From the NCBI RefSeq assembly GCF_030623445.1, contig NZ_CP130613.1, positions 2,418,001-2,482,000 of the forward strand: a DNA stretch of 64,000 nt. Reading direction: 5' to 3'. The DNA is from Pseudogemmatithrix spongiicola. Its GTDB lineage: Bacteria; Gemmatimonadota; Gemmatimonadetes; Gemmatimonadales; Gemmatimonadaceae. The notes beneath the pieces are model-generated. The model saw only the letters and a list, made by a program, of their open reading frames with translations, made no database searches and was not told where the DNA came from. Positions 1 to 64,000 of the stretch are shown here, in pieces. Every line of letters starts with the position of its first letter. Positions within the stretch are counted from its first letter, which is position 1. A program made the translations under genes and the position numbers.

Positions 1-951
1 CCACACGGGATCGGACTGCGGGCGGTCGAGCGCGGGCGCGAGGACGCGCGGCGTTCCGCCGGCCGCCGGCATCACGGCGATGCGCGGCGTCCCGTACATG
101 GGGACCGGGGTGAAGGTGCCCTGGATGAACGCGATCCACTGACCGTCGGGGCTAAACGTCGCCGAGCGTTCGTAGGCGGGACTCGACGTCAGGCGCTGCG
201 GCTCCGCGCCGGCGCGCGCGTCAACCACATACAGATCTGACTCGTCGCTGCGGTCCTCGTCCGTGTGCCGCGCGCTGGTGAAGACGATGCGCCGGCCGTC
301 GGGCGACCACGCGGGCTCGCGGTCGTCCGCATCGCCGCGCGTGAGCTGCGCGAGTGTCTTGCTCGCGACCTCGAACAGGTACAGGTGCGTACGCCGACGG
401 TCGAGCCAGCCGTCGCCGTCGCGCTTGGCCAGGTAGCGGTCGATGACGATCGGGCGCGGGCGCGTGGTATCGGCCTTGGCGAGCGAGTCGACGTCCTTGG
501 AGACGATCACGATACGGCTGCCGTCGGGCGACCAGGCGTAATCATCCACGCCTTCGTCGAGCTCGGTGACACGCTGCGCCTCACCGCCGGCGCGCTCGAG
601 CAGCCAGAGCTGCGAGGCATCGCTGCCTTGGCGCGAAGAGACAAAGCTCAAGTAGCGGCCGTCAGGACTCCAGCGCGGATCGGATTCGCTCTCGCTGCTG
701 GAGGTCAGCCGCAGCCTGCGCGTGCCGTCCCACCGTACCATGTAGATGTCGGAGTCGCGCTTGTCCTTCGTGGAATCCACGCGCGAGACCGTGAAGACGA
801 CCCACTCGCCGTCGGGTGAGACGCGCGGTTCCCCGACGGCGCGGAGACGCAGCAGGTCGGCGGGGACGATGGCCCGGGCGGATTGGGCGGTGAGCGGCGC
901 GGCGCTCAGGACGGCGAGGGCCGCAGCGGCGGCAATCGGACGGAATTCCAT
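1..951 (-). CDS. S9 family peptidase (prolyl oligopeptidase-like), N-terminal part
   Basis: Open from the ATG at 951 to the window edge, 317 codons without a stop, so the C-terminal part lies outside. An N-terminal signal peptide ends at LTAQ. After it come TolB/DPP-IV style propeller repeats, each marked by SPDG (RWSPDG, AWSPDG twice, TFSPDG). This layout is typical of secreted acylaminoacyl-peptidase/DPP-IV-like enzymes, whose alpha/beta-hydrolase catalytic domain comes after the propeller. The hydrolase domain is not visible here, so a stand-alone WD40-like propeller protein cannot be excluded. Transcribed divergently from the secreted protein at 1119. Confidence 0.85.
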   Translation of the reverse strand, partial: MEFRPIAAAAALAVLSAAPLTAQSARAIVPADLLRLRAVGEPRVSPDGEWVVFTVSRVDSTKDKRDSDIYMVRWDGTRRLRLTSSSESESDPRWSPDGRYLSFVSSRQGSDASQLWLLERAGGEAQRVTELDEGVDDYAWSPDGSRIVIVSKDVDSLAKADTTRPRPIVIDRYLAKRDGDGWLDRRRTHLYLFEVASKTLAQLTRGDADDREPAWSPDGRRIVFTSARHTDEDRSDESDLYVVDARAGAEPQRLTSSPAYERSATFSPDGQWIAFIQGTFTPVPMYGTPRIAVMPAAGGTPRVLAPALDRPQSDPVW

Positions 952-1118
952 GCGGAGAGTATGCGCAGTCCGCGCCCTTGCCGCCACGGCTGGCGGTGGT
1001 TCCGCGACGGGTGAGCGATTCCCTTCCACAGCTTCGGTGATTCTCCGGATGTCGGCGTGCCCTCCGGCGCCGCAAGGTGCAGGCAGCATCCCCGCTCTCC
1101 CCGCTCCGGAGGTTCCCC

Positions 1119-1718
1119 ATGCGTCACTCGCTGCTTGGTCGCGCGGCGCTCGTCGCGCTCACGACGTTCGTCTTGCCGACGCCGTCCCTGGCACAGAACG
1201 ACCTGGTTGCACTCGATCGCGTGCACGAACTCTACGTGAGCGGGCGGTCTCGCGAGGCGGCGATGGCGCTGGCCGGCGTCTCCGCCGCGTTCCGGCAGGA
1301 GATTGGCCGCTGCAAAGACCCGGAGATCGGCGCCAAGCTGCTGGACCTCGAGCCGCGCACCGACGCATTGGTTTCGCGCCTTGGCAATGGTCGCGTCTCG
1401 AACGCGCAGGAGCTGACGCAGGAGTTCGTGCTCTTCGATCGCGCCCTCGCGGAGAATCACCTGCAGCTCGCCGAGCTGGGCTGGAGCCAGCGTCGCAACG
1501 GCCGTCTCGACGCCGTGGGACGCGATCTCGACCTCGCGGTGCGGTACGCGGAGCGCAGCGTGCGCTGGACGCAGCGTACGCCGGATGCCGGCACCCGTGC
1601 GGCCCTGGATGCAGCGCGGGGCACGGCGGCGCAGCTGATCGCGACGCCCGCGCAACCGCCGGTGGACGCCGAGCGCAGCTTGGCCGCGCTGGCGACGGTC
1701 GTGAAGGGGAATCCGTAG
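1119..1718 (+). CDS. Secreted protein of unknown function
   Basis: 199 residues. The ATG at 1119 is preferred over the in-frame ATG at 1077 because it follows a good GGAGG ribosome site about seven bases upstream and gives a clean signal peptide (MRHSLLGRAAL to SLAQ). The mature part is all-helical in appearance and rich in Ala, Arg and Glu, with repeated charged heptad-like stretches; there is no recognisable motif and only one Cys. Probably periplasmic. I do not recognise the family. A hairpin follows the stop. Confidence 0.75.
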   Translation: MRHSLLGRAALVALTTFVLPTPSLAQNDLVALDRVHELYVSGRSREAAMALAGVSAAFRQEIGRCKDPEIGAKLLDLEPRTDALVSRLGNGRVSNAQELTQEFVLFDRALAENHLQLAELGWSQRRNGRLDAVGRDLDLAVRYAERSVRWTQRTPDAGTRAALDAARGTAAQLIATPAQPPVDAERSLAALATVVKGNP

Positions 1719-1747
1719 GCGGCAACGCGCGCAACGGCGTTAGAATT

Positions 1748-1776
1748 GGGGCGTGATTCCCTCCGACGCACGCCCC
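1748..1776 (+). terminator. Hairpin after the secreted-protein gene
   Basis: Perfect 8-base stem, GGGGCGTG at 1748-1755 pairing with CACGCCCC at 1769-1776, with a 13-base loop, 30 bases after the stop at 1718. There is no T-run, so it may act as a weak or Rho-assisted terminator or as an mRNA end protector. Confidence 0.4.
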
Positions 1777-1810
1777 ATGCGCTTGATGACCGCCCAGCAC
1801 GATTTCCGTG

Positions 1811-2767
1811 ATGCGTAGAGTGCTGCTGGTCGGCGCGACAGGCAGCATCGGACGCGCGACGGCGCAGGCGCTGGTCGATGCCGGCTGTGCCCCGGTCGCC
1901 ATCGTGCGTCCGGGGCGCGAGGTGCAGATGCCTGCCGGTGTCGAAGTTCGCCAAGCCAACGTGCGCGACGCCGCCTCACTCGCCGGCGACGCGTTCCGCG
2001 GCGAACGCTTCGACGCCGTCATCTCCTGCCTCGCCTCCCGCACCGGCGCTCCGAAGGACGCGTGGGCGATCGACGACGGCGCCAATCGTGCGGTGCTGAC
2101 CGAGGCCCAGCGCTGCGGCGTGCCGCACTTCGTGCTGCTCTCGGCGATCTGCGTGCAGAAGCCGCGGCTGGCCTTCCAGCACGCCAAGCTCGCGTTCGAG
2201 GAGACGTTGGCCGAGAGCGGAATCCGCTACTCAATCGTGCGGCCGACGGCGTTCTTCAAGTCGCTGTCCGGGCAGGTCGAGCGCGTGAAGCGCGGCAAGC
2301 CGTTCCTGCTCTTCGGCGATGGGGCGCTCACGGCCTGCCTGCCGATCAGCGACGCGGACGCGGCGCGGTACCTCGTGGAATGCATCGCGGACGAGTCGCG
2401 CTGGAACCGCGTGCTGCCGATCGGCGGACCGGGCCCGGTGCTGACGCTGCGCGAGCAGGGCATGCTGCTCTTCGAACTGACCGGGCAGCCTCCGAAGTTC
2501 CGCTCGGTGTCGCCGAAGCTGCTCCTGGTGGTGGCCTCGCTGCTGGACGCAGTGGGCGCGCTGATTCCCCCGCTGCTCGACAAGGCGGAGTTCGCGCGCA
2601 TCGGGCACTACTACGCGACGGAGAGCATGCTGCTCTGGGACGAGGCGCGCGGCCGCTACGACGCCGACGCGACGCCGCGCTACGGCCGTGACACGCTGCG
2701 CGAGCACTATGCGCAGTTGCTGCGCGGCGAGATTGGGGACGACCGCGGGGCGCACGCGGTCTTCTGA
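1811..2767 (+). CDS. NAD(P)-binding oxidoreductase of the divinyl chlorophyllide 8-vinyl reductase (BciA/DVR) type
   Basis: 318 residues from the ATG at 1811 (an adjoining in-frame GTG at 1808 is possible). Atypical short-chain dehydrogenase with a Rossmann GATGSIG at the N terminus. Several blocks match, from memory, plant DVR and green-sulfur-bacterial BciA closely: SIVRPTAFFKSL, GQVERVKRGKPF, FGDG..TAC.PIS, LPIGGPG and the C-terminal IGHYYATESML. BciA/DVR reduces the 8-vinyl group of divinyl (proto)chlorophyllide with NADPH. No other pigment gene lies in the window, so the substrate here is uncertain; homologues are also found in non-phototrophs. It stands alone between a secreted protein and an ATP-grasp gene. 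Confidence 0.78.
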   Translation: MRRVLLVGATGSIGRATAQALVDAGCAPVAIVRPGREVQMPAGVEVRQANVRDAASLAGDAFRGERFDAVISCLASRTGAPKDAWAIDDGANRAVLTEAQRCGVPHFVLLSAICVQKPRLAFQHAKLAFEETLAESGIRYSIVRPTAFFKSLSGQVERVKRGKPFLLFGDGALTACLPISDADAARYLVECIADESRWNRVLPIGGPGPVLTLREQGMLLFELTGQPPKFRSVSPKLLLVVASLLDAVGALIPPLLDKAEFARIGHYYATESMLLWDEARGRYDADATPRYGRDTLREHYAQLLRGEIGDDRGAHAVF

Positions 2768-2823
2768 TCGCGGGCGCACGGCCGCTGCCGTCGGGCACTT
2801 CTCGGCGGCCCTACCTTTCACGG

Positions 2824-3732
2824 ATGCCCCGCACCGCCGACATCGCCCTCGTCTCCGAGCGCCGCTACGTGGGCCGCGAGCCCGCCGCCGACGACTGGTA
2901 TCTCCGCAACATCCTGCACGACGACCGCCTGCTCACGGAGGCGTTGGCCGCGCGGGGGCTCTCAACGGAGCGGGTGGATTGGTCGGATGCGTCCGTGGAC
3001 TGGGCGTCGTACCGGCTCGCCGTGTTCCGCACGACCTGGGACTACTTCGACCGCTTCCCCGAGTTCACCGCCTGGCTCAAGCGTGCCGAGCGCCTCGTCC
3101 CCTTCATCAACGACGCGCGCACGGTGTGGTGGAACCTCGACAAGCACTACCTCGGCGACCTCGAGCGCCGCGGTGTGGCGATCGTGCCGTCCGTCTACCA
3201 CGAGGCCGCCAGTCCCGAGACCTTGCCTGAGCTCGTCGCGCGCTGTGGCTGGGACGAAGGCGTGCTCAAGCCCTGCGTGAGCGGGGCGGCACGGCACACC
3301 TACCGCGTGGACGCCGCGAACGCGGCCGCCTTGCAGGAAACGTTGGCGCCGGTGCTCGCGCAGGAGGCGTTCATGTACCAGCCCTTCGTGCGCGACATCC
3401 AAGTCGGCGGCGAGCGGTCGGTGATGGTGCTCGACGGCGTCGCGACGCATGCCGTGCAGAAAGTGCCGAAGGCCGGTGACTTCCGCGTGCAGGACGACCA
3501 TGGCGGCACGTGGTCGCCGTACGAGCCGACGGCCGCGGAGATCGCCTTTGCGCAGCGGGCGATCGCGGCGGTAGACCCGCACCCGCAGTACGGGCGCGTG
3601 GACATCGTGCGCGGGAACGACGGGGCGATCCAGCTCATGGAGCTGGAGCTGATTGAGCCCGAGCTGTGGCTGCGGTCCAAGCCGGAGGCCGCGGCGCGAT
3701 TCGCGGCGGCGATCGCGGCGGCGGTGCCGTAA
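2824..3732 (+). CDS. ATP-grasp domain protein, DcsG-like
   Basis: 302 residues. The N-terminal half has the FRTTWDYFDR..EF..WL stretch seen in the family that includes the D-cycloserine ligase DcsG and glutathione-synthetase-like proteins. Further on come VLKPCVSGAAR (ATP-binding lysine region), FMYQPFV, GERSVMV, and near the C terminus the metal/ATP-binding MELELIEPELW. Such enzymes join a carboxylate to an amine through an acyl-phosphate. The real substrate is unknown. No biosynthetic partners are adjacent: the neighbours are an oxidoreductase upstream and a convergent clpP downstream. Confidence 0.82.
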   Translation: MPRTADIALVSERRYVGREPAADDWYLRNILHDDRLLTEALAARGLSTERVDWSDASVDWASYRLAVFRTTWDYFDRFPEFTAWLKRAERLVPFINDARTVWWNLDKHYLGDLERRGVAIVPSVYHEAASPETLPELVARCGWDEGVLKPCVSGAARHTYRVDAANAAALQETLAPVLAQEAFMYQPFVRDIQVGGERSVMVLDGVATHAVQKVPKAGDFRVQDDHGGTWSPYEPTAAEIAFAQRAIAAVDPHPQYGRVDIVRGNDGAIQLMELELIEPELWLRSKPEAAARFAAAIAAAVP

Positions 3733-3745
3733 GCCACCGCCGCCG
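3716..3745. terminator. Convergent-gene hairpin between the ATP-grasp gene and clpP
   Basis: Perfect 11-base stem, CGGCGGCGGTG at 3716-3726 with CACCGCCGCCG at 3735-3745, and an 8-base loop. It spans the stop of the ATP-grasp gene and lies 12 bases past the clpP stop, well placed to end transcription from both sides. No U-tract. Confidence 0.5.
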
Positions 3746-3756
3746 TCGCGCTCAGG

Positions 3757-4326
3757 TCAGCTGAGCTCGGTCACCGAGCTGATGATCTTGCCGGCGACGC
3801 CGTATTCAATGGCCGTCTCGGCGTCGAGCCAGAAGTTGCGGTTGGTATCGTCCTCGATGCGATCGATCGGCTGACCCGTCGCGACGGAGAAGATCTTGTT
3901 GAGCCGCTCGCGCATCTTGAGGATCTCGCGCGCTTCGATGGCGATGTCCGCCGCCGTGCCGCCCATGCCGCCGGCCGGCTGGTGCAGGAGGAAGCGCGTG
4001 TTCGGCAGGCAGAAGCGACGCTCGCGCGGCACTGACACATAGATGAGCGCGCCGGCGCTGGCCACCCAGCCCGTGCCGACGATGCGCACCGGCGCGTCCA
4101 CGAACTTGATCATGTCGTGGATGGTGTCGCCGGCCTCGACATGCCCACCCTGCGAGTTGAGGTAGATCGTGATCGGCGCCTTGGACTCGGTGCTCATGGC
4201 CAGCAACTGCGTGGTCACGCGCTCGGCGAGCTCTTGGTCGATGCCGCCGCTGATGATGATGGCGCGGGCCTTGAAGAGGCGTTCGGCGTAGGGATCGTGC
4301 AGGATCTGGGTCGCGTTGCTGCTCAT
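3757..4326 (-). CDS. clpP: ClpP-family serine protease with Asn at the third triad position
   Basis: 189 residues, the usual ClpP length. Recognisable blocks are [25 protein letters not shown] with nucleophile Ser90, [18 protein letters not shown] with His115, the handle helix [14 protein letters not shown], and [10 protein letters not shown] at the C terminus. Aligned by eye to E. coli ClpP, the catalytic Asp171 (in DTERDRF) is Asn164 here (DTNRNFW). Listeria ClpP1 has the same Ser-His-Asn arrangement. Forms barrel complexes with Clp ATPases in the cytoplasm. No clpX, clpC or tig is adjacent, so this may be a second ClpP paralogue; a canonical copy elsewhere is an inference. Confidence 0.92.
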
Positions 4327-4476
4327 GAAGTCTCCACGGCCGCGGGGGCCGAATGTGTCAGCGGGCGCACTGGCGCCACGGAAGGGAATCTAGCCCGCGG
4401 ACCGTCGTCGTCGAAGGGGAGGCCCCGGCCTTCGTCGCGGCTGGCCCTCGCCTGCGCCGGTGGCCATGATTCGAGG

Positions 4477-5355
4477 ATGCCGATGCGCCCGATCCCACCC
4501 CGGTGGATGGCTGCCGTGACCGGCGGCGCAGCGCTCTGCGCCTGCGGAATCGGCGCGCCGGCGTCGGAACCGGAGCCGCGCCTGCCGGTCGTCGTCAGCC
4601 CGATCGTCGGTGCCGTCATCCGCGACAGCGTGCGCGTACGGTGGGACGTGCCGGAGCGCCCGGGGCAGCTGAGCGACGAGCGACTCGCGGAGTTGCGGCC
4701 ACGCATCGCACGATTAGTCGCCGATCCGGATACGTTCCGGATGGGACTGACGGACTCGGTGTTCCTTGGCCAGCGTGTGCGCGTACTCGCCGTCGACAGC
4801 GAGGGCAGCGTTCTCGGCGAGCTCAGACGCTACGGGTTCTCGCTTCGGAACGGGCTTTCGATCACGCCAAGCGGGGCGGTGCGGGCGCAGTACTTCGTCG
4901 CCGGAACGTTCACCGCGACACTGTCGCGGTCGCGGCAGCCAAGCCTATTCAGCGCGGTGCCGGCGGCGACCGTCACCGTGCTGGTGCAGGACAGCGTCGG
5001 CCGTCCCGCGCCGGTGTTCGCCCGAGCCGGAACGGTGCGGCTCCGCGGCGTGGTGCGGGACACCGCGGGGACTGCGATGCCAGGCGTGCCGGTGTTCGTC
5101 GCGCGCCATGGCGTGAGACTCGCCGCGGATACCACGGACGAGTTTGGGCGTTTCGCGCTCGATAGCCTGCCATCGGGCGTGCTGCGCGTCGTCGCACGCA
5201 GCTTTGGACAGACGCCCGCCACGGCCGAAGTCTTCACCACGCCCGGCACGACGTTCGTGCGCGCCCTGCAGCTCGGACGTCTGTCAGCCACGCTCGAGCC
5301 CGTGCGCACGGACGGGCCACGCGGGACACCTCACACCCTTCGGCCGGAGCACTAG
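4477..5355 (+). CDS. Secreted protein or lipoprotein with a carboxypeptidase-regulatory-like domain
   Basis: 292 residues from the ATG at 4477 (another in-frame ATG at 4483). The N terminus MPMRPIPPRWMAAVTGGAAL runs into CACG, a possible lipobox. Residues from about 190 on form a carboxypeptidase regulatory-like (CNA-B-like) beta sandwich: RLRGVVRDTAGTAMPGV, then DEFGRFALDSLPSGVLRV. The middle part is not recognised. Such domains often sit at the surface or at the N end of outer-membrane proteins. It is followed one base later by the small ferredoxin-like gene. Confidence 0.7.
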   Translation: MPMRPIPPRWMAAVTGGAALCACGIGAPASEPEPRLPVVVSPIVGAVIRDSVRVRWDVPERPGQLSDERLAELRPRIARLVADPDTFRMGLTDSVFLGQRVRVLAVDSEGSVLGELRRYGFSLRNGLSITPSGAVRAQYFVAGTFTATLSRSRQPSLFSAVPAATVTVLVQDSVGRPAPVFARAGTVRLRGVVRDTAGTAMPGVPVFVARHGVRLAADTTDEFGRFALDSLPSGVLRVVARSFGQTPATAEVFTTPGTTFVRALQLGRLSATLEPVRTDGPRGTPHTLRPEH

Positions 5356-5356
5356 C

Positions 5357-5572
5357 ATGACCAAGCGCCTGCAGACCTACCAAGGCAACGGTGTCGAAGT
5401 CACCTTCGACCCCAACATCTGCACCCACTCTGCGAAGTGCGTGCGCGGACTGCCCGCAGTGTTCGACACCCGTCGCCAGCGCTGGGTGGACGTCGACGCC
5501 GCGAGCGCCGACGAGATCATCGCACAAGTGGCCAAGTGTCCGTCGGGAGCGCTGCAGGCGCGGAAGCTCTAG
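5357..5572 (+). CDS. Divergent 4Fe-4S mono-cluster protein
   Basis: 71 residues; the ATG at 5357 comes just after the TAG of the preceding gene. Matches the small Fer4_19-type family: VTFDPNICTHSAKCVRGLPAVFD, then a spacer, then AKCPSGAL. The three cysteines of that family are all present. Likely a cytoplasmic electron carrier or redox sensor, often found beside YjdI-like or acetyltransferase genes; no obvious partner is seen here. Confidence 0.85.
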   Translation: MTKRLQTYQGNGVEVTFDPNICTHSAKCVRGLPAVFDTRRQRWVDVDAASADEIIAQVAKCPSGALQARKL

Positions 5573-5625
5573 GAGAGCGAGGTCGCGTGGGAACCTGGAG
5601 CCCCGCTTCTGGCTATTGTTCTGTC

Positions 5626-6807
5626 ATGCGCCTTCTTCTTGCCCTCCTGATCTTCCCCGCCCTCCTCGTCGCCCAGCCGGGCGGCCAGCAAGGCGGCGTG
5701 ACCATCCAAGCCGGCGAAGAGTGCCCGCCGGGCATGACCGAAGTGCGGCCGCGCAATTGCCGCGCCCCCACGATGCCGGCACCGAGCATCCTCGACTACC
5801 GGCCCCGCAACACGGTGGTGAGCGCGGACCAACCGGTGCCGCGCGCCAAGTTCCCGGCCGTGGACTTCCACGGCCATCCGGCGCCGATCCGCAGCGCCGA
5901 GCAGCTCGACGCGCTGCAGCGCGAGTTCGACGCGATGGGCCTGGGCGTCATGATCGCCGCCAACAACGTGAGTGGCGATGCGCTCAAGGCACAGGTGGCC
6001 GTCGTGCAGGCGCATCCGACGATGCGCAATCGCATTCGGTTCCTCACGGGCATCAGCTTCGCGAACGTGGGCCCCGGCTGGGCCGAGCGCGCCGTAGCAC
6101 AGCTCGAAGCGGATGTCGCGGCGGGCGCCGTGGGCGTCGGCGAGATCGGCAAGGGCTTGGGGCTCAGCACGCGCAAGGCCGACGGCACGCGCCTCGCGAT
6201 CGACGACCCGGCGCTGGATCCCGTGTGGCAGGCGGCGGCGCGTCTCAAGATTCCCGTCTTCATCCACACCGCCGACCCGGCGGAGTTCTGGCAGCCGATC
6301 GACTACAAGAACGAGCGCTGGCTCGAGCTCGCGCTGTTCCCCAACCGGCGCTACGGCGAGGAGTTTCCGAGCTTCGAGCAGCTGGCGCAGGAGCGCGACC
6401 GCATGATCAAGCGCAACCCGAACACGACGTTCGTGGTGGCGCACATGGCCTGGTACGCGAACGACCTGCCGCGCCTCACGCGCATGATGGACGAGATGCC
6501 GAACATGCTCGTCGAGGTCGGCGCGGTGCTCTACGACATCGGCCGCCAGCTGCGGGCCATGCGGGACTTCTTCGTGAAGTACCAAGACCGCATCCTGTTC
6601 GGCAAGGACTCGTACCAGCCCGAGGAGTATCCGTACTACTGGCGCGTGTTCGAGACGCGCGATGACTACTTCGACTACTACCGCGACTACCACGCGTTCT
6701 GGAAGCTCTACGGCATCGACCTCCCGGACGCGGTGCTGCGGAAGGTGTACTACCAGAACGCGCTGCGGATCATGCCGACCGTGCCGCGCGCGGCCGGGAT
6801 GCAGTGA
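5626..6807 (+). CDS. Secreted amidohydrolase-family (TIM-barrel) protein
   Basis: 393 residues from the ATG at 5626, with a short signal peptide (MRLLLALLIFPALLVAQ). Amidohydrolase_2-like metal motifs are visible: VDFHGHPAP near the N terminus, FIHTADP, FVVAHMAWYAND and DRILFGKDSY near the C terminus, which supply His and Asp metal ligands. The first motif is HxH (His-Gly-His). Likely a periplasmic metal-dependent hydrolase or decarboxylase of unknown substrate. Its stop overlaps the GTG start of the DinB-like gene by four bases, so the two are probably co-translated. Confidence 0.85.
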   Translation: MRLLLALLIFPALLVAQPGGQQGGVTIQAGEECPPGMTEVRPRNCRAPTMPAPSILDYRPRNTVVSADQPVPRAKFPAVDFHGHPAPIRSAEQLDALQREFDAMGLGVMIAANNVSGDALKAQVAVVQAHPTMRNRIRFLTGISFANVGPGWAERAVAQLEADVAAGAVGVGEIGKGLGLSTRKADGTRLAIDDPALDPVWQAAARLKIPVFIHTADPAEFWQPIDYKNERWLELALFPNRRYGEEFPSFEQLAQERDRMIKRNPNTTFVVAHMAWYANDLPRLTRMMDEMPNMLVEVGAVLYDIGRQLRAMRDFFVKYQDRILFGKDSYQPEEYPYYWRVFETRDDYFDYYRDYHAFWKLYGIDLPDAVLRKVYYQNALRIMPTVPRAAGMQ

Positions 6808-7340
6808 GCGACGGCTTCCGCCTCGACGAAGCGCGTGCGCTGCTACTGCGCACGCCGCGGGTCCTCGAGGCGTGGCTGGGCGGCTTGCCCGATGCATGGC
6901 TGCATGTCACCGAAGGGGCTTCCACGTGGAGCCCCTTTGACGTGCTCGGGCATCTGATCCACGGGGAGGAGACCGACTGGATCCCCCGCGCCCGGATCAT
7001 CCTCGGTGATGCCGCGGACAAGACGTTCCCGCCGTTCGATCGCACCGCGATGTTCGAGGCGAGCCGCGGCAAGTCGGCGGACGTGCTGCTCGAGCGCTTT
7101 GCGACGCTGCGCGCCGAGAGTGTGCGCACGCTGGACGGCTGGACGCTCGGCGACGCGGATCTCGCACGCCGCGGCGTGCACCCCGCCTTCGGCGAGGTGA
7201 CGCTGCGGCAACTGCTGGCGACGTGGACCGCGCACGACCTCGGCCACCTCGCGCAGGTCGCGCGGGCAATGGCGAAGCGGTACCGCGAGGAGGTGGGGCC
7301 GTGGCGAGCCTACCTCTCGCTGATGGACTGGAAGGACTGA
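6804..7340 (+). CDS. DinB superfamily protein
   Basis: 178 residues starting at the GTG at 6804, overlapping the stop of the amidohydrolase gene. The four-helix-bundle family signature is present: WSPFDVLGHLIHGEETDWIPR with the first metal His, and WTAHDLGHLAQVARAMAKRY with the HxxxH pair near the C terminus. Members are metal-dependent thiol transferases or related enzymes (bacillithiol or mycothiol families) as well as uncharacterised stress proteins. The exact reaction cannot be told. It ends tail to tail with the RidA-like gene, with no spacer. Confidence 0.85.
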   Translation: MSDGFRLDEARALLLRTPRVLEAWLGGLPDAWLHVTEGASTWSPFDVLGHLIHGEETDWIPRARIILGDAADKTFPPFDRTAMFEASRGKSADVLLERFATLRAESVRTLDGWTLGDADLARRGVHPAFGEVTLRQLLATWTAHDLGHLAQVARAMAKRYREEVGPWRAYLSLMDWKD

Positions 7341-7814
7341 CTACGGCCGCGGGGCGCGCACGGCGGTCACCTCGATCTCCACGGTGGCGCCCTCGGCGAG
7401 CAGCCGCGTGATCTGCACCCAGGTCGCCGCCGGCGTGTGTCCCGCGTACGCCCGCAGGCGCGCCGGGTTCGCCGCCGCGAGCGCCTCGATGTCCTTCGCG
7501 TAGGCCGTCTCCTTCACCACATCCTGCATCGTGAAGCCATTCACGCGCAGCGTGCGCTCGATGCGCCGATAGATGTTGGTGATCTCCTCTTCCATCGTGC
7601 GGCCGCCGCTCACGGTGCCGGAGACGTAGATGGTGTTGCCGACCACGATCGCCTGCGCGTAGCCCCATTCGGTTTCGCTGGGGGCATGCTGGTGGTAGAT
7701 CGTGCGGTCGCCGCGCGTGTAGGAGGAGTCGCGGGCCTGCACGGCTTGGGCGGTCGCGGCAGCGGGGAGGGCCAGCGCGGCGAGGGCCGCCGCCAGGAGA
7801 AGTCGCGTGTGCAT
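7341..7814 (-). CDS. Secreted RidA/YjgF-family protein
   Basis: 157 residues from the ATG at 7814, with a signal peptide MHTRLLLAAALAALALPAA..AQA. The mature part is a RidA fold: YAQAIVVGNTIYVSGTVSGG, NIYRRIERTLRVNGFTMQDVVKETAYAKD and VQITRLLAEGATVEIEVTAVRA. In RidA a conserved Arg before the last strand (R..P) binds the imine; here the matching region reads QITRLLAEGA, with no clear RVP. RidA deaminates reactive enamines, but the exported form may have another role. An in-frame upstream start at 7895 would bury the signal peptide, so it is not used. Confidence 0.87.
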   Translation of the reverse strand: MHTRLLLAAALAALALPAAATAQAVQARDSSYTRGDRTIYHQHAPSETEWGYAQAIVVGNTIYVSGTVSGGRTMEEEITNIYRRIERTLRVNGFTMQDVVKETAYAKDIEALAAANPARLRAYAGHTPAATWVQITRLLAEGATVEIEVTAVRAPRP

Positions 7815-7904
7815 GGTCGTCGGGATCGTAGGGTCCGCTAGCCGTACGGACGCCCGTGCGGCAATGTTTTGGGGTCGATGTCGCCCACCTTTCACTGCCT
7901 TCGC

Positions 7905-8867
7905 ATGCGCCGCCTGCTGAGCCTGCTGCTTCTCTGTTCGGTCACCGGACTTGCCCGCACCGTTGCCGCGCAGGCGCCGGGACCGGCGCGCCCGGCCACC
8001 CTCGGTCTCCAGGCCAACATCACCTTCCTCTACTACCGCGACATCCCGCGCGCGCAGCGCTTCTATGAGGACGTGCTTGGACTCACGCTCACGGTGGATC
8101 AGGGCTACTCCAAGATCTACCGCGTCTCCCCGACGTCGTACGTCGGCCTCGTGGACGAGTCGCAGGGCTTACACCGCGCCGCACCGCAGAAGCCCGTGAC
8201 GCTGAGCTTCGTGACGGCCGAGGTGGACCAGTGGTACGCGTACCTGCGCGGCCGCGGCGTGGAGATGGTGCACGAGCTCGCCGACGGCCGCCGGCAGCCC
8301 ACGCGTGGCTTCGTGGCCAAGGATCCCGAGGGCTACTATCTCGAGTTCGAGACCTTCCGCGACGACCCGCAGAACGCGACCATCCGGCCGCAGCTGGCGC
8401 TGTCCCCCGGCGGTGGCCTGCAGCGCGACGCGACGCTCTACGTGGAAGACTTCCTCAAGCGCTACCTCGGCCAGTTCGACGCCTCGCGGGAGCATCCCGA
8501 AGGCTGGAACCCGCTCACGGTGCTGCGTGACGACCTCTCGCCGACGCTGATGCGTGCGCTCCAGGAGGACCGCGATGCGGCCGTGGCCAACGACGAGGAG
8601 ATTGTTGGGCTCGACTTCGATCCGTTCATCAATGCCCAGGACGTCTGCGACGGGATGGAATCGCGTGCGGCCGTCGCGACTGACACCACGATGGACGTTG
8701 CGGTGTATGACCGCTGCGACTGGGGACACCCGCTGGTTCCGGACGTGATCTACGTGTTGCAGCGTCGCGGCAACCGTTGGATCATTGCCGACATCCGCTA
8801 CGCGGGCGGCCAGTCGCTCCTCGAAGTCCTCGCCTACTACGCCGAACAACGGAAGCAACCCCAATGA
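7905..8867 (+). CDS. Secreted VOC-domain protein fused to a DUF3828-like domain
   Basis: 320 residues from the ATG at 7905, with a signal peptide (MRRLLSLLLLCSVTGLART..AQA). Residues about 30-155 form a vicinal-oxygen-chelate/glyoxalase-type fold: ITFLYYRDIPRAQRFYEDVLGL and later AKDPEGYYLEFETF. The rest begins FLKRYLGQFDAS and contains GLDFDPFINAQDVCDGM and GNRWIIADIRY, typical of the periplasmic DUF3828 family. The combination of the two domains is unusual. An in-frame upstream ATG at 7878 is possible. The stop overlaps the ATG of the SIMPL gene. Confidence 0.8.
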   Translation: MRRLLSLLLLCSVTGLARTVAAQAPGPARPATLGLQANITFLYYRDIPRAQRFYEDVLGLTLTVDQGYSKIYRVSPTSYVGLVDESQGLHRAAPQKPVTLSFVTAEVDQWYAYLRGRGVEMVHELADGRRQPTRGFVAKDPEGYYLEFETFRDDPQNATIRPQLALSPGGGLQRDATLYVEDFLKRYLGQFDASREHPEGWNPLTVLRDDLSPTLMRALQEDRDAAVANDEEIVGLDFDPFINAQDVCDGMESRAAVATDTTMDVAVYDRCDWGHPLVPDVIYVLQRRGNRWIIADIRYAGGQSLLEVLAYYAEQRKQPQ

Positions 8868-9586
8868 CGCTCGACCGCAACAATTCGATCATCCTCGCCG
8901 TGGGCATCGCGCTTGGCGGGCTGCTGGCCGGCCATGGCGTGGTGCGCGCCAAGGCCGCCGAGCGCTACGTGACGGTGAAGGGCGTGGCGGAGCGCGAGGC
9001 GGTGGCGGATCTCGCGATCTGGCCCCTGCGCATCGTCGCCGCGGAAGATGACCTCGGGCGCGCCAACAGCGACCTGCAATCCAGCGTGACGCGCATCAAG
9101 CGCTTCCTCGCGCGGCACGGCGTGGACACCACGCAGATCACGCTGCAGGACTTCGCCGTCCGCGACAAGCAGGCGCAGGAGTACGGCGGGCAGATCGGCG
9201 GGCCGCGCTATCTCATCACGCAGACGGTGCTCGTACGCTCGACGCAGCCGGAAGTGGTGGCGGCGGCGAGCCAGCGCGTCGCCGAGCTCGTGAACGAGGG
9301 CGTGGTGCTCTCGAGCGGCGAGCAGTACGGCAACGGCGGACCGACGTTCGTGTTCACGGGCCTGAACGCGCTCAAGCCCGAGATGATCGCGCAGGCCACG
9401 GCACGCGCACGCGAAGCCGCCCAGCAATTCGCCGAGGATGCCGGCTCGTCGCTGGGCGGGATTCGCCAGGCCAATCAGGGGTACTTCGAGATCCTGCCGC
9501 GCGACCAGGCGATGGGCATCGGCGAGGCGAGCCAGGTGAAGAAGACGATCCGCGTGGTCGCGACGGTGGAGTACCTGCTGAAGTAG
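8864..9586 (+). CDS. SIMPL domain (DUF541) protein
   Basis: 240 residues; the ATG at 8864 overlaps the previous stop (ATGA), pointing to translational coupling. A single N-terminal hydrophobic segment (NNSIILAVGIALGGLLAGHG) serves as signal anchor, followed by YVTVKGVAEREAVADLAIW, the start of the SIMPL/DUF541 fold, and by LARHGVDTTQITLQDF and a C-terminal VKKTIRVVATVEYLL. The family is periplasmic or outer membrane associated; some members affect oxidative or mechanical stress responses. No specific role can be stated. Confidence 0.88.
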   Translation: MTLDRNNSIILAVGIALGGLLAGHGVVRAKAAERYVTVKGVAEREAVADLAIWPLRIVAAEDDLGRANSDLQSSVTRIKRFLARHGVDTTQITLQDFAVRDKQAQEYGGQIGGPRYLITQTVLVRSTQPEVVAAASQRVAELVNEGVVLSSGEQYGNGGPTFVFTGLNALKPEMIAQATARAREAAQQFAEDAGSSLGGIRQANQGYFEILPRDQAMGIGEASQVKKTIRVVATVEYLLK

Positions 9587-9588
9587 CG

Positions 9589-10038
9589 CTAGGGCTTCGG
9601 GAGCACCGGGCCCTGGGCGTCGATCGGTGGCGCGGCGGCCGCGGGGCCCATTCCCAGCCCGACGATCTTGCCCTCGCTGTCCAGCACGACCCGGAACAGG
9701 AAGTCGTCGGGAAACTCCGTCATCTTGGATGTGCGCCAGTACTGCCGCGCGCCGTTGCGCAGGTTCCAGCGCTCCTCCACGACCTGCGTCTCGCCGCCTG
9801 CGCGAAGGCTCAGCTGCGTGAGGCCCTGCACGATGCCGTCACGGCCGCCGAGATCCGCGATGACCTCGGGCGTCATCATGCGCATCAGGCTATCGGCCTG
9901 AATCGCGTAGAAGTAGCGCGCCGCGCGGCGGGCGATGTCGAGCGAGTCCTGCGGCAAGGCTTGCTGCGCCTGCAGCGGCGCGGCTCCTGCCAAGAGCGCG
10001 GCGGCGACCAGCGCGATGCGGTACGGACGTCCAGACAT
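9589..10038 (-). CDS. Secreted small protein, possibly NTF2-like (DUF3887/DUF4019 type)
   Basis: 149 residues from the ATG at 10038 (an in-frame upstream codon at 10074 would bury the signal peptide), with a signal peptide MSGRPYRIALVAAALLAG..LQAQ. The pattern ARRAARYFYAIQADSLMRMMTPEVIADLGG, then ARQYWRTSKM, then FLFRVVLDSEGKIVGLGMGP resembles NTF2-like periplasmic proteins in which a growth-and-damage cavity fold follows the signal. The C terminus is Pro-rich. Function unknown. It ends three bases from the convergent SIMPL gene and lies downstream of argG, separated from it by a hairpin. Confidence 0.7.
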   Translation of the reverse strand: MSGRPYRIALVAAALLAGAAPLQAQQALPQDSLDIARRAARYFYAIQADSLMRMMTPEVIADLGGRDGIVQGLTQLSLRAGGETQVVEERWNLRNGARQYWRTSKMTEFPDDFLFRVVLDSEGKIVGLGMGPAAAAPPIDAQGPVLPKP

Positions 10039-10059
10039 GGCACACTCCGGGAAATGCGA

Positions 10060-10089
10060 AGGGCTGCGTGGCATCGCCTACGCAGCCCT
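10060..10089 (-). terminator. Terminator-like hairpin after argG
   Basis: Perfect 10-base stem, AGGGCTGCGT at 10060-10069 and ACGCAGCCCT at 10080-10089, with a 10-base loop, about 26 bases past the argG stop on the minus strand and before the next start at 10038. A short T-containing stretch follows on the minus strand. Confidence 0.6.
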
Positions 10090-10114
10090 CCCCCTCTCCG
10101 GTTTCGTGCGGCGC

Positions 10115-11551
<1,437 letters not shown>

Positions 11552-11569
11552 TCACTCGCGAGCCAGCCG

Positions 11570-12724
11570 ATGCCCCGCCCCCTTCGTGATTCGCTACTCG
11601 TGCTCGCGGCGTCTCTTGCAGTCGGCTGTAGCGGCCCCTCAGGGCCGACGCAGGTAGTGTACGCGTGGACCGCAGGTGCAGACAGCAGCGCGGCCGACTT
11701 TCTGGCGGTCGTGGACGTCGACAGCGGCAGCCCGACGTATGGTGAGGTGCTACAGCGCGTCGAGGTCCCGGGGCGCGGCAACCGCCCGCACCACAGCGAG
11801 CACGAGCTCGCGGGCGACGGCCGGCTCTTCGTAAACGGCTTCGCGAGCGGCCAGAGCTGGGTCTTCGACGTAAGCGATCGTACGCAACCGCGCATCGTCA
11901 CGCAGTTCGGTGATATGGCGGGTTACTCGCACCCACATTCCTTCATCAGACTGCCGAACGGCAACGTGCTCGGCACGTTCCAGATGCAGCATCTGAACAA
12001 GGGCATGCGCCCCGGCGGACTCGTCGAACTCACCCCCGACGGGGCCGTCGTGCGCGCCTCGGCACCGCAGCCGTCGTCCGTGACCGCCGCGACCCGTGTG
12101 TACTCGGGCGCAGTCGTGGAAGCGCTCGACCGCATCGTGACGACCACCACCGACATGGACGGCGACGATCCCGCGTCCCGCCAGGTCCAAGTGTGGCGAC
12201 TGTCGGACCTGACATTGCTGCACACCATCACGCTGGCAGACGGGCCGCGTGGCGGCGAGGGGATGTACACGGCGGAGCCACGCCTGCTCGGCGACGGCAG
12301 GACGGTCTTGGTCTCCACCTTCGCTTGCGGGCTTTACCTGATGCAGGGCCTTGAGAGCGAGCGCCCGAGCGCCGAGCTCGTGGCGTCGTTTCCGGAGAAG
12401 GACCGGACGAACTGTGCGATTCCCGCAGTCGTCGGCGACTACTACCTCGTGACGGTGCCGGCGTACTCCGCCGTGGTCGCCCTCGACATCTCGAACCCCG
12501 GCGCGCCGCGCGAGGTCTCACGCGCCGTGTTTGATAGCACGGATGTCCCGCATTGGCTGTCGGTCTCGCCCGACCGGCGGCGCGTGGTGGTGACCGGATA
12601 CGCGACGATGCAAACGCGGGTGGAGCTGCTGTCGTTCGACCCGGCCACGGGCGCGCTTGGCAAGCAGCGCACGATCGCCGACGTCGGCGGCATCCCGCAC
12701 GGCGCGGTCTTCAGCCGTCCCTGA
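11570..12724 (+). CDS. Lipoprotein resembling selenium-binding protein / methanethiol oxidase
   Basis: 384 residues. The N terminus MPRPLRDSLLVLAASLAVGC is a lipoprotein signal with a lipobox (AVGC). The mature protein looks like a seven-bladed propeller. ADFLAVVDVDSGSPTYGEVLQRV and the following NRPHHSEHEL resemble the SBP56/MTO family (there LATVDVDP.SPTY..V....P...DE.HH). GYSHPHSFIRLPNGNVLGTFQ and LSVSPDRRRVVVTGY fit the same fold. His residues in HHSEHE and HPH could bind copper as in methanethiol oxidase. Overall similarity is partial, so a generic lipoprotein propeller remains possible. The APC permease follows after 24 bases. Confidence 0.68.
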   Translation: MPRPLRDSLLVLAASLAVGCSGPSGPTQVVYAWTAGADSSAADFLAVVDVDSGSPTYGEVLQRVEVPGRGNRPHHSEHELAGDGRLFVNGFASGQSWVFDVSDRTQPRIVTQFGDMAGYSHPHSFIRLPNGNVLGTFQMQHLNKGMRPGGLVELTPDGAVVRASAPQPSSVTAATRVYSGAVVEALDRIVTTTTDMDGDDPASRQVQVWRLSDLTLLHTITLADGPRGGEGMYTAEPRLLGDGRTVLVSTFACGLYLMQGLESERPSAELVASFPEKDRTNCAIPAVVGDYYLVTVPAYSAVVALDISNPGAPREVSRAVFDSTDVPHWLSVSPDRRRVVVTGYATMQTRVELLSFDPATGALGKQRTIADVGGIPHGAVFSRP

Positions 12725-12748
12725 GCGACGTTCCGCACTGTCCCGTCG

Positions 12749-14062
12749 ATGACGCGCGCTCCACAATCGGATCCGCAGCCCACGCTGCGAAGCTTCGGCT
12801 TGGCCTCCGCCACTGCCGTGTTGATCTCCAATATGGTCGGCACCGGCGTGTTCACCTCGCTGGGCTTCCAGGTGGTGGACCTCTCGAGCGGTTTCGCGCT
12901 GCTCGCGCTCTGGGCGGTCGGCGGCTTGCTCGCCCTGAGCGGGGCGCTGTGCTACGCGGAGTTGGGCGCGATGTACCCGCGCTCGGGCGGCGAGTACGTG
13001 TACCTCACCGAGGCCTGGTCGCCGCGGCTGGGGTTCATCGGCGGATTCGTCTCGATGACGGCCGGCTTCGCCGCGCCAATCGCCATCGCCGCGATGGCGT
13101 TCGGCCGCTACGCGGCGCAGGTGCTGCCCGTGGCGCCGATGCTGGCCACGGCGGCCGTGCTCGCGCTCGTCGCCGTGGTGCAATGGAGCGGCGTCTCGTT
13201 GGCGCGTCAGTTCCAGGTGGCGACCACCGGCAGCACACTGCTGATCATTGCCGCATTCATCGTCACCGGGCTCGTGATCGGGCCGGTGGAGCCGCTGTCG
13301 TTCGCGCCGGACGCGGAGGCGTTCCGGCAGATCGCCACGGCGCCGTTCGCGATCTCGCTCATCTACGTCGTGTACGCGTACACGGGGTGGAATGCGATCG
13401 GCTACGTGGCCGGCGAGGTCGCGGAGCCCCAGCGCACGATTCCGCGCGCCGTCGTGGGCGCCGTGCTGCTGGTCGCGCTGCTCTACCTCACGCTGCACTT
13501 CGTGTTCCTGCGCACCGTGCCGCTCGACGCGCTGCGCGGCACGGTGGAGGTGGCCTCCCTCTCGGCCACGCGCATCCTCGGCGTCGCCGGCGGCCGCGTG
13601 ATGAGCGCGCTCATCGCACTGGTGCTCGTGGCGACGATCAGCGGATTCCTACTCGCCGGCTCGCGCGTGACGCAGGCGGTGGGCGAGGGCACGGCGCGTC
13701 TGGCCTGGCTGGGTGCGCGCGGCGGCGATGGCGTCCCGCGGCGCGCGCTGGCGCTGCAACTCGCGCTGATCGCACTGCTCATCGCCACCGCGAGCTTCGA
13801 GACCGTGCTGGCCTACGCGGGCATCGTGCTCAACCTGATGAACCTGCTCGCGGTGGCCGGCCTCATGAAGCTGCGGCGCGCGGCGCCGGCGCTGGCCCGT
13901 CCATTCCGCACGCCGCTCTATCCCCTCGTGCCGCTCACCTTCGCCGCGCTGTCGACCTGGATGATCGCCTTCGTCATCTGGCAGCGGCCCAGCGTGATCC
14001 TCGCCGCGCTCGGCACGCTCGTCGCGGGCTCGGCGCTCTATTCCTTCGTGTCGCGTCGCTGA
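12749..14062 (+). CDS. APC-family amino acid permease
   Basis: 437 residues, about twelve membrane spans. The first span carries the APC signature ATAVLISNMVGTGVF, followed by GGLLALSGALCYAELGAMYPRSGGEYVYL, typical of amino-acid/polyamine transporters that use an ion gradient. Substrate unknown. Its last 25 bases overlap the 3' end of the convergent DUF808 gene (stop of that gene at 14038). It probably sits in one transcript with the lipoprotein gene upstream. Confidence 0.92.
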   Translation: MTRAPQSDPQPTLRSFGLASATAVLISNMVGTGVFTSLGFQVVDLSSGFALLALWAVGGLLALSGALCYAELGAMYPRSGGEYVYLTEAWSPRLGFIGGFVSMTAGFAAPIAIAAMAFGRYAAQVLPVAPMLATAAVLALVAVVQWSGVSLARQFQVATTGSTLLIIAAFIVTGLVIGPVEPLSFAPDAEAFRQIATAPFAISLIYVVYAYTGWNAIGYVAGEVAEPQRTIPRAVVGAVLLVALLYLTLHFVFLRTVPLDALRGTVEVASLSATRILGVAGGRVMSALIALVLVATISGFLLAGSRVTQAVGEGTARLAWLGARGGDGVPRRALALQLALIALLIATASFETVLAYAGIVLNLMNLLAVAGLMKLRRAAPALARPFRTPLYPLVPLTFAALSTWMIAFVIWQRPSVILAALGTLVAGSALYSFVSRR

Positions 14063-14997
14063 GCGGCGGGCTGGAGCCGGCGTCGCACGAGGCCAACGAC
14101 GCCCAGCAGGCCCACGACGAGACCGCCGGCCACGATGCCGACCAGCGCGTCGGCAAGCAGTTTCACGACGCCGCCCGCAGGTCCCGCCGCGTGCTCCACG
14201 CTCGCGACGAGCTGCTCGATGGCGGGAACGCCGTGCGCCACGATGCTGCCGCCGACGAGGAACATCGCCGCCGTGCCGACCACCGATAGCGTGCGCATGA
14301 GCCACGGCGCCATCCGCAGGATCGCGGCGCCGAAGGCGCGGCTCGACGCCGCCGCTGGGTTGTCGCCCGCGGCGCGCAGCAGCTGCAGGCCGAGGTCGTC
14401 GAGCTTGACGATGCCCGCGACCAAGCCGTAGACCAACACCGTGATGCCGATGGCGATGGCGCTCAGCGCAGCGATCTGCTGGCCAATCGGCGCATCAGCC
14501 ATCGTGCCCAGCGCGATGACGACGATCTCCGCCGAGAGGATGAAGTCGGTGCGGATGGCCCCACGGATACGGCCGCGCTCAAGCGCGACGACGTCCACCG
14601 CGGGATTCACCAAGGCCGCCGCCATCGTCGCGCGCGCCGCCTTGTCCTCGGGCGTCGGAGCGCGATGCGCGACCTTGTGCCAGACCTTCTCGAATCCCTC
14701 GTAACACAGGAAGATGCCGCCGACCATGAGCAGCGGCACGATCAGCCGCGGCGCGAAGGCGCTGATCAGCAACGCCGCCGGGACGAGGATGAGCTTGTTT
14801 ACGAAGGAGCCCTTCGCCACGGCCCAGACCACGGGAATCTCGCGGTCGGGCGTGAAGCCCGTCACCTGCTCCGCGTTCAATGCGAGGTCGTCACCGACGA
14901 CACCGGAGGTCTTCTTGACGGCGACCTTGCTGAGCACGGCGACGTCGTCGAGCAGCGTCGTGATGTCGTCGAGGAGGGCGAGGAGACTGGAAGCCAT
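14038..14997 (-). CDS. DUF808 (YedI-type) membrane protein
   Basis: 319 residues from the ATG at 14997 (the longer in-frame reading back to 15225 has no membrane or family features in its extra part). It starts MASSLLALLDDITTLLDDVAVLSKVAVKKTSGVVGDDLALN, the conserved beginning of the DUF808 family, and continues with several membrane spans, GGIFLCYEGFEKVWHK and GAIRTDFILSAEIVVIALG. Inner membrane, function unknown. Divergent from ybjQ-like 15101, with about 100 bases between that must hold both promoters. Confidence 0.92.
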   Translation of the reverse strand: MASSLLALLDDITTLLDDVAVLSKVAVKKTSGVVGDDLALNAEQVTGFTPDREIPVVWAVAKGSFVNKLILVPAALLISAFAPRLIVPLLMVGGIFLCYEGFEKVWHKVAHRAPTPEDKAARATMAAALVNPAVDVVALERGRIRGAIRTDFILSAEIVVIALGTMADAPIGQQIAALSAIAIGITVLVYGLVAGIVKLDDLGLQLLRAAGDNPAAASSRAFGAAILRMAPWLMRTLSVVGTAAMFLVGGSIVAHGVPAIEQLVASVEHAAGPAGGVVKLLADALVGIVAGGLVVGLLGVVGLVRRRLQPAAQRRDTKE

Positions 14998-15100
14998 GGC
15001 TAGAAAGCAAGCTTTTGCCTGACACAGGGCAAGTGCCGTCGCCGTAGTTTTCCGGTACGCCGCACGCCGCGGCGTCGCCACCGGGAGGAAGCGCAGCGCC

Positions 15101-15424
15101 ATGCTCGTCGTCACCACCGATACCATCGAAGGCCGCCCCGTCAAGAAGACCCTCGGACTCGTCTCCGGCGAGGCCATCCTCGGCGCGAACATCTTTCGCG
15201 ACTTCTTCGCCGGTATCCGCGACATCGTCGGCGGACGATCGGCGGCCTACGAGGAGGAGCTGCGCAAGGCGAAGGACATTGCCATCGCCGAAATGCGCCA
15301 GCAGGCGGCGGAAATGGGCGCCAACGCCGTCGTCGGCGTGGACCTGGACTACGAGAACATCACCGTAGGACAGACAGGCGGGATGCTCATGGTGAGCGCG
15401 AGCGGGACGGCAGTCGTCGTGTAG
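15101..15424 (+). CDS. YbjQ/UPF0145-family protein
   Basis: 107 residues with the whole family pattern: [90 protein letters not shown]-like ribosome site (GGGAGGA) lies upstream of the ATG. The family forms small ring oligomers and was once called heavy-metal binding; its function is unproven. Cytoplasmic. Followed by a short GC hairpin. Confidence 0.94.
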
Positions 15425-15433
15425 GCGGAATCG

Positions 15434-15449
15434 GCCCCCAGCAGGGGGC
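15434..15449 (+). terminator. Short GC hairpin after the YbjQ-like gene
   Basis: Six-base stem GCCCCC/GGGGGC with an AGCA loop, nine bases past the stop at 15424. No T-run follows; a weak terminator at best. Confidence 0.3.
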
Positions 15450-15569
15450 AGCTCGGCCCCGCCGCAACGCGGCTCGGCCCGCATGAAACCCTGCCCCCTC
15501 GGTCGCTGTAGATTACGAACGGCCAACCCCGGCAGCCCGCGGGGTGTCTATCCTAATTGCTAGGACTCG

Positions 15570-16253
15570 ATGCGCACGTCTCTCTCTCTCCTCCCGCTGC
15601 TCGCCCTCGTCGCGGTGGCTGCCTGCGCCCCACAGGGCGGCGTGGCGACCGGCCCGACGCCGATGACTGAGGCCGATCGTGTCCGTGCCGACTCCATCCG
15701 GCTGCCGTACACGGATGCCGACGTCACATTCATGACCGAGATGATCGGGCACCACGCCCAGGCGATCCTCATCTCGCGGTGGGTCCCCAGTCACACGGAC
15801 GATGCGGAGATGCGGACGCTCGCCGCCCGCATCATCAATGCCCAGACCGACGACATCGCCCTCATGCGCCGCTGGCTGGCCGAGCGCGGCAAGCCGGTGC
15901 CCAGCGTGACACCCGACGGCGTGCTCGTGCCGCCTCCCGCCGACCCGAACGACGAACACGCGGGGCACGACATGGGCGGGCACGACCATTCGATGATGGC
16001 CGGCATGCTCACGCCGGCGCAGCTCACCGAGCTCGACGCCGCACGCGGCGACCAGTTCAACATCCTGTTCCTCCAGCGGATGATCAACCACCACCGGGGC
16101 GCGGTCACGATGGTGCAGACGCTCATCCGCGACGGCGGCGCGATCGACGAGACCGTGTTCCGCTTCGCCGCCGACGTCGAGGTGGACCAGTCCACCGAGA
16201 TCCGGCGCATGCTCACCATGCTCCTCGAGCGCGACGGGCTCCCGCCCGCATGA
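15570..16253 (+). CDS. DUF305-domain lipoprotein
   Basis: 227 residues. Signal peptide with lipobox: MRTSLSLLPLLALVAVAAC. The DUF305 fold shows as two similar halves, FMTEMIGHHAQAILIS and FLQRMINHHRGAVTMV, each with the HH pair that gives this ferritin-like family potential metal sites. Between them lies a His/Met-rich linker (DEHAGHDMGGHDHSMM), suited to copper or silver. Periplasmic, membrane-anchored. Separated by 44 bases from the LVIVD-repeat gene, very likely the same operon. Confidence 0.9.
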   Translation: MRTSLSLLPLLALVAVAACAPQGGVATGPTPMTEADRVRADSIRLPYTDADVTFMTEMIGHHAQAILISRWVPSHTDDAEMRTLAARIINAQTDDIALMRRWLAERGKPVPSVTPDGVLVPPPADPNDEHAGHDMGGHDHSMMAGMLTPAQLTELDAARGDQFNILFLQRMINHHRGAVTMVQTLIRDGGAIDETVFRFAADVEVDQSTEIRRMLTMLLERDGLPPA

Positions 16254-16297
16254 CTTTGCAGTTCCCCCAGCAGGATCACCAACAGCAGAGGGTTCCG

Positions 16298-18310
16298 ATG
16301 AAGCAGATGTTCCATCGGGCCGCGCTGGCCGCCGCTGCGATCGTTGTCGCCGCGTGCACCCAGCAGCCGGTCCAGACCTCACCCGCCACGACCCAGTCGA
16401 ACAGCCAGCTGCGCGGCCCGACGGGTACGCGATTCCAGAACGACGCCCGCGTCGGACTCTCCGCCGGCCTCTTCGACGCCGGTGTCGCCACCAGCGGCAT
16501 GCGCGTCGTCGCGTCCGCGCGCTCGCCCGAGGGCTTCCTCGGCATCACGAACTCCGACCTGGCCTTCAGCGGCAACTACGTCATCCAGGGCAACTACAAC
16601 GGCCCGGTGATCTGGGACATTTCGAACCCGGCCAACCCGACGCTCGTCGCCGCGGTGACCTGCCCGGCCTCGCAGAACGACGTCTCGGTCTACGGCAAGC
16701 TGCTGTTCCTCTCGGCCGAGGCCTTCAACGGCCGCACCGACTGCGGCACGCAGGCCCCGACCGGCCAGTCGAACCCGGCCCGCTTCCGCGGCGTCCGCGT
16801 CTTCGACATCTCCGACATCCGCAACCCGAAGCTCGTCGCCGGCGTGCAGACCTGCCGCGGCTCGCACACGCACACCGTGGTCGAGAATCCGCGTGACCGC
16901 GAGAACATCTACATCTACGTCTCCGGCTCGGCGCCGATCCGCCCGGGCAGCGAGCTCGAAGGCTGCACCACCGACGATCCCGCGCAGAACCCGAACTCGT
17001 CGCTGCTCAAGATCGAGATCATCAAGGTGCCGCTCAACAACCCGGCGGCCGCCGCGATCGTGAACCGCGCCGACATCTTCACCGGCCTCACCGAGTCGGC
17101 CTCGCACGGCCCGACGGAAGCCGAGCGCCGCGTCGCCATCACCCGCGCCGACTCGGCGCGCCGCGCCGGTGGCTTCGTCGCCCAGAATCCGCAGACGAAC
17201 CTGCCGATCATCCTGAATCCGAACTTCGTCCGCGCGCAGCTCGACTCGCTCGTGCGTGCGCGTGGCGGCTCCGGCGCGCCGACCGGTGCCGACAGCACCG
17301 CGCTGCGCACCGACCTGCAGAGCATCGTGAACCGCCTCTTCGGGCAGGGCGCGCAGCCCGGTGGCCCGATCGGCCGCGGTCAGCAGTGCCATGACATCAC
17401 GGTCTATCCGGCCCTCGGACTCGCCGGCGGCGCCTGCGAAGGCCACGGCATCCTGCTCGACATCTCCAACCCCGAGCGCCCGGTCCGCATCGATGCGGTC
17501 GCCGACTCGAACTTCGCCTACTGGCACTCGGCCACCTTCTCCAACGACGGCTCGAAGATCCTCTTCTCCGACGAGTGGGGCGGCGGCGGCGCGCCGAAGT
17601 GCCGCGACACCGACAACTACGAGTGGGGCTCGAACGCGATTTTCCGCATCGAGAACCGCAAGATGATCTTCGAGAGCTACTACAAGATCCCGACCGTGCA
17701 GACGGCGCAGGAGAACTGCGTCGCCCACAACGGTTCGCTGGTGCCGGTGCCGGGCCGCGACATCATGGTGCAGTCCTGGTACCAGGGCGGCGTCTCGGTG
17801 TTCGACTGGACCGACCCGAAGAACCCGCAGGAGATCGCCTTCTTCGACCGCGGTCCGGTCGATGCCAACCGTCCGTCGATGGGCGGTGCCTGGTCCACGT
17901 ACTGGTACAACGGCGCGATCTACTCGTCCGAGATCGCCCGTGGCCTCGACGTCGCCGAGCTCACGCCGACGCAGTACCTGACGCAGAACGAGATCGATGC
18001 GGCCAAGACGGTCCGCTTCAACGAGTTCAACGCGCAGGGTCAGCCGCAGCTCAACTGGCCGCCGAGCTTCGCGCTCGCCAAGGCCTTCCTCGACCAGGCT
18101 GAGCGCAACAACTGCCTCTCGGCCTCGCGCGTGGGGGAAGTCCGCACGGCCATCGCGGCCGCCGAGCGCACGACGGGCACGGCGCGTCAGCAGGCGCTGC
18201 AGGCACTGGCCGGCACGCTCAACCGCGATGCCAGCAACAGCTGCGACAACAACAAGAACCAGCAGCTCCAGCGCGCGCTCCAGCAGCTCGCGGGCGTGAC
18301 GATCTCGTAA
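16298..18310 (+). CDS. LVIVD-repeat lipoprotein
   Basis: 670 residues from the ATG at 16298. Lipoprotein signal (MKQMFHRAALAAAAIVVAAC). At least four LVIVD-type propeller repeats: GPVIWDISNPANPTLVA, GVRVFDISDIRNPKLVA, GILLDISNPERPVRID and GVSVFDWTDPKNPQEIA. An Ala/Arg-rich insert sits near residues 260-350, and a helical tail of about 110 residues ends the protein. It uses almost only C- or G-ending favoured codons, which suggests strong expression. Periplasmic or surface exposed; ligand unknown. Linked to the DUF305 lipoprotein just upstream and closed by a strong hairpin. Confidence 0.85.
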   Translation: MKQMFHRAALAAAAIVVAACTQQPVQTSPATTQSNSQLRGPTGTRFQNDARVGLSAGLFDAGVATSGMRVVASARSPEGFLGITNSDLAFSGNYVIQGNYNGPVIWDISNPANPTLVAAVTCPASQNDVSVYGKLLFLSAEAFNGRTDCGTQAPTGQSNPARFRGVRVFDISDIRNPKLVAGVQTCRGSHTHTVVENPRDRENIYIYVSGSAPIRPGSELEGCTTDDPAQNPNSSLLKIEIIKVPLNNPAAAAIVNRADIFTGLTESASHGPTEAERRVAITRADSARRAGGFVAQNPQTNLPIILNPNFVRAQLDSLVRARGGSGAPTGADSTALRTDLQSIVNRLFGQGAQPGGPIGRGQQCHDITVYPALGLAGGACEGHGILLDISNPERPVRIDAVADSNFAYWHSATFSNDGSKILFSDEWGGGGAPKCRDTDNYEWGSNAIFRIENRKMIFESYYKIPTVQTAQENCVAHNGSLVPVPGRDIMVQSWYQGGVSVFDWTDPKNPQEIAFFDRGPVDANRPSMGGAWSTYWYNGAIYSSEIARGLDVAELTPTQYLTQNEIDAAKTVRFNEFNAQGQPQLNWPPSFALAKAFLDQAERNNCLSASRVGEVRTAIAAAERTTGTARQQALQALAGTLNRDASNSCDNNKNQQLQRALQQLAGVTIS

Positions 18311-18331
18311 GTCCGTCAGTTCCGTTCGACC

Positions 18332-18367
18332 CGACGCCCCCGCGACCGGATGGTCGCGGGGGCGTCG
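18332..18367 (+). terminator. Strong hairpin ending the DUF305/LVIVD operon
   Basis: Perfect 16-base stem, CGACGCCCCCGCGACC at 18332-18347 with GGTCGCGGGGGCGTCG at 18352-18367, and a GGAT tetraloop, 21 bases after the stop. The most stable hairpin I noticed in the window; no U-tract follows. Confidence 0.75.
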
Positions 18368-18455
18368 TGCGTCCGGCCGATGCAACCGACGCCCGTGCAT
18401 CGGCGTACAATACGGCGACTGTCCCCTTCCACACGCGTTCGCTCGAGAGACTCGC

Positions 18456-19307
18456 ATGCCCCTGACCAGACTCCTGCCCTTCCTCGCCATCTCGACCCTC
18501 GCAGCCCTTCCGCTCAGCGCGCAGCAATCGGCGCAGTCGATCGCCGACCTGCTCAAGCGCCCCGCCGACCCGGCGCGCATGATCGGCAGCGGAGAGACCA
18601 AGACCGGCGCGCTCGCCGACGCCAGCCTGCGGCTCGACGACAGCAGCCGCGTGGAGCTCTGGTACTTCCGCGGCACGGCGGGCCAACGCGTGACCGTGCG
18701 GCAGCGCTCGGAGGACTTCGACACCTTCGTCCATGTGGGGCGGCAAGGCGGCGACGAGCCCGACGTCCAGAATGACGACGCCGACGACGACGGCGTGAAC
18801 TCCGCCGCCGAGCTCACGCTGCCGAGCGATGGCGTCTATGTGATCATCGCGAATGCCTTCGACGGCGACGGGCGCGGCGCGTACACCATCGCGCTCGAGA
18901 TCCGCGACCCCGCACCGGGAATGTCCGGCCCCGCCACGCCCGCCACGGTGACCTTGCGCGAAGCGGAGCCGGCGCAGCGCCTCGCACTCGGCCAGCGCTT
19001 CGGCTCGCAGATCGATCCGCGCGATCCGACCATGGACGACGGCACGCCCTTCGAGCTGTGGTTCGTCACGGTCGCCGCAGGCGACACCCTGCACTTCGCG
19101 GTGCAGAGCGACGAGTTCCCCCCGGCTATCCATGTCGGCCGTCAGGGCAGCGGCAGCATCTACGCCGAAGCCTCTGACGCCGCGCGCGCCGCCGTGCGGT
19201 TCATCGCGCAGGAGAGCGGCATGTACTCCGTCATCGTCCGCAGCACCCGCGGGACGGCGACGGGCAGCTACATCCTCGAGCTCAGCAAGGCGTCGGCGCC
19301 GCGCTGA
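18456..19307 (+). CDS. Secreted protein with two PPC-like domains
   Basis: 283 residues, signal peptide ending ALPLSAQ. Two copies of a pre-peptidase C-terminal (PPC) beta-sandwich: the first holds RVELWYFRGTAGQRVTVRQRSEDFDTFVHVGRQGG and GVYVIIANAFDGDGRGAYTIALE, the second FELWFVTVAAGDTLHFAVQSDEF, GRQGSGS and GMYSVIVRSTRGTATGSYILEL. An Asp-rich stretch (QNDDADDDG) could bind calcium. No protease domain is attached, so the domains stand alone. Similar in build to the protein at 40666-42132. Periplasmic or extracellular, role unknown. Confidence 0.85.
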   Translation: MPLTRLLPFLAISTLAALPLSAQQSAQSIADLLKRPADPARMIGSGETKTGALADASLRLDDSSRVELWYFRGTAGQRVTVRQRSEDFDTFVHVGRQGGDEPDVQNDDADDDGVNSAAELTLPSDGVYVIIANAFDGDGRGAYTIALEIRDPAPGMSGPATPATVTLREAEPAQRLALGQRFGSQIDPRDPTMDDGTPFELWFVTVAAGDTLHFAVQSDEFPPAIHVGRQGSGSIYAEASDAARAAVRFIAQESGMYSVIVRSTRGTATGSYILELSKASAPR

Positions 19308-19323
19308 CGGGCGACGAGCCGGC

Positions 19324-19743
19324 TCACCGCCGACGTCCCGACCCACACGCGACCGCGGCACTGTCGAGCGCCGCGGTCGCGTGGCGGGCGCGCGAGACCA
19401 GGATCTCGCAGTCAACCTTGGCCGTCCCGCCCGAGCTTGCCGTCGCCCGGAATCCCGCGCTGTCCGCCTCACGCACGCGGACAAACAGGTTGTATCCGCT
19501 CTGCCACGGGATGGAGGTGAGGTCGTACGCGTAGCGGCCGGTGCGGGCGAAGTAGCGCTCCTGCGCCTGTGCCAGGCTCACCAGCTCCATGCGGATCGCC
19601 CGCTCCGCAAAGTCCCGGCGACTGCTGGGCCAGACGTCCCGGAGCGCTTGCGGCGAGACCCATGCCGTCACGGCCAACGCCACAAGCGTCGTGAGCCCCG
19701 CGACCGTCAATGCTTCCTGCAGCTCGCCGCGCGGGCGCCACAC
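19324..19743 (-). CDS. Type IV pilin-like protein with a degenerate leader
   Basis: 139 residues from a GTG at 19743, two bases after the ZIP gene's stop. The N terminus VWRPRG is followed by ELQEALTVAGLTTLVALAVTAW, a hydrophobic helix placed like that of a type IV pilin but lacking the usual FTLIE. Next comes the pilin-type helix MELVSLAQAQERYFARTGRYAYDL and a C-terminal part with two Cys (VDCEILVS and AVACGSG), as in a pilin disulfide loop. Probably an inner-membrane pseudopilin-like protein. Start uncertain; the reading frame extends upstream inside the ZIP gene. Confidence 0.6.
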   Translation of the reverse strand: MWRPRGELQEALTVAGLTTLVALAVTAWVSPQALRDVWPSSRRDFAERAIRMELVSLAQAQERYFARTGRYAYDLTSIPWQSGYNLFVRVREADSAGFRATASSGGTAKVDCEILVSRARHATAALDSAAVACGSGRRR

Positions 19744-19745
19744 CG

Positions 19746-20525
19746 TCAGTGACCGCCCGAGAGCAAGGCCGCGGCGGCGGAGAGCGCGAAGCCCAACGCG
19801 CAGGCCGCCAGTTGCGAGCGCGGCAAATCCCAGGTCCGCTGCGCCTTCAACTGCGACAGCATGACGGCCCCACCGACAAAGAGGAACGAGCCAGCGGCGA
19901 CCGGCACCACGACCTCCGCCGCGTGCGCCGTCTCCTCGCCGAACCACAGCGTGAGGGCCGCGCCGGCGAACGCCAGCAGCCCGCTGATGAACGCATAGCC
20001 CACCGCGCGGCGCGGACGCGTCCCGTAGTGCACGAAGACACCGAAGGTGCCGATCTCCCGCGGCAACTCATGCGCGAGCATGGCGATCGCCGTCGCGATT
20101 CCCGGACCGGTGCCGGCGAGGAATGCGGCGGCAATGAGCGCGCCATCGACGAAGTTGTGCACCGCATCCGCACCGAAGCTCACGGCCACCATGGCCGGAT
20201 CATCGAAGGCGCTCAACGCGGGCTCCCGCGGCGCGGCCTCGTGCGCCGTGTGCTGCACCTTGTGCAGCCAGCGCTCCACCACGTACGACCCGATCACGCC
20301 CGCCGCCACCGAGAGCGCGACGAAGCCCACCGAGGGATGCCGCTCGTAGGCCTCGGGCAACAGGTGGAACACCGCGGCCCCGAGCAATGCCCCCGCGCCG
20401 AAGCTCACCAGCGTGGGCAACAGGCGGCCGAGCGTGCGCCCCGTGCTCGCCAAGACGGCGAGCACGAGCAGCGGCACGCCGGTGACGGCGAGCAGGCTGG
20501 CGAAGGTCGGAATCCAGGGAGTCAC
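19746..20525 (-). CDS. ZIP-family metal transporter
   Basis: 259 residues from a GTG at 20525, about eight membrane spans. Family metal-site motifs are present in the fourth and fifth spans: GADAVHNFVDGALIAAAFL and AMLAHELPREIGTFGVFVHYG. A His-containing loop (WLHKVQHTAHEAAP) lies between spans three and four, as is usual for ZIP proteins. It imports zinc or other divalent metals into the cytoplasm. It appears to be co-transcribed with the pilin-like gene downstream; divergent from the permease at 20652. Confidence 0.93.
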   Translation of the reverse strand: MTPWIPTFASLLAVTGVPLLVLAVLASTGRTLGRLLPTLVSFGAGALLGAAVFHLLPEAYERHPSVGFVALSVAAGVIGSYVVERWLHKVQHTAHEAAPREPALSAFDDPAMVAVSFGADAVHNFVDGALIAAAFLAGTGPGIATAIAMLAHELPREIGTFGVFVHYGTRPRRAVGYAFISGLLAFAGAALTLWFGEETAHAAEVVVPVAAGSFLFVGGAVMLSQLKAQRTWDLPRSQLAACALGFALSAAAALLSGGH

Positions 20526-20651
20526 GAGGGGAACTTACCGAAGGCGTAAAGGGGCTGCGCCCGCCGCGACCGCATCGCCGGCAGACCCTCGCAACAATCC
20601 GGCTCGGGAAGGAGTAGTTTCTGACGAACCCGCCTCGCCCCGAGCCCCCCG

Positions 20652-23093
20652 ATGCGCCTCGACCTCCGCTACGTCCTCCGCAGCCTCCTGCGTGCCCCCG
20701 GCTTCGCGCTCGCCGTGATCCTCACCCTCGGGCTCGGCATCGGCGCCAACACGGCCATCTTCTCGGTCGTCCGCGGCGTGCTGCTCAAACCCCTGCCCCA
20801 CCGTGACGGCGACAAGCTGCTCTACCTTCGCCACACCGTGGCGGCCAGCGGTGACGACATCGCGTTCTCGGTACCGGAGATCAACGACTTCCGCCGCGAG
20901 TCCCGCACGCTGGCGCAGATCGCCGAGTACTCGCCGCTCACGCTCAACTTCGTGGACGAGAACGCGGCCAGCCAGATCGACGTTGGCCTCGTCACTGGCA
21001 ACTACCTCAGCGTGATGGGCCTGGCGCCCATCATGGGCCGCTCCTTCACGGATGGCGACGACGGCGCCGGCGCCGCGCCCGTCATCATGCTCACGCACGG
21101 CTACTGGCAGACGTACTTCGCGGGTGACCCGAATGTCGTCGGCCGTACGCTGCGCATCGGCGGGCGCAACGTGGAAGTCATCGGCGTGCTGCAGCCGGCG
21201 CCGTTCTTCCCGGGGCGCTTCGACGCCCTGATGAACATGAGCATCAGCGAGCACCACGTGAGCGCGCTCATGCAGGATGGCCGCACGCATCGCATGACGC
21301 AGGTCATCGCGCGGATGAGCCCCGACGCCACCCTCGAGCAGGCGCGACAGGACGTCGCGACGATCACCGCCCGCCAGCACGAGCAGTTCCCGGAGATGTA
21401 CGACAAGGCCTCCGGCTACGGCGTGACCGTCACGCCCTTCAAGGAAGTGCTTGGCGCCGACGCCCGCCTGACGCTGTTCCTGCTCGTCGGCGTCGCGGCG
21501 TTCGTACTGATCATCGCCTGCGCCAACGTCGCCAACCTCGCACTGATGCGTGGCGTGCGTCGCGAGCACGAACTCACGCTGCGCGCCGCGCTCGGCGCCG
21601 GCACGGACCGCATCCGCCGCCTGCTGATCGCCGAGAACGTCGTCCTCGCGCTCAGCGGCGCGCTGCTCGGCATCGGTATCGCCTACGCCGGCGTCGGCAT
21701 GCTGTCCGCCATCACGGCGCGGGTGAGCCCGCGCGCCGACGAAATCGCCGTCGACGGCGTGGTCCTCGCCTTCACGCTGGGCCTTTCGCTGGTAGTCGCC
21801 CTGATCCTCTCGTTCGTGCCGCGCATCGGCGACGACAACGCGTTGGCCGCGGGGTTGCAGGCCGGGACGACCAAGTCCACGGGCGGCGTCCGCCGGCGGC
21901 GCCTGCAACAGGCGCTGGTCGTCACGCAGGTCGCCGTCACCGTCATCCTCCTCACCGGCACGGGCCTGCTCGTGCGCTCCATGCAGCGGCTCGCCGCCGT
22001 GGACCCAGGTCTCGACACGCACAACGTGCTGACCATGGAAGTGCCGTTCGACTTCACCGCCGACGACCCCGTGATCACCCGGCAGCGGCACGCCCAGATG
22101 GTGACCGAACTCGACGCGCTGCCGCAGGTGGAAGTCGTCGGCATGGGCAGCACCACCCCGCTGCGCCGCGCCGGCTTCCAGCTCGAACTGAAGGTGGAGG
22201 GCCGCCCGCAGAATCCCGGTGAGCCGATCCCGACGGCGGAGTACCGCACCGCCGACCCGACGTACTTCCGCGCGTCAGGTATCCGCATCATCGAGGGGCG
22301 TGGCCTGCAGTCCACGGATCGCGCCGGTGCGGAGAACGTGGTCGTCATCAACCAGACGCTCGCCACGCGTCTCTGGCCCGACCAAAGCGCCGTCGGGCGT
22401 CGCCTGGCCTGGACCGGCGACGTCCTGCGCTTCATCGGCATGGCGGAGAACGAGTTCCGCACGGTGGTGGGTGTCGTCGCGGATACCAAGGACGGCGGAC
22501 TCGATGCCGCACCCATCGGCGCGGTGTTCCTGCCCACCGAGCAGTCCATCTTCCCGCCCGGCACCATCGTGCTGCGCGCCAACGTCGATCCGACCACGCT
22601 CGCACCCACCGCGCGTGAGATCGTGCGCTCCATCGCGCCGGCGCAGCCGATCGAGAACGTGCTGCCGCTCGACGCCATCCGCGACGAGAGCATCGGCCCG
22701 CGGCGCCTGAATGTGCTGCTCGTCGGCAGCTTCGGCTTCCTCGCACTCGTCATCGCCACCATCGGCATCGCGGCCGTGCTCGCCTTCTCCGTCACCGCGC
22801 GCACCAACGAGATCGGCATCCGCATGTCGCTCGGAGCCGCGCCCGGCCGCGTGCAGCGCATGATCCTCGGCGAGGGCGGCACGCTGCTCGGCATCGGCCT
22901 CTTGCTCGGCGTCGTCGGTTCACTGGCGCTCTCGCGCCTGATGCAGGGCCTGCTGTACGGCGTGCCGCCGCATGATCCGCTCACCTTGGCACTGGTCGCG
23001 GCGGGCGTCGCGGGAATCGGACTCGCCGCCTGCTGGCTGCCGGCCCTGCGCGCGAGCCGCATCCAGCCGAACGAGGCACTTCGGGCGGGCTGA
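20652..23093 (+). CDS. ABC-transporter permease of the ADOP (orphan FtsX-like) type
   Basis: 813 residues. Begins MRLDLRYVLRSLLRAPGFALAVILTLGLGIGANTAIFSVV, the hallmark of the duplicated orphan permeases common in Acidobacteria and Gemmatimonadota. Two MacB_PCD-type periplasmic domains alternate with two FtsX blocks: VAAFVLIIACANVANLALMR and, at the end, IATIGIAAVLAFSVTARTNEIGIRMSLGA. No ATPase gene is adjacent, in line with the orphan name. The ligand is unknown; a role in export of lipids, peptides or antibiotics is possible from the MacB relation. Confidence 0.93.
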   Translation: MRLDLRYVLRSLLRAPGFALAVILTLGLGIGANTAIFSVVRGVLLKPLPHRDGDKLLYLRHTVAASGDDIAFSVPEINDFRRESRTLAQIAEYSPLTLNFVDENAASQIDVGLVTGNYLSVMGLAPIMGRSFTDGDDGAGAAPVIMLTHGYWQTYFAGDPNVVGRTLRIGGRNVEVIGVLQPAPFFPGRFDALMNMSISEHHVSALMQDGRTHRMTQVIARMSPDATLEQARQDVATITARQHEQFPEMYDKASGYGVTVTPFKEVLGADARLTLFLLVGVAAFVLIIACANVANLALMRGVRREHELTLRAALGAGTDRIRRLLIAENVVLALSGALLGIGIAYAGVGMLSAITARVSPRADEIAVDGVVLAFTLGLSLVVALILSFVPRIGDDNALAAGLQAGTTKSTGGVRRRRLQQALVVTQVAVTVILLTGTGLLVRSMQRLAAVDPGLDTHNVLTMEVPFDFTADDPVITRQRHAQMVTELDALPQVEVVGMGSTTPLRRAGFQLELKVEGRPQNPGEPIPTAEYRTADPTYFRASGIRIIEGRGLQSTDRAGAENVVVINQTLATRLWPDQSAVGRRLAWTGDVLRFIGMAENEFRTVVGVVADTKDGGLDAAPIGAVFLPTEQSIFPPGTIVLRANVDPTTLAPTAREIVRSIAPAQPIENVLPLDAIRDESIGPRRLNVLLVGSFGFLALVIATIGIAAVLAFSVTARTNEIGIRMSLGAAPGRVQRMILGEGGTLLGIGLLLGVVGSLALSRLMQGLLYGVPPHDPLTLALVAAGVAGIGLAACWLPALRASRIQPNEALRAG

Positions 23094-23122
23094 GGGAGTT
23101 CATCCGAAGTCCCTCCACACCC

Positions 23123-26100
23123 GTGCTGCACACCCTCCGCGTCCTGCTGGCCCTCGGGCCCTTCGTCATTTCCATCCTCCGCGACCAGCGCCGTTGGCTC
23201 TGGTTCGGCGCGCCGCTCCTGCGCAGCCCGGAGTTCCACGCGCGGCGCGCCCGCGCGTTGGTCGCCCGCATCGCGAAGCTCGGCCCGACCTTCGTGAAGC
23301 TGGCACAGGTCTTCGCGGCCCGCGCGGACCTCATTCCCGAGCCCTACCTCTCACAACTCGGTACGCTCACCGACCGCGTGCCGCCCGTGCCGTGGGATGC
23401 CATCGAGCGGGAACTGCGCTCCGCCTATGGCGAGGCCCCCGAGCGCACGTTCACGAGCATCGATCGCAGCCCGATCGCCGCCGCCTCGCTCGGACAGGTG
23501 CATCGCGCCACGTGGCGCGGCCGCGATGTTGCGGTCAAGGTGCTGCGCCCCGGGGTCGAGCACACCGTCGAACGCGACCTGCGCTCGGCGCGCGCCATCA
23601 CCGCCTGGGCCGCCCGCCGCTGGCCCGTGCCGCACGTGCTTGGCTTCCAGTCGCTGGTCGAGGAGTTCGCCACGCGCATCGCGGAAGAGATGGACTTCCG
23701 CCTCGAGGCCGAGTACGCCACCGAAGTGCGCGGCAACTTCCGTGGCAACCCCCGCGTGGTGATCCCCGAGGTCATGCACGAGCTCACCCGCCGCCGCGTG
23801 CTCGTGCTCGCGTTCATCGACGGGCGCCGCGTCGATCGCCTGCCCGCGGGTTCCGTGGACGCGCAGCGCCTCGCCGCGCTCGTGATGGAGGTCTACGTGC
23901 AGATGATGCTCGTGGACGGGCTGTTCCACGCGGACCCGCACGCGGGCAACCTGCTCTTCACGGCCGACGGCCGCCTCGTGCTGCTCGACTTCGGCATGAT
24001 GGTACGCGTCCCGCAGGAGACGCGGCTCGCGCTCATTCGCACGGTGTTCGCGTCGATCCGCCGGGATCCCGTCGCCGTCGCCGACGGCTTCACTGCGCTC
24101 GGCCTCGTCGCACCAGGTGCCGACCCGGCCGAGATCCGCCGCCTCGCCGGCATCCTCGTCGAGCTCAGCGTGCAGCGCACCACGACGCAGCAGCGGCTCG
24201 AGACCATGCTCGCCGACCGCGTCATGGCCTCGCTCTACGACTTCCCCGTCATCCTGCCGCGCGACCTCGTGTACTTCGCGCGCACGGCGGCGCTCATCGA
24301 AGGCATCGGCACACGCTACGACCCGTACTTCAATGCCATCCAGGTCGGCACGCCGCTGGTGATGCGCATGCGCAGCCGCATCTTGAAGTCGCTGGGGCAG
24401 GAGGCGGAGCCGAGCGTCGAGGAGTATGCGGCGATGGCGGGCTGGGCGGTGGGGCGCGCGTGGCGTCGCGTGCGCGAGGTGGTCCGGCCCCTGCTGTCTG
24501 GGCTCGCGTTGTGCCTTGGGCTGGGCGCGGCTACTGCACTGCAGGCACAGACGAGTGACTCCCTCGAGGCGCGCATCGCCGCTGCGGTGCAGCGGGAAGG
24601 CCTCATCGGCGTGTCGTGGAGCCTCCTCCGCGACGACAGCGTTCGCCTCGGTGCGGCCGGCACCCGCGACGTGCGCAGTGGCGCGGTGCTGAGTCCAGAG
24701 TCGCGCATGCAAGTGGGATCGGTCGCCAAGACCGTCACCGCACTCGGTGTGCTCCGACTCGTCTCGCAAGGACGCCTCGACCTCGACGCCGAGGTTTCGA
24801 CGTTGCTTGACGCACCGCGAATCGAGAATCCGTTCGCGGCGTCGAGTCCGCTGCGTGTCCGCCACCTGCTCGATCACAGCGCTGGCTTGGACGATGCGCG
24901 GCTCTGGCAGGTATTCACGATGCGCGGAGATGCATCGAGACCATTGGGCGAGGGTCTGCCCGCTCGCCTGACGCTGCGCACGCCGCCGGGGCGGCAGATG
25001 TCGTACTCGAACACGGGCTACCTGCTCGCCGGCATGGTCATCGAGCGCGTGACCGGCTCGCCGTACGAGGCCTGGCTCGACAGCGCGGTGCTCGCCCCGC
25101 TCGGGATGACACGCAGCACCACGCGGTTCGTCACGCAGGCCGACGACTCGACGTTGGCGATGGGCCACTTCGACCTCAGCACCGTCGCGCCGACCGTCGC
25201 GTTTCCCGTACGCCCGGCGATCCAACTGACGACCACCGCCGAGGACATGGCGCGCCTCGCACGATTCCTGGTCTCGGATGGCCGCATCGGCGACTCCGTC
25301 TTCGTGGATGCTGCGCTGCTGCAGGCGATGGCACGCGCCAGCACCACGGATGCTGCTCGTGCCGGGCTCGGCGTGGGCTATGCGCTTGGACTCCTGCGCC
25401 GTGATCGTTACGGAGCCGTCGGCCATTGCCACCTGGGGAACCAGGGAAACTTCCGCGCGGTCCTCTGCGTGTACCCGCAGCAGCAGCGCGCGATGTTTGC
25501 GTCGTACAACAGCGACCCGGAGAGCGGGAACTTCGCCGCCGTTGACTCCCTGCTCGTCGACGCGCTGGACGTCTCGGCATCAGGCTCCCCCGCAGCGGCA
25601 GTCACGAACGCGACGCTGCGCGCGCTCGACGGCTGGTATGAGGTCACGCCGGCGCGCTTTCAGCAGTTCGCGTACCTCGACGCGCTGGCGTCCGCGGTGC
25701 GGGTTACCGCTATCGGTGACAGCGCGTTGACCTTCGCGCCGCTTGGCGGGACCGCGCGCCACCTTACCGCCGCGGGATCCGACCGCTTCCGCGCCACGGG
25801 CCGCAGCGAGGCGTCGCACGTCGTCATCCGCAATGCTGAAGGCAACACCGTGATCTCGGATGGCACCCAGACCTTCGCCCGTGTCTCCGCGGGGCGCCTG
25901 TACCTTCGCTGGACGTCTGCCGGACTTGGCATCTTTGCGCTGCTGACCATTCTCGCGCGCGGAACGTGGCGCGGACTGCGCGCGATCCGGCATCGCGCAG
26001 CGGGCGCCGACCCGCTGCGATACGCAACCATCGGCATCGCGCTGCTCTTGCTCGCGCCGGTCGCCTATCTCTTCACAGATGCGATGGCCATTGGCGACCC

Positions 26101-26290
26101 GACCTTCGCCAACCTAGGCGTAGCCGCGGCCACGCTGCTGCTGCCCATCAGCCTGCTCGCGAGTCTCGCCGCCATCATCGGTCGCGGCACGGCAGGTCGG
26201 CGCGTGGACCTCGTACTGCTAGTACTCGCCACACAATGGTGCACCGTGCTGGCCGCGAACGGCTTCCTGCCGCTCATGCTGTGGCGCTAG
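23123..26290 (+). CDS. Fusion: UbiB/ABC1-type kinase + beta-lactamase-like serine hydrolase + C-terminal membrane region
   Basis: 1055 residues from a GTG at 23123. Residues 1-440 are a UbiB-type atypical kinase: KLAQ (59-62, usually KxGQ), Ala-rich loop with SLGQVHRA (122-129), VAVKV (137-141), HADPHAGN (269-276), LDFG (288-291). After residue 452 comes VVRPLLSGLALCLGLGAATALQAQ, which looks exactly like a signal peptide. Then a class-C beta-lactamase/penicillin-binding fold with S533-x-x-K536, Y628-S-N and GHCHLGNQG, and finally about four membrane spans (from about residue 925). There is no stop between the parts. An internal GTG at 24479 could start the hydrolase separately. Known UbiB proteins help make quinones or move lipids; the hydrolase substrate is unknown. 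Confidence 0.85.
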   Translation: MLHTLRVLLALGPFVISILRDQRRWLWFGAPLLRSPEFHARRARALVARIAKLGPTFVKLAQVFAARADLIPEPYLSQLGTLTDRVPPVPWDAIERELRSAYGEAPERTFTSIDRSPIAAASLGQVHRATWRGRDVAVKVLRPGVEHTVERDLRSARAITAWAARRWPVPHVLGFQSLVEEFATRIAEEMDFRLEAEYATEVRGNFRGNPRVVIPEVMHELTRRRVLVLAFIDGRRVDRLPAGSVDAQRLAALVMEVYVQMMLVDGLFHADPHAGNLLFTADGRLVLLDFGMMVRVPQETRLALIRTVFASIRRDPVAVADGFTALGLVAPGADPAEIRRLAGILVELSVQRTTTQQRLETMLADRVMASLYDFPVILPRDLVYFARTAALIEGIGTRYDPYFNAIQVGTPLVMRMRSRILKSLGQEAEPSVEEYAAMAGWAVGRAWRRVREVVRPLLSGLALCLGLGAATALQAQTSDSLEARIAAAVQREGLIGVSWSLLRDDSVRLGAAGTRDVRSGAVLSPESRMQVGSVAKTVTALGVLRLVSQGRLDLDAEVSTLLDAPRIENPFAASSPLRVRHLLDHSAGLDDARLWQVFTMRGDASRPLGEGLPARLTLRTPPGRQMSYSNTGYLLAGMVIERVTGSPYEAWLDSAVLAPLGMTRSTTRFVTQADDSTLAMGHFDLSTVAPTVAFPVRPAIQLTTTAEDMARLARFLVSDGRIGDSVFVDAALLQAMARASTTDAARAGLGVGYALGLLRRDRYGAVGHCHLGNQGNFRAVLCVYPQQQRAMFASYNSDPESGNFAAVDSLLVDALDVSASGSPAAAVTNATLRALDGWYEVTPARFQQFAYLDALASAVRVTAIGDSALTFAPLGGTARHLTAAGSDRFRATGRSEASHVVIRNAEGNTVISDGTQTFARVSAGRLYLRWTSAGLGIFALLTILARGTWRGLRAIRHRAAGADPLRYATIGIALLLLAPVAYLFTDAMAIGDPTFANLGVAAATLLLPISLLASLAAIIGRGTAGRRVDLVLLVLATQWCTVLAANGFLPLMLWR

Positions 26291-27830
26291 CCGGCGGGCG
26301 CCCGCCGGCGGCCCTGATCGCATCGGCGCGCGCCTGAATCGCCGCTCGCCGCTCCGGCGAGAGCCGCGTGAGATTCTTGAGCTGCATCGTCATGCGATTG
26401 TTGCCGCGCAGGGCGGACTCGTGCCGCAACAGGTAATCCCAGTACAACGTCGTGAACGGACAGGCATCGTCGCCCACGGCTTCGGCCGGATCGTAGCGAC
26501 ACTCGGAGCAGTAGTTGCTCATCCGCTGGATGTACTTGCCCGTCGCCACATACGGCTTCGACGCCATCACGCCGCCGTCGCCGTACTGCGACATGCCGAG
26601 CGTGTTCGGCAACTCCACCCACTCCACGGCATCCACGTACACGGCCAGATACCAGTCGTGCACACGCTGCGGCCGCACGCCAAGCAGCAGCGCGTAGAGA
26701 CCCGTGACCATCAACCGCTGGATGTGGTGCGCGTAGCCGTAGCGCAGCGTCTGCCCGATCGCGTCCTGCAAGCAGGTCATCTCGACCTGCCCATTCCAAT
26801 AGAAGTCCGGCAGCGGTTCCTCGGCGCCCATCGCGTTCCGCTCGAGGTATTCCGGCATGTACAGCCAGTAGATGCCGCGCACATACTCGCGCCAGCCAAG
26901 GATCTGCCGGATGAATCCCTCGACGGCCTCCAGCGGTGCGCGACCGTCGCGATACGCGCGCTCCGCCTCCGCAATCGCGTCGCGCGGGTCGAGGAGGTGC
27001 AGGTTCATCGCGGCGGCGAGGCGCGAGTGGTACAGCCAGGCCTCGCCCGTCCACATCGCATCCTGCCAACGCCCGAAATCCGAGAGGCGGTGTGCGATGA
27101 AGTCATCCAGCGCCGCCCGCGCTTCGCCGGGCGTCACTGGCCAATCGAAATCCGCGAGCGCGCCCGGATGCGTCGGGAACACCTCCTCGACGAGATCGAT
27201 CACCTCGCGAGTGAGCGCGTCAGGCGGGAATCGCACCGGAGGCGGGACGAGCCCCGGGCCCTGCTTGCCGAAGCTCGCCCGATTCTCCGCGTCGTAGTTC
27301 CAGTCGCCACCCGTCGGCGATCCGTCGGCTTCGAGCAGCACGCCATGCCGCTTGCGCATCTCGCGGTAGAAGTACTCCATGCGCAGCTGTTTGCGACCCG
27401 CTGCGTGCGCCCGGAAATCATCGACCGTGCTGAGGAAGTGCGTGTCCGTGCGGATCTCCAGCGGCAGGCCGGCCGTGTCCGCCACGCGCTGCAGTGACTC
27501 CCGAACGCCGAACTCCCCCGGCTCCACGACAATGACCCGTTCCGGGGCGAGTGCCGCAAGCGCCGCCGCGAGCTCAGCCGCCAGCGAGCCGCGATTCTCG
27601 CGATCGTCGATTGCGCGGTAATGCACCGCCCAGCCCCGCGCGCGTGCCGCGTCGCGATAGTGCCGCATCGCACTGAGGAACAGCGCCGTCCGCGGCTTGC
27701 TGCTCCACGTCCGGCTGCTCTCCTCCACCACCTCGGCCATCCAGAGGGCGTCCTGGTCCGGATCGGCGCCGTCGAACAGCGGCGAGTCCGGCGACAGCTG
27801 GTCCCCGAGGACGAGGAGGAGGTTGCGCAT
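26274..27830 (-). CDS. FeS-BCP cryptochrome/photolyase (prokaryotic 6-4 photolyase family)
   Basis: 518 residues from the ATG at 27830 (an upstream GTG at 27845 is also in frame). Starts RNLLLVLGDQLSPDSPLF, and continues with FLSAMRHYRDAARARGW, RKQLRMEYFYREMRKRHG and GGDWNYDAENR, all typical of the DUF523-type iron-sulfur photolyases such as PhrB. The C-terminal half binds FAD; four cysteines (MTCLQD, YCSECRY and DACPF) fit the 4Fe-4S site. It repairs UV 6-4 lesions with light and FAD in its relatives. Its 3' end overlaps the fusion gene's end by 17 bases in the convergent arrangement. Confidence 0.94.
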   Translation of the reverse strand: MRNLLLVLGDQLSPDSPLFDGADPDQDALWMAEVVEESSRTWSSKPRTALFLSAMRHYRDAARARGWAVHYRAIDDRENRGSLAAELAAALAALAPERVIVVEPGEFGVRESLQRVADTAGLPLEIRTDTHFLSTVDDFRAHAAGRKQLRMEYFYREMRKRHGVLLEADGSPTGGDWNYDAENRASFGKQGPGLVPPPVRFPPDALTREVIDLVEEVFPTHPGALADFDWPVTPGEARAALDDFIAHRLSDFGRWQDAMWTGEAWLYHSRLAAAMNLHLLDPRDAIAEAERAYRDGRAPLEAVEGFIRQILGWREYVRGIYWLYMPEYLERNAMGAEEPLPDFYWNGQVEMTCLQDAIGQTLRYGYAHHIQRLMVTGLYALLLGVRPQRVHDWYLAVYVDAVEWVELPNTLGMSQYGDGGVMASKPYVATGKYIQRMSNYCSECRYDPAEAVGDDACPFTTLYWDYLLRHESALRGNNRMTMQLKNLTRLSPERRAAIQARADAIRAAGGRPPASATA

Positions 27831-27847
27831 CCCGCCTGAACGCACGA

Positions 27848-27871
27848 GCCCCCGCGGAAGTGCGCGGGGGC
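27848..27871 (-). terminator. Hairpin after the 27885 gene
   Basis: Perfect 9-base stem, GCCCCCGCG at 27848-27856 with CGCGGGGGC at 27863-27871 and a 6-base loop, lying 14 bases past the end of the gene at 27885-28769 and just before the photolyase start. No U-tract; may separate the two units. Confidence 0.5.
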
Positions 27872-27884
27872 CCGGCCGCCGACG

Positions 27885-28769
27885 TCAGCGCCGGCTGCCG
27901 AAGGTCCAGACGAAGTTCACCATCGGCAGGCAGCAGGCCGCTTCCACGCCGGTCGCGCCGGCGAAGGCGAAGTCCGCCGACAGGCGGTCGCCGACGAAGC
28001 GGAAGCCGCCGCTCAGCAGGCCCGAGACGCCCGGGTTCACGGCGAACCAGTTCTCGGTGATCAGCTTCACGCGCCGCGAGACCCGCCGCTCCCCGCCGAG
28101 CATGAAGACCGGCTCGTTGCTGGTCTCGAGATCGTCTTCGACGTTCGCGTAGAACCACCCCGCGCCGAACGTCACGGCGGCGTCGCTGGTCCCATACGTG
28201 CCCACGCCGTAGAGGATGCCGAGATTGCCCCGGTCGGCCTCCGGGGTGTACCAGAATGACAGCGTGCCCACCGACACGTCCACGCGCTCGGCGTCGAAGA
28301 TCTTGAACTTCGGAGCGAGGTAGACGATCTCGCCGATGCCACCCGGCACGATCGGCGTGCCGCCGGCGATCGTGAACCGATCCGTCACACCGTAGCCGAT
28401 GAACGGGAACAGCACCCAATAGGCCGAGACGTAGCCTTGCCCTCGCGGCAGCGACCGGCCCGTGGAGGTGAAGAAGAGCCGCGACACGTTCTCATCGTCC
28501 GGCCAGACCTGTCCGCCGGGGCGCAGCGTCACGCGGCGCATCGAAATGACCTGCGCGCGCGGAATCTCGGTGCGCACGCCGCCCACGGTCATGAGTACGA
28601 TGGTCGCGTCGGTCTCGCGCTCGATGCGCCCCACCAGCACTGAGCCGTCGCGCAGCCGCACCTCGGTGACGCTATCGGCCTGGACGCGGGGAGTGGCCTC
28701 CTGCGCCGCGCTGCGGGCCGGCAGGACCAAGAGGCACGCCAATCCGAGGAACCACAACGCGCGACGCAT
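27885..28769 (-). CDS. Outer-membrane-type secreted protein of unknown function
   Basis: 294 residues, signal peptide MRRALWFLGLACLLVLPARSAAQ. Residues about 38-75 (VRLRDGSVLVGRIERE, then IVLMTVGGVRTEIPRAQV) look like a small SH3/Sm-like barrel. The rest has alternating aromatic/glycine strands (LFFTSTGRSLPRGQGYVSAYW, GILYGVGTYGTSDAAVTFGAGWFYANV) ending in FVWTFGSRR, the pattern of a transmembrane beta barrel. No named family recognised. Co-oriented with the downstream photolyase gene but parted from it by a hairpin. Confidence 0.75.
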   Translation of the reverse strand: MRRALWFLGLACLLVLPARSAAQEATPRVQADSVTEVRLRDGSVLVGRIERETDATIVLMTVGGVRTEIPRAQVISMRRVTLRPGGQVWPDDENVSRLFFTSTGRSLPRGQGYVSAYWVLFPFIGYGVTDRFTIAGGTPIVPGGIGEIVYLAPKFKIFDAERVDVSVGTLSFWYTPEADRGNLGILYGVGTYGTSDAAVTFGAGWFYANVEDDLETSNEPVFMLGGERRVSRRVKLITENWFAVNPGVSGLLSGGFRFVGDRLSADFAFAGATGVEAACCLPMVNFVWTFGSRR

Positions 28770-28805
28770 CGCCCGCTCCCACGGAGCTGGGGATTGGCGC
28801 GCCAG

Positions 28806-29945
28806 TCAGGATTCGTGCACGCCGAATCCGTTGAACCGCTCCCAATACTCACCGGTCGGGCGATGGTTCGACAGAAGGAAATACCCGCCGTACTGTGCGG
28901 CAGTCGCGCAGGCATGATTGGGAATCACCCTAAGGCGCGTGCCTACGGGAAACGCCGACAGGTCCCAAGGCTGCCCGTCGCGACGCGAAATGATGCCGTG
29001 CTCCTGGTTCGCGCCCGACATCAGCAGGCCGTCGAGCACCTGTCCCTCGACGTCGCACACGAGCCCGTAGCCCTGGTCCAAGGCCTGAGCGGCGGTGCCG
29101 CGGTCGCGCGAGAGCGCCATCCATCCCCCGTCGGTGATCAGCCAGCCTTTCGCCGGCTGATGCCCGATGACCGTGACGAGCACGCTGATCGCGATGTCGT
29201 CCACCGCGCAGACGCCGAGGCCCGCCATCACGAGGTCCTGGAACATGTAGACGCCGGCCCGCACCTCGGTGACGCCGCCGAGGTCGTCGGCGAAGTGCGC
29301 CGTGGGTGTCGAGCCGACGCTCACCACGGGGGCCGCATGGCCTGCCAGTCGCAGTCGCATCGCGGCGCTCAACGCGGCGTCGCGCTCCTGCGCCGCCATC
29401 GCACGCTTGGCCTCGGCCGTAACGCACTGGTATGACTCGCCGGCGTGGGTCATGACGCCGCGCAGATCCGCGCCGAGGATCGCCGCGATCTCCAGCAGCA
29501 GCGCGGACTCCGGCGCGACGCCGGCCCGATGTCCGTCGCTGTCGATCTCAACGAGCACCGGAATGCCGCGGCCCGTCGCCGCGTGATGCGCGCGCAATGC
29601 CTGCGCCGCCTCGACCGAATCGAGGATCACCGTGATCTCCGCACCGCGCGCCTGCAGCGCCGCCACGTCCGCGAGCTTCTGCGGCGCGATGCCCACGGCG
29701 TAGAGGATGTCGCGAATGCCGCCGTCCAAGCACGCCGCCGCCTCGCGCAGCGTGGAGACCGTCACGCCGCCGGGTTGGTCGCGCAGCGCGTAGCGGATCA
29801 CCGGAAGGCTCTTGGCCGTCTTCACGTGTGGACGCAGCGGCACGCCGAGCTGACGCAGGTGCGACGCGAGCCGCGCGTGGTTCTCCACGAATCGATCGCG
29901 GTCCAGCAATAGGCTCGGCGTGGGGAGGGCGTCGAGGTCGGTCAC
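28806..29945 (-). CDS. D-threonine aldolase / D-serine dehydratase-like PLP enzyme
   Basis: 379 residues. The N-terminal alanine-racemase-like TIM barrel begins TPSLLLDRDRFVENHARL, with the PLP lysine in RPHVKTAKS (Lys42). The C-terminal beta domain carries PNHACATAAQY, whose His and Cys bind the metal in D-threonine aldolases and eukaryotic-type D-serine dehydratases. It probably cleaves or deaminates a D-hydroxyamino acid. Which of the two activities applies cannot be seen. Divergent from the gene at 29997. Confidence 0.9.
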   Translation of the reverse strand: MTDLDALPTPSLLLDRDRFVENHARLASHLRQLGVPLRPHVKTAKSLPVIRYALRDQPGGVTVSTLREAAACLDGGIRDILYAVGIAPQKLADVAALQARGAEITVILDSVEAAQALRAHHAATGRGIPVLVEIDSDGHRAGVAPESALLLEIAAILGADLRGVMTHAGESYQCVTAEAKRAMAAQERDAALSAAMRLRLAGHAAPVVSVGSTPTAHFADDLGGVTEVRAGVYMFQDLVMAGLGVCAVDDIAISVLVTVIGHQPAKGWLITDGGWMALSRDRGTAAQALDQGYGLVCDVEGQVLDGLLMSGANQEHGIISRRDGQPWDLSAFPVGTRLRVIPNHACATAAQYGGYFLLSNHRPTGEYWERFNGFGVHES

Positions 29946-29996
29946 GCGGGGAAACTAGCACGGCACGAAAGCGGACGCGCCGGGCGTTGACCCTTG

Positions 29997-30713
29997 GTGA
30001 CCATCCTCTCCGTCGACCTCGCCTCGCGGCGCTACCGCGACAATGGAATCGCCGTGCTCCACGGCGAATGGGGCGACGCCCGCTGCGAGATCATCGCCCC
30101 GGAGTCACTCGGCCTCCGCGACACACCGGACCCCGAGCGCTACGCCGATGCGCTGCTCTCGCTCGCGGCGACGGCGGGCGCACGGCTCATCCTGCTCGAT
30201 GGCCCCCAGGGCTGGCGCGCCGAGCGAAGCGAGCTCGTGCACCAGCGGCAGTGCGAGCGTGCCTCGCATGCGCCCGGCAAGACTGGGTTGCCGGGCATCG
30301 TCAAGCCAGCGAGCTGGACCCGCATGGCCCTGTTCTCGGTGGCGCTGTTCGATGCCCTTCACGCCCGTGGATGGCCGCGATTCACATCGGCGTGGGGCGG
30401 TGCTCCCGCAGCGATCGAGAGTTTCCCGACGCAGGCGTGGCGTTCGCTTGGCCTTGCTGCCATGCCTGGCCGCGCCAACACGGAGTCGACTGCGCCCTGG
30501 CTTCGCCAGCTCGCGGCCCTCGGCGTGCGTGCCCTCCCATCATCGCCGTCGCACGATGAAGTTCAGGCGGTGGTCGCGGGACTCGCGGGCATCCAACTGC
30601 TCCAGTTTGGCTCGTCGGGCGTCGACGCGCGTGGCAGCGATCCGCTTCTCGAGCACGGGCACTGGCGCGAGGGCTGGATCGTGTGCCCGATTTCGGGTGT
30701 CAGGGAATCCTGA
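29997..30713 (+). CDS. DUF429-like predicted nuclease
   Basis: 238 residues from the GTG at 29997 (TTG at 29994 is equally placed). ILSVDLASRRYRDNGIAVL at the N terminus and LILLDGPQGWR further on are RNase-H-fold type acidic strands, as in the DUF429 predicted nuclease family. HERE the rest (ESFPTQAWRSLGL, PSSPSHDEVQAVVAGLAG) fits the same family. Cytoplasmic. Real substrate unknown. It lies between the aldolase-like gene and the iron-transport operon and seems to be a single-gene unit. Confidence 0.65.
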   Translation: MTILSVDLASRRYRDNGIAVLHGEWGDARCEIIAPESLGLRDTPDPERYADALLSLAATAGARLILLDGPQGWRAERSELVHQRQCERASHAPGKTGLPGIVKPASWTRMALFSVALFDALHARGWPRFTSAWGGAPAAIESFPTQAWRSLGLAAMPGRANTESTAPWLRQLAALGVRALPSSPSHDEVQAVVAGLAGIQLLQFGSSGVDARGSDPLLEHGHWREGWIVCPISGVRES

Positions 30714-30772
30714 CCATTCTGCTCCCCTCTCTTGCGTGCCCTGGAACGGAACGGTTAGACTCAAAGTATGCC

Positions 30773-30793
30773 GGATGAGAAGCTTTCTCATCC
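30773..30793. promoter_or_regulatory. Fur-like palindrome upstream of feoA
   Basis: Inverted repeat GGATGAGAA (30773-30781) / TTCTCATCC (30785-30793) with a three-base centre, ending 26 bases before the feoA start. The core TGAGAA..TTCTCA resembles Fur-box variants. Its place before a ferrous-iron uptake operon supports an iron-dependent operator; it could also be a hairpin ending the gene before, though no T-run follows. Confidence 0.5.
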
Positions 30794-30819
30794 AATAGTC
30801 GACCCTCCGTTCAGCCCCA

Positions 30820-31086
30820 ATGACCGCCTCCGCGCGCGAACTTCCCGGCTGCAGCTGCCCCCTCCTCGAGAGTGAGGCAGGGCGTCCGGCCACGGTCGTC
30901 GCCATCGCCTGCGGAGAGCAGGACGCCTGCCGCCTCCGCGCGATGGGTGTCTATGAGGGGGCGACGGTCTCGGTGATCAACAAGCGCCACGTGCTCCTCG
31001 TCGACGTGCGCGGTACGCGTCTCGCCGTCGGCACCGACCTCGCGCAGGACATCACCGTCCAGCCGCAAGAACGCGCGGCCTCCTGA
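30820..31086 (+). CDS. feoA: Ferrous iron transport protein A
   Basis: 88 residues, the usual small SH3-like FeoA. Key stretches: ACRLRAMGVYEGATVSVI and VDVRGTRLAVGTDLAQDITV. The N terminus has two Cys (GCSCPLLE) not usual in FeoA. FeoA supports the GTPase channel FeoB at the inner membrane. Its stop precedes the feoB GTG by one base, and a Fur-like palindrome lies upstream, so the set is probably iron repressed. Confidence 0.93.
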   Translation: MTASARELPGCSCPLLESEAGRPATVVAIACGEQDACRLRAMGVYEGATVSVINKRHVLLVDVRGTRLAVGTDLAQDITVQPQERAAS

Positions 31087-31087
31087 C

Positions 31088-33229
31088 GTGGCCGCGAGCG
31101 CGCCCGCGGCGCCGCGCGAGTCCACCGACACGCTGCGCGTCGCCCTCATCGGCAATCCGAACACCGGCAAGACGACCCTCTTCAACGCGCTGACGGGACT
31201 CCGCCAGCGGGTGGGCAACTTCGCCGGCGTCACCGTCGAACGCGTCGAGGGCGTCTCGCCCCTCCCCGACGGCCGCCGCGCCACCGTGCTCGACCTGCCG
31301 GGCTCCTATTCGCTCTCCGCGGGCTCGCCCGACGAGCAGATCGCCCTCGAAGTCCTGCTCGGGCGCGATGACGCGCACTATCGCCCGCATGTGGTCTGCG
31401 TCGTCGCCGATGCCTCGCACCTCGAGCGCAACCTGTATCTCGCCTCGCAGGTGCTCGAGCTTGGCCTGCCGGTGGTGATCGCCCTCAATCAGTTCGACGT
31501 CGCCGAAGCGCAGGGCATCCGCATCGATGTCCCCGCGCTGATCCACGAGCTCGGCGTCCCCGTCATCCCGACCGTGGCGCACCGCGGCGAAGGCCTCGAG
31601 CCACTACGGCGCGCACTGGTCACGGCGGCGGCGTTGCCGGCGCCCATGCGCCGCTTCACGGTGCCCGCGGACGTGGAGGGTGTGCTCGCGCCGCTTCAAG
31701 GGCTGCTCGAACGCGGCGGCATCAACTACGCCGCCGCCGGCATGGAGGCGCTACGCCTGCTCGGCGTCCGGCGCGACGAGCCGCACCTCGTGCACGTCGA
31801 CGGCCTCGCCGCGCGCCTCGAGGCGACTCGCGCGGCGGTCGCGGCAGCGGGCTACGTGCCTGAGCGGCTCGAGTCGGAGCTGCGCTACACCTGGATCGGC
31901 GGCGTGCTCTCGCGCTGCGTCGAGCGCGTCACGCGCTCCGGCGATTCCCTCAGCGACCGCATCGACGCCGTGCTGCTGCACCGCCTTGGCGGCCCGCTGA
32001 TCTTCCTGGCGATTATGGCGCTGGTGTTCCAGTCCGTCTTCACCTGGGCGGCCCCGGTGCAGGATCTCTTCGAGTCCGCCGCGGTGGCCATGGGCAGCTG
32101 GGTGGGCGGCTTCCTGCCCGAGGGCGACCTGCGCTCGCTCGTCGTGGACGGCGTCTTCGCCGGCGTCGGCAGCGTCATCGTCTTCGTGCCGCAGATCGCG
32201 ATCCTCTTCGCGTTCATCGGCCTGCTCGAGCAGACCGGCTACATGGCCCGCGCCGCGTACCTCATGGACCGCGTGATGCGGCGCGTCGGCCTGCACGGCA
32301 AGAGCTTCATCCCCATGCTCTCCGGTTACGCCTGCGCCGTGCCGGGCATCATGGCCACGCGCACCATCGACGACCCCAAGGACCGCCTCGCGACCATCAT
32401 GGTCGTGCCGCTCATGTCCTGCTCGGCGCGCCTGCCGGTGTACACGCTGCTCATCGGCACCTTCGTGCCCGCGCTTCCGCTGCTGCCCGGCCTGAACCTG
32501 CAGGGCTTCACGATGCTCGTGATGTACCTGCTGGGCACCGTCGCCGCCCTGGCCATCGCGTTCCTGTTCCGCCGGACCCTGCTCAAGGGCCCCGTGCGCC
32601 CCATGCTGCTCGAGCTGCCGAGCTATCGGATGCCGTCGTTGGGCTCGCTCGCCGTGACGGTGTGGCAGCGCTGCCAAGTCTTCCTCCAGCGCGCGGGCAC
32701 CGTCATCCTCTCCCTGAGCATCGTGCTCTGGGCGCTGGCGACGTACCCCAAGGCGCAGGTGGATACGACCCAGCCTGAGACCGTACAGCAGGAGCAGCAA
32801 CTGGCGCATTCCGTGCTCGGCCGCTTCGGCCACGCCGTGGAGCCGGTCGTTGCGCCCCTCGGTTACGACTGGAAGATCGGCGTCAGCATCGTCGCGAGCT
32901 TCGCGGCACGCGAGGTCTTCGTCTCCACGATGGGCACGATCTACGGCGTCGGCGGTGAGGACGAGGCCGCATTGTCCGATCGCCTGCTCGCCGAGCGCCG
33001 CCCGGACGGCACGGCGCGGTACACGCCGCTCATCGCCGTCGGGCTCATGGTGTTCTATGTGTTCGCCCTCATGTGCATCAGCACCGTGGCCGTGACGGTC
33101 CGCGAGTCCGGCGGTGGGGCGATCGGCTGGCGCTGGGCGTCGATCCAGTTCGGCTACATGCTCGTGCTCGCGTACGCGATGGCGTATCTGGTCATCATCG
33201 TGGGCCGCGCGCTGGGGTATGCCGGATGA
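31088..33229 (+). CDS. feoB: Ferrous iron transport protein B (GTPase and channel)
   Basis: 713 residues from a GTG at 31088. The N-terminal G domain has GNPNTGKTTLFNALTG (P-loop), VGNFAGVTVE (switch I), DLPGSYSL (switch II) and NQFD (guanine specificity). A helical linker follows, and then two gate-type membrane regions with SGYACAVPGIMATRTI and SCSARLPVY, the conserved Cys-containing motifs of FeoB. It takes Fe(II) across the inner membrane. Its TGA overlaps the ATG of the next, very small gene. Confidence 0.97.
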   Translation: MAASAPAAPRESTDTLRVALIGNPNTGKTTLFNALTGLRQRVGNFAGVTVERVEGVSPLPDGRRATVLDLPGSYSLSAGSPDEQIALEVLLGRDDAHYRPHVVCVVADASHLERNLYLASQVLELGLPVVIALNQFDVAEAQGIRIDVPALIHELGVPVIPTVAHRGEGLEPLRRALVTAAALPAPMRRFTVPADVEGVLAPLQGLLERGGINYAAAGMEALRLLGVRRDEPHLVHVDGLAARLEATRAAVAAAGYVPERLESELRYTWIGGVLSRCVERVTRSGDSLSDRIDAVLLHRLGGPLIFLAIMALVFQSVFTWAAPVQDLFESAAVAMGSWVGGFLPEGDLRSLVVDGVFAGVGSVIVFVPQIAILFAFIGLLEQTGYMARAAYLMDRVMRRVGLHGKSFIPMLSGYACAVPGIMATRTIDDPKDRLATIMVVPLMSCSARLPVYTLLIGTFVPALPLLPGLNLQGFTMLVMYLLGTVAALAIAFLFRRTLLKGPVRPMLLELPSYRMPSLGSLAVTVWQRCQVFLQRAGTVILSLSIVLWALATYPKAQVDTTQPETVQQEQQLAHSVLGRFGHAVEPVVAPLGYDWKIGVSIVASFAAREVFVSTMGTIYGVGGEDEAALSDRLLAERRPDGTARYTPLIAVGLMVFYVFALMCISTVAVTVRESGGGAIGWRWASIQFGYMLVLAYAMAYLVIIVGRALGYAG

Positions 33230-33351
33230 GCGCGGATACGCTGGTCGTCGCCCTCATCGTGCTCGGCGCGGTGGCCTTCCTCCTGCGCCGTGTGCTGCGC
33301 ACGCGCAAGTCGGGCCATGGCGGCGCCGGCTGCGACAACTGCGGGCACTGA
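33226..33351 (+). CDS. Small FeoB-associated Cys-rich membrane protein
   Basis: 41 residues; the ATG at 33226 overlaps the feoB stop (ATGA). One membrane span (TLVVALIVLGAVAFLLRRVL) followed by a basic, glycine-rich tail ending GCDNCGH, a CxxC pair. Proteins of this kind, encoded right after feoB, are known as FeoB-associated Cys-rich proteins; FeoC-like help with stability or iron handling is inferred. Easily missed because of its size. Confidence 0.85.
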   Translation: MSADTLVVALIVLGAVAFLLRRVLRTRKSGHGGAGCDNCGH

Positions 33352-33377
33352 CGGACCGCTTCGAGTAGATTGCGAAG

Positions 33378-34547
33378 ATGACCAAGATCTTCGCCGAAGA
33401 CCTCGCCCAGCGCGTCGGCACCCGCGCCATCCACGCCGGCCAGCGCCCCGACCCGACCAGCGGCGCGATCATGCCGCCCATCTACCAGACCTCCACCTAC
33501 GCGCAGGAAGCGCTGGGGGTCAACAAGGGCTACGAATACGCCCGCGGCAAGAATCCCACGCGCGAGGCGCTCGAGCGCAACGTCGCGGCCCTCGAGAACG
33601 CGCAACACGGCTTCGCCTTCTCGTCCGGCATGGGCTGCCTCACGAGCATCATGCTCATGCTCCGGGCCGGGGACCACATCATCGTCGGCAGCAACGTCTA
33701 CGGCGGCACCTACCGCCAGATGGACAAGCTGTTCACGAACTTCGGCGTCGAGATCTCGTGGATCGACATGCGCGACGTGCAGAAGGTGCAGGACGCCGTG
33801 AAGAAGAACACGCGCGCGATCTTCATCGAGACGCCGACGAATCCGCTCATGCAGCTCGCGGACATCAAGGCCATCTCGGACATCGCGCACAAGGCCGGCG
33901 CGATCTCGATCGTCGACAACACCTTCGCCTCGCCTATCCTCCAAGCGCCACTCGCGCTCGGCGCCGATATCGTCTGGCACTCCAGCACGAAGTACCTCAA
34001 CGGCCACTCGGATCTCCTCGGCGGCGTTGCGGTCACCAATTCCGACGAACTCGCGGCCAAGCTGCAGTTCAATGCCAACTCTGCGGGCGCAGTCCCCGGC
34101 CCCATGGACGCCTGGCTCACGCTGCGCGGCACCAAGACGCTCGCGCTGCGCGTGAAGGCCCACGACGCCAACGGCCGCGCCGTCGCCGCATGGTTCGCCA
34201 AGCGCTTGGGCGCCGAGCGCGTGTTCTATCCGGGCCTCGAAAGCCACCCGCAGCACGAGCTGGCCAAGCGCCAGATGAGCGGCTTCGGCGGCATGGTCTC
34301 CGTGGAAACGGGCTCCAAGGCCAACGCCAACACCGTCGTCACGCGCCTCAAGCTCTTCACGCTGGCTGAATCCCTTGGCGGCGTGGAATCGTTGGTATGT
34401 CAGCCGGCGGGGATGACGCATGCCTCGGTGGAACCGGCGCGCCGCGCGGAGATCGGTATCACTGATGGCCTGCTCCGTTTCTCGGTCGGCGTGGAAGACG
34501 TCGAAGACCTGCTCGAGGACCTCGACCAGGCGTTCAAGGGGCTCTGA
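33378..34547 (+). CDS. Cystathionine gamma-synthase/lyase-family PLP enzyme
   Basis: 389 residues. Trans-sulfuration family: TRAIHAGQRPDPTSGAI, PPIYQTSTYAQ, YEYARGKNPTREALE, the PLP lysine K205 in SSTKYLNGHSD, FIETPTNPLMQ and VESLVCQPAGMTHASVE. It converts between cysteine, cystathionine and homocysteine; whether it is MetB-, MetC- or CGL-like cannot be decided by eye. Begins a plus-strand run with the M48 protease, purD, mutM and the UvrC-like gene at short spacings. Confidence 0.94.
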   Translation: MTKIFAEDLAQRVGTRAIHAGQRPDPTSGAIMPPIYQTSTYAQEALGVNKGYEYARGKNPTREALERNVAALENAQHGFAFSSGMGCLTSIMLMLRAGDHIIVGSNVYGGTYRQMDKLFTNFGVEISWIDMRDVQKVQDAVKKNTRAIFIETPTNPLMQLADIKAISDIAHKAGAISIVDNTFASPILQAPLALGADIVWHSSTKYLNGHSDLLGGVAVTNSDELAAKLQFNANSAGAVPGPMDAWLTLRGTKTLALRVKAHDANGRAVAAWFAKRLGAERVFYPGLESHPQHELAKRQMSGFGGMVSVETGSKANANTVVTRLKLFTLAESLGGVESLVCQPAGMTHASVEPARRAEIGITDGLLRFSVGVEDVEDLLEDLDQAFKGL

Positions 34548-34564
34548 GCCCCGAGGAGTGCACG

Positions 34565-35542
34565 ATGGCGCGCACCGTTCTCACTGACATCGCGTCCCAG
34601 ACCTGGGAGCATCCCGCCGACCGCGCCGCGCTGGCCGCGATGCGCGCGTTGCCGGGCTTCGACACCGCGATCAACGCCTTCGCCAAGGCCTTCGGCGAGC
34701 GCGGCGTGCGCCATCTGTTCCTCGCCTCGGCGGTGCGCGTCGGGCCCACGCAGCGCCCGCAGCTCGACGCGCTGTGGACCGAAGTCCTGCAGACGATGGA
34801 CTGGCCGACGCGTCCGCAGCTCTACGTCACGCAGACGCCGACCATCAACGCGGGCGCCGTCGGCTTCGGCGAGCCCTTCGTGGTGATCAACTCCGCCGCC
34901 ATCGAGCATCTCACGCGCGAGGAGCTGCGCGTGATCCTCGCGCACGAGCTCGGCCACGTGATGAGCGGGCACGTCACCTACCGCACCATCGCGCAGATCA
35001 TCCTCATGCTCGGCATGGGCAACCTGCCCTTCCTCGCCGGCGTCGCCATCCTTCCCTTCCAGCTCGCCCTGCTGGAGTGGTACCGCAAGAGCGAACTCTC
35101 CTGCGACCGCGCCGCGCTGCTCGGCACGCAGGATCCGGACGTCGTGCTCACCAGCTTCATGAAGATGGCCGGCGGCCGCGAGTTCGGGGACACGCTCGAC
35201 GTCGAGGCGTTCAAGGAACAGTCGCGCGAGTACGAAGTGGACGACTCCGCGTGGGACACCGTCCTCAAGGCCATCAACACGGCGTTCCGCTCGCATCCCT
35301 TCTTCACGGTCCGCGCCGGCGAGCTACAGCGCTGGATGGCCAGCGGCGACTACGCCAAGATCCTCGCCGGCGAGTACGTTCGGCGTGCGGACGTGAAGCC
35401 CGGCGAGCACCTCGGCGACGACATCAAGAAGGGTGCGTCGTACTACGGTGACCAGGCGAAGGCCGCCGTCGACAAGCTCTCCGACACCGCGAAGCGCGCG
35501 AAGGACGCCTTCACGGATGCCATGAAGGGCGGAGCGCGGTGA
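34565..35542 (+). CDS. M48-family metalloprotease
   Basis: 325 residues. Zinc motif HELGH at 127-131 and the third ligand Glu177 in SELSCDRAAL, both proper for M48 (HtpX/Ste24) peptidases. A hydrophobic stretch between them (TIAQIILMLGMGNLPFLAGV) could touch the membrane. No N-terminal signal peptide is seen. The C terminus is a charged amphipathic helix (KAAVDKLSDTAKRAKDAFTDAMK). Its stop overlaps the purD GTG start by four bases. Confidence 0.9.
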   Translation: MARTVLTDIASQTWEHPADRAALAAMRALPGFDTAINAFAKAFGERGVRHLFLASAVRVGPTQRPQLDALWTEVLQTMDWPTRPQLYVTQTPTINAGAVGFGEPFVVINSAAIEHLTREELRVILAHELGHVMSGHVTYRTIAQIILMLGMGNLPFLAGVAILPFQLALLEWYRKSELSCDRAALLGTQDPDVVLTSFMKMAGGREFGDTLDVEAFKEQSREYEVDDSAWDTVLKAINTAFRSHPFFTVRAGELQRWMASGDYAKILAGEYVRRADVKPGEHLGDDIKKGASYYGDQAKAAVDKLSDTAKRAKDAFTDAMKGGAR

Positions 35543-36816
35543 GGATCCTGATCGTCGGCGGGGGCGGGCGCGAACACGCGCTCGCTTGGAAGCTCAAGCA
35601 CGACAACCCCGCCGCCGAGATCCTCGCGGCCCCCGGCAACCCCGGCATCGCCGGGATCGGCCGCTGCCTCAATGTGAAAGCCACGGACGTGGACGGCCTG
35701 CTCGCGCTCGCCGAGCGCGAGCAGGTCACGTTCACGGTCGTCGGCCCCGAGGCGCCGCTGTCGCTGGGCATCGTCGACCGATTTCGCACCGCTGGCCGCC
35801 CGATCTTCGGGCCCACGGCTGCCGCTGCGCGCGTGGAAACATCGAAGCGCTTCGCCAAGGACTTGATGCTGAAGCACGGCATCCCGACGGCCAGTGCGCG
35901 CACGTTCACCACCATTCCCGACGCGAAGGCCGAGATCCGTCGCCTCGGCGCACCGGTCGTCGTGAAGGCCAGCGGCATCGCCGCCGGCAAGGGCGTGATC
36001 GTCGCGATGAGCGTTGCCGAAGCCGAGGCCGCCGTTGACGACATGCTCGACGCCAAGGTCTTCGGCGACGCGGGCGCCGAGGTGCTGATCGAAGAGTTTA
36101 TGGAAGGCGAAGAGTTGTCGCTCTTCGCCCTGACCGACGGCACGCACGCGCTCACGATGCTCGGCGCGCAGGACCACAAGCGCATTGGCGAGGGCGACAC
36201 GGGCCCGAACACCGGCGGCATGGGTGCGTACTTGCCCGTCTCGACGTGCACGCCGGAGCTCGTGGCACGCGTACGCGAAACCATCATCCTGCCGATGCTT
36301 GCCGCGATGCGCGCCGAAGGCTGCGCGTTCACGGGCTTGCTCTATGCCGGCCTGATGCTCACGAAGGACGGCCCGAAGGTGGTGGAGTTCAATTGCCGCT
36401 TCGGCGATCCCGAGACGCAGGCCGTGCTGCCGATGATGGCCTCGTCGTTGCTCGAGCCGATGCAGGCGATTGCCGAGGGACGGTCCATCGCGGCGTTGCC
36501 CGCGCTCGCATGGAAGACCGGCGCGGCGATCACGACTGTCGTGGCCGCCGAGGGATATCCCGGCACTGCGCGCAGCGGCGATGTCATCACGTTGCCGAGC
36601 GCCGATCCCGGCGTGACGGTCTTTCACGCCGGCACCGCGACCAATGCGAAGGGCGAGCTCGTCACCGCCGGTGGTCGCGTCCTCGCAGTGACGGCCGTCG
36701 CGCCGACGCTCGCCGAGGCGCAGGCCAAGAGCCGCGGCTTCGCGGAGCGCGTGCAGTTCACGGGACGCCAACTCCGCCGCGATATCGGCTGGCGCGAACT
36801 CGCACGCGCGCGCTGA
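35539..36816 (+). CDS. purD: Phosphoribosylamine-glycine ligase
   Basis: 425 residues from a GTG at 35539 overlapping the preceding stop. GARS of purine synthesis: joins glycine to phosphoribosylamine with ATP. Conserved parts: ILIVGGGGREHALAWKL, PEAPLSLGIVD, the ATP-grasp VVKASGIAAGKGVIVA, EEFMEGEELSLFAL, GAQDHKRIGEGDTGPNTGGMGAY and FNCRFGDPETQAVLP. No other pur gene is beside it; the partners in this run are repair and sulfur-metabolism genes. Confidence 0.97.
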   Translation: MRILIVGGGGREHALAWKLKHDNPAAEILAAPGNPGIAGIGRCLNVKATDVDGLLALAEREQVTFTVVGPEAPLSLGIVDRFRTAGRPIFGPTAAAARVETSKRFAKDLMLKHGIPTASARTFTTIPDAKAEIRRLGAPVVVKASGIAAGKGVIVAMSVAEAEAAVDDMLDAKVFGDAGAEVLIEEFMEGEELSLFALTDGTHALTMLGAQDHKRIGEGDTGPNTGGMGAYLPVSTCTPELVARVRETIILPMLAAMRAEGCAFTGLLYAGLMLTKDGPKVVEFNCRFGDPETQAVLPMMASSLLEPMQAIAEGRSIAALPALAWKTGAAITTVVAAEGYPGTARSGDVITLPSADPGVTVFHAGTATNAKGELVTAGGRVLAVTAVAPTLAEAQAKSRGFAERVQFTGRQLRRDIGWRELARAR

Positions 36817-36843
36817 GCGGCGCGCTACGCGCCCACCCGCGCG

Positions 36844-37671
36844 ATGCCTGAACTCCCCGAAACCGAGACCATCGCCCGCGACCTCGACGCGGCACTGCGA
36901 GGGGCGGTCATCCGCACGGTGAATGTCGCGCGCGCGGACGTCGTGCGCGGCACGCCAATCGACCGGCCCGAGACGCCGCACTTCATCGGGAGCCCGCTGA
37001 CGCGCGTCTTCCGCCGCGCGAAGGCCATCGTGCTCGAGTTCGCGACCGGCGATCGCCTCGTCGTGGTGCCGCGCTTCACGGGCGCGCTGCTGCTCTCGCG
37101 CGATCCGCACGCAGACAGGCATCCCTACTGCTGCGTGCAGTTCCTGCTCACTGACGGGCAATCGCTGCAGTATGTGGACGTCCGCCGGCTCGGCACCGTC
37201 TCCCTGCTCATGCCGGACGAGTACCGAACGTGGGACGCCAGCCTCGGACCCGAGCCGCTTGACCCAGCCCTTACCGCCGAGCGATTTTCGGGAATCCTTC
37301 GGGGGTCGAGCCGCGCCGTGAAATCCGTCTTGATGGACCAGAAGCGACTGGCCGGCGTCGGCAACATCTACGCCAACGAAGCGCTCTGGCATTCGGGCAT
37401 CCGCCCGGCGCGCCGTGCGAGCGCGGTGACGCGCGCCGAAGCCGCACGGTTGCTCGACGCCCTGCGCGAGATCCTCACCGCGAGCATCGCGCTGCGCGGC
37501 ACGACGTTTCGCGACTTCCAGGACGCCTACGGCGGCCGCGGCGGCTACGCGCGGGAGCTCAAGGTCTACGGCCGTGGTGGCGCTGCCTGCCTCCGCTGCG
37601 GCGAGACGCTGCAGGAGACGCACAGGCTCGAAGGGCGCTCGACGGTGTGGTGCCGGAGCTGCCAGCGATGA
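36844..37671 (+). CDS. mutM: Formamidopyrimidine-DNA glycosylase
   Basis: 275 residues. MPELPETETIARDL gives the catalytic Pro and Glu at the N terminus; RRAKAIVLEF carries the conserved Lys; KSVLMDQKRLAGVGNIYANEAL is the helix-two-turn-helix, and the C-terminal zinc finger is CLRC...CRSC (17 residues between the pairs). It removes 8-oxoguanine and other oxidised purines from DNA. Its stop overlaps the ATG of the UvrC-like gene, so the two repair proteins are translationally coupled. Confidence 0.95.
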   Translation: MPELPETETIARDLDAALRGAVIRTVNVARADVVRGTPIDRPETPHFIGSPLTRVFRRAKAIVLEFATGDRLVVVPRFTGALLLSRDPHADRHPYCCVQFLLTDGQSLQYVDVRRLGTVSLLMPDEYRTWDASLGPEPLDPALTAERFSGILRGSSRAVKSVLMDQKRLAGVGNIYANEALWHSGIRPARRASAVTRAEAARLLDALREILTASIALRGTTFRDFQDAYGGRGGYARELKVYGRGGAACLRCGETLQETHRLEGRSTVWCRSCQR

Positions 37672-38810
37672 GCCCCCGCCGCCGTCGCCGCCGCGGCCCG
37701 CTCGCGCCCCCCAAGGACGTCGAGATGCGCATCGACAACATGCTCGCGCTCGTCAAGGACACGGCGCGCGACGTGCCCGGCGTGTATCGCATGACCTCCG
37801 CCGAGGGCGAAGTGATCTATGTCGGCAAGTCGAAGGCCCTGCGCACGCGTCTGCTCAGCTACTTCCGCGCGAAGTTCCCCGCCGACAAAGGCGCGCGCAT
37901 CCTCCGCGAAGCCGCCACGCTCGAGTGGGAGCCATTGCCCAGCGAGTTTGCCGCGCTGCTCCGCGAGTTGCGCCTCATCAAGCAGCTGCGCCCGCGTTAC
38001 AACGTCGCGATGAAGCGCGACGCGCGGTATCACGCCTTCGTGCGCATCTCGCGCGGCCCGGCGCCGCGCCTCCACGTCGTGCGCGGTGCCGGCAACGACG
38101 AGCACGGCACCTACTTCGGGCCCTTCCGCGGTGCCTTCCAGCTCGGCGAGGCCATTCGCGAGCTCAACGATGCGCTCGGCCTCCGCGACTGCGCGCTCGA
38201 CACGCCGATGTTCTTCGCCGACCAACCCGAACTCCTCGACCTGCCTTCGCGGACGCCGGGCTGCATCCGCCACGAGATCGGCCGCTGCCTCGGCCCGTGC
38301 GTGGGCGCCGTGCGCGAAGCCGAGTACGACGCCGCGTTCGCCGCGGCGCGTGGCTTCCTCGAGGGCGCCGAGGACGCGCCGGTGCGCTTGCTGCGCAGCC
38401 GCATGGAGCAGGCCAGCGAGACCTTGGACTTCGAGCGTGCCGCGTTCTGGCGCGACAAGCTCCAGCGGCTGGAGTCGCTGCGCGAGCAGTTCGCACGGCT
38501 GCGCTTCGCGCTCGAATCCCTCTCGTTCACGTACGTGGTTCCCGGCGTGAAGGGCGAAGACCGTGCCTACGTGATCCGCCGCGGCGTCGTCCGCGCCGAG
38601 GGGCCGGCACCACGGTCGGCCGCCGAGCACGCGGCCCTCGAGGCAAAGGCCTTGGAAGCTCCCGGTGGACGCACGCGTGCGCAGGCCCAGACCGTGCCTG
38701 GCCATGAAGTGGACGAGGTCCTTCTCGTCGCCGGGTGGTTTCGCAAGCACGCCAAGGAGCTCGAGCGCACGACGCCGCTCGGCACTGCACTGGCCGCCCG
38801 CAGCGCCTGA
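37668..38810 (+). CDS. Short UvrC-like GIY-YIG nuclease (Cho-like)
   Basis: 380 residues from the ATG at 37668. Basic N terminus (RRRRRRG), then the GIY-YIG domain DVPGVYRMTSAEGEVIYVGKSKALRTRLLSYF, EFAALLRELRLIKQLRPRYN, a Cys-containing centre (TPGCIRHEIGRCLGPC) and a UVR-type helix pair SRMEQASETLDFERAAFWRDKL. Only the 3'-incision half of UvrC is present; the RNase-H-like and helix-hairpin-helix C-terminal domains (UvrC is usually about 600 residues) are absent, as in E. coli Cho. It overlaps both mutM and the AraC gene by stop/start. Confidence 0.88.
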   Translation: MSPRRRRRRGPLAPPKDVEMRIDNMLALVKDTARDVPGVYRMTSAEGEVIYVGKSKALRTRLLSYFRAKFPADKGARILREAATLEWEPLPSEFAALLRELRLIKQLRPRYNVAMKRDARYHAFVRISRGPAPRLHVVRGAGNDEHGTYFGPFRGAFQLGEAIRELNDALGLRDCALDTPMFFADQPELLDLPSRTPGCIRHEIGRCLGPCVGAVREAEYDAAFAAARGFLEGAEDAPVRLLRSRMEQASETLDFERAAFWRDKLQRLESLREQFARLRFALESLSFTYVVPGVKGEDRAYVIRRGVVRAEGPAPRSAAEHAALEAKALEAPGGRTRAQAQTVPGHEVDEVLLVAGWFRKHAKELERTTPLGTALAARSA

Positions 38811-39595
38811 TGCCGACGCTGCGCTACGAGGAGTTCGCCGTCGACGCCGCGCTGCGGCCCTGGCTGCTCAACTACTGGCGGTTCTCCGTCGGCGCGCATG
38901 GACCGGACGCAGCGCCGCACACGGTCTGGCCCGATGGCTGCACGTCCATCGCACTGCTGGCGACGCCCTCGCCCGGCCCGCGCATCTTCTGCACCGGGCC
39001 GCGCGTCACCGCGATGCAACCACCGTTGCGGCCGCACAGCGTGATGTGGGGCCTGCGCCTCTGGCCCGATTGCAGCGCCGCCGTCCTGGGACTCGCTGCC
39101 GGACAGCTCCGTGACCGCACGGGCCCCGCCGATCCGTCCATCGCGACGTGGGCCGCGCCCCTGCTCGAAGCCTGCGATGCCCGCGAGGCTGCGCCCGTGG
39201 TGTCCGCCTTCGATGCGCTGCTGCGTCCCCGGCAGCCAGCCTGGTCGCAGCCCGATGCCGCCGTGCGACGCGCCCTGCGGTTCATCACGGCGCAGCGCGG
39301 GGACGTTGCGATGGCCACGGTCGCGTCGGAGGCGGGCCTCGGCTTGCGCCAACTCCAGCGACGCTTCGCCCAACTCACAGGCGTGACGCTGCGCGACTGG
39401 GCGCGCATCCGGCGCTTGCGCGAATCCATCGCCCTCCGCCTGCAGCATGAGGGCGGCTGGTCGGCGATCGCCGCCGAGACGGGATTCGCCGACCACGCGC
39501 ACCTCACGCGCGAGTTTCGCGCCTTGGTCGGCCTCGCCCCCTCACACGTGGCGGAGCGACTCGACGCCATCGAGCACCGTAACGTACGCCCCTGA
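38810..39595 (+). CDS. AraC-family transcriptional regulator
   Basis: 261 residues from the ATG at 38810, which shares its A with the TGA of the UvrC-like gene. The C-terminal two helix-turn-helices are typical AraC/XylS: VASEAGLGLRQLQRRFAQLTGVTLRDWARIRRLRESI and SAIAAETGFADHAHLTREFRALVGLAPS. The N-terminal half (RYEEFAVDAALRPWLLNYWRFSV, TVWPDGCTSI) fits the DUF6597-type sensing region found in many regulators. Targets unknown, though coupling to mutM and uvrC-like genes invites a damage-response idea. Confidence 0.9.
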   Translation: MPTLRYEEFAVDAALRPWLLNYWRFSVGAHGPDAAPHTVWPDGCTSIALLATPSPGPRIFCTGPRVTAMQPPLRPHSVMWGLRLWPDCSAAVLGLAAGQLRDRTGPADPSIATWAAPLLEACDAREAAPVVSAFDALLRPRQPAWSQPDAAVRRALRFITAQRGDVAMATVASEAGLGLRQLQRRFAQLTGVTLRDWARIRRLRESIALRLQHEGGWSAIAAETGFADHAHLTREFRALVGLAPSHVAERLDAIEHRNVRP

Positions 39596-39600
39596 GCGAG

Positions 39601-40212
39601 ATGTCGCGTTCGTTCAAGCGCTGTGCTGCGACGGTCCGCAGATTCTCGGCATCTTCCATCCGGAGCCTCGTCGTGCCGCTACGCACCGCCATCACTCTCC
39701 TTGCCGTCTCGGCCACCGCGCTCAGCGCGCAGGCGCCGGACCCCGCCGCACTGATGCGCCGCTCACGCGAGGCCCTCGCGCCGATCCAGCGCATCGTGGG
39801 CCAGTGGGAGGGCGATGCCCGGGCTTGGGAAGGACCGGGCGAGCCGATCGCCGTGCGGCAGCACGAAGACGTCGTCTTCGGTGCCGCCGGGACCGTCATC
39901 CAGATCCGCGGCACGGGTCGGAATCCGCAGAGCCGTGCGATCGTGTTCGAGGCGGCAGCCACCATCTGGTTCGATCCCCAGGCCAACCGCGTCCGCATGC
40001 GCACCCACCGCGACGGCAACTCGGTCGAGCCGGAGATCGAGATCCGCCCCGACACGATCGTCTGGGGATTCCCGGTGCCGGGCGGCCGCGTGCGCTACGT
40101 GATCGCCCTCACCGACAGCACCTGGCACGAAGTCGGTCACTACGAGCGATCTGGCGCTCGCCCGATCCAGACCATCGAGATGCACCTGCGACGGACCGCG
40201 CCGCCGCGCTGA
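39601..40212 (+). CDS. Secreted DUF1579-like protein
   Basis: 203 residues from the ATG at 39601; a GTG at 39673 with GGAG upstream would give a cleaner signal peptide (VPLRTAITLLAVSATALSAQ). The mature part, IVGQWEGDARAWEGPGEPIAVRQHEDV and on to WHEVGHYERSGARPIQTIEMHLRR, has the lipocalin-like beta pattern of DUF1579-type proteins. Function unknown. A hairpin follows the stop. Confidence 0.7.
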   Translation: MSRSFKRCAATVRRFSASSIRSLVVPLRTAITLLAVSATALSAQAPDPAALMRRSREALAPIQRIVGQWEGDARAWEGPGEPIAVRQHEDVVFGAAGTVIQIRGTGRNPQSRAIVFEAAATIWFDPQANRVRMRTHRDGNSVEPEIEIRPDTIVWGFPVPGGRVRYVIALTDSTWHEVGHYERSGARPIQTIEMHLRRTAPPR

Positions 40213-40222
40213 GCACCGCGCA

Positions 40223-40244
40223 TGGGGAGTAAATCCACTCCCCA
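40223..40244 (+). terminator. Hairpin between 39601 gene and receiver gene
   Basis: Eight-base perfect stem TGGGGAGT (40223-40230)/ACTCCCCA (40237-40244), six-base loop, 10 bases past the stop at 40212. Could terminate the preceding gene; no U-run. Confidence 0.4.
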
Positions 40245-40268
40245 CCATGACTTGCGGCCTCGGGGGGG

Positions 40269-40286
40269 ACTGGGGAACTTCCCAGT
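40269..40286 (+). promoter_or_regulatory. Palindrome touching the receiver start codon
   Basis: Inverted repeat ACTGGG (40269-40274)/CCCAGT (40281-40286), ending exactly before the ATG at 40287. No ribosome site is visible between it and the start; may be an operator or a start-masking hairpin. Confidence 0.35.
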
Positions 40287-40676
40287 ATGCGCATTCTCGT
40301 CGCCGACGACGATCGGCAGTTCTCCCAGCTCGCCTGCCAGATGCTGGTGGCCTCCGGCCATCAGGCCATCCCGGCATACGACGGCGCCAGCGCGCTGATG
40401 GCGGCGATGCGCAGCCCCGCGCCGGACATGATCGTGCTCGACCTGCAGATGCCCGCCGGCGACGGCACGACCACGCTGGCCAAGCTCAAGCAGTCTGCCA
40501 GGACCGCACTCATCCCCGTGCTCGTGGTAAGCGCCACGACGGACCCTGCGATGCACGACCGGGTACGGACGCTGGGTGCTGCGGGCTTTCTCTCGAAGCC
40601 CATCGACCCCGACACGTTCATCGATGCTCTTGAAGCGTTTGCCCCGCCCGCGAAGCCTGGCCCCCGTGCTCGCTAA
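40287..40676 (+). CDS. Single-domain response regulator (CheY-like receiver)
   Basis: 129 residues, only a receiver domain. Acidic pair in ILVADDDRQF, phospho-acceptor Asp in MIVLDLQMPAGDG, conserved Thr/Ser position in VLVVSATTD and Lys in GFLSKPIDPDTF. No output domain and no sensor kinase gene nearby, so its partner lies elsewhere. The Pro-rich C terminus (APPAKPGPRAR) overlaps the start of the next gene by 11 bases. Confidence 0.93.
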   Translation: MRILVADDDRQFSQLACQMLVASGHQAIPAYDGASALMAAMRSPAPDMIVLDLQMPAGDGTTTLAKLKQSARTALIPVLVVSATTDPAMHDRVRTLGAAGFLSKPIDPDTFIDALEAFAPPAKPGPRAR

Positions 40677-42132
40677 GCGGGCCGCGGTCCTCCTCACCGC
40701 CCTCGTCGCCCTTTCCTCCGGCGCTGCTCGCCTGCAGGCCCAAGAGCCGGATTTCATCGTCCTCAGCGCGTACGTCGAGGACGCCGGTGGCGCGCCGACG
40801 TTGGCGCCGAGCCGCACGATCAACCTCGTCCTCATCGCCAACAACAGGGGCGAGGGCACGGCCCGCAATGCGCGCTTGCGCATCGAACTGCGCGCGCCGG
40901 GCGTGGCCTTCGTGGACGATGCCGGCGCCCGCATGCGCGAAGTCGTCCTCGGCGACTTTGGTGGACGCGTGAGCGAGCAGGTGTTCGTGCCGGTGGTCGC
41001 GACCGAACGCACGGGAAGCATCGACATCGTCGTCACGCCACTCTACGACGGCCAGCGCGGCGCTCCTGTTGCGCAGCCGTTCGGGTTCCCGACCGGATTC
41101 CCCGGCGCGACGGTCGCCACGCAGGCGCCGACTACACCCTCGACGCCCTCGCGGCCAGCCGCGAACCCGTCGACACCGCCCGTGACGCGAGGCGGCGCGG
41201 CTCCGCCGCGGCCGACGGCCGGGACGCGGCTTTCGCGCGCGCAGATCCTCGCGCTCGAACCCGACTTGTCGCGCGTGATTGCCCCGAACGAGCCCGTCAG
41301 CGGCACGCTGGGCAGCCAGAGCCTCCTGCTCGACGACGGCACGCGCGTCGGCGTGTGGTACTACCAGGGCTCGCGTGGCGAGCGCATCACGGTCACGCAG
41401 ACCGCCGGGGGCTTCGACTCGTTCCTGCTCCTCGGCCGCCAGGGCGCGTCGCGCGTGCTCGCCTCCGACGACGACGGCGGCGGCGGGTTGAACTCCCGCA
41501 TCCGCCAGACGCTCCCCGCCGATGACATGTACGTCATCATCGCGAACACCATCGGCAGCGACGCGTCGGGCAACTACACGTTGCAGGTCGAATCGGATCG
41601 CGTACCGGCGGCGGTCACCCAGGGCGCGGGCTCGAACGCCGACGCCCGCCGCGGCGCGGCACTCGGCGGCCTGCTTGGCGCGGCCGCGGCCAACACCGCG
41701 CGCGGCGGCGCATCCGCGGGCAGCGAGCGCGGCGCTGCCGCCGCGACGAGCGCGGCGCCGATGACGGCCGCGCAGATCTTTGCACTTCCGCTCGATGAGT
41801 CACGCATCGTGCGCATGGGCGCCACCGTGCAGGGCGCGCTCTCCGCGAGCGATCTCAAGCTCACCGATAACACGTACCTGGACGTCTACTACTTCAACGG
41901 CTTCCAGGGCGACAAGGTCTCGATCACGCTGCGCTCCCGCGCGTTCGATGCCTACCTGCACTTCGGCGAGCTGGGCGGCAGTGCGGCGATCGCTACCGAC
42001 GACGACGGCGGCAGCGGCACCGACGCCCGCGTGAGCGTGACGCTGCCGCGCACCGGCACCTATGTGATCATCGCGAACGCGCTGTCGGCGGGCGGCACGG
42101 GTGCGTACACGCTCGAGGTGCGGTCGCCGTGA
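40666..42132 (+). CDS. Secreted protein with two PPC-like domains
   Basis: 488 residues from a GTG at 40666, giving a clean signal peptide (VLAKRAAVLLTALVALSSGAARLQAQ); the in-frame ATG at 40624 is an alternative. A CARDB-like part comes first (INLVLIANNRGEGTARNARLRIEL), then a Pro/Thr-rich linker, then two PPC domains: GTRVGVWYYQGSRGERITVTQTAGGFDSFLLLGR with SDDDGGGGLNSR, and DVYYFNGFQGDKVSITLRSRAFDAYLHFG with TDDDGGSGTDAR. Both Asp-rich loops look calcium binding, and each domain ends in VIIAN..YTL. An Ala/Gly-rich stretch parts the two. A paralogue of the 18456 gene. Confidence 0.85.
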   Translation: MLAKRAAVLLTALVALSSGAARLQAQEPDFIVLSAYVEDAGGAPTLAPSRTINLVLIANNRGEGTARNARLRIELRAPGVAFVDDAGARMREVVLGDFGGRVSEQVFVPVVATERTGSIDIVVTPLYDGQRGAPVAQPFGFPTGFPGATVATQAPTTPSTPSRPAANPSTPPVTRGGAAPPRPTAGTRLSRAQILALEPDLSRVIAPNEPVSGTLGSQSLLLDDGTRVGVWYYQGSRGERITVTQTAGGFDSFLLLGRQGASRVLASDDDGGGGLNSRIRQTLPADDMYVIIANTIGSDASGNYTLQVESDRVPAAVTQGAGSNADARRGAALGGLLGAAAANTARGGASAGSERGAAAATSAAPMTAAQIFALPLDESRIVRMGATVQGALSASDLKLTDNTYLDVYYFNGFQGDKVSITLRSRAFDAYLHFGELGGSAAIATDDDGGSGTDARVSVTLPRTGTYVIIANALSAGGTGAYTLEVRSP

Positions 42133-42149
42133 TGTAGCGCCGCGGGCGG

Positions 42150-42632
42150 CTAGTATGCGAGCTCGACGAGCTCCGCGCTGGCCGCCCCATCGGCGATCGT
42201 CAGGATCGCCACGCAGGGCTTGAGGTCGAAGCGCCGCGGCCCGGCCGCGCCGGGGTTGATGACCAACCGCCCGTCGACGCGCTCGATCACCTGCTTGTGC
42301 GTGTGGCCGTACACGCACACGTCGGCTTCATAGGCCGCGGCGACTTGGGCTGGCCGCGGCCGGCCCAACTCGTGCCCGTGCTGCACGTGAATGCGCAGGC
42401 CGCCGATCTCGACGTCGAGCGCCTCGCGCAGCGAGGGATCCCAGGGGTCATCGCAGTTGCCGTACACGGCCTGCGTCGGCGCGATCAGCCCGAGCTCCAC
42501 CAGGATCGTGTCGCTGCAGACGTCGCCGGCGTGCAGGATGCGGTCCACCCCGGCGAAGACCTCATGCACCTGCGGGCGGAGCAGGCCGTGCGTGTCGCTG
42601 ATCAAGCCGACGCGGATCGGGGCGGTCACCAT
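42150..42632 (-). CDS. YfcE/MJ0936-type metallophosphoesterase
   Basis: 160 residues. Calcineurin-like phosphodiesterase fold with metal motifs GLISDTHG, HAGDV, YGNCD, VQHGHE and GHTHKQV. Relatives cleave phosphodiesters in the cytoplasm with Mn or Fe/Zn. It is the last gene of the ubiE-ubiD-ubiA-ubiX run, 27 bases after ubiX; no known role in quinone synthesis. Confidence 0.92.
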   Translation of the reverse strand: MVTAPIRVGLISDTHGLLRPQVHEVFAGVDRILHAGDVCSDTILVELGLIAPTQAVYGNCDDPWDPSLREALDVEIGGLRIHVQHGHELGRPRPAQVAAAYEADVCVYGHTHKQVIERVDGRLVINPGAAGPRRFDLKPCVAILTIADGAASAELVELAY

Positions 42633-42659
42633 GCGCTCGGCGTGGTCGGCACGGGCACG

Positions 42660-43277
42660 TCAGTCGTTCGCGGACTCGCCCCAGCGCGGTGCGAGCGTAT
42701 TCGGCACGCCGAGGTGATCCAACGCCCGCGCGACGATGAAATCCACCATCTCATCGATCGTCGTCGGCCGATTGTAGAACCCGGGCGCGGCCGGCATGAC
42801 CGTTGCCCCGGCCATCGTCACGCGCCGCATGTTCTCCAGGTGGATCAGCGAGAGCGGCGTCTCCCGCGTCACCAGCAGCAGCGGCCGCCGTTCCTTGAGC
42901 GCGACGTCGGCAGCGCGCTCGACGAGCGAGCGCGAGGTCCCCGCGGCGATGCTCGCCAGCGTCCCCATCGAGCAGGGGCAGATGACCATGCCGCCCGCCA
43001 GCGACGAACCCGACGCCGGCGCCGCGCCGCGATCGCCATCGTCGAACACCGTCACGAGCCGATCGAAACGCTCCGCTCCGACCGCCGCACGCAGTCCCGC
43101 GAGATCGCCGACCTCGCTCTCCGTCCGGAGCAGCCGAAAGCCATGCGAGCTCACGATCAGCGACACGCGACGCTCGGCCACCAGCAGCTGCTCGAGCAGG
43201 CGGATACCATACGGCGCACCGGACGCACCGGTAATCGCCATCACCAACGGCGCGTCGGCCGAAGCGGGGCGCATCAT
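42660..43277 (-). CDS. ubiX: Flavin prenyltransferase UbiX (MqnM-like)
   Basis: 205 residues, starting ATG-ATG at 43277/43274. PLVMAITGASGAPYGIRLLEQLL, VICPCSMGTLASIAAG, LVTRETPLSLIHLENMRRVTMAGATVMPAAPGFYNRP are the UbiX blocks. It prenylates FMN, making the cofactor for UbiD decarboxylases. Its start overlaps the ubiA stop by four bases. In futalosine-type menaquinone pathways the matching protein is named MqnM. Confidence 0.95.
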   Translation of the reverse strand: MMRPASADAPLVMAITGASGAPYGIRLLEQLLVAERRVSLIVSSHGFRLLRTESEVGDLAGLRAAVGAERFDRLVTVFDDGDRGAAPASGSSLAGGMVICPCSMGTLASIAAGTSRSLVERAADVALKERRPLLLVTRETPLSLIHLENMRRVTMAGATVMPAAPGFYNRPTTIDEMVDFIVARALDHLGVPNTLAPRWGESAND

Positions 43278-44197
43278 GCGAGCAGCATCCGGTCCGCCAG
43301 CACGAACGCCAAGAAGGTCATCGAGATCACGCCGTTCATCGTGAAGAAGGCTGCATCGAGCTTGCTGAGGTCATCGCTGTGCACCAAGGAGTGCTCGTAG
43401 GCCAGCAGGATGCCGACCGCCGACACCCCGGCCCACGCGAGCCAGCCCAGCCCCGAGGCCCAGACCGTCGCCCCGAGGGCGAGCACGGTCACCACGTGCA
43501 GCACGCGCGCGATCACGATGGCGCGCGGGACACCGACGCTCGCCGGAATCGAGTGCAGCCCCTGCGAGCGATCGAACTCGATGTCCGGCAGCGCATAAAG
43601 CACGTCGAATCCTCCGCTCCACGTCATCACGCCGAGGGTGATGGCGATCAGCAGCCACCACGGCTGGCTCCACGCGCCGGTCACGGCCAGATACCCGCCC
43701 ACCGGCGCGATGGCGAGCCCCAACCCCAGCACCAGGTGCGCGTACCGCGTGAAGCGCTTCGTGAACGAATAGAAGCAGACCCACGCCAGCGCCACCGGCG
43801 AGAGGTAGAGACAGAGCGGATTCAGCTGTGCCGCCGCCCACACGAACAGCGCCGCGGCAATCACTACCGTGATCCACGCGTCACGCACGTGGATCGCCCC
43901 GCGCGGGATCTCCCGCTGCGCCGTACGCGGATTCTTGCGGTCGAACTCGCGGTCCACGATGCGATTCACCGCCATCGCCACCCAGCGCGCCGCCGTGAAC
44001 GCCAGCACCACCCAGCCCAGCATCGCCCAAGTGATCTCCCACTCCAGCGAGGCGATCGTCACGCCCACCATCGCGAACGGCAACGCGAACACCGTGTGCG
44101 GCAGCTTCACGAAGCTCATCCAACGCGCGATGCGCCCTTCGCCCGCGAAGGTCTGCCCTTCGCGTCCGCCACCCGTATGCGTCGCCGTCGCGCTCAC
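43274..44197 (-). CDS. UbiA-family prenyltransferase (MqnP-like)
   Basis: 307 residues from a GTG at 44197, four bases overlapping the ubiD stop. About eight membrane spans. The two Asp-rich motifs are present: NRIVDREFDRKN and DIEFDRSQG. It begins the conserved part WMSFVKLPHTVFALPFAMVG. It adds a polyprenyl chain to an aromatic acid in the inner membrane. With UbiD and UbiX on either side it matches MqnP of the futalosine route, a naming that is inferred from the cluster. Confidence 0.93.
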   Translation of the reverse strand: MSATATHTGGGREGQTFAGEGRIARWMSFVKLPHTVFALPFAMVGVTIASLEWEITWAMLGWVVLAFTAARWVAMAVNRIVDREFDRKNPRTAQREIPRGAIHVRDAWITVVIAAALFVWAAAQLNPLCLYLSPVALAWVCFYSFTKRFTRYAHLVLGLGLAIAPVGGYLAVTGAWSQPWWLLIAITLGVMTWSGGFDVLYALPDIEFDRSQGLHSIPASVGVPRAIVIARVLHVVTVLALGATVWASGLGWLAWAGVSAVGILLAYEHSLVHSDDLSKLDAAFFTMNGVISMTFLAFVLADRMLLA

Positions 44198-45681
44198 TTC
44201 TTCTCGATCCCCAGCGAGGCCCAGTACGCGTCCACCTTGGCCTTGGTCGCAGCATCCATCTCGATCACCGTCGGCCAGTTCCGCGTGAAGCCCTCCTCCG
44301 GCCACTTCTTCGTGCCGTCGATGCCCATCTTCGAGCCATAGGTGAACGCCCGGCTCGCGTGATCGAGCACGTCCACCGGCCCCATCGTGAAGCGCGTGTC
44401 GCGCTCGGGATCGATGTTGTTGAGCGCCACCCACCAGGCCTCCTGCGGATTGCGCACGTTCACCCACTCGTCCACCACGACGATCACCTTGGCCAGCGAC
44501 ATCAGGCCCGCGCCCCAGAGCGCGTTCATCGTCTTGTACGCGTGGCCCGGATACTGCTTCTTGATGCTCACCAGCACGAGGTTGTGGAACACGCCCTCGG
44601 CCGGCATGTGATAGTCGACGATCTCCGGCGTCGTCAGCTTGAGCAGCGGGAGGAAGATCCGCTCCGTAGCGTGCCCGAGATAGAAGTCCTCCATCGGCGG
44701 CCGCCCGACGATCGTCGCCGAGTAGACGGCATTCTTGCGCATCGTCACCGCGGTGACGTGCACGCGCGGGTACAGGTCCGCCTCGGAGTAGTAGCCCGTG
44801 TGGTCGCCGAACGGCCCCTCGACCACCAGCTCCTCCGCCGGATCGATGTAGCCCTCGATCACGATCTCCGCGTCCGCCGGCACTTCCAGATCGCAGGTCA
44901 CGGCCTTCGTGAGCTTCACCGGCGCCTTGCGCAGGAAGCCCGCGAAGATGAACTCGTCCACGTTCGGAGGCAGGGGCGCACTCGCCGAGTACATCGATGC
45001 GGGATCAGAGCCGATGATGATGCACACCGGCATCTTCTCGCCCTTCTCCGCCATCTGTCGCCAATGCTCGGCGCCCGTCTTGTGGCGCTGCCAGTGCATC
45101 GCCACGTGCTTCTTGCCCATCTGCTGCACGCGGTACATGCCGACGTTGCGGATGCCGCGCTTCGGATCCTTGCTCACCACCGCCGTCATCGTGAGGAAGG
45201 GCCCGCCATCCTCCGGCCAGGTCGTGAGCACGGGGATCTTGTCGAGGTCGATCTCGTCGCCCTTCCACACGATTTCCTGGCAGCTCGGCGTGCCCGAGGC
45301 CATGCGCGGCGGGAACTTCGAGATCTCCAGCAGGCGCGGCAACAGCTGCAGCTTGCCAAGGAAGCCCTCGGGGACCTTGAGGTCCATCAGCTTCGTGATG
45401 CGGTCACCGTGCTCGTCGAGTTGCTTCACGCCGAGCGCGAGCGCCATGCGCGACATCGAGCCGAACAGGTTGATCGCCACCGGGAACTGCGAGACGGAGC
45501 CGTCGCGCAGGATCGGCTTCTCGAACAGCAACGCGGGGCCGCCGCCGGGCAGCTTCATCGTGCGGTCGGCGATCTCGCACATCTCGAGATGCACCGACAC
45601 GGGGCGCGTGATGCGCACGAGTTCGCCGGCCGCGTCGATGGCGGCGATGAACTCCTGCAGGGTGTCGAGCGTCTGGGTCAC
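44194..45681 (-). CDS. ubiD: UbiD-family decarboxylase (MqnL-like)
   Basis: 495 residues from a GTG at 45681. PrFMN-dependent decarboxylase blocks: PALLFEKPI, NLFGS, TSCQEIVWKGDEIDLDKIPVL with TWPEDGG, GMYRVQQMGKKHVAMHWQRHKTG, EGPFGDHTGYYSEADLYP (prFMN/active site E and D), and MNALWGAGLMSLAKVIVVVDEWVNV. It removes CO2 from the prenylated (or bare) aromatic precursor of quinone. Eighteen bases after the ubiE stop. Confidence 0.95.
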   Translation of the reverse strand: MTQTLDTLQEFIAAIDAAGELVRITRPVSVHLEMCEIADRTMKLPGGGPALLFEKPILRDGSVSQFPVAINLFGSMSRMALALGVKQLDEHGDRITKLMDLKVPEGFLGKLQLLPRLLEISKFPPRMASGTPSCQEIVWKGDEIDLDKIPVLTTWPEDGGPFLTMTAVVSKDPKRGIRNVGMYRVQQMGKKHVAMHWQRHKTGAEHWRQMAEKGEKMPVCIIIGSDPASMYSASAPLPPNVDEFIFAGFLRKAPVKLTKAVTCDLEVPADAEIVIEGYIDPAEELVVEGPFGDHTGYYSEADLYPRVHVTAVTMRKNAVYSATIVGRPPMEDFYLGHATERIFLPLLKLTTPEIVDYHMPAEGVFHNLVLVSIKKQYPGHAYKTMNALWGAGLMSLAKVIVVVDEWVNVRNPQEAWWVALNNIDPERDTRFTMGPVDVLDHASRAFTYGSKMGIDGTKKWPEEGFTRNWPTVIEMDAATKAKVDAYWASLGIEKK

Positions 45682-45699
45682 GGCAGGGGGGAGTGGGGC

Positions 45700-46455
45700 T
45701 TACTTGGTGCCGACGTGCACGGCGGAGATGCCGAAGGTGAGCGTCTCCCAGGTCACGTCGCGGAATCCGGCAGCCGTCATCGCTGCGGCGAGCTTCTCCG
45801 TCTCCGGGAAGTTGGCCACCGACTTCGGCAGGTACGTGTACGCCGTCTTGTGCCCGCTGATGGCGCGGCCGATCAACGGCAGGATGCGGTGGAAGTAGAA
45901 CAGGTACGCCGCCCGCACCAGCGGAACCCGCGGCGTCGAGAACTCGAGGATCACGAAGCGCGCACCGGGCTTCAGCACCCGATGCACTTCACGCAGCCCG
46001 GCGCCAAGGTCGGCGACGTTGCGGATGCCGAAGGCGACGATCGCGCCGTCGAACGCATCCTTCCGGAACGGCAGTGCCATCGCGTCGGCCACGACGGGCA
46101 CCAACACCTCCCGCGGCGCCTTGCCCACCCCGGCCTGCAACATCGGCTGCGCGAAGTCCGCCCCGACGATCTTGCCCTCGAAGCCCTCGCGCTTGGACAA
46201 CTCGGTGCCCACGTCGAGCGTTCCCGCACAGAGATCGAGATACACGCCGCGTGGGGACTGCGTCCAAGACAGCCGCTTGAGCGCGACCTTCCGCCAGCGG
46301 CGGTCGATGCCCAGCGAGAGCAGTCGGTTCAGCAGGTCATAGCGCGGCGCGATCTCGGAGAAGATGCGCTGCACGTACGTGCGCTTCCCCTGCACCGACG
46401 CGCCCTGGGCGGCGGCATCTGCCTCGCGCGCCTCTTGGTCGAGCGCTGTCGTCAT
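45700..46455 (-). CDS. ubiE: Demethylmenaquinone methyltransferase (UbiE/MenG)
   Basis: 251 residues from the ATG at 46455 (an in-frame reading from 46578 is not supported). RTYVQRIFSEIAPRYDLLNRLLSLGIDRRWR, YLDLCAGTLDVGTEL (SAM site), AFGIRNVADLGAGLREVHRVLKPG and YTYLPKSVANFPE are UbiE signatures. It C-methylates the demethylmenaquinone ring, the last step of menaquinone synthesis. First gene of the minus-strand quinone operon; an inverted repeat lies just upstream, between it and the divergent sigma factor gene. Confidence 0.95.
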   Translation of the reverse strand: MTTALDQEAREADAAAQGASVQGKRTYVQRIFSEIAPRYDLLNRLLSLGIDRRWRKVALKRLSWTQSPRGVYLDLCAGTLDVGTELSKREGFEGKIVGADFAQPMLQAGVGKAPREVLVPVVADAMALPFRKDAFDGAIVAFGIRNVADLGAGLREVHRVLKPGARFVILEFSTPRVPLVRAAYLFYFHRILPLIGRAISGHKTAYTYLPKSVANFPETEKLAAAMTAAGFRDVTWETLTFGISAVHVGTK

Positions 46456-46461
46456 AGAGGT

Positions 46462-46497
46462 GAAAGTTGCCCGGCGCGTGACGTACGGGCAAGTTTC
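46462..46497. promoter_or_regulatory. Inverted repeat between ubiE and the ECF sigma gene
   Basis: Arms GAAAGTTGCCCG (46462-46473) and CGGGCAAGTTTC (46486-46497), 11 of 12 bases paired, 12-base gap. It fills nearly the whole 52-base divergent space. Each arm reads outward as GAAAxTT, resembling ECF -35 elements. Either a dimeric operator or a pair of back-to-back ECF promoters. Confidence 0.45.
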
Positions 46498-46507
46498 TGT
46501 CCAGCGA

Positions 46508-47113
46508 ATGGCGCGCCAAACTCTCGACCTGCCCAATCTCCCCGACGCGGACGTCGTCAGCCTCGCGCAGCGTGGCAACGAGAGCGCCTTCCGCGAGCTG
46601 ATCCGTCGCTATGAGCGGCCGGTCTTCTCGCTCATCTATCGCATGGTGCGCGACAGCGCCGCCGCCGAGGACCTCGCGCAGGACTCGTTCATCAAGGTCC
46701 TGAATCACCTCGACAAGTACCGGCCCGAGTTCAAGTTCTCGAGCTGGCTGTTCAAGATCGCCAACAACGTCGCGATCGATTTCCTCCGCAAACGCCAGCT
46801 CGACACCATCTCCATCGACGGCTCGCCCCACGCCAGCACCGCCGCCGAGGTGGAGGCCACGTCGATCGAGCTCTCCGACAGCGCCGAAAGCCCGCTCGAC
46901 GAACTCGCCTCGCGCGAGCTCGGGGCCATCATCGAGCAGGCCATCGCGCAGCTCCGGCCGGAATACCGAAACTGCATCATGCTCCGGCACGTCGAGGGAC
47001 GGAGCTACGAGGAGATCGCGGCAACCTTGGACCTGCCGCTGGGAACCGTGAAGACCTACATCCATCGGGCCAGGCACCAATTGCGGGAAGCGCTGGAGCA
47101 CCTGCGTGAATGA
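46508..47113 (+). CDS. ECF RNA polymerase sigma factor
   Basis: 201 residues from the ATG at 46508. Region 2: ESAFRELIRRYERPVFSLIYRMVRDSAAAEDLAQDSFIKVLNHLDKY with SSWLFKIANNVAIDFLRKR. Region 4: LRPEYRNCIMLRHVEGRSYEEIAATLDLPLGTVKTYIHRARHQLREAL. It steers RNA polymerase to stress or envelope promoters. The ATG has no clear ribosome site. The downstream anti-sigma gene, after a 250-base structured spacer, likely holds it inactive. Confidence 0.94.
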   Translation: MARQTLDLPNLPDADVVSLAQRGNESAFRELIRRYERPVFSLIYRMVRDSAAAEDLAQDSFIKVLNHLDKYRPEFKFSSWLFKIANNVAIDFLRKRQLDTISIDGSPHASTAAEVEATSIELSDSAESPLDELASRELGAIIEQAIAQLRPEYRNCIMLRHVEGRSYEEIAATLDLPLGTVKTYIHRARHQLREALEHLRE

Positions 47114-47320
47114 GTGGGAGATGGGAGAGGGATGTAGGGGCGGAGATGGAGAGACGGGAATGGGGGAGATGGGGGGGAGACGGGCGGGGTTTGGGAGAGG
47201 GCTGGAAGCCGAACTTAGACCGAACCCCTCCCGTCGGTCCCAACCTCTCCCAGAGAGACGTCTCCCTCCCCCCGCCCCTACCGCCCTCTCCCCTCTCCCA
47301 GCCCGCCAAATCGCGCTGAA
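47107..47320 (+). repeat. G/A- then C/T-rich repeat element between sigma and anti-sigma genes
   Basis: The left half (47107-47215) is rich in GGGAGA units on the plus strand; the right half (47221-47305) in CTCTCCC units, so transcripts could fold back. The 20-base core GGGAGAGGTTGGGACCGACG occurs here on the minus strand (47232-47251) and again on the plus strand at 60020-60039, each time next to more G/A- and C/T-rich copies. It begins right at the sigma stop and ends about 44 bases before the anti-sigma start. Confidence 0.6.
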
Positions 47321-47363
47321 ACCGAAGCAAGACGAGAGACGTACGCACCACCAGGAGATCCCA

Positions 47364-47933
47364 ATGCACCACCGCCACCTACTGCCCAACGAGCTCGACC
47401 TACTCGTCGACGGGGACGCCGGCTTCGGCCTGGCGCCCCTCAAGGCGCATGTCGAGACCTGCCCCGAGTGCGCCGAGCGTCTCTCGGCGCTCCAGGCCGT
47501 CGTCGGGCAGCTCGATGCCCTGCCTCACTTCGCCCCGCGACACGGCTTCGCCGACCGCGTGATGACCAACGTCCAGGTGATCGAACCTTGGCACGTGGCG
47601 CTGGTGGAGTCGGCGAAGCGGCTCGTCCCCGAGAGCACGGGAATGCGCGTGCTCGCGGCGACGGGTGCGGGGCTCGCGGCCACGACGATTTCGGGTGGCG
47701 CGCTGTGGCTGGCCTTCAAGGCCGATCTCCTGGGCTGGAGCGCCGGCGCGGCGCTCGAGCAGGGCGGACGTGGGGCTTGGGGCAGCGTCGCTGCCGCAGT
47801 CCGCACGATGGCAGGGGCGCTCGGCGATGGCACGACCATCGCGGCTGGAGCAGCGGCCCTCGCCGGATCGGCGATCTTCGCGATCCTCGCCTTCCGCCGG
47901 TTGGCTGCGGCGGCCCGCGCCAATCGGGGCTGA
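47364..47933 (+). CDS. Zinc-finger anti-sigma factor-like membrane protein
   Basis: 189 residues from the ATG at 47364, preceded by AGGAG; the open frame upstream covers only the repeat and is not used. The N-terminal domain has H-x3-C-x2-C (HVETCPECAERLSAL), the ZAS motif of anti-sigma factors. Two hydrophobic segments follow (MRVLAATGAGLAATTISGGALW and TTIAAGAAALAGSAIFAILAF), so it is inner-membrane bound. Its neighbour is the ECF sigma factor at 46508, its likely target. Confidence 0.85.
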   Translation: MHHRHLLPNELDLLVDGDAGFGLAPLKAHVETCPECAERLSALQAVVGQLDALPHFAPRHGFADRVMTNVQVIEPWHVALVESAKRLVPESTGMRVLAATGAGLAATTISGGALWLAFKADLLGWSAGAALEQGGRGAWGSVAAAVRTMAGALGDGTTIAAGAAALAGSAIFAILAFRRLAAAARANRG

Positions 47934-47937
47934 CCCG

Positions 47938-48996
47938 ATGCGCATCCTCAGACTGCTCGTCGCGACCTTGGCCCTGGGCCCGGTCGCGCTGTCGGCGCAG
48001 GTGTCCAGCGCCGCCCTCGATGACTCCACCCGCCACGCCCTCCGAGTCCTCGGCCTCACCACGGATGGGCTGCAGATCCGCGGCGATTTGACCTACGACG
48101 ACACCGCGCGCGTCGCCGCTGGGGATACCCTGCGCGGTCCGCTGGTGGTGATCCGCGGGGATGCCGACATCCGCGGCACGGTGTTCGGCAACGTCACGGC
48201 ACTCTTCGGCGATGTCATCGTGCGGGAGGGCGCCGACGTGCATGGCTCGGCCACTGCGTGGCGTGGGCGCGTGATCGTCGAGGGCGGACGCGTACGTGGT
48301 GCCCTCGGCGCGCGGCCCGTGGCAGCGACCACGGTGGCTAAGCCGCCGCGCACCACCGGCGAGGCCCTCGCGCTCGCCGCGGGGTGGGCGGCAATGCTCC
48401 TCGTGGTCGGCCTGCTCGCGCTGGTGCTTTCGGGGCGTCAGCTCGACGACACCGTGCGCACGCTGGAACGCGACTTCTCCAAGGCCTTCGCCATCGGCGT
48501 CGCCGCGGAACTGGGCTTCCTGCCACTGCTGCTCCTGACCATTACGGCTTTGGCGGTGACGCTCGTCGGCATCCTGCTCATTCCGTTCGTGCTCGTCGCC
48601 GCGCCTGTTGCCCTCGTTGGCCTCATCACGCTGGGCTGGCTGGCCACGGCGCTGATGATCGGTCGCGCGGTGTTCCGAAGCGCGGCAGAGAACGATCGCG
48701 GGGCGCTGCTCCGTGCCCTGCTGCCTGGCGCGGTGCTGCTCTTCGCTCCGTGGTTCATCGCCGCCGGCTTGCAGGCGTCGGGCAACGCCGCGGTCATCGC
48801 GCGCGCGGCCGCGTTCGCGATTGCCTGGGTGGCCGCGACGGCCGGGTTGGGCGCAGTCGTGCTCGCCCGTGCGAGCCGCCGCAAGGCGCCGCGTCCCGCC
48901 GCAGCCGCCGCGGGGTGGCAGACGCCGACGCCGATCGGTGGCGTCGCGACCGCACGTCGTCCCGTTCCGGCACGTCCGGAGACGACGCCCCGGTGA
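47938..48996 (+). CDS. Membrane protein with bactofilin-like polymer domain
   Basis: 352 residues from the ATG at 47938, four bases past the anti-sigma stop. Signal peptide MRILRLLVATLALGPVALSAQ. Then a short right-handed beta-helix region of the bactofilin/polymer-forming kind (GPLVVIRGDADIRGTVFGNVTALFGDVIVREGADVHGSA), and after it several membrane spans (AGWAAMLLVVGLLALVLSG to the C-terminal hydrophobic region). Basic, Pro-rich tail. Probably an envelope protein in the sigma-factor regulon. Function unknown. Confidence 0.82.
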   Translation: MRILRLLVATLALGPVALSAQVSSAALDDSTRHALRVLGLTTDGLQIRGDLTYDDTARVAAGDTLRGPLVVIRGDADIRGTVFGNVTALFGDVIVREGADVHGSATAWRGRVIVEGGRVRGALGARPVAATTVAKPPRTTGEALALAAGWAAMLLVVGLLALVLSGRQLDDTVRTLERDFSKAFAIGVAAELGFLPLLLLTITALAVTLVGILLIPFVLVAAPVALVGLITLGWLATALMIGRAVFRSAAENDRGALLRALLPGAVLLFAPWFIAAGLQASGNAAVIARAAAFAIAWVAATAGLGAVVLARASRRKAPRPAAAAAGWQTPTPIGGVATARRPVPARPETTPR

Positions 48997-48997
48997 G

Positions 48998-49684
48998 CTA
49001 CCAGGGCGGCACCGCGGCGTAGTCCGCCGCGGTCGCCACCGCCGGGTTGAGCCACTCGATGACGGCGGCCCACCCCAGCGACTCGGGGTCGAACTTCAGG
49101 TACCCCGGCACCACCGCGAGCACGTGGAAGCCGCGGTTGATCTGGAACGAAAGCGTCGGATCGCGCAACGAGCGACGCACGACGCGGCGCACGTACTCCT
49201 CGGCGCCCATCTGGGCGGCGTACTTGTGGTAGTTCCGCAGCCGCGCGCCGGCGCGGATGCGCAGGAGCCCGAGGCGCTCCGCGAGCTCACGTCGCGCCTC
49301 GTACAGGCGACCGCCCACCCCGCTCCCGCGCACCTCGGGATGCACCATCACCTCGGCGCCGTAGAGCGTGCGCCCGCGCCCCGGATCGTGGTTCGTGAAC
49401 ATCCCGCCGTCGGTGAACTCCTTCCACCGCGACTCCATTCGGTAATCGTCCCAGAAGACGATCAGGCTCGCGGCGTATCCGACGACCTCGTGCCCGCGGT
49501 CGACGGCAACGAGCTGCCCCTCGGGGAAGATCTCCAGATGCCGAGCGAGCTGCGCCGCGGACCATGGCGGCGCGCCCGGATACGTGCGTTCGCAGAGCGC
49601 GATGATTCCCGGGAAGTCGTCCGGACGCACGGGGCGCACCTTCACGTACCTGCGCCGCGACGGGACGTCGGGGCTGATGCTCAC
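48998..49684 (-). CDS. GNAT-family N-acetyltransferase
   Basis: 228 residues from a GTG at 49684, four-base overlap with the nitrilase stop. VKVRPVRPDDFPGIIALCERTYPGAPPWS is the GNAT start; AEVMVHPEVRGSGVGGRLYEARREL holds the acetyl-CoA loop. The C-terminal third (YLKFDPESLGWAAVIEWLNP) matches the linker seen in YhcX-like proteins where a GNAT domain is fused to a nitrilase. Here the two are separate but coupled. Substrate unknown. Confidence 0.9.
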   Translation of the reverse strand: MSISPDVPSRRRYVKVRPVRPDDFPGIIALCERTYPGAPPWSAAQLARHLEIFPEGQLVAVDRGHEVVGYAASLIVFWDDYRMESRWKEFTDGGMFTNHDPGRGRTLYGAEVMVHPEVRGSGVGGRLYEARRELAERLGLLRIRAGARLRNYHKYAAQMGAEEYVRRVVRRSLRDPTLSFQINRGFHVLAVVPGYLKFDPESLGWAAVIEWLNPAVATAADYAAVPPW

Positions 49685-50565
49685 AGACTCACCTCGTCCA
49701 CCTCGGCGACGACGCTGGCCGTGCGTTCGGAGTCGAGCAGCGGCAGCACCGTGCCGCTCGAGCGCGCGCGCTGGATCGCGCCCATCTCGAGCTCGGCGAT
49801 GACCATCGTCTCCTGGTTCGGGATGCCCTCGGCCAGGATACCGTCGCGCGCGAAGGGGAAGTCGCTGGGCGTGAGGATGGCCGCCTGGCCGTAGTTGAGC
49901 GACACGGCGGGCACCATCGGCAGCGAGCCCACCGTGTGCGACGTGAGCACGTACATCTGGTTCTCGATGGCCCGCGCCTGCGCGCAGTAGCGCACGCGCA
50001 ACATGCCCTGGCGGTCGTCGGTGCAGCTCGGCACGAGCAGGATCTTGGCGCCGCGGCGCGCCGCGGCGCGGGCGATCTCCGGGAACTGCACGTCGTAGCA
50101 GATGGCGATGGCGATCTTGCCGAGCTGCGTATCGAAGAGCTTGAGCCGATTGCGCGGCTTCACGATCCACTCCTCGGCCTCGAAGCGCGTCATGTGCAGC
50201 TTGGGCTGCACCTGGTGCGAGCCGTCGGGGCCGAAGAAGAAGCTCTCGTTGTAGATCTCCGCGCCGTCAGCGACGGGAATCGTGCCGGCGCAGATGTAGA
50301 GCCGGTGCTTGGCGCTCAGCTCACGGAAGAGCTCGACGTAACGGTCCACGAATCCCGCGAGGCGACGCACCTGCTGCCGGATGTCGGCGCGCACGTCGCC
50401 CAAGGTGAGCAACTGCAGCGTGAAGTACTCGGGAAAGAGCACCAGCCTGCACTTGTAGTCGGCCGCCGTCTCGACGAGGCCGCGCACCTGCGCGGCGAAC
50501 TGGTCGAAGGTCTCGACCTGGCGGATGTGGTACTGCAGCGTGGCGACGCGGATCCGTTCGTCCAT
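49681..50565 (-). CDS. Carbon-nitrogen hydrolase (nitrilase superfamily)
   Basis: 294 residues. Catalytic triad: Glu46 (LFPEYF), Lys122 (QPKLHMT), Cys156 (AICYDVQFPE). Amidase-type members release ammonia from carboxamides. A Glu-Lys-Cys order and the SLNYGQAAILTPSDFPFARDG tail agree with the YhcX-type subgroup. Sits between mrp and the GNAT gene, on the same strand and tightly spaced. Confidence 0.93.
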   Translation of the reverse strand: MDERIRVATLQYHIRQVETFDQFAAQVRGLVETAADYKCRLVLFPEYFTLQLLTLGDVRADIRQQVRRLAGFVDRYVELFRELSAKHRLYICAGTIPVADGAEIYNESFFFGPDGSHQVQPKLHMTRFEAEEWIVKPRNRLKLFDTQLGKIAIAICYDVQFPEIARAAARRGAKILLVPSCTDDRQGMLRVRYCAQARAIENQMYVLTSHTVGSLPMVPAVSLNYGQAAILTPSDFPFARDGILAEGIPNQETMVIAELEMGAIQRARSSGTVLPLLDSERTASVVAEVDEVSL

Positions 50566-50583
50566 CCCAGCTCCGGGTTGAGG

Positions 50584-51714
50584 TCAGGCCGGAGCGCCCA
50601 CCCCCAGTGCGGAGATGATCTTCCCGGCAACGTCGTTCAGCTTCTTCGCTGCCGTGGAGGTCGGGCCACTCACGACGATCGGCGCACCGCGGTCCGCGCC
50701 TTCGAGCACAGGCGGATACAGCGGCACTTCCCCGAGCAGGGGCACCTGCAGCTCATCGGCGAGGCGCTTGCCGCCGCCCGTGCCGAAGATGGCCATCGGC
50801 TTCCCCGTCTCCGGGGACTCGAAGTAGCTCATGTTCTCGACGACGCCCAGCACGGGCACGCCGACGCGCTCGAACATCTTGGCGCCGCGGAGGGCGTCGC
50901 CGACGGCGACTTCCTGCGGCGTGGTGACGATGACGGCGCCGGCCACCTGCGTGGCCTGCACCAGCGAGAGCTGCGCGTCGCCGGTGCCCGGAGGCATGTC
51001 GACGAGCAGGAAGTCGAGCCGACCCCAGTTCACGTCGCGCAGGAACTGGGTGATGATCTTCATGACGATCGGCCCGCGCCAGATGGCGGGCTGGTCACGC
51101 TCGATGAGGAATCCGAGCGAGATCACCTTCACGCCGTGCGCGAGCAGGGGCTGGATCTTGTCGTCCTGCACGGGCGGCGCCTCGTCCACGCCCATCATCC
51201 GGGGGATGTTGGGGCCGTAGATGTCGGCGTCCATCAGTCCCACGTGATACCCCAGTTTGGCCAAAGAGATCGCCAAGTTGGTGGTCACGGTGCTCTTGCC
51301 GACGCCGCCCTTGCCGGATGACACGGCGATGATGCGGCCGAGCTGCGGATAGCTCACGGGCTGTGGTGCGGCCGGGGCCTTCGGCGCGGTGTCGGCACCC
51401 ATGACGGGCAGCGCGCGAGACTTGGCCTCGCCGCCCTTCGGCGGGGCGTAGTTGGCATCTGCCGCGGGTTCCGCGGCGTCCTTCACGTCCACCCGCACCT
51501 CGGTGACGCCCTCGACCTTCTCGAGGGCCTGTCGCACCTGCCGCGCCAGCGTCGGGTCATCCTGGGCCGCGAGCAGCAGGGTCACGCGGACCTTGCCCTC
51601 TCGGGTCGCGGCGATGTCGCGCAGCTGCTGCGTCTGGTAGAGCGAGGCGCCCGTGCGGGGATTGGCGATCGGGGCCAGGGCCTCGGCGAGGCGGGCCTGG
51701 AGAGTGTCGGTCAT
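50584..51714 (-). CDS. mrp: Mrp/ApbC-type P-loop iron-sulfur carrier
   Basis: 376 residues from the ATG at 51714. A MIP18/DUF59-type domain (residues about 1-80, with VRVTLLLAAQDDPTLARQVRQAL) is followed by the P-loop domain: AVSSGKGGVGKSTVTTNLAISLAKLG, MDADIYGPNIPRMMG, DMPPGTGDAQLSLVQ. In the family, ATP hydrolysis drives transfer of an iron-sulfur cluster that is often held by a CxxC after the ENMSYF motif. Here that place reads ENMSYFESPETGKPMAIFG with no cysteines, an unusual loss. First gene of the mrp-nitrilase-GNAT operon. Confidence 0.94.
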   Translation of the reverse strand: MTDTLQARLAEALAPIANPRTGASLYQTQQLRDIAATREGKVRVTLLLAAQDDPTLARQVRQALEKVEGVTEVRVDVKDAAEPAADANYAPPKGGEAKSRALPVMGADTAPKAPAAPQPVSYPQLGRIIAVSSGKGGVGKSTVTTNLAISLAKLGYHVGLMDADIYGPNIPRMMGVDEAPPVQDDKIQPLLAHGVKVISLGFLIERDQPAIWRGPIVMKIITQFLRDVNWGRLDFLLVDMPPGTGDAQLSLVQATQVAGAVIVTTPQEVAVGDALRGAKMFERVGVPVLGVVENMSYFESPETGKPMAIFGTGGGKRLADELQVPLLGEVPLYPPVLEGADRGAPIVVSGPTSTAAKKLNDVAGKIISALGVGAPA

Positions 51715-51949
51715 GGTACGCGGATGGTGGCGGCGAGGCACGAGCGTGCCCCCGAGAAGTCTAGTGACCTACCGCACGAATCACGACCCGCCGGCCCGGC
51801 GCCGTGCCACGATGTGACAGTGCGGCGTTGCCCACCTAGTGGCGCATACGTACCTTGACCATCCAGACGCAGTCCGAGCGCGTGACGGGGCCATGGCCCG
51901 GTCGTCCTGCTGTCGGGGTCCGTCTTGCCCGTCTTTCCGAGGTTGCCGC
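51715..51949. other. Divergent intergenic region before mrp and the pilin operon
   Basis: 235 bases, no gene. A CCAC..GTGG palindrome near 51830 and a TTGACC at 51855 are the only signals noticed; I could not place a convincing -10 with it. The frame open from 51839 has no prepilin features before 51950. Confidence 0.4.
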
Positions 51950-52516
51950 ATGCCGAGAGGTGCACGCCCTGCGTTCACGCTGATCGAGCTCGTGATGGTC
52001 ATGGTCATGATCGGTCTGATGGTGGCGATTTCCGCGCCGCGCATCGACATCATGGGCTACCGGGCGAATACGGCGATCCAGGTCGTCGGCACGACGGTCT
52101 TGGCCGCGCAGCGCCAGGCGCTGACGCAGCAGCACAACGTGATCGTGCGCTTCGACACGGCGAATCGCCGCCTGCGCGTGCACCAGGACCGCGACAATGA
52201 CGGGGCCGTCGACCCGGGTGAGCAGTTGCGGGCGGTCCCGCTTGGCGAATCGATCGTGTTCGGGCTCGGCAGCGCGCCGGCGCGCGGCTCGCTGACGACC
52301 GCGATCACGTTCACGCTCACGTCGAACGGGGATCCCGCGGTGACCTTCCACCGCGACGGCTCGGCGAGCGAGGCCGGGGGGTTCTACATGACGACGACCC
52401 GCGCGATCGCGGGGGGCGACAAGCCGGAACACAGCCGACTGGTCGTGGTCGAGCGCGCGACGGGCCGGTCGGCGTCGTATCGATACCTGGGTGGCGAATG
52501 GAGGAAGGTGTACTGA
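51950..52516 (+). CDS. Minor prepilin, FimT/GspH-like
   Basis: 188 residues from the ATG at 51950. Class III prepilin leader: PRGARPA followed by FTLIELVMVMVMIGLMVAISAP; note Ala in place of Gly before the processing site. The rest is GspH/FimT-like: AQRQALTQQHNVIVRFDTANRRLRVHQDRDNDGAVDPGE is typical of type II/IV minor pilins, and an Asp-rich RDNDGAVDPGE could bind Ca. Starts a four-gene operon whose members overlap each other. Confidence 0.88.
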   Translation: MPRGARPAFTLIELVMVMVMIGLMVAISAPRIDIMGYRANTAIQVVGTTVLAAQRQALTQQHNVIVRFDTANRRLRVHQDRDNDGAVDPGEQLRAVPLGESIVFGLGSAPARGSLTTAITFTLTSNGDPAVTFHRDGSASEAGGFYMTTTRAIAGGDKPEHSRLVVVERATGRSASYRYLGGEWRKVY

Positions 52517-52890
52517 TGGCGAAGCGAGCGGGCTTCACGATCGTGGAGATTGTCGTGGCACTCACCATCCTGATGGTGGTGATGCTCGCGCTCATCACGC
52601 TCACGGGGCGTACGATGCACATCGCGGTCATCGCGGACCGTGAGCAAGCGGCCTTGCAGCTGGTGACGGACCGGACCGACGAGATCCTGACCGACCCCCG
52701 CTACGATGCGCTGGACTCGCTCTACGGCGGCACGGACAGCAGCTTCGCGACGTTGGCGGGCCTCCAACGCACCACGACGGTGCTGCACGTCGTCGACACG
52801 ATCCAGGACTACAAGCGGATCACGGTGTCGGTGTCGGGGATCGGCCTCAACGCGCCGATCTCGCGCACGATCGCGGTGGCGGCCCCGTGA
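52516..52890 (+). CDS. Minor prepilin, PilV-like
   Basis: 124 residues from the ATG at 52516, which shares its A with the stop of the FimT-like gene. Leader KRAG, then FTIVEIVVALTILMVVMLAL, a standard prepilin N terminus, then a helix (REQAALQLVTDRTDEILTDPRYDAL). By order it matches pilV in minor-pilin operons. Predicted inner-membrane pool and pilus tip. Confidence 0.85.
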   Translation: MAKRAGFTIVEIVVALTILMVVMLALITLTGRTMHIAVIADREQAALQLVTDRTDEILTDPRYDALDSLYGGTDSSFATLAGLQRTTTVLHVVDTIQDYKRITVSVSGIGLNAPISRTIAVAAP

Positions 52891-54065
52891 CGGCGCAGGC
52901 GCGCCGACGCCTCGCCACCCGGCGCGGCATGACGTTGATCGAGATGATCGTCGCGCTGACGATCTTCTCGTTCATCATGGCAGGCGCGCTCTCGATGCTG
53001 CGCAGCGAGAGCAAGCGCTTCCAGCTCGGCGGCGAGCGCGCCGCGATGTACCAGAACGGCCGCTTCGCGATGAACGAGATGGAGAAGGACCTGCGCACGT
53101 CGGGGGCCGGGGCGCCGGACATCCAGCCGCAGATGGTGTACATCTCCGACAGCGCGATCGTGTTCAACGCCAACTACTGGACGAATACGCCCGGCGACGT
53201 CGAGGCGGTGTACTACGTCGCGACGGCGCCCGACAGCGCCGTGGCGGCGATGCGGACGACGGGCAAGATCACGATTCCCTACACCGCCATCCAGTATCCG
53301 GACACGAACTACCTGGTCGGCGGCGTCAACTCCTCGGCGGAGACCATCTCGTTCTGGTTCCGGCGGGACTCGTCGACGACGCGGACGGACGATTTCATCC
53401 TCTGGCGGCGCATCAACAACCTGCCGCCGGAGGTGGTGTCGACGAATCTCTTGCGGACGTCGGGGGAGCCCTTCTTCCGCTACTTCCGCCTCAGGGCGAC
53501 CGCGACGGCGCAGTCGCTGGATACGGTGCCGCGCGCCTCGCTGCCGTGGCGCCATACGCGACCGATCCACCTGGCCGCCAACGACACCGGGACGGCCGCC
53601 CGCATCGACAGCATCCGCGCTGTCCGCGTGAGCTTCACCGTGACCAACGGCCGCTCGGGCAGCGACGAGCAGCTGCGCTCCATCTCCCGCCTCATCCGGC
53701 TCCCGAACGTCGGCATCGCGAACACCAAGACCTGCGGCGACGCGCCGATCTTCAGCGCCACGATCAACATCCTCGCCGACGTCGATCCGGCCGACAGCGT
53801 CCGCTACGTCCGTTTGTCGTTCCTGCCGTCCGTCGACGAGAACGCCGGCGAGCGGGACGTGGAGCGCTACGTCATCTTCCGGCGCTTCGGCAGCGCGACG
53901 GACTGGGGAGACCCATTCGTGACCATCCCAGGCGGCGACACGCTCTACATCTACAACGACCGCACCGTCATCAAGGACAGCACGTATCGCTTCGCCGTCG
54001 CGGCGCAGGACTGCACCCCCTCGCTGTCCTCGCTGCGCCAGACTTCCACGGTGACCATCCCATGA
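52887..54065 (+). CDS. Minor prepilin, PilW-like
   Basis: 392 residues from a GTG at 52887, four bases overlapping the previous stop. Leader TRRG, then MTLIEMIVALTIFSFIMAGALSMLR. A long helix follows (GERAAMYQNGRFAMNEMEKDLRTSGAG) as in PilW. The C-terminal part contains FnIII-like strands (NAGERDVERYVIFRRFG). Two Cys (KTCGD and AQDC). By order and length the PilW component of the pilus-tip set. Confidence 0.88.
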   Translation: MTAQARRRLATRRGMTLIEMIVALTIFSFIMAGALSMLRSESKRFQLGGERAAMYQNGRFAMNEMEKDLRTSGAGAPDIQPQMVYISDSAIVFNANYWTNTPGDVEAVYYVATAPDSAVAAMRTTGKITIPYTAIQYPDTNYLVGGVNSSAETISFWFRRDSSTTRTDDFILWRRINNLPPEVVSTNLLRTSGEPFFRYFRLRATATAQSLDTVPRASLPWRHTRPIHLAANDTGTAARIDSIRAVRVSFTVTNGRSGSDEQLRSISRLIRLPNVGIANTKTCGDAPIFSATINILADVDPADSVRYVRLSFLPSVDENAGERDVERYVIFRRFGSATDWGDPFVTIPGGDTLYIYNDRTVIKDSTYRFAVAAQDCTPSLSSLRQTSTVTIP

Positions 54066-55951
54066 CCTCCACCCGTCGCTCGCAGCCGCATCGGCTCAAG
54101 GCCCGCCCTGGCATCGCGCTTGTCATCGTGTTGATGGTGTTCATGGCGGTGGCCGCGATCGCCGCCGGCGCGTCATTCCTCGGGCTGAACACCTCGCTCA
54201 TCTCGAGCTATCACAACCGCCTCTCGCTGCTCGAGAGCGTCGCGGATGCCGGCCTCGAGCAGGCCCGCTCCGCCCTGAACGGCAACCGCGCGATCTATCC
54301 CGACTCGGGTTACACCGTCTACGAGAACTCGGCCGCCGTGCTCGATGCCGCCGGCGCGACGATCCCGGGTGTCACCCGCAGCATCTACTTCGGCCCCACC
54401 GGCATCAGCACCGGCCAGTACGGCGTGTTCGGCAGCATCGTCACCGTCGTCGCCGACCAGTTTGGCAACCGCATCGTGCGGCGCATGGAGATCGTGCAGG
54501 AGAGCTTCGCGAAGTACTCCTACTTCACGGACATCGAGGGCACGATCGTGTTCGGCGCCAACGACGTGCTCTACGGACCCGTCCACTCCAACGACGACAT
54601 CATCATCCAGAACGCCGCACCGGGCGCGACATTCTGGGGTAAGGTCAAGACGGGCGGCACGATCACGAACCGGAACCGTGGCAACTACATGGCCGGGTAC
54701 GAAGAGAACGCGACGCTGATCGACTTTCCGGAGACGGCCGAGCTCACGCGCCTGCTCGCGCAGGCGACTGCCGGCGGCACGAACTTCACCAGCTCGACGG
54801 CGGGCGGTGATGACCAAGCCTCGATGCGCATCGAGTTCGTTGCGCTCGACCTCAACGCCGACGGCGACTCCACGGATGCGGACGAGGGGTTCTTCAAGGT
54901 CTATCGCGTCACGAACACGGCCAACGCGTGGTTCGTGACGGCAGACACCACGGGCAACTGGGGCACCAACGGCCTGCGTGACTCCCGCAACTGCGGACAC
55001 ACGCTGTCGAGCGGCACTGGAGCTCACTCGCACTTCCTCACATTCGACCGACACACGGGCACCACGAACTCGTCCGACCAACGCCCCTGGGCCCCGAACA
55101 ACGGGCAGAATCGGCTCTGCTACCTCGGCGGCGACGACCGGCTGAACGACAACATCAACACGGTGGCCAATCCGCGGAACACCTTCCGCGTCGCCGAGGG
55201 CGCCACCGTCGCCGGTACGGACGACTGGGGCTACGGGGGCTGGCTGCAATGGACGGGTACGATCGATCCGCGCGTGACGGCGGTCCGGCCGCGTGACGCG
55301 GCCTTCCTGTGGCCGCTGTCGCGCGCGTTGAACCCGAACTTCAAGGGCGTCATCCACGTCACGGGCAAGATTGCCATCTCGGGGCGCGTCCGCGGCAAGG
55401 TCACACTGGCGGCGACGCGCAACATCATCATCGCCGACAACCTTCGCTATGTGACGAATCCCGGAGGCACGACTCCCTGCAACTCGCCGGAGCGAGACAT
55501 CCTCGGCCTGTTCAGCGGCGAGGACGTGCTGATGGCGCACAACCTGCTCAATTCGCCGTCGCGCCCGGGCCCGGGCACGACCGGCTCGTACCGCACGTGG
55601 AACAACCGCGGTGGCGACGAAGTCGTGCATGCGGTGGTGCTGGCGCTCGACCAGTTCCGTGCCGCCTCACATGACCAAGGGCCCGACGACGCCGAAGACT
55701 GCCAAGGCGCGAACAACGAGCGCGGCTGCCTCTTCCTCACCGGCGGCATCATCCAGAACACGCGCGGCCCGGTGGGCATCACCGACGGGCGCGGGTACAT
55801 CAAGCGCTACCAGTACGACGCCTGCTCGGGCAACAACCCGCCACCCTACTTCCCGACCACGGGCCACTTCATCCGCTCGCACTACTACGAAGTCGAGCCG
55901 ACGAACTTCGACATCGACACCTACTGGGCGAGTCTCGTCCCGGCGCCCTGA
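54062..55951 (+). CDS. Large PilX-like protein
   Basis: 629 residues from the ATG at 54062, overlapping the pilW-like stop. N terminus RPGIALVIVLMVFMAVAAIAAGASFLG is the PilX-type hydrophobic helix, followed by LLESVADAGLEQARSAL. PilX is normally about 200 residues. The extra 400 residues begin GTIVFGANDVLYGPVHSNDDI, a DUF4900-like beta-helix pattern, and include GVIHVTGKIAISGRVRGKV and six Cys in the second half. No PilY1 gene follows; nrnA is convergent four bases on. Confidence 0.85.
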   Translation: MTSTRRSQPHRLKARPGIALVIVLMVFMAVAAIAAGASFLGLNTSLISSYHNRLSLLESVADAGLEQARSALNGNRAIYPDSGYTVYENSAAVLDAAGATIPGVTRSIYFGPTGISTGQYGVFGSIVTVVADQFGNRIVRRMEIVQESFAKYSYFTDIEGTIVFGANDVLYGPVHSNDDIIIQNAAPGATFWGKVKTGGTITNRNRGNYMAGYEENATLIDFPETAELTRLLAQATAGGTNFTSSTAGGDDQASMRIEFVALDLNADGDSTDADEGFFKVYRVTNTANAWFVTADTTGNWGTNGLRDSRNCGHTLSSGTGAHSHFLTFDRHTGTTNSSDQRPWAPNNGQNRLCYLGGDDRLNDNINTVANPRNTFRVAEGATVAGTDDWGYGGWLQWTGTIDPRVTAVRPRDAAFLWPLSRALNPNFKGVIHVTGKIAISGRVRGKVTLAATRNIIIADNLRYVTNPGGTTPCNSPERDILGLFSGEDVLMAHNLLNSPSRPGPGTTGSYRTWNNRGGDEVVHAVVLALDQFRAASHDQGPDDAEDCQGANNERGCLFLTGGIIQNTRGPVGITDGRGYIKRYQYDACSGNNPPPYFPTTGHFIRSHYYEVEPTNFDIDTYWASLVPAP

Positions 55952-55955
55952 GCGC

Positions 55956-56963
55956 CTAGAGGGTTGGCGAAAGCTCCACGTGACGGCGCGCGGCCTCGAG
56001 GACGCGCGCCGTCACCGCGTCGAGGGTCCCCGCGACCAGCGCGCCGGAGGCGCGCGTGTGCCCGCCACCGCCGAACTCCCGCGCCAGCGCGTTCACGTCC
56101 ACGCCCGCGCGGCTGCGGAACGACACCTTGACCTTGCCGTGCCCGAGGTCCCGGAACAACATCGCGAGGCGGACGCCTCGCACGCTCCGCGGGTACTCAG
56201 AGATGCCGTCGAGATCCTCTGACGACACACCGAAGCGCTCGAGCGCGCCGGCCGCCACCCGCACCCAGGCGATGCCGTGGGCACTGTCCACCTCAAGGCT
56301 CTCCAGCGCCTCGCGCAGCAAGTGCAGTCGTCCCAGCGGTACGCTGCCGTAAATGCGATGGTACATCTCCTCGGGATCCACCCCGACCGTGAGCAGGTCC
56401 GCCGCCACCGCGAGACAGCGCGGTGATGTGTTCCCGAAGCGGAAACCGCCCGTGTCCGTGACGAGCGCCGTGTACAGCGACTTGGCGATCGCCGAGCTGA
56501 TCGTCAGGCCCCGCTCGCGCGCGAAGTCATACACGAGTTCGGCGGTGGCGCAGGCCGCCGTGTCGCTGAGCATCGTCTTGCCCGGCGGCTCCTGCCCGGG
56601 CAGGTGGTGATCGATCACCAGCGCGTCCCGGGGCATCTGCCGCACGGCGTCGGCGAGCGCGCCGAGGCGGCCGAGGTCGGAGATGTCCAGCACGATGACG
56701 CGATCGACACCGGCGAGGGCCTTGGCACCCTCGGCCGACCGCTCCTCGACGTCGTCACCGAGCAGCCAGCGGAACAGCTCCGGCCACGGCGTCGGGTTCA
56801 CGATGATGGCGCGGATCCCCATCTGCCCGAGCAAGCGGGCGAGCGCGGACTCCGATCCGCACCCGTCGCCGTCGGCGTTGATGTGGGTGCAGAGGGCGAC
56901 CTGCATGCCCGGCCGCAACTCGGCAGCCAGCCGCGCGATCGCTTCGCGACGCGCGGCTGGCAC
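55956..56963 (-). CDS. nrnA: DHH-family phosphoesterase (NrnA-like)
   Basis: 335 residues from a GTG at 56963 (TTG at 56969 is also possible; earlier codons fall in the permease frame). Motifs: LCTHINADGDGCGSE, VIVLDISDLGRLG, DALVIDHHLPG, TDTGGFRFGN and the DHHA1 end FGGGGHTRASGAL. NrnA degrades nanoRNA and pAp/c-di-AMP products in the cytoplasm with Mn. Last in the guaB-permease-nrnA operon. Confidence 0.93.
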   Translation of the reverse strand: MPAARREAIARLAAELRPGMQVALCTHINADGDGCGSESALARLLGQMGIRAIIVNPTPWPELFRWLLGDDVEERSAEGAKALAGVDRVIVLDISDLGRLGALADAVRQMPRDALVIDHHLPGQEPPGKTMLSDTAACATAELVYDFARERGLTISSAIAKSLYTALVTDTGGFRFGNTSPRCLAVAADLLTVGVDPEEMYHRIYGSVPLGRLHLLREALESLEVDSAHGIAWVRVAAGALERFGVSSEDLDGISEYPRSVRGVRLAMLFRDLGHGKVKVSFRSRAGVDVNALAREFGGGGHTRASGALVAGTLDAVTARVLEAARRHVELSPTL

Positions 56964-56995
56964 CGTCAACAGGTCATGGACTTCGGGACTCAGGG

Positions 56996-58468
56996 TCAGC
57001 TCCCGGACTGCGCCAGCTTGGAATGGCGGCGTCCGTACAGGAAGTAGATCGCCAGGCCGAGGGCCATCCACACGGCGAGTCGCAGCCAGGTGTCCGGCGG
57101 CAGCGAGTACATGAGATAGCCGCAGACGATGATGCCGCCCAGCGGTACGAAGGGGACCAGCGGCGTGCGGAAGGGCCGCTCGAGTTCCGGCCGCTTGTAG
57201 CGCAGCAGCAGGATGCCCGCGCAGACGATCATGAACGCGAACAGCGTGCCGATCGACACGAGGTGGCCGAGGATGCCGATGGGGAAGAGCCCCGCGAAGA
57301 ACGAGGCGAAGAGACCCGTGATGATCGTCGCGAGCCACGGCGTCTGGTACTTCGGGTGCACCTTGCCGAAGATCGGCGGCAGCAGGCCATCGCGCGACAT
57401 CGCGTAGAAGATGCGCGGCTGGCCCATGAGCATGACGAGCACCACCGACGCGAGGCCGGCGATGGCACCGATGTTCGTGAGGTACTTGAGCCAGGCCAGC
57501 GACGGGCCAGCCGCGTCGAGCGCCACGTACACCGGCTCCGCCACGTCCAGCTGCGGATACGGCACCATGCCCGTCATGACCAGCGCCATGAGGATGTAGA
57601 GGACGGTGCAGACGGCCAGGGACGCGAGGATGCCGATCGGGAGGTCGCGCTGCGGGTTCTTGGCTTCCTGCGCCGCGGTCGAGACGGCGTCGAAGCCGAT
57701 GTAGGCGAAGAAGATCACGCCGGCGCCGGCGAAGATGCCGCTCCAGCCGAACTTGCCGTTGATCAGGTTGCCCGCTTCGTCCGTGAGCTGCGCCGGGATG
57801 AAGGGGCTCCAGTTGGCCGCATCCACGTAGAAGAAGCCGAAGCCGATCACGAGCAGGACGATGCCGACCTTCACGTAGACGATCGCGTTGTTCAGCTTGG
57901 CGGATTCCTTGATGCCGAGCACGAGCAGCGTGGTCATGAGGAGCACGAGCAGCACGGCGGGCAGGTTGATGATCGCGCCCGTCCGCACGATGGTATGCGT
58001 GCCCTCGAGCGTGAACGGCGCAGAGGTCAGCGCGGTCGGCAGGTCGATGCCGATGTCGCGCAGCATCTGCGTGAAGTATCCGGACCACCCTACCGCGACG
58101 GTGCTCGCCGCGAAGAGATACTCGAGGATCAGGTCCCAGCCGATGATCCAGGCGAGGAGTTCACCGAGCGTGGCGTACCCGTAGGTGTACGCCGAGCCGG
58201 CGATCGGGATCATCGAGGCGAACTCGGCGTAGCAGAGGCCCGCGAAGGCGCAGCCCAGCCCGGCGATGAGGAACGAGATCACGATGGCCGGTCCGGCATG
58301 CTGCGCCGCGGCGGTGCCCGTGAGCACGAAGATGCCCGCGCCGATGATGGCACCGATGCCGAGCAGCGTGAGGTTCATCGCGGTGAGGGAACGCTTGAGC
58401 GTGTGCTCCCCGTCCCCGCCCGCCTCCTGCATCAGGACGGACAGGGGCTTGGTGGTCCACAGTCCCAT
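56996..58468 (-). CDS. APC-family cationic amino acid permease
   Basis: 490 residues, twelve or so spans. TLKRSLTAMNLTLLGIGAIIGAGIFVLTG and CYAEFASMIPIAGSAYTYGYATLGELLAWIIGWDL are CAT/YfnA-like. ATLGE and the IIGAGIF give substrate and sodium/proton site form. Two bases separate it from the guaB stop upstream. Substrate probably arginine, lysine or neutral amino acids; not certain. Confidence 0.93.
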   Translation of the reverse strand: MGLWTTKPLSVLMQEAGGDGEHTLKRSLTAMNLTLLGIGAIIGAGIFVLTGTAAAQHAGPAIVISFLIAGLGCAFAGLCYAEFASMIPIAGSAYTYGYATLGELLAWIIGWDLILEYLFAASTVAVGWSGYFTQMLRDIGIDLPTALTSAPFTLEGTHTIVRTGAIINLPAVLLVLLMTTLLVLGIKESAKLNNAIVYVKVGIVLLVIGFGFFYVDAANWSPFIPAQLTDEAGNLINGKFGWSGIFAGAGVIFFAYIGFDAVSTAAQEAKNPQRDLPIGILASLAVCTVLYILMALVMTGMVPYPQLDVAEPVYVALDAAGPSLAWLKYLTNIGAIAGLASVVLVMLMGQPRIFYAMSRDGLLPPIFGKVHPKYQTPWLATIITGLFASFFAGLFPIGILGHLVSIGTLFAFMIVCAGILLLRYKRPELERPFRTPLVPFVPLGGIIVCGYLMYSLPPDTWLRLAVWMALGLAIYFLYGRRHSKLAQSGS

Positions 58469-58470
58469 GG

Positions 58471-60110
<1,640 letters not shown>

Positions 60111-60137
60111 TTTCGCGCCGTGCCCCCGGTTGTTGGG

Positions 60138-60497
60138 CTACGGTTTGTTCTCCGTCGGGGGCACGACGGACTCAGTCGGCGGCTTCGCCGCCGTCGTCTT
60201 CCCCGAGCCGACGATATCGCTGGCGACGCTGGCTCCCGCCGCCGCGACGCCGGACAGCACGTTCATCGCCTTGCTCATGAAGCCCATCGCCTCGGCGACC
60301 GTGCTGGCCGAGAGGTTGCCCGCGCGCAGGGTGTCTTCGACGCCCTCGGCGAAGCGCTGGAGCACGTTGGGCGGCGGGGCTTGGCGCTCGGCGTACTTCG
60401 ACTCGACGAACTCGATGTAGTCGAGGACTTGGTAGAGTCGCTGCTCGGGCAGCGCCTCGAGACGGCGGAGAATCCGGTCGCGCAGGATATCGTGCAT
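60138..60497 (-). CDS. Small hypothetical protein
   Basis: 119 residues. MHDILRDRILRRLEALPEQRLYQVLDYIEFVESKY resembles the start of DUF2281-type small proteins (a helix ending with LDYIEF). A middle helix (NVLQRFAEGVEDTLRAG) and a hydrophobic segment (AMNVLSGVAAAGASVASDIVG) follow, then a Pro/Thr-rich tail. Not a known function. Thirty-two bases after the M15-type gene, same strand. Confidence 0.7.
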   Translation of the reverse strand: MHDILRDRILRRLEALPEQRLYQVLDYIEFVESKYAERQAPPPNVLQRFAEGVEDTLRAGNLSASTVAEAMGFMSKAMNVLSGVAAAGASVASDIVGSGKTTAAKPPTESVVPPTENKP

Positions 60498-60529
60498 GCT
60501 GAATACTACGGGCGCGGTGGGCCCGTCGG

Positions 60530-61438
60530 TTACTGGACGCCCCAGCGGGCGCGCTCCCCACGGGCGTCGACATGCACGAAGGGGCCCGCCGCGCCGGTCG
60601 CGCGGTACACGCCGATGCCGCCGATCAGGTCCGGATACGCGGCCTCGACGGCCAGCACGATGCGGACGAGATACCGCGCATCGTTGAGGTCCACGCGGCC
60701 GTCCCGATTCAGGTCGTCCATGCGGCCGTCGCCGTTGGCGTCGACGATGACGTCAGCGGCGTCCCCGTATTGATGCCGCGAGTCGGGGGCGCTGGCGGTG
60801 CGCGCGTTCCGCAGGGTGACAGACGGCGTGCGGAAGCCGGACAGCACCTTCAAGCGCGGCGCGACGTGCCCGGAGTCCCGGAGGGCCGCGAGAATGAGCT
60901 CGAGCTTGTCGACGAGGCGCAGGTCGAGCACGAGGGCCCGGGGCCAGACATCCCGCTGGTCGCGCAGCGAGGCGAAGTCGCCGAGCGTCAAGTGTGAGGA
61001 CACCGGCAGGGACAGCATCTCGGGAGTCAGCGCAATGAACCCCTGCGGCACGCCCCACTCGCGGTGCCGGCTGTTGCGGCGCTCTCCAGGGAACCGGCCC
61101 ACCGCGTACGCGCCGACGCGACCGTCCTGCTTCTCGGCGAAGGGGATCAGTTCAATGAAATGGAACAGTCCCCCGGTGCCGCTGTCGGCCATGGACCACA
61201 GGGCTGGCATGCGCGGCTGGCGAGGGTCGGCGTCGGATCCGAGGTCTGTTGCCTCGGAATCCGAGGCCGCGGGAAGCAGGACGGCCGCGCGCAACTGGCC
61301 GCTGCGGCCCCGCAGCGAATCCGGCACGCTGGGTTCTGACGGGGCCACGCGCTTGGCTGGCCGCGAGGCCATCGCGCCCGATGCCGTCGAGACAGCAATC
61401 AGGACGGCGAGGAGGATAGGCCGGGGAAAGAAACGCAC
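60530..61438 (-). CDS. M15-like peptidase with dockerin-like insertion
   Basis: 302 residues, signal peptide up to SGAMAS. LKVLSGFRTPSVTLRNART, then SRHQYGDAADV (His222, Asp229) and FVHVDARG (His289), the zinc triad of M15A/DUF882 peptidoglycan peptidases. Between D229 and H289 lies an insert DANGDGRMDDLNRDGRVDLNDARYL (about 233-257 as two pieces), a dockerin/EF-hand-like calcium motif. Periplasmic or secreted cell-wall hydrolase; Ca regulation is inferred. Confidence 0.8.
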   Translation of the reverse strand: MRFFPRPILLAVLIAVSTASGAMASRPAKRVAPSEPSVPDSLRGRSGQLRAAVLLPAASDSEATDLGSDADPRQPRMPALWSMADSGTGGLFHFIELIPFAEKQDGRVGAYAVGRFPGERRNSRHREWGVPQGFIALTPEMLSLPVSSHLTLGDFASLRDQRDVWPRALVLDLRLVDKLELILAALRDSGHVAPRLKVLSGFRTPSVTLRNARTASAPDSRHQYGDAADVIVDANGDGRMDDLNRDGRVDLNDARYLVRIVLAVEAAYPDLIGGIGVYRATGAAGPFVHVDARGERARWGVQ

Positions 61439-61456
61439 CGGCTCAAGGTAAACTTG

Positions 61457-61499
61457 TCTGCTCGCACGGCGGGAGTGCAGAAACTAGACAGCGAGCAGA
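61457..61499. other. Inverted repeat between the M15-like and SH3-repeat genes
   Basis: TCTGCTCGC (61457-61465) and GCGAGCAGA (61491-61499), nine perfect base pairs with a 25-base loop. After the SH3 gene (stop at 61527) on the minus strand and before the M15 start; a loose terminator or an operator. Confidence 0.35.
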
Positions 61500-61526
61500 A
61501 AATCACGCACTAACCGATAGGTCAAT

Positions 61527-62606
61527 TCAGGGTTGTGCGATGGATACTAGCTCGAGAATCGGAGCCCCAGTCGGATTCGAGCGACCCGTTCTTACCCGAG
61601 CGGTCAGGATGACATTCGCGAGTGTAGGTATGGCTCGCGCCTCGTTCATAAGTGACGGTGGCACCGTCACATAGATCGTGGCGTCCTCTCCCGCTGGACC
61701 GATCGCGAGCAGGAAGGGCTCGTTCGGGCGCATGTCGCGACGCAATGGGTCGGCTGTCTGCATACCAACAACCTGCACGCGCCAGCGCACCAGTTTACCA
61801 CGGTGGCCCTCGGGATCGGCGCGCAGGTCCGCCGCGCTCAGGGTAGCGCCAAACGAGGTGTCAGCCGGAACGAAGTACGACTCAGGGACCCAGCCGTCTA
61901 TCCGGACTCGTACCCACCCTCGGTCCCGAGCCTGGGGAGACACGACGACGCCGCTGTCCAGCATCGCCAGTACCTGACCGTTCGGTCCAACTCGCAATGG
62001 GACCTCTCGGTCAGTCCGGAGGGACCCGGCGGCACCGGAGGCTGGCGCGGTCTCGACCTGCGCTGTGGTCGGCTGCCCAGCGGCCGCGGGCTGCTGGGTG
62101 GTCGCCGTCGCTTGTGGCTCCGATGCCGCCGCCGCTCGAGCGGCCGGCGGACGCGGAGCCGGGGTCGGCGTAGCCGGGCGGGTCGCCGTCTGGACGGAAA
62201 TCGCGGCGCTCGGAACCCACACCTCACGCTTGATCCGTGCCCAGGTGTCTCGGCGCTGGAGGATGGTCATGCCAGCCCCGGCGCGGAAAGAACCCAGAAT
62301 CCGGCCATCGAGTGACGGCTGCTCGCGGATGCGCAGGTTGGCCGACCCGCCGATCGTCACCGGAAACGAGTCGCGCCCGGCGCCGAAGCGCGACGCGTCC
62401 ACCCAAGCTTCGATCGTGACAGCGGTAAAGCCCCCGCGCGTCGCCCCGGTGGCCCACGTGGTCCCGGCGCGCAGCTGCCCGACCACGGTGCCGTTGGGTG
62501 CAGACCGCACGTCGGTGTCGGCCGAGATGCGGCCTTGCTGGGCGCCGAGCGGCGCGGCGATCAGCAAGAACAGAGCGAAACGGGAGAGGCGGCGCAGTGG
62601 GCCCAT
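61527..62606 (-). CDS. Secreted protein with SH3-like repeats
   Basis: 359 residues from the ATG at 62606 (MGPLRRLSRFALFLLIAAPLGAQ signal). Three SH3b-like units: TDVRSAPNGTVVGQLRAGTTW, ANLRIREQPSLDGRILGSFRAG and VPLRVGPNGQVLAMLDSGV, the last two split by an Ala/Pro/Thr-rich linker. A C-terminal domain (LVRWRVQVVGMQTADPLR, then YVTVPPSLMNEARAIPTLANVILTARVR) is not recognised. SH3b domains often bind cell wall. Some codons in the 3' part are less G/C-ending than in the neighbours. Confidence 0.83.
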   Translation of the reverse strand: MGPLRRLSRFALFLLIAAPLGAQQGRISADTDVRSAPNGTVVGQLRAGTTWATGATRGGFTAVTIEAWVDASRFGAGRDSFPVTIGGSANLRIREQPSLDGRILGSFRAGAGMTILQRRDTWARIKREVWVPSAAISVQTATRPATPTPAPRPPAARAAAASEPQATATTQQPAAAGQPTTAQVETAPASGAAGSLRTDREVPLRVGPNGQVLAMLDSGVVVSPQARDRGWVRVRIDGWVPESYFVPADTSFGATLSAADLRADPEGHRGKLVRWRVQVVGMQTADPLRRDMRPNEPFLLAIGPAGEDATIYVTVPPSLMNEARAIPTLANVILTARVRTGRSNPTGAPILELVSIAQP

Positions 62607-62715
62607 CGCTGGTAGGGGGGCGAGAGCGAGAATAGATTGCGCGAGCGGTCGTGCCGTCGTTCTCGCGCGTCGCAGAACCGAAGCTATCACCACTTACTGG
62701 CACGGGCCAACCCTC

Positions 62716-64000
62716 ATGGCATCTCGGGTAGACCGCCCCGTTGTGCTCGTCGTACTCGACGGCTGGGGCTACCGCGAGTCAACCGTCGGCAACGCAGTCG
62801 CGCAGGCGCGCACCCCCACCTGGGACCGCCTGTGGGCGCGCGCGCCGCGGACGCTGCTGGACGCCAGCGGGCTCGCCGTGGGATTGCCCGAGGGCCAGAT
62901 GGGCAACTCTGAAGTCGGGCATCTCAACCTCGGCGCCGGCCGCGTGGTGATGCAGGACCTCGTGCGCATCGGCGAGTCCATCCGGAGCGGTGCGTTCTAC
63001 CAGATCGACGCCTTCCGCCACGCCTGCGCGCAGGTGCGCGCCTCCGGCGGGACGCTGCACCTGCTCGGCCTGGTCGGCGATGGCGGCGTGCACGGACACG
63101 ACGACCATCTGCTCGCACTCGTCGAGCTCGCGACGCGCGAGCGCGTGCCGCGCGTCGCGCTGCACCTCCTGCTCGACGGCCGCGACACCCTCCCGCAGAG
63201 CGCGCTGGGCTACGTGCGCAGCCTGTTGGCGAAGACGGCCGGGCGCGCCGTGGTCGCCAGCATCGGCGGGCGATACTTCGGCATGGACCGCGACCAGCGC
63301 TGGCCGCGCACGCAGAAGTGCTACGATGCGGCCGTCCGCGGCGTGGGCCCCAGCACGCAGGACCCCATCGCGTTCATCACCGGCAACTACGAGCGCGGGG
63401 TCACCGATGAGTTTATGGAACCGGCCGTTGTCCATGACAACGGCCGGCCCGTGGCGGCTATGCGCGACGGCGATGCGGTGATCACGTGGAACTTCCGCTC
63501 CGACCGCATGCGGCAGATCGTGCGCGCCATGGCGCTCAAGGAGTTCGACGGCTTCGACGTCGACGACCGCCCGCGCCTGCACGTCGCGACGATGACGCAA
63601 TACGACCAGACCTTCGGCCTGCCGGTGGCCTTCGAGCCGTTCTCGATGGCGAAGATCGTCGCCGAGGTGCTCGAGGACGTGGGCATGGGCACCCTGCGCA
63701 CGGCGGAAACCGAGAAGTATCCGCACGTGACCTACTTCTTCAACGGCGGCAACGAAGTCCCGTACGCCGGCGAGGAGCGCATCCTGGTCCCCAGCCAGAA
63801 GGTCGCGACCTACGACCTGATGCCGGAAATGAGCGCGCCGGGTATCACCGACGTGCTGTGCAAGGCCATCGAGACAAAGTCGCATGAGTTCACGCTGTGC
63901 AACTACGCCAACGGCGACATGGTGGGCCACAGCGGCAACTTCGCGGCGACGGTGCGCGCCTGCGAGGTCGTCGACGAGCAGCTGGCGCGCATCGTGGCCT
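62716..64000 (+). CDS. gpmI: 2,3-bisphosphoglycerate-independent phosphoglycerate mutase, N-terminal part
   Basis: Starts at the ATG at 62716 and stays open to the window edge, 428 codons; the usual length is near 510-540, so about 100 residues are outside. VVLVVLDGWGYRES carries the metal Asp15; the catalytic Ser65 is in GQMGNSEVGHLNLGAGRVV. Further: DGGVHGHDDHLLAL, HLLLDGRDTLP, VASIGGRYFGMDRDQRW, NFRSDRMRQI, EKYPHVTYFFNGG. It interconverts 3- and 2-phosphoglycerate in glycolysis with Mn. Divergent from the SH3 gene. Confidence 0.97.
   Translation, partial: MASRVDRPVVLVVLDGWGYRESTVGNAVAQARTPTWDRLWARAPRTLLDASGLAVGLPEGQMGNSEVGHLNLGAGRVVMQDLVRIGESIRSGAFYQIDAFRHACAQVRASGGTLHLLGLVGDGGVHGHDDHLLALVELATRERVPRVALHLLLDGRDTLPQSALGYVRSLLAKTAGRAVVASIGGRYFGMDRDQRWPRTQKCYDAAVRGVGPSTQDPIAFITGNYERGVTDEFMEPAVVHDNGRPVAAMRDGDAVITWNFRSDRMRQIVRAMALKEFDGFDVDDRPRLHVATMTQYDQTFGLPVAFEPFSMAKIVAEVLEDVGMGTLRTAETEKYPHVTYFFNGGNEVPYAGEERILVPSQKVATYDLMPEMSAPGITDVLCKAIETKSHEFTLCNYANGDMVGHSGNFAATVRACEVVDEQLARIVA

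Follow-up and report, generated by a model that had tools for sequence, protein, structure and literature searches.

A gene whose predicted product resembles chlorophyllide 8-vinyl reductase lies in a 64-kb stretch of the Pseudogemmatithrix spongiicola chromosome (the window), in which the sequence-only reading had seen no bch, puf or acsF gene. This raises the question of whether the gene serves a phototroph from outside its photosynthesis cluster, or whether it encodes an enzyme for another tetrapyrrole in a non-phototroph. The analysis below indicates that the product is almost certainly BciA, the 8-vinyl chlorophyllide reductase of a strain whose gene content is that of a phototroph, where it most likely replaces BciB.

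We compared the protein, which begins MRRVLLVGATGSIGR when read from the ATG at 1811 (an alternative GTG start lies at 1808), with 70 BciA sequences from public genomes of green sulfur, cyanobacterial, purple and gemmatimonadotal phototrophs. Pairwise BLASTP gave 47–68% identity over the full length (at least 313 residues) with E values of 1e-98 to 1e-152, far beyond chance, against 30–33% identity over about 220–310 residues for four other NAD(P)H-binding SDRs. Pfam places NAD_binding_10 (1e-21) and NmrA on the product; no BciA model of NCBIfam release 20.0 matches it, and the top scores there belong to general SDR models far below their cut-off. Of the positions conserved in 95% or more of 51 BciA sequences from outside the Gemmatimonadota, 78 in all, the window protein keeps 75, the exceptions being V28P, L184A and P234S, and the four other SDRs keep just 24–36. 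In the BciA tree, built like all our trees from fetched loci, the window sequence falls inside the family, in a Gemmatimonadaceae clade (97/94) among sequences of the purple-bacterial type, on a long end branch (0.62–0.66). An approximate plant DVR sequence served as bait in the first alignment row and in the genome scan and was excluded from every tree; the 47% identity between this bait and the window protein is a lead only. Because identity extends over the full length and 75 of 78 positions are kept, the motifs VRPTAFFKSL, LPIGGPG and YYATESML, from which the sequence-only reading had recognised a BciA/DVR-like reductase, belong to a genuine match to the family, and that assignment held in both the tree and the residue comparison. 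Judged by its sequence, the product is a full-length BciA/DVR, an ordinary bacteriochlorophyll-making enzyme (Table 1).

Table 1. Coordinates of bciA, of motifs within it and of one orthologue outside the Gemmatimonadaceae (window positions unless a locus is given)
Feature	Position	Strand	Remarks
bciA open reading frame	1811..2767	+	318 aa, stop codon included; ORF list, Pfam, BLASTP, tree, AlphaFold2 model
GxxGxxG dinucleotide-binding loop, G8-A-T-G-S-I-G14	1832..1852	+	G8, T10, G11 and G14 invariant
F122-Q-H-A-K126, at the YxxxK position of typical SDRs	2174..2188	+	Phe replaces Tyr
VRPTAFFKSL motif, aa 143-152	2237..2266	+	conserved-position alignment
LPIGGPG motif, aa 202-208	2414..2434	+	conserved-position alignment
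YYATESML motif, C-terminal region, aa 267-274	2609..2632	+	conserved-position alignment
BciA gene of G270	L206 (G270:C17:14001-33000), 14643-15599	-	

The AlphaFold2 model of the protein is confident (mean pLDDT 93.2, pTM 0.91) and has strands alternating with helices, as in a Rossmann SDR. The GxxGxxG motif has also been named for characterised BciA (PMC3931815). Across the aligned BciA family an FxxxK pair (F122 and K126) is almost invariant where SDRs have YxxxK: F122, Q123, A125 and K126 are invariant in 25 BciA sequences and at least 95% conserved in 51, and in the model the segment sits within a helix spanning residues 121–134. K126 may be catalytic at this site without the tyrosine. Length, GxxGxxG, the three long motifs and the 75 conserved positions are shared with the BciA/DVR enzymes of Chlorobaculum tepidum, Rhodobacter sphaeroides, Acaryochloris marina and plants, which likewise occur in organisms with a bacteriochlorophyll or chlorophyll pathway. 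The window enzyme differs from them in its long branch, its three substitutions and the distance of its gene from the photosynthesis cluster; Rhodobacter sp. CZR27 likewise carries no pigment gene less than 20 kb from its bciA. SimC7, YtfG and other PDB entries from the NmrA/NAD_binding_10 group of atypical SDRs have the Rossmann domain in common with the window protein but are about 30–35% identical to it, mostly in the N-terminal two thirds.

TBLASTN of the window with the strain's own photosynthesis-cluster proteins and a congener BciB matched only BciA and a BchX-like stretch, in agreement with the earlier view that the 64 kb hold no bch, puf or acsF gene. The BchX-like stretch (50707–51336, - strand, 25% identity) probably encodes a ParA/NifH-like ATPase rather than a pigment enzyme. 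The chromosome is a single contig of 3,257,781 bp, of which the window covers bases 2,418,001–2,482,000, and it carries two photosynthesis blocks: hemE, hemA, tspO, bchP, bch2, bchG, ppsR, bchB, bchH, bchL, bchM, acsF, puhA and puhB at 112–137 kb, and puhE, bchD, bchI, bchC, bchX, bchY, bchZ, pufL and pufM at 180–193 kb (hemA, tspO and bchG were named by sequence and position, not by a curated model, and Pfam PUCC matches bch2). For P. spongiicola 318T, a freshwater sponge isolate and potential photoheterotroph whose pink to salmon colonies were attributed to carotenoids, the published description gives two clusters separated by 39 unrelated ORFs (PMC11271474). On a circular chromosome bciA would be about 0.95–1.03 Mb from these blocks, and no PpsR-type box (TGTN12ACA) is found upstream of it. 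Of the two possibilities raised by the sequence-only reading, the phototroph with its gene outside the cluster is thus borne out by the pigment and reaction-centre genes found in the same chromosome, and the option of a non-phototroph falls away for this strain.

Among 148 Gemmatimonadaceae genomes, a BciA orthologue occurs in 25 (24 full length and one fragment, in G100) and PufLM in 30; 22 genomes have both, 3 BciA only and 8 PufLM only (Fisher p = 1e-16, which ignores relatedness and is descriptive only, as is a further Fisher value of 4e-6 in this analysis). Two of the three genomes with BciA and without PufLM look like phototrophs with assembly gaps because other pigment genes are present (AcsF, BchP and the end of a BchH gene in G052, BchP in G073); the third, G101, is 74% complete. 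No PufL-bearing plasmid record is among the BciA-bearing records. An FrhB-type protein, BciB, is found in 7 of the 8 PufLM genomes without BciA (FrhB domains checked for G116), and an intact FrhB/BciB in none of the 22 with BciA and PufLM. The FrhB_FdhB N and C domains were not found in the P. spongiicola genome, the window protein matching NAD_binding_10 instead. BciA or BciB is kept in 29 of the 30 PufLM genomes. In the remaining one, G031, PufLM and BchX are present and neither BciA nor BciB was found; here the 8-vinyl group may be reduced by BchXYZ.

BciB carries out the same reaction as BciA but is ferredoxin-dependent and belongs to an unrelated family, that of the F420 hydrogenase beta subunit, with different cofactors. 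In three congeners (G116, G087 and G139) the gene order is bchG-bch2-bciB-bchP-tspO-hemA-hemE, with bciB occupying a gap of 1235–1253 bp between bch2 and bchP. P. spongiicola has the same genes in the same order without bciB, with 6 bp between bch2 and bchP; in other BciA genomes the gap is about 18–134 bp. One further BciA genome, G018, has a gap of 689 bp with a shortened BciB-like ORF (L042:1084-1746) of about 220 residues (221 from the first ATG), whose match to FrhB_FdhB_C is confined to the C-terminal part of that domain. Other BciB stretches match it weakly, and by these matches it looks like a decaying bciB. A tree of PufL and PufM nests the window strain among the BciB-bearing congeners (97/94). 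Since the congener slot holds bciB, the slot of P. spongiicola is closed and G018 keeps a remnant, BciA most likely replaced BciB in this lineage, BciB being lost and BciA gained.

Both the direction of this replacement and a gain of bciA from within the family are what we infer from these patterns. In the BciA tree the window sequence groups with G127 (98/97), which belongs to a different genus, and this agrees with a transfer inside the family. A different history, to which we would give a clearly lesser though real chance, is that the ancestral phototrophic Gemmatimonadaceae had BciA alongside BciB and that one of the two was then lost in each lineage; the window strain would have kept an old BciA with its function unchanged. 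This history stays a live rival because other placements survive the AU tests (p = 0.11 for a grouping with G027, others near the limit at p = 0.056), so that an old position for the window BciA is compatible with the data, and G018, with BciA plus a BciB-like remnant, indicates that the two genes were together at least once. However, the nesting of the window strain inside the BciB group means that a two-gene ancestor requires about three separate BciA losses in the congeners against one gain, and the six phototrophic congeners yielded no BciA orthologue. In one congener without bciA (G070), a catalase-peroxidase-like gene stands at the bciA position and the downstream ATP-grasp, clpP and amidohydrolase genes are kept.

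The ATP-grasp gene directly downstream of bciA in the window (2824–3732, + strand) encodes a protein with a likeness to the D-cycloserine synthetase DcsG (NCBIfam, below cut-off), and it adjoins clpP in G070 as well. Further downstream, 5360–5572 on the + strand encodes a small ferredoxin-like protein (Pfam Fer4_19, a divergent 4Fe-4S mono-cluster).

By orthology to the tested enzymes, the window BciA would reduce the C8-vinyl group of 8-vinyl chlorophyllide to ethyl with NADPH, en route to bacteriochlorophyll a, and would thereby serve P. spongiicola in place of BciB. Purified BciA of R. sphaeroides and C. tepidum reduces divinyl protochlorophyllide with NADPH (PMC3931815), and 8-vinyl chlorophyllide is the preferred in vivo substrate of the R. 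sphaeroides enzyme (PMC4214422). The chlorophyllide oxidoreductase BchXYZ (COR) of bacteriochlorophyll a producers is also able to reduce the 8-vinyl group (PMC4214422), so BciA is possibly partly redundant. Taken further, BciA could be present but dispensable, with BchXYZ doing most of the reduction, as might be expected from R. sphaeroides without bciA, which still makes 8-ethyl bacteriochlorophyll via COR (PMC4214422), and from G031, which lacks both reductases. We consider this unlikely, as the retention of one or the other in nearly all PufLM genomes points to selection for keeping a dedicated reductase, and in R. sphaeroides BciA works on 8-vinyl chlorophyllide ahead of COR (PMC4214422).

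An action of this BciA-like SDR on another tetrapyrrole or side chain, and not on bacteriochlorophyll precursors, is extremely improbable. What speaks for it is a metagenome-assembled genome from another family of the class, G270, which is 95% complete and encodes a BciA 61% identical to the window protein; neither PufLM nor AcsF was found in this assembly, nor any photosynthesis gene next to its BciA, and G101 is a similar case. G270 could have BciA without phototrophy or could be missing contigs, and gaps in the assemblies could explain both genomes. It is very unlikely that the BciA orthologues of G270 and perhaps G101, as possible Gemmatimonadota lacking photosynthesis genes, perform vinyl reduction on a non-photosynthetic tetrapyrrole and that the window enzyme shares this role. 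In P. spongiicola the whole pathway is present and BciB is absent, so without this protein only BchXYZ would be left for the 8-vinyl step; in addition, the window protein retains the conserved BciA residues, and the family-wide link of BciA to pigment genes is very strong. An 8-vinyl chlorophyllide reductase acting in bacteriochlorophyll synthesis is the reading that we retain.

The enzyme itself is ordinary and of a known type, and what is added is its assignment and the exchange of BciA for BciB. The 8-vinyl reductase of P. spongiicola can now be named, the literature that we found on its photosynthesis genes making no mention of it. The exchange is a small, clear case of an enzyme class being swapped for an unrelated one at the same step within one genus, with the old bciB slot visible in intact, shrunken and closed states. 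It also bears on an frhB gene reported in the photosynthesis cluster of some lake Gemmatimonadota and discussed there as an F420-reducing hydrogenase (PMC8547001). Complementation with Acaryochloris genes has identified frhB as bciB and an nmrA-like gene as bciA (PMC4836224), and our results suggest that the frhB of the lake Gemmatimonadota, which lies in the bch2-bchP slot (L159:6729-7964; also L158 and L157), is most likely bciB.

Follow-up and report, generated by a model that had tools for sequence, protein, structure and literature searches.

A UbiB-type kinase and a serine hydrolase in one open reading frame of Pseudogemmatithrix spongiicola, and an apparently recurrent joining of UbiB genes to exported-type domains in its family

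The window analysed here, a stretch of 64,000 nucleotides from the genome of Pseudogemmatithrix spongiicola (in the following G000), contains on its forward strand one open frame which starts with GTG at position 23123, ends with TAG at 26290 and encodes 1055 residues. Pfam assigns residues 82-319 to the ABC1/UbiB domain PF03109 (E 7.1e-66; 222.3 bits against a gathering score of 22.9) and residues 482-805 to the domain PF00144 (E 1.5e-48; 166.1 bits against a gathering score of 27). An earlier note, which had only the letters at hand, proposed that a UbiB-type kinase and a serine hydrolase share this frame, and both profile matches, the intact motifs and the lack of a stop between the domains bear this out. 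The genome holds one strong PF03109 match only (226.5 bits), the seven others reaching 20-27 bits on their own.

The ABC1/UbiB kinase-like part comprises residues 1-452 (23123..24478, forward strand), lacks the C-terminal hairpin and is supported by PF03109, by the orthologs of the genus and by its dN/dS. Its motifs are found where the earlier reading had put them, within residues 1-440, namely SLGQVHRA at residues 122-129, HADPHAGN at 269-276 and LDFG at 288-291, in addition to AAAS at 119-122; the Ala-rich loop, HADPH and DFG, which we take to be the names of the motifs of the ABC1/UbiB superfamily, are thus all present. The KxGQ motif is the one of the type UbiB family, and a check of motif positions places KLAQ at residues 59-62 (23297..23308). 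The earlier note had remarked on this departure, but it is no oddity of the protein, since the alignment shows KxAQ in 26 of 28 rows (one of outside-family origin) and KxGQ in two. Among the NCBIfam models the kinase part is nearest to UbiB, yet with 301.4 bits (aligned over profile positions 47-427) it stays under the cut-off of 487.55 of the UbiB equivalog TIGR01982. E. coli UbiB and COQ8A have PF03109 in common with the kinase part, which differs by its score below that cut-off and by KLAQ in place of KxGQ. The kinase part also lacks hydrophobic stretches at its C-terminus such as those that E. coli UbiB shows at residues 501-519 (1.78) and, weaker, at 524-542 (1.26). Related solved structures are 5yjz, 7cy2 and 4ped.

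The second part (24548..26290, forward strand) is a serine hydrolase of the PF00144 type with four C-terminal hydrophobic stretches, as indicated by Pfam, alignment, Foldseek and hydropathy. In a 13-row alignment the Ser and Lys of SxxK (SVAK, residues 533-536, 24719..24730), the complete YSN (residues 628-630, 25004..25012) and the His and Gly of HxG (HLG, residues 770-772, 25430..25438) are invariant; the first two motifs had been recognised before and HLG is a further one. NCBIfam relates this part to AmpH and further serine hydrolase models, at scores that fall far short of each cut-off, and the class C beta-lactamase model NF033085 gives 35.3 bits against a cut-off of 415. An AlphaFold model of residues 414-1055 has a mean pLDDT of 77.3; its first 60 residues, with block means of 29-52, show that the joint is modelled at low confidence. 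Foldseek relates the hydrolase model to the PDB entries 2qmi, 9sn1, 6ksu, 7spn and full-length ClbP 7mdc at 18-24% identity. Pab87, Lip3, SurE, IS11 and ClbP, the last with a membrane tail, share SxxK, YSN and HxG with the hydrolase part, which is set apart from them by this low identity and by its four C-terminal stretches in hydropathy. These lie at residues 926-944, 972-990, 1001-1019 and 1031-1049 on the 19-residue scale, in agreement with the about four terminal membrane spans expected earlier. When the sequence is read by eye, its basic loops sit as expected for a catalytic part outside.

Between the two domains lies a signal-peptide-like segment, residues 453-475 (24479..24547, forward strand), with a basic flank ahead of it. 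This assignment, which agrees with the earlier reading, comes from hydropathy (1.68 at residues 457-475), from the net charge of +4 before the segment and from the stand-alone orthologs of the hydrolase. Hydropathy alone is no proof of a span, because the same 19-residue scale marks residues 1-19 (1.99) and 250-268 (1.68) in the kinase. By eye, the candidate cleavage sites are LQA before Gln, which with Leu at position -3 is a poor signal peptidase site, and ATA just ahead of it as an alternative.

Stand-alone hydrolases are found in relatives. At 1e-60 the hydrolase is present in 13 of 179 genomes of the family including G000, with 41-56% identity outside G000, and in the other 12 genomes it occupies separate frames of 430-785 residues, a length insufficient for a UbiB as well; in G024 it is split across two frames. 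Those with a readable start, that of locus L024 being lost at a contig edge, open with a signal-peptide-like stretch of 21 to 50 residues depending on the choice of start, as judged by eye. An alignment attempted for the kinase, the hydrolase and the whole chain jointly gave hydrolase rows of 17-26% identity instead of the true 41-56% and was discarded as misaligned.

On the kinase side, orthologs with 75-86% identity occur in 10 of the 16 other genomes of the genus, and in the remaining six (1.8-2.5 Mb, estimated completeness 71-100%) no kinase match was found at 1e-90. Beyond query residue 440, nine of these ten kinases stop within 15 to 47 residues, and that of G006 continues for 203. The earlier note had named as its refuting case relatives that encode both genes side by side with a stop codon in the joint. 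This arrangement was not found; in the nine relatives whose kinase has its own stop the kinase ends alone and no hydrolase was found beside it. Likewise, a tblastn search of 38 UbiB loci with flanks of up to 1.5 kb for an adjoining hydrolase matched only the loci of the window itself. In G005, where a permease-type gene adjoins the kinase as in the window, neither the hydrolase nor the photolyase-like gene was found within 19 kb. One candidate for a second hydrolase fusion, contig C210 of G042, was rejected; a stop interrupts its match, which reaches to residue 549, and its kinase ends 54 residues beyond the aligned part, where no hydrolase match was found. The hydrolase fusion is seen in one genome only.

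The structure of the joint becomes apparent from the two nearest relatives, G005 and G008, whose DNA similarity to the kinase ends at window base 24479. In G008 an empty site is present: positions 8443-8641 of locus L043 correspond to window positions 24281-24479 and those from 8644 onward to 26273 onward, with 2 nt between them. Relative to G008, 1,793 bp (24480..26272, forward strand) therefore replace 2 bp, a net gain of 1,791 nt or 3 x 597, the right edge lying possibly up to 18 nt further, as the similarity there is weak at first. Because G008 has this empty site and the kinases of the relatives stop alone, the fusion arose by an insertion at codon 453 and not by loss of a stop between old neighbours. 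The insert opens at the GTG at 24479..24481, the probable old start of the hydrolase, which gives a leader of 23 residues. Long open frames are frequent at a G+C content of 69%; a chance overlap of the kinase with a spurious frame is however excluded here by the homology on both sides of the joint together with the empty site. The hydrolase looks like a newcomer also by its GC3 of 0.82, which is lower than that of the kinase (0.925) and of six neighbouring genes (0.86-0.93). Taken from these comparisons, the passenger in G000 is a newcomer and no old neighbour of UbiB. Nei-Gojobori distances among three sequences give the kinase part a dN/dS of 0.18 on the G000 branch versus 0.17 on the branch of its unfused sister G005; purifying selection acts on the fused kinase about as strongly as on its unfused counterpart.

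The fusion in G000 has counterparts. Among 93 UbiB loci examined from 105 places in the family (the 12 uncounted include that of G053, readable just to the contig end), 11 have a frame that stays open for over 120 residues beyond the aligned kinase and takes in a hydrophobic segment followed by an exported-type domain. Five passengers are involved, their distinctness being judged by tblastn among four, with the hydrolase outside that comparison: the hydrolase of G000, a SnoaL-like domain in G006 (Pfam E 0.009, under the cut-off), one passenger common to seven species of genus g20, and two different passengers behind lipobox-like sequences in G116 and G125, which also belong to g20. For the passenger of the seven species no Pfam or NCBIfam family was found and a Foldseek search of the PDB had no match at E <=0.001 (best Z of 3.7 in VIA-align), which does not make the fold a new one. 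The hydropathy of this segment lies between 1.21 and 2.24 among the 11 fused tails and stays under 1.4 in two (L089 and L097); as 12 of 76 unfused tails in the family also reach 1.6, the fused tails are not set apart by hydropathy alone, and their description as signal-peptide-like is in part a judgement by eye. The partner is an old neighbour both in G006 and in the seven species, because separate downstream copies exist in relatives: the passenger of the seven is matched downstream of UbiB in three g20 loci and in eight g13 loci, of which L085 shows an inner stop, and in G011 and G014 UbiB is followed downstream by SnoaL-like genes. The linkers of the seven-species fusions comprise 26, 27 or 28 codons and are always in frame, and in the close pair L081/L082 five of seven linker changes, a small number, fall on third codon positions. 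From these comparisons, the joining looks recurrent in the family and not like a sequencing slip, and the finding in G000 is a lineage-specific in-frame insertion within this recurrent pattern.

A tree of 110 rows requires six changes of the fused label, five of them forced by well-supported branches; it is a quick tree with SH-aLRT support alone, two long end branches and rooting rows that do not form one side of a branch, and its outside-family rows had been selected for long frames (17 of 20 regions). A single branch separates off the 18 rows that have the C-terminal pair of spans, and the fused rows lie among the UbiBs lacking this pair. In a second outside-family set of 20 regions, picked by hand and not for long frames (one of them, G238, repeating a locus already examined), the hairpin is present in 11 and absent in 9. 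A simple loss of the hairpin within the family was rejected as an explanation, since further families (f2, f8) of the order and the class also contain both UbiB types. Fusion as a substitute for a lost anchor becomes less convincing because both types have an N-terminal hydrophobic stretch (median 17-residue hydropathy of 1.46 in hairpin, 1.66 in short and 1.50 in fused proteins). As controls, PurD was matched in 158 and a cystathionine gamma-synthase-like enzyme in 167 of 179 genomes. None of the 39 longest listed control frames (19 PurD and 20 cystathionine gamma-synthase-like) carries a C-terminal tail of more than 22 residues, the extra length of long control frames lying upstream; this covers two genes with other neighbours and leaves aside seven cystathionine gamma-synthase-like places (510-532 residues) as well as unlisted ones.

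There are several ways in which such a frame could be accounted for. That a sequencing or assembly error joined two genes is highly improbable. The hydrolase fusion is found in a single genome, and a one-base slip at the joint would be enough to separate the two genes, with stops in the other frames at 24556-24558 and 24690-24692; such an error would however have to fall on the boundary itself, as 24479 is both the end of the kinase homology and the beginning of the hydrolase frame. In addition, NZ_CP130613.1 represents a genome of a single contig (3.26 Mb, completeness given as 100), and other assemblies hold other fused UbiB frames, seven of them with one common passenger. It is also rather improbable that the frame serves two proteins, the hydrolase being made mainly from an internal start and the read-through chain remaining a minor or useless by-product. 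The earlier note had considered, as an alternative, a separate hydrolase start at the GTG at 24479, which does lie at the insertion point, but its pairing with the anti-Shine-Dalgarno sequence is weak (-1.4 kcal/mol) and a stronger candidate (-8.2 kcal/mol) is the in-frame ATG at 24434..24436 (forward strand), 15 codons upstream and preceded by GAGGAG, which would yield a leader of 38 residues with an Arg-rich start. In line with internal initiation, all seven species of the common passenger (7/7) retain the neighbour's own ATG with a Shine-Dalgarno-like site. Yet the GAGGAG is kinase coding sequence (the Glu-Glu of VEEYA), 3 of the 32 internal ATG or GTG codons of the kinase score even lower than -8.2 kcal/mol by chance, each completed kinase must bear the hydrolase, and the passenger of G006 has no ATG, GTG or TTG ahead of its signal core. 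In G116 the sole start codon before the signal core is a GTG 18 codons ahead. Judging from the start codons, the exported part of G006 and G116 is hardly made except through UbiB, barring a rare start such as CTG; in G000 a separate second product may arise from an internal start, and the seven species may make both the joined chain and a separate exported product.

A further possibility, less improbable than these two but still unlikely in our view, is a neutral accident, in which signal peptidase cuts the chain into the two working products of the relatives and the joining brings no gain. The recurrent fusion could likewise be a neutral stop loss beside a close exported neighbour. A strict AxA site, as read by eye, precedes the exported domain in five of the seven fusions with the same passenger (L089 and L093 differ), the kinase rates are about unchanged as given above, and fused and unfused rows are interleaved within g20 on the tree. 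Against neutrality, the fused frame is kept in seven species whose linkers differ by whole codons, and such tails are missing from the control frames examined, though these have different neighbours. This possibility overlaps with the explanation that we favour, in which cleavage is left open, and the likelihoods assigned to the two need not be complementary.

The explanation we consider best, and regard as probable, is that an in-frame insertion of the hydrolase created one chain with a cytoplasmic kinase and a periplasmic hydrolase, which signal peptidase may cut, and that this is one instance of a recurrent process. The in-frame insertion at codon 453 of the genome's only strong UbiB-type match brought in a whole hydrolase gene, including its start codon and extending to about the stop, and because the frame holds no stop, ribosomes that finish the kinase must enter the hydrolase. 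The signal peptide of the hydrolase would then serve as an internal signal, the kinase remaining cytoplasmic, and the hydrolase would reach the periplasm, where, as hydropathy, charge and orthologs suggest, four C-terminal spans would hold it. This topology across the inner membrane, which the earlier note had proposed, fits both the sequence evidence and the other UbiB-exported-protein frames of the family. Two outcomes appear about equally likely: signal peptidase would cut behind the segment, so that the hydrolase becomes separate and the kinase gains a new membrane tail at its C-terminus, or the whole chain would persist; additional hydrolase may initiate at ATG 24434. G000 would be one instance of a recurrent joining of hairpin-less UbiB genes of the family with five exported-type partners. 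A bolder reading, which we regard as less likely than not, is that hairpin-less UbiBs of the family repeatedly become transmembrane when they take over the signal peptide of an adjacent or inserted gene together with its exported product. A cytoplasmic atypical kinase would then be tied to changing periplasmic domains, namely a serine hydrolase, a SnoaL-like domain, a further conserved domain and two lipoprotein-like segments, and the products would be receptor-like chains or else precursors whose stop codon has given way to a signal peptidase site.

Receptor kinases of the PknB/PrkC type have a cytoplasmic N-terminal kinase, one span and an outside domain tied to cell wall chemistry; they belong to a different kinase family, and the outside part described here resembles a complete enzyme with further spans. 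To our knowledge, the role of UbiB-family proteins at membranes is still unsettled.

The order of the domains is not new, because At5g24810 and the rice gene LOC_Os06g48770 are described, in the excerpt of the source drawn on here, as having an ABC1 domain ahead of one of the serine beta-lactamase type (PMC1560137), the same ABC1-then-S12 order in one chain. The earlier supposition that such proteins are undescribed thus holds for bacteria, where no UbiB-hydrolase fusion was found among the literature matches listed, and fails for plants. In the excerpt of a 2005 survey of prokaryotic kinase architectures, Usp and RIO1 appear as partners of ABC1 and a hydrolase partner is unmentioned (PMC1262709). 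The plant proteins are predicted to be mitochondrial according to the same plant excerpt (PMC1560137), whereas in the bacterium the joint consists of a signal-peptide segment that was inserted in a single lineage. As G000 alone carries the insertion among the relatives examined, the plant and bacterial fusions are likely to be of separate origin.

The recurrent pattern deserves experiments more than the single case of G000. If true, the series of UbiBs tied to different periplasmic partners would offer ready pairs in which a kinase acting across the membrane, on a partner or as an anchored enzyme could be tested, and the protein of G000 would be a natural example of a signal peptide at the end of a cytoplasmic enzyme.

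In two genera, UbiB is either followed on its 3' side by, or fused to, a conserved domain of exported type that measures about 175 residues; it is represented by positions 838-1365 (minus strand) of the UbiB locus L081 and is present at 16 further loci. No family for this UbiB-associated domain was found in Pfam or NCBIfam, and its predicted structure, which is a confident one (pLDDT 91.3), matched nothing in the PDB at E ≤0.001. The UbiB-neighbour domain of genome G190 contains an in-frame stop (L085:771-1289, minus strand).

The UbiB frame of genome G006 (locus L071) has as its tail a SnoaL-like exported-type domain, which is joined in frame and has no ATG, GTG or TTG 5' of its signal core. 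The UbiB frames of genomes G125 (L094) and G116 (L097) also continue, into different segments that both carry a lipobox-like Cys.

Six same-genus genomes (G001, G002, G004, G009, G012 and G013) gave no UbiB match at E 1e-90. These genomes have sizes of 1.8-2.5 Mb, and the absence of UbiB may be linked to small genome size, although G011, with 2.3 Mb, does possess UbiB and several of the six assemblies are incomplete. Near the UbiB of genome G005 (L042:15788-19001) lies a tandem run of several relatives of the protein encoded at window 18456-19307, with about 30% identity to it.

Residues 1-19 of the UbiB part (window 23123-23179) are hydrophobic, as they are in relatives of both UbiB types, with or without the C-terminal hydrophobic hairpin, and they possibly constitute an N-terminal membrane contact.
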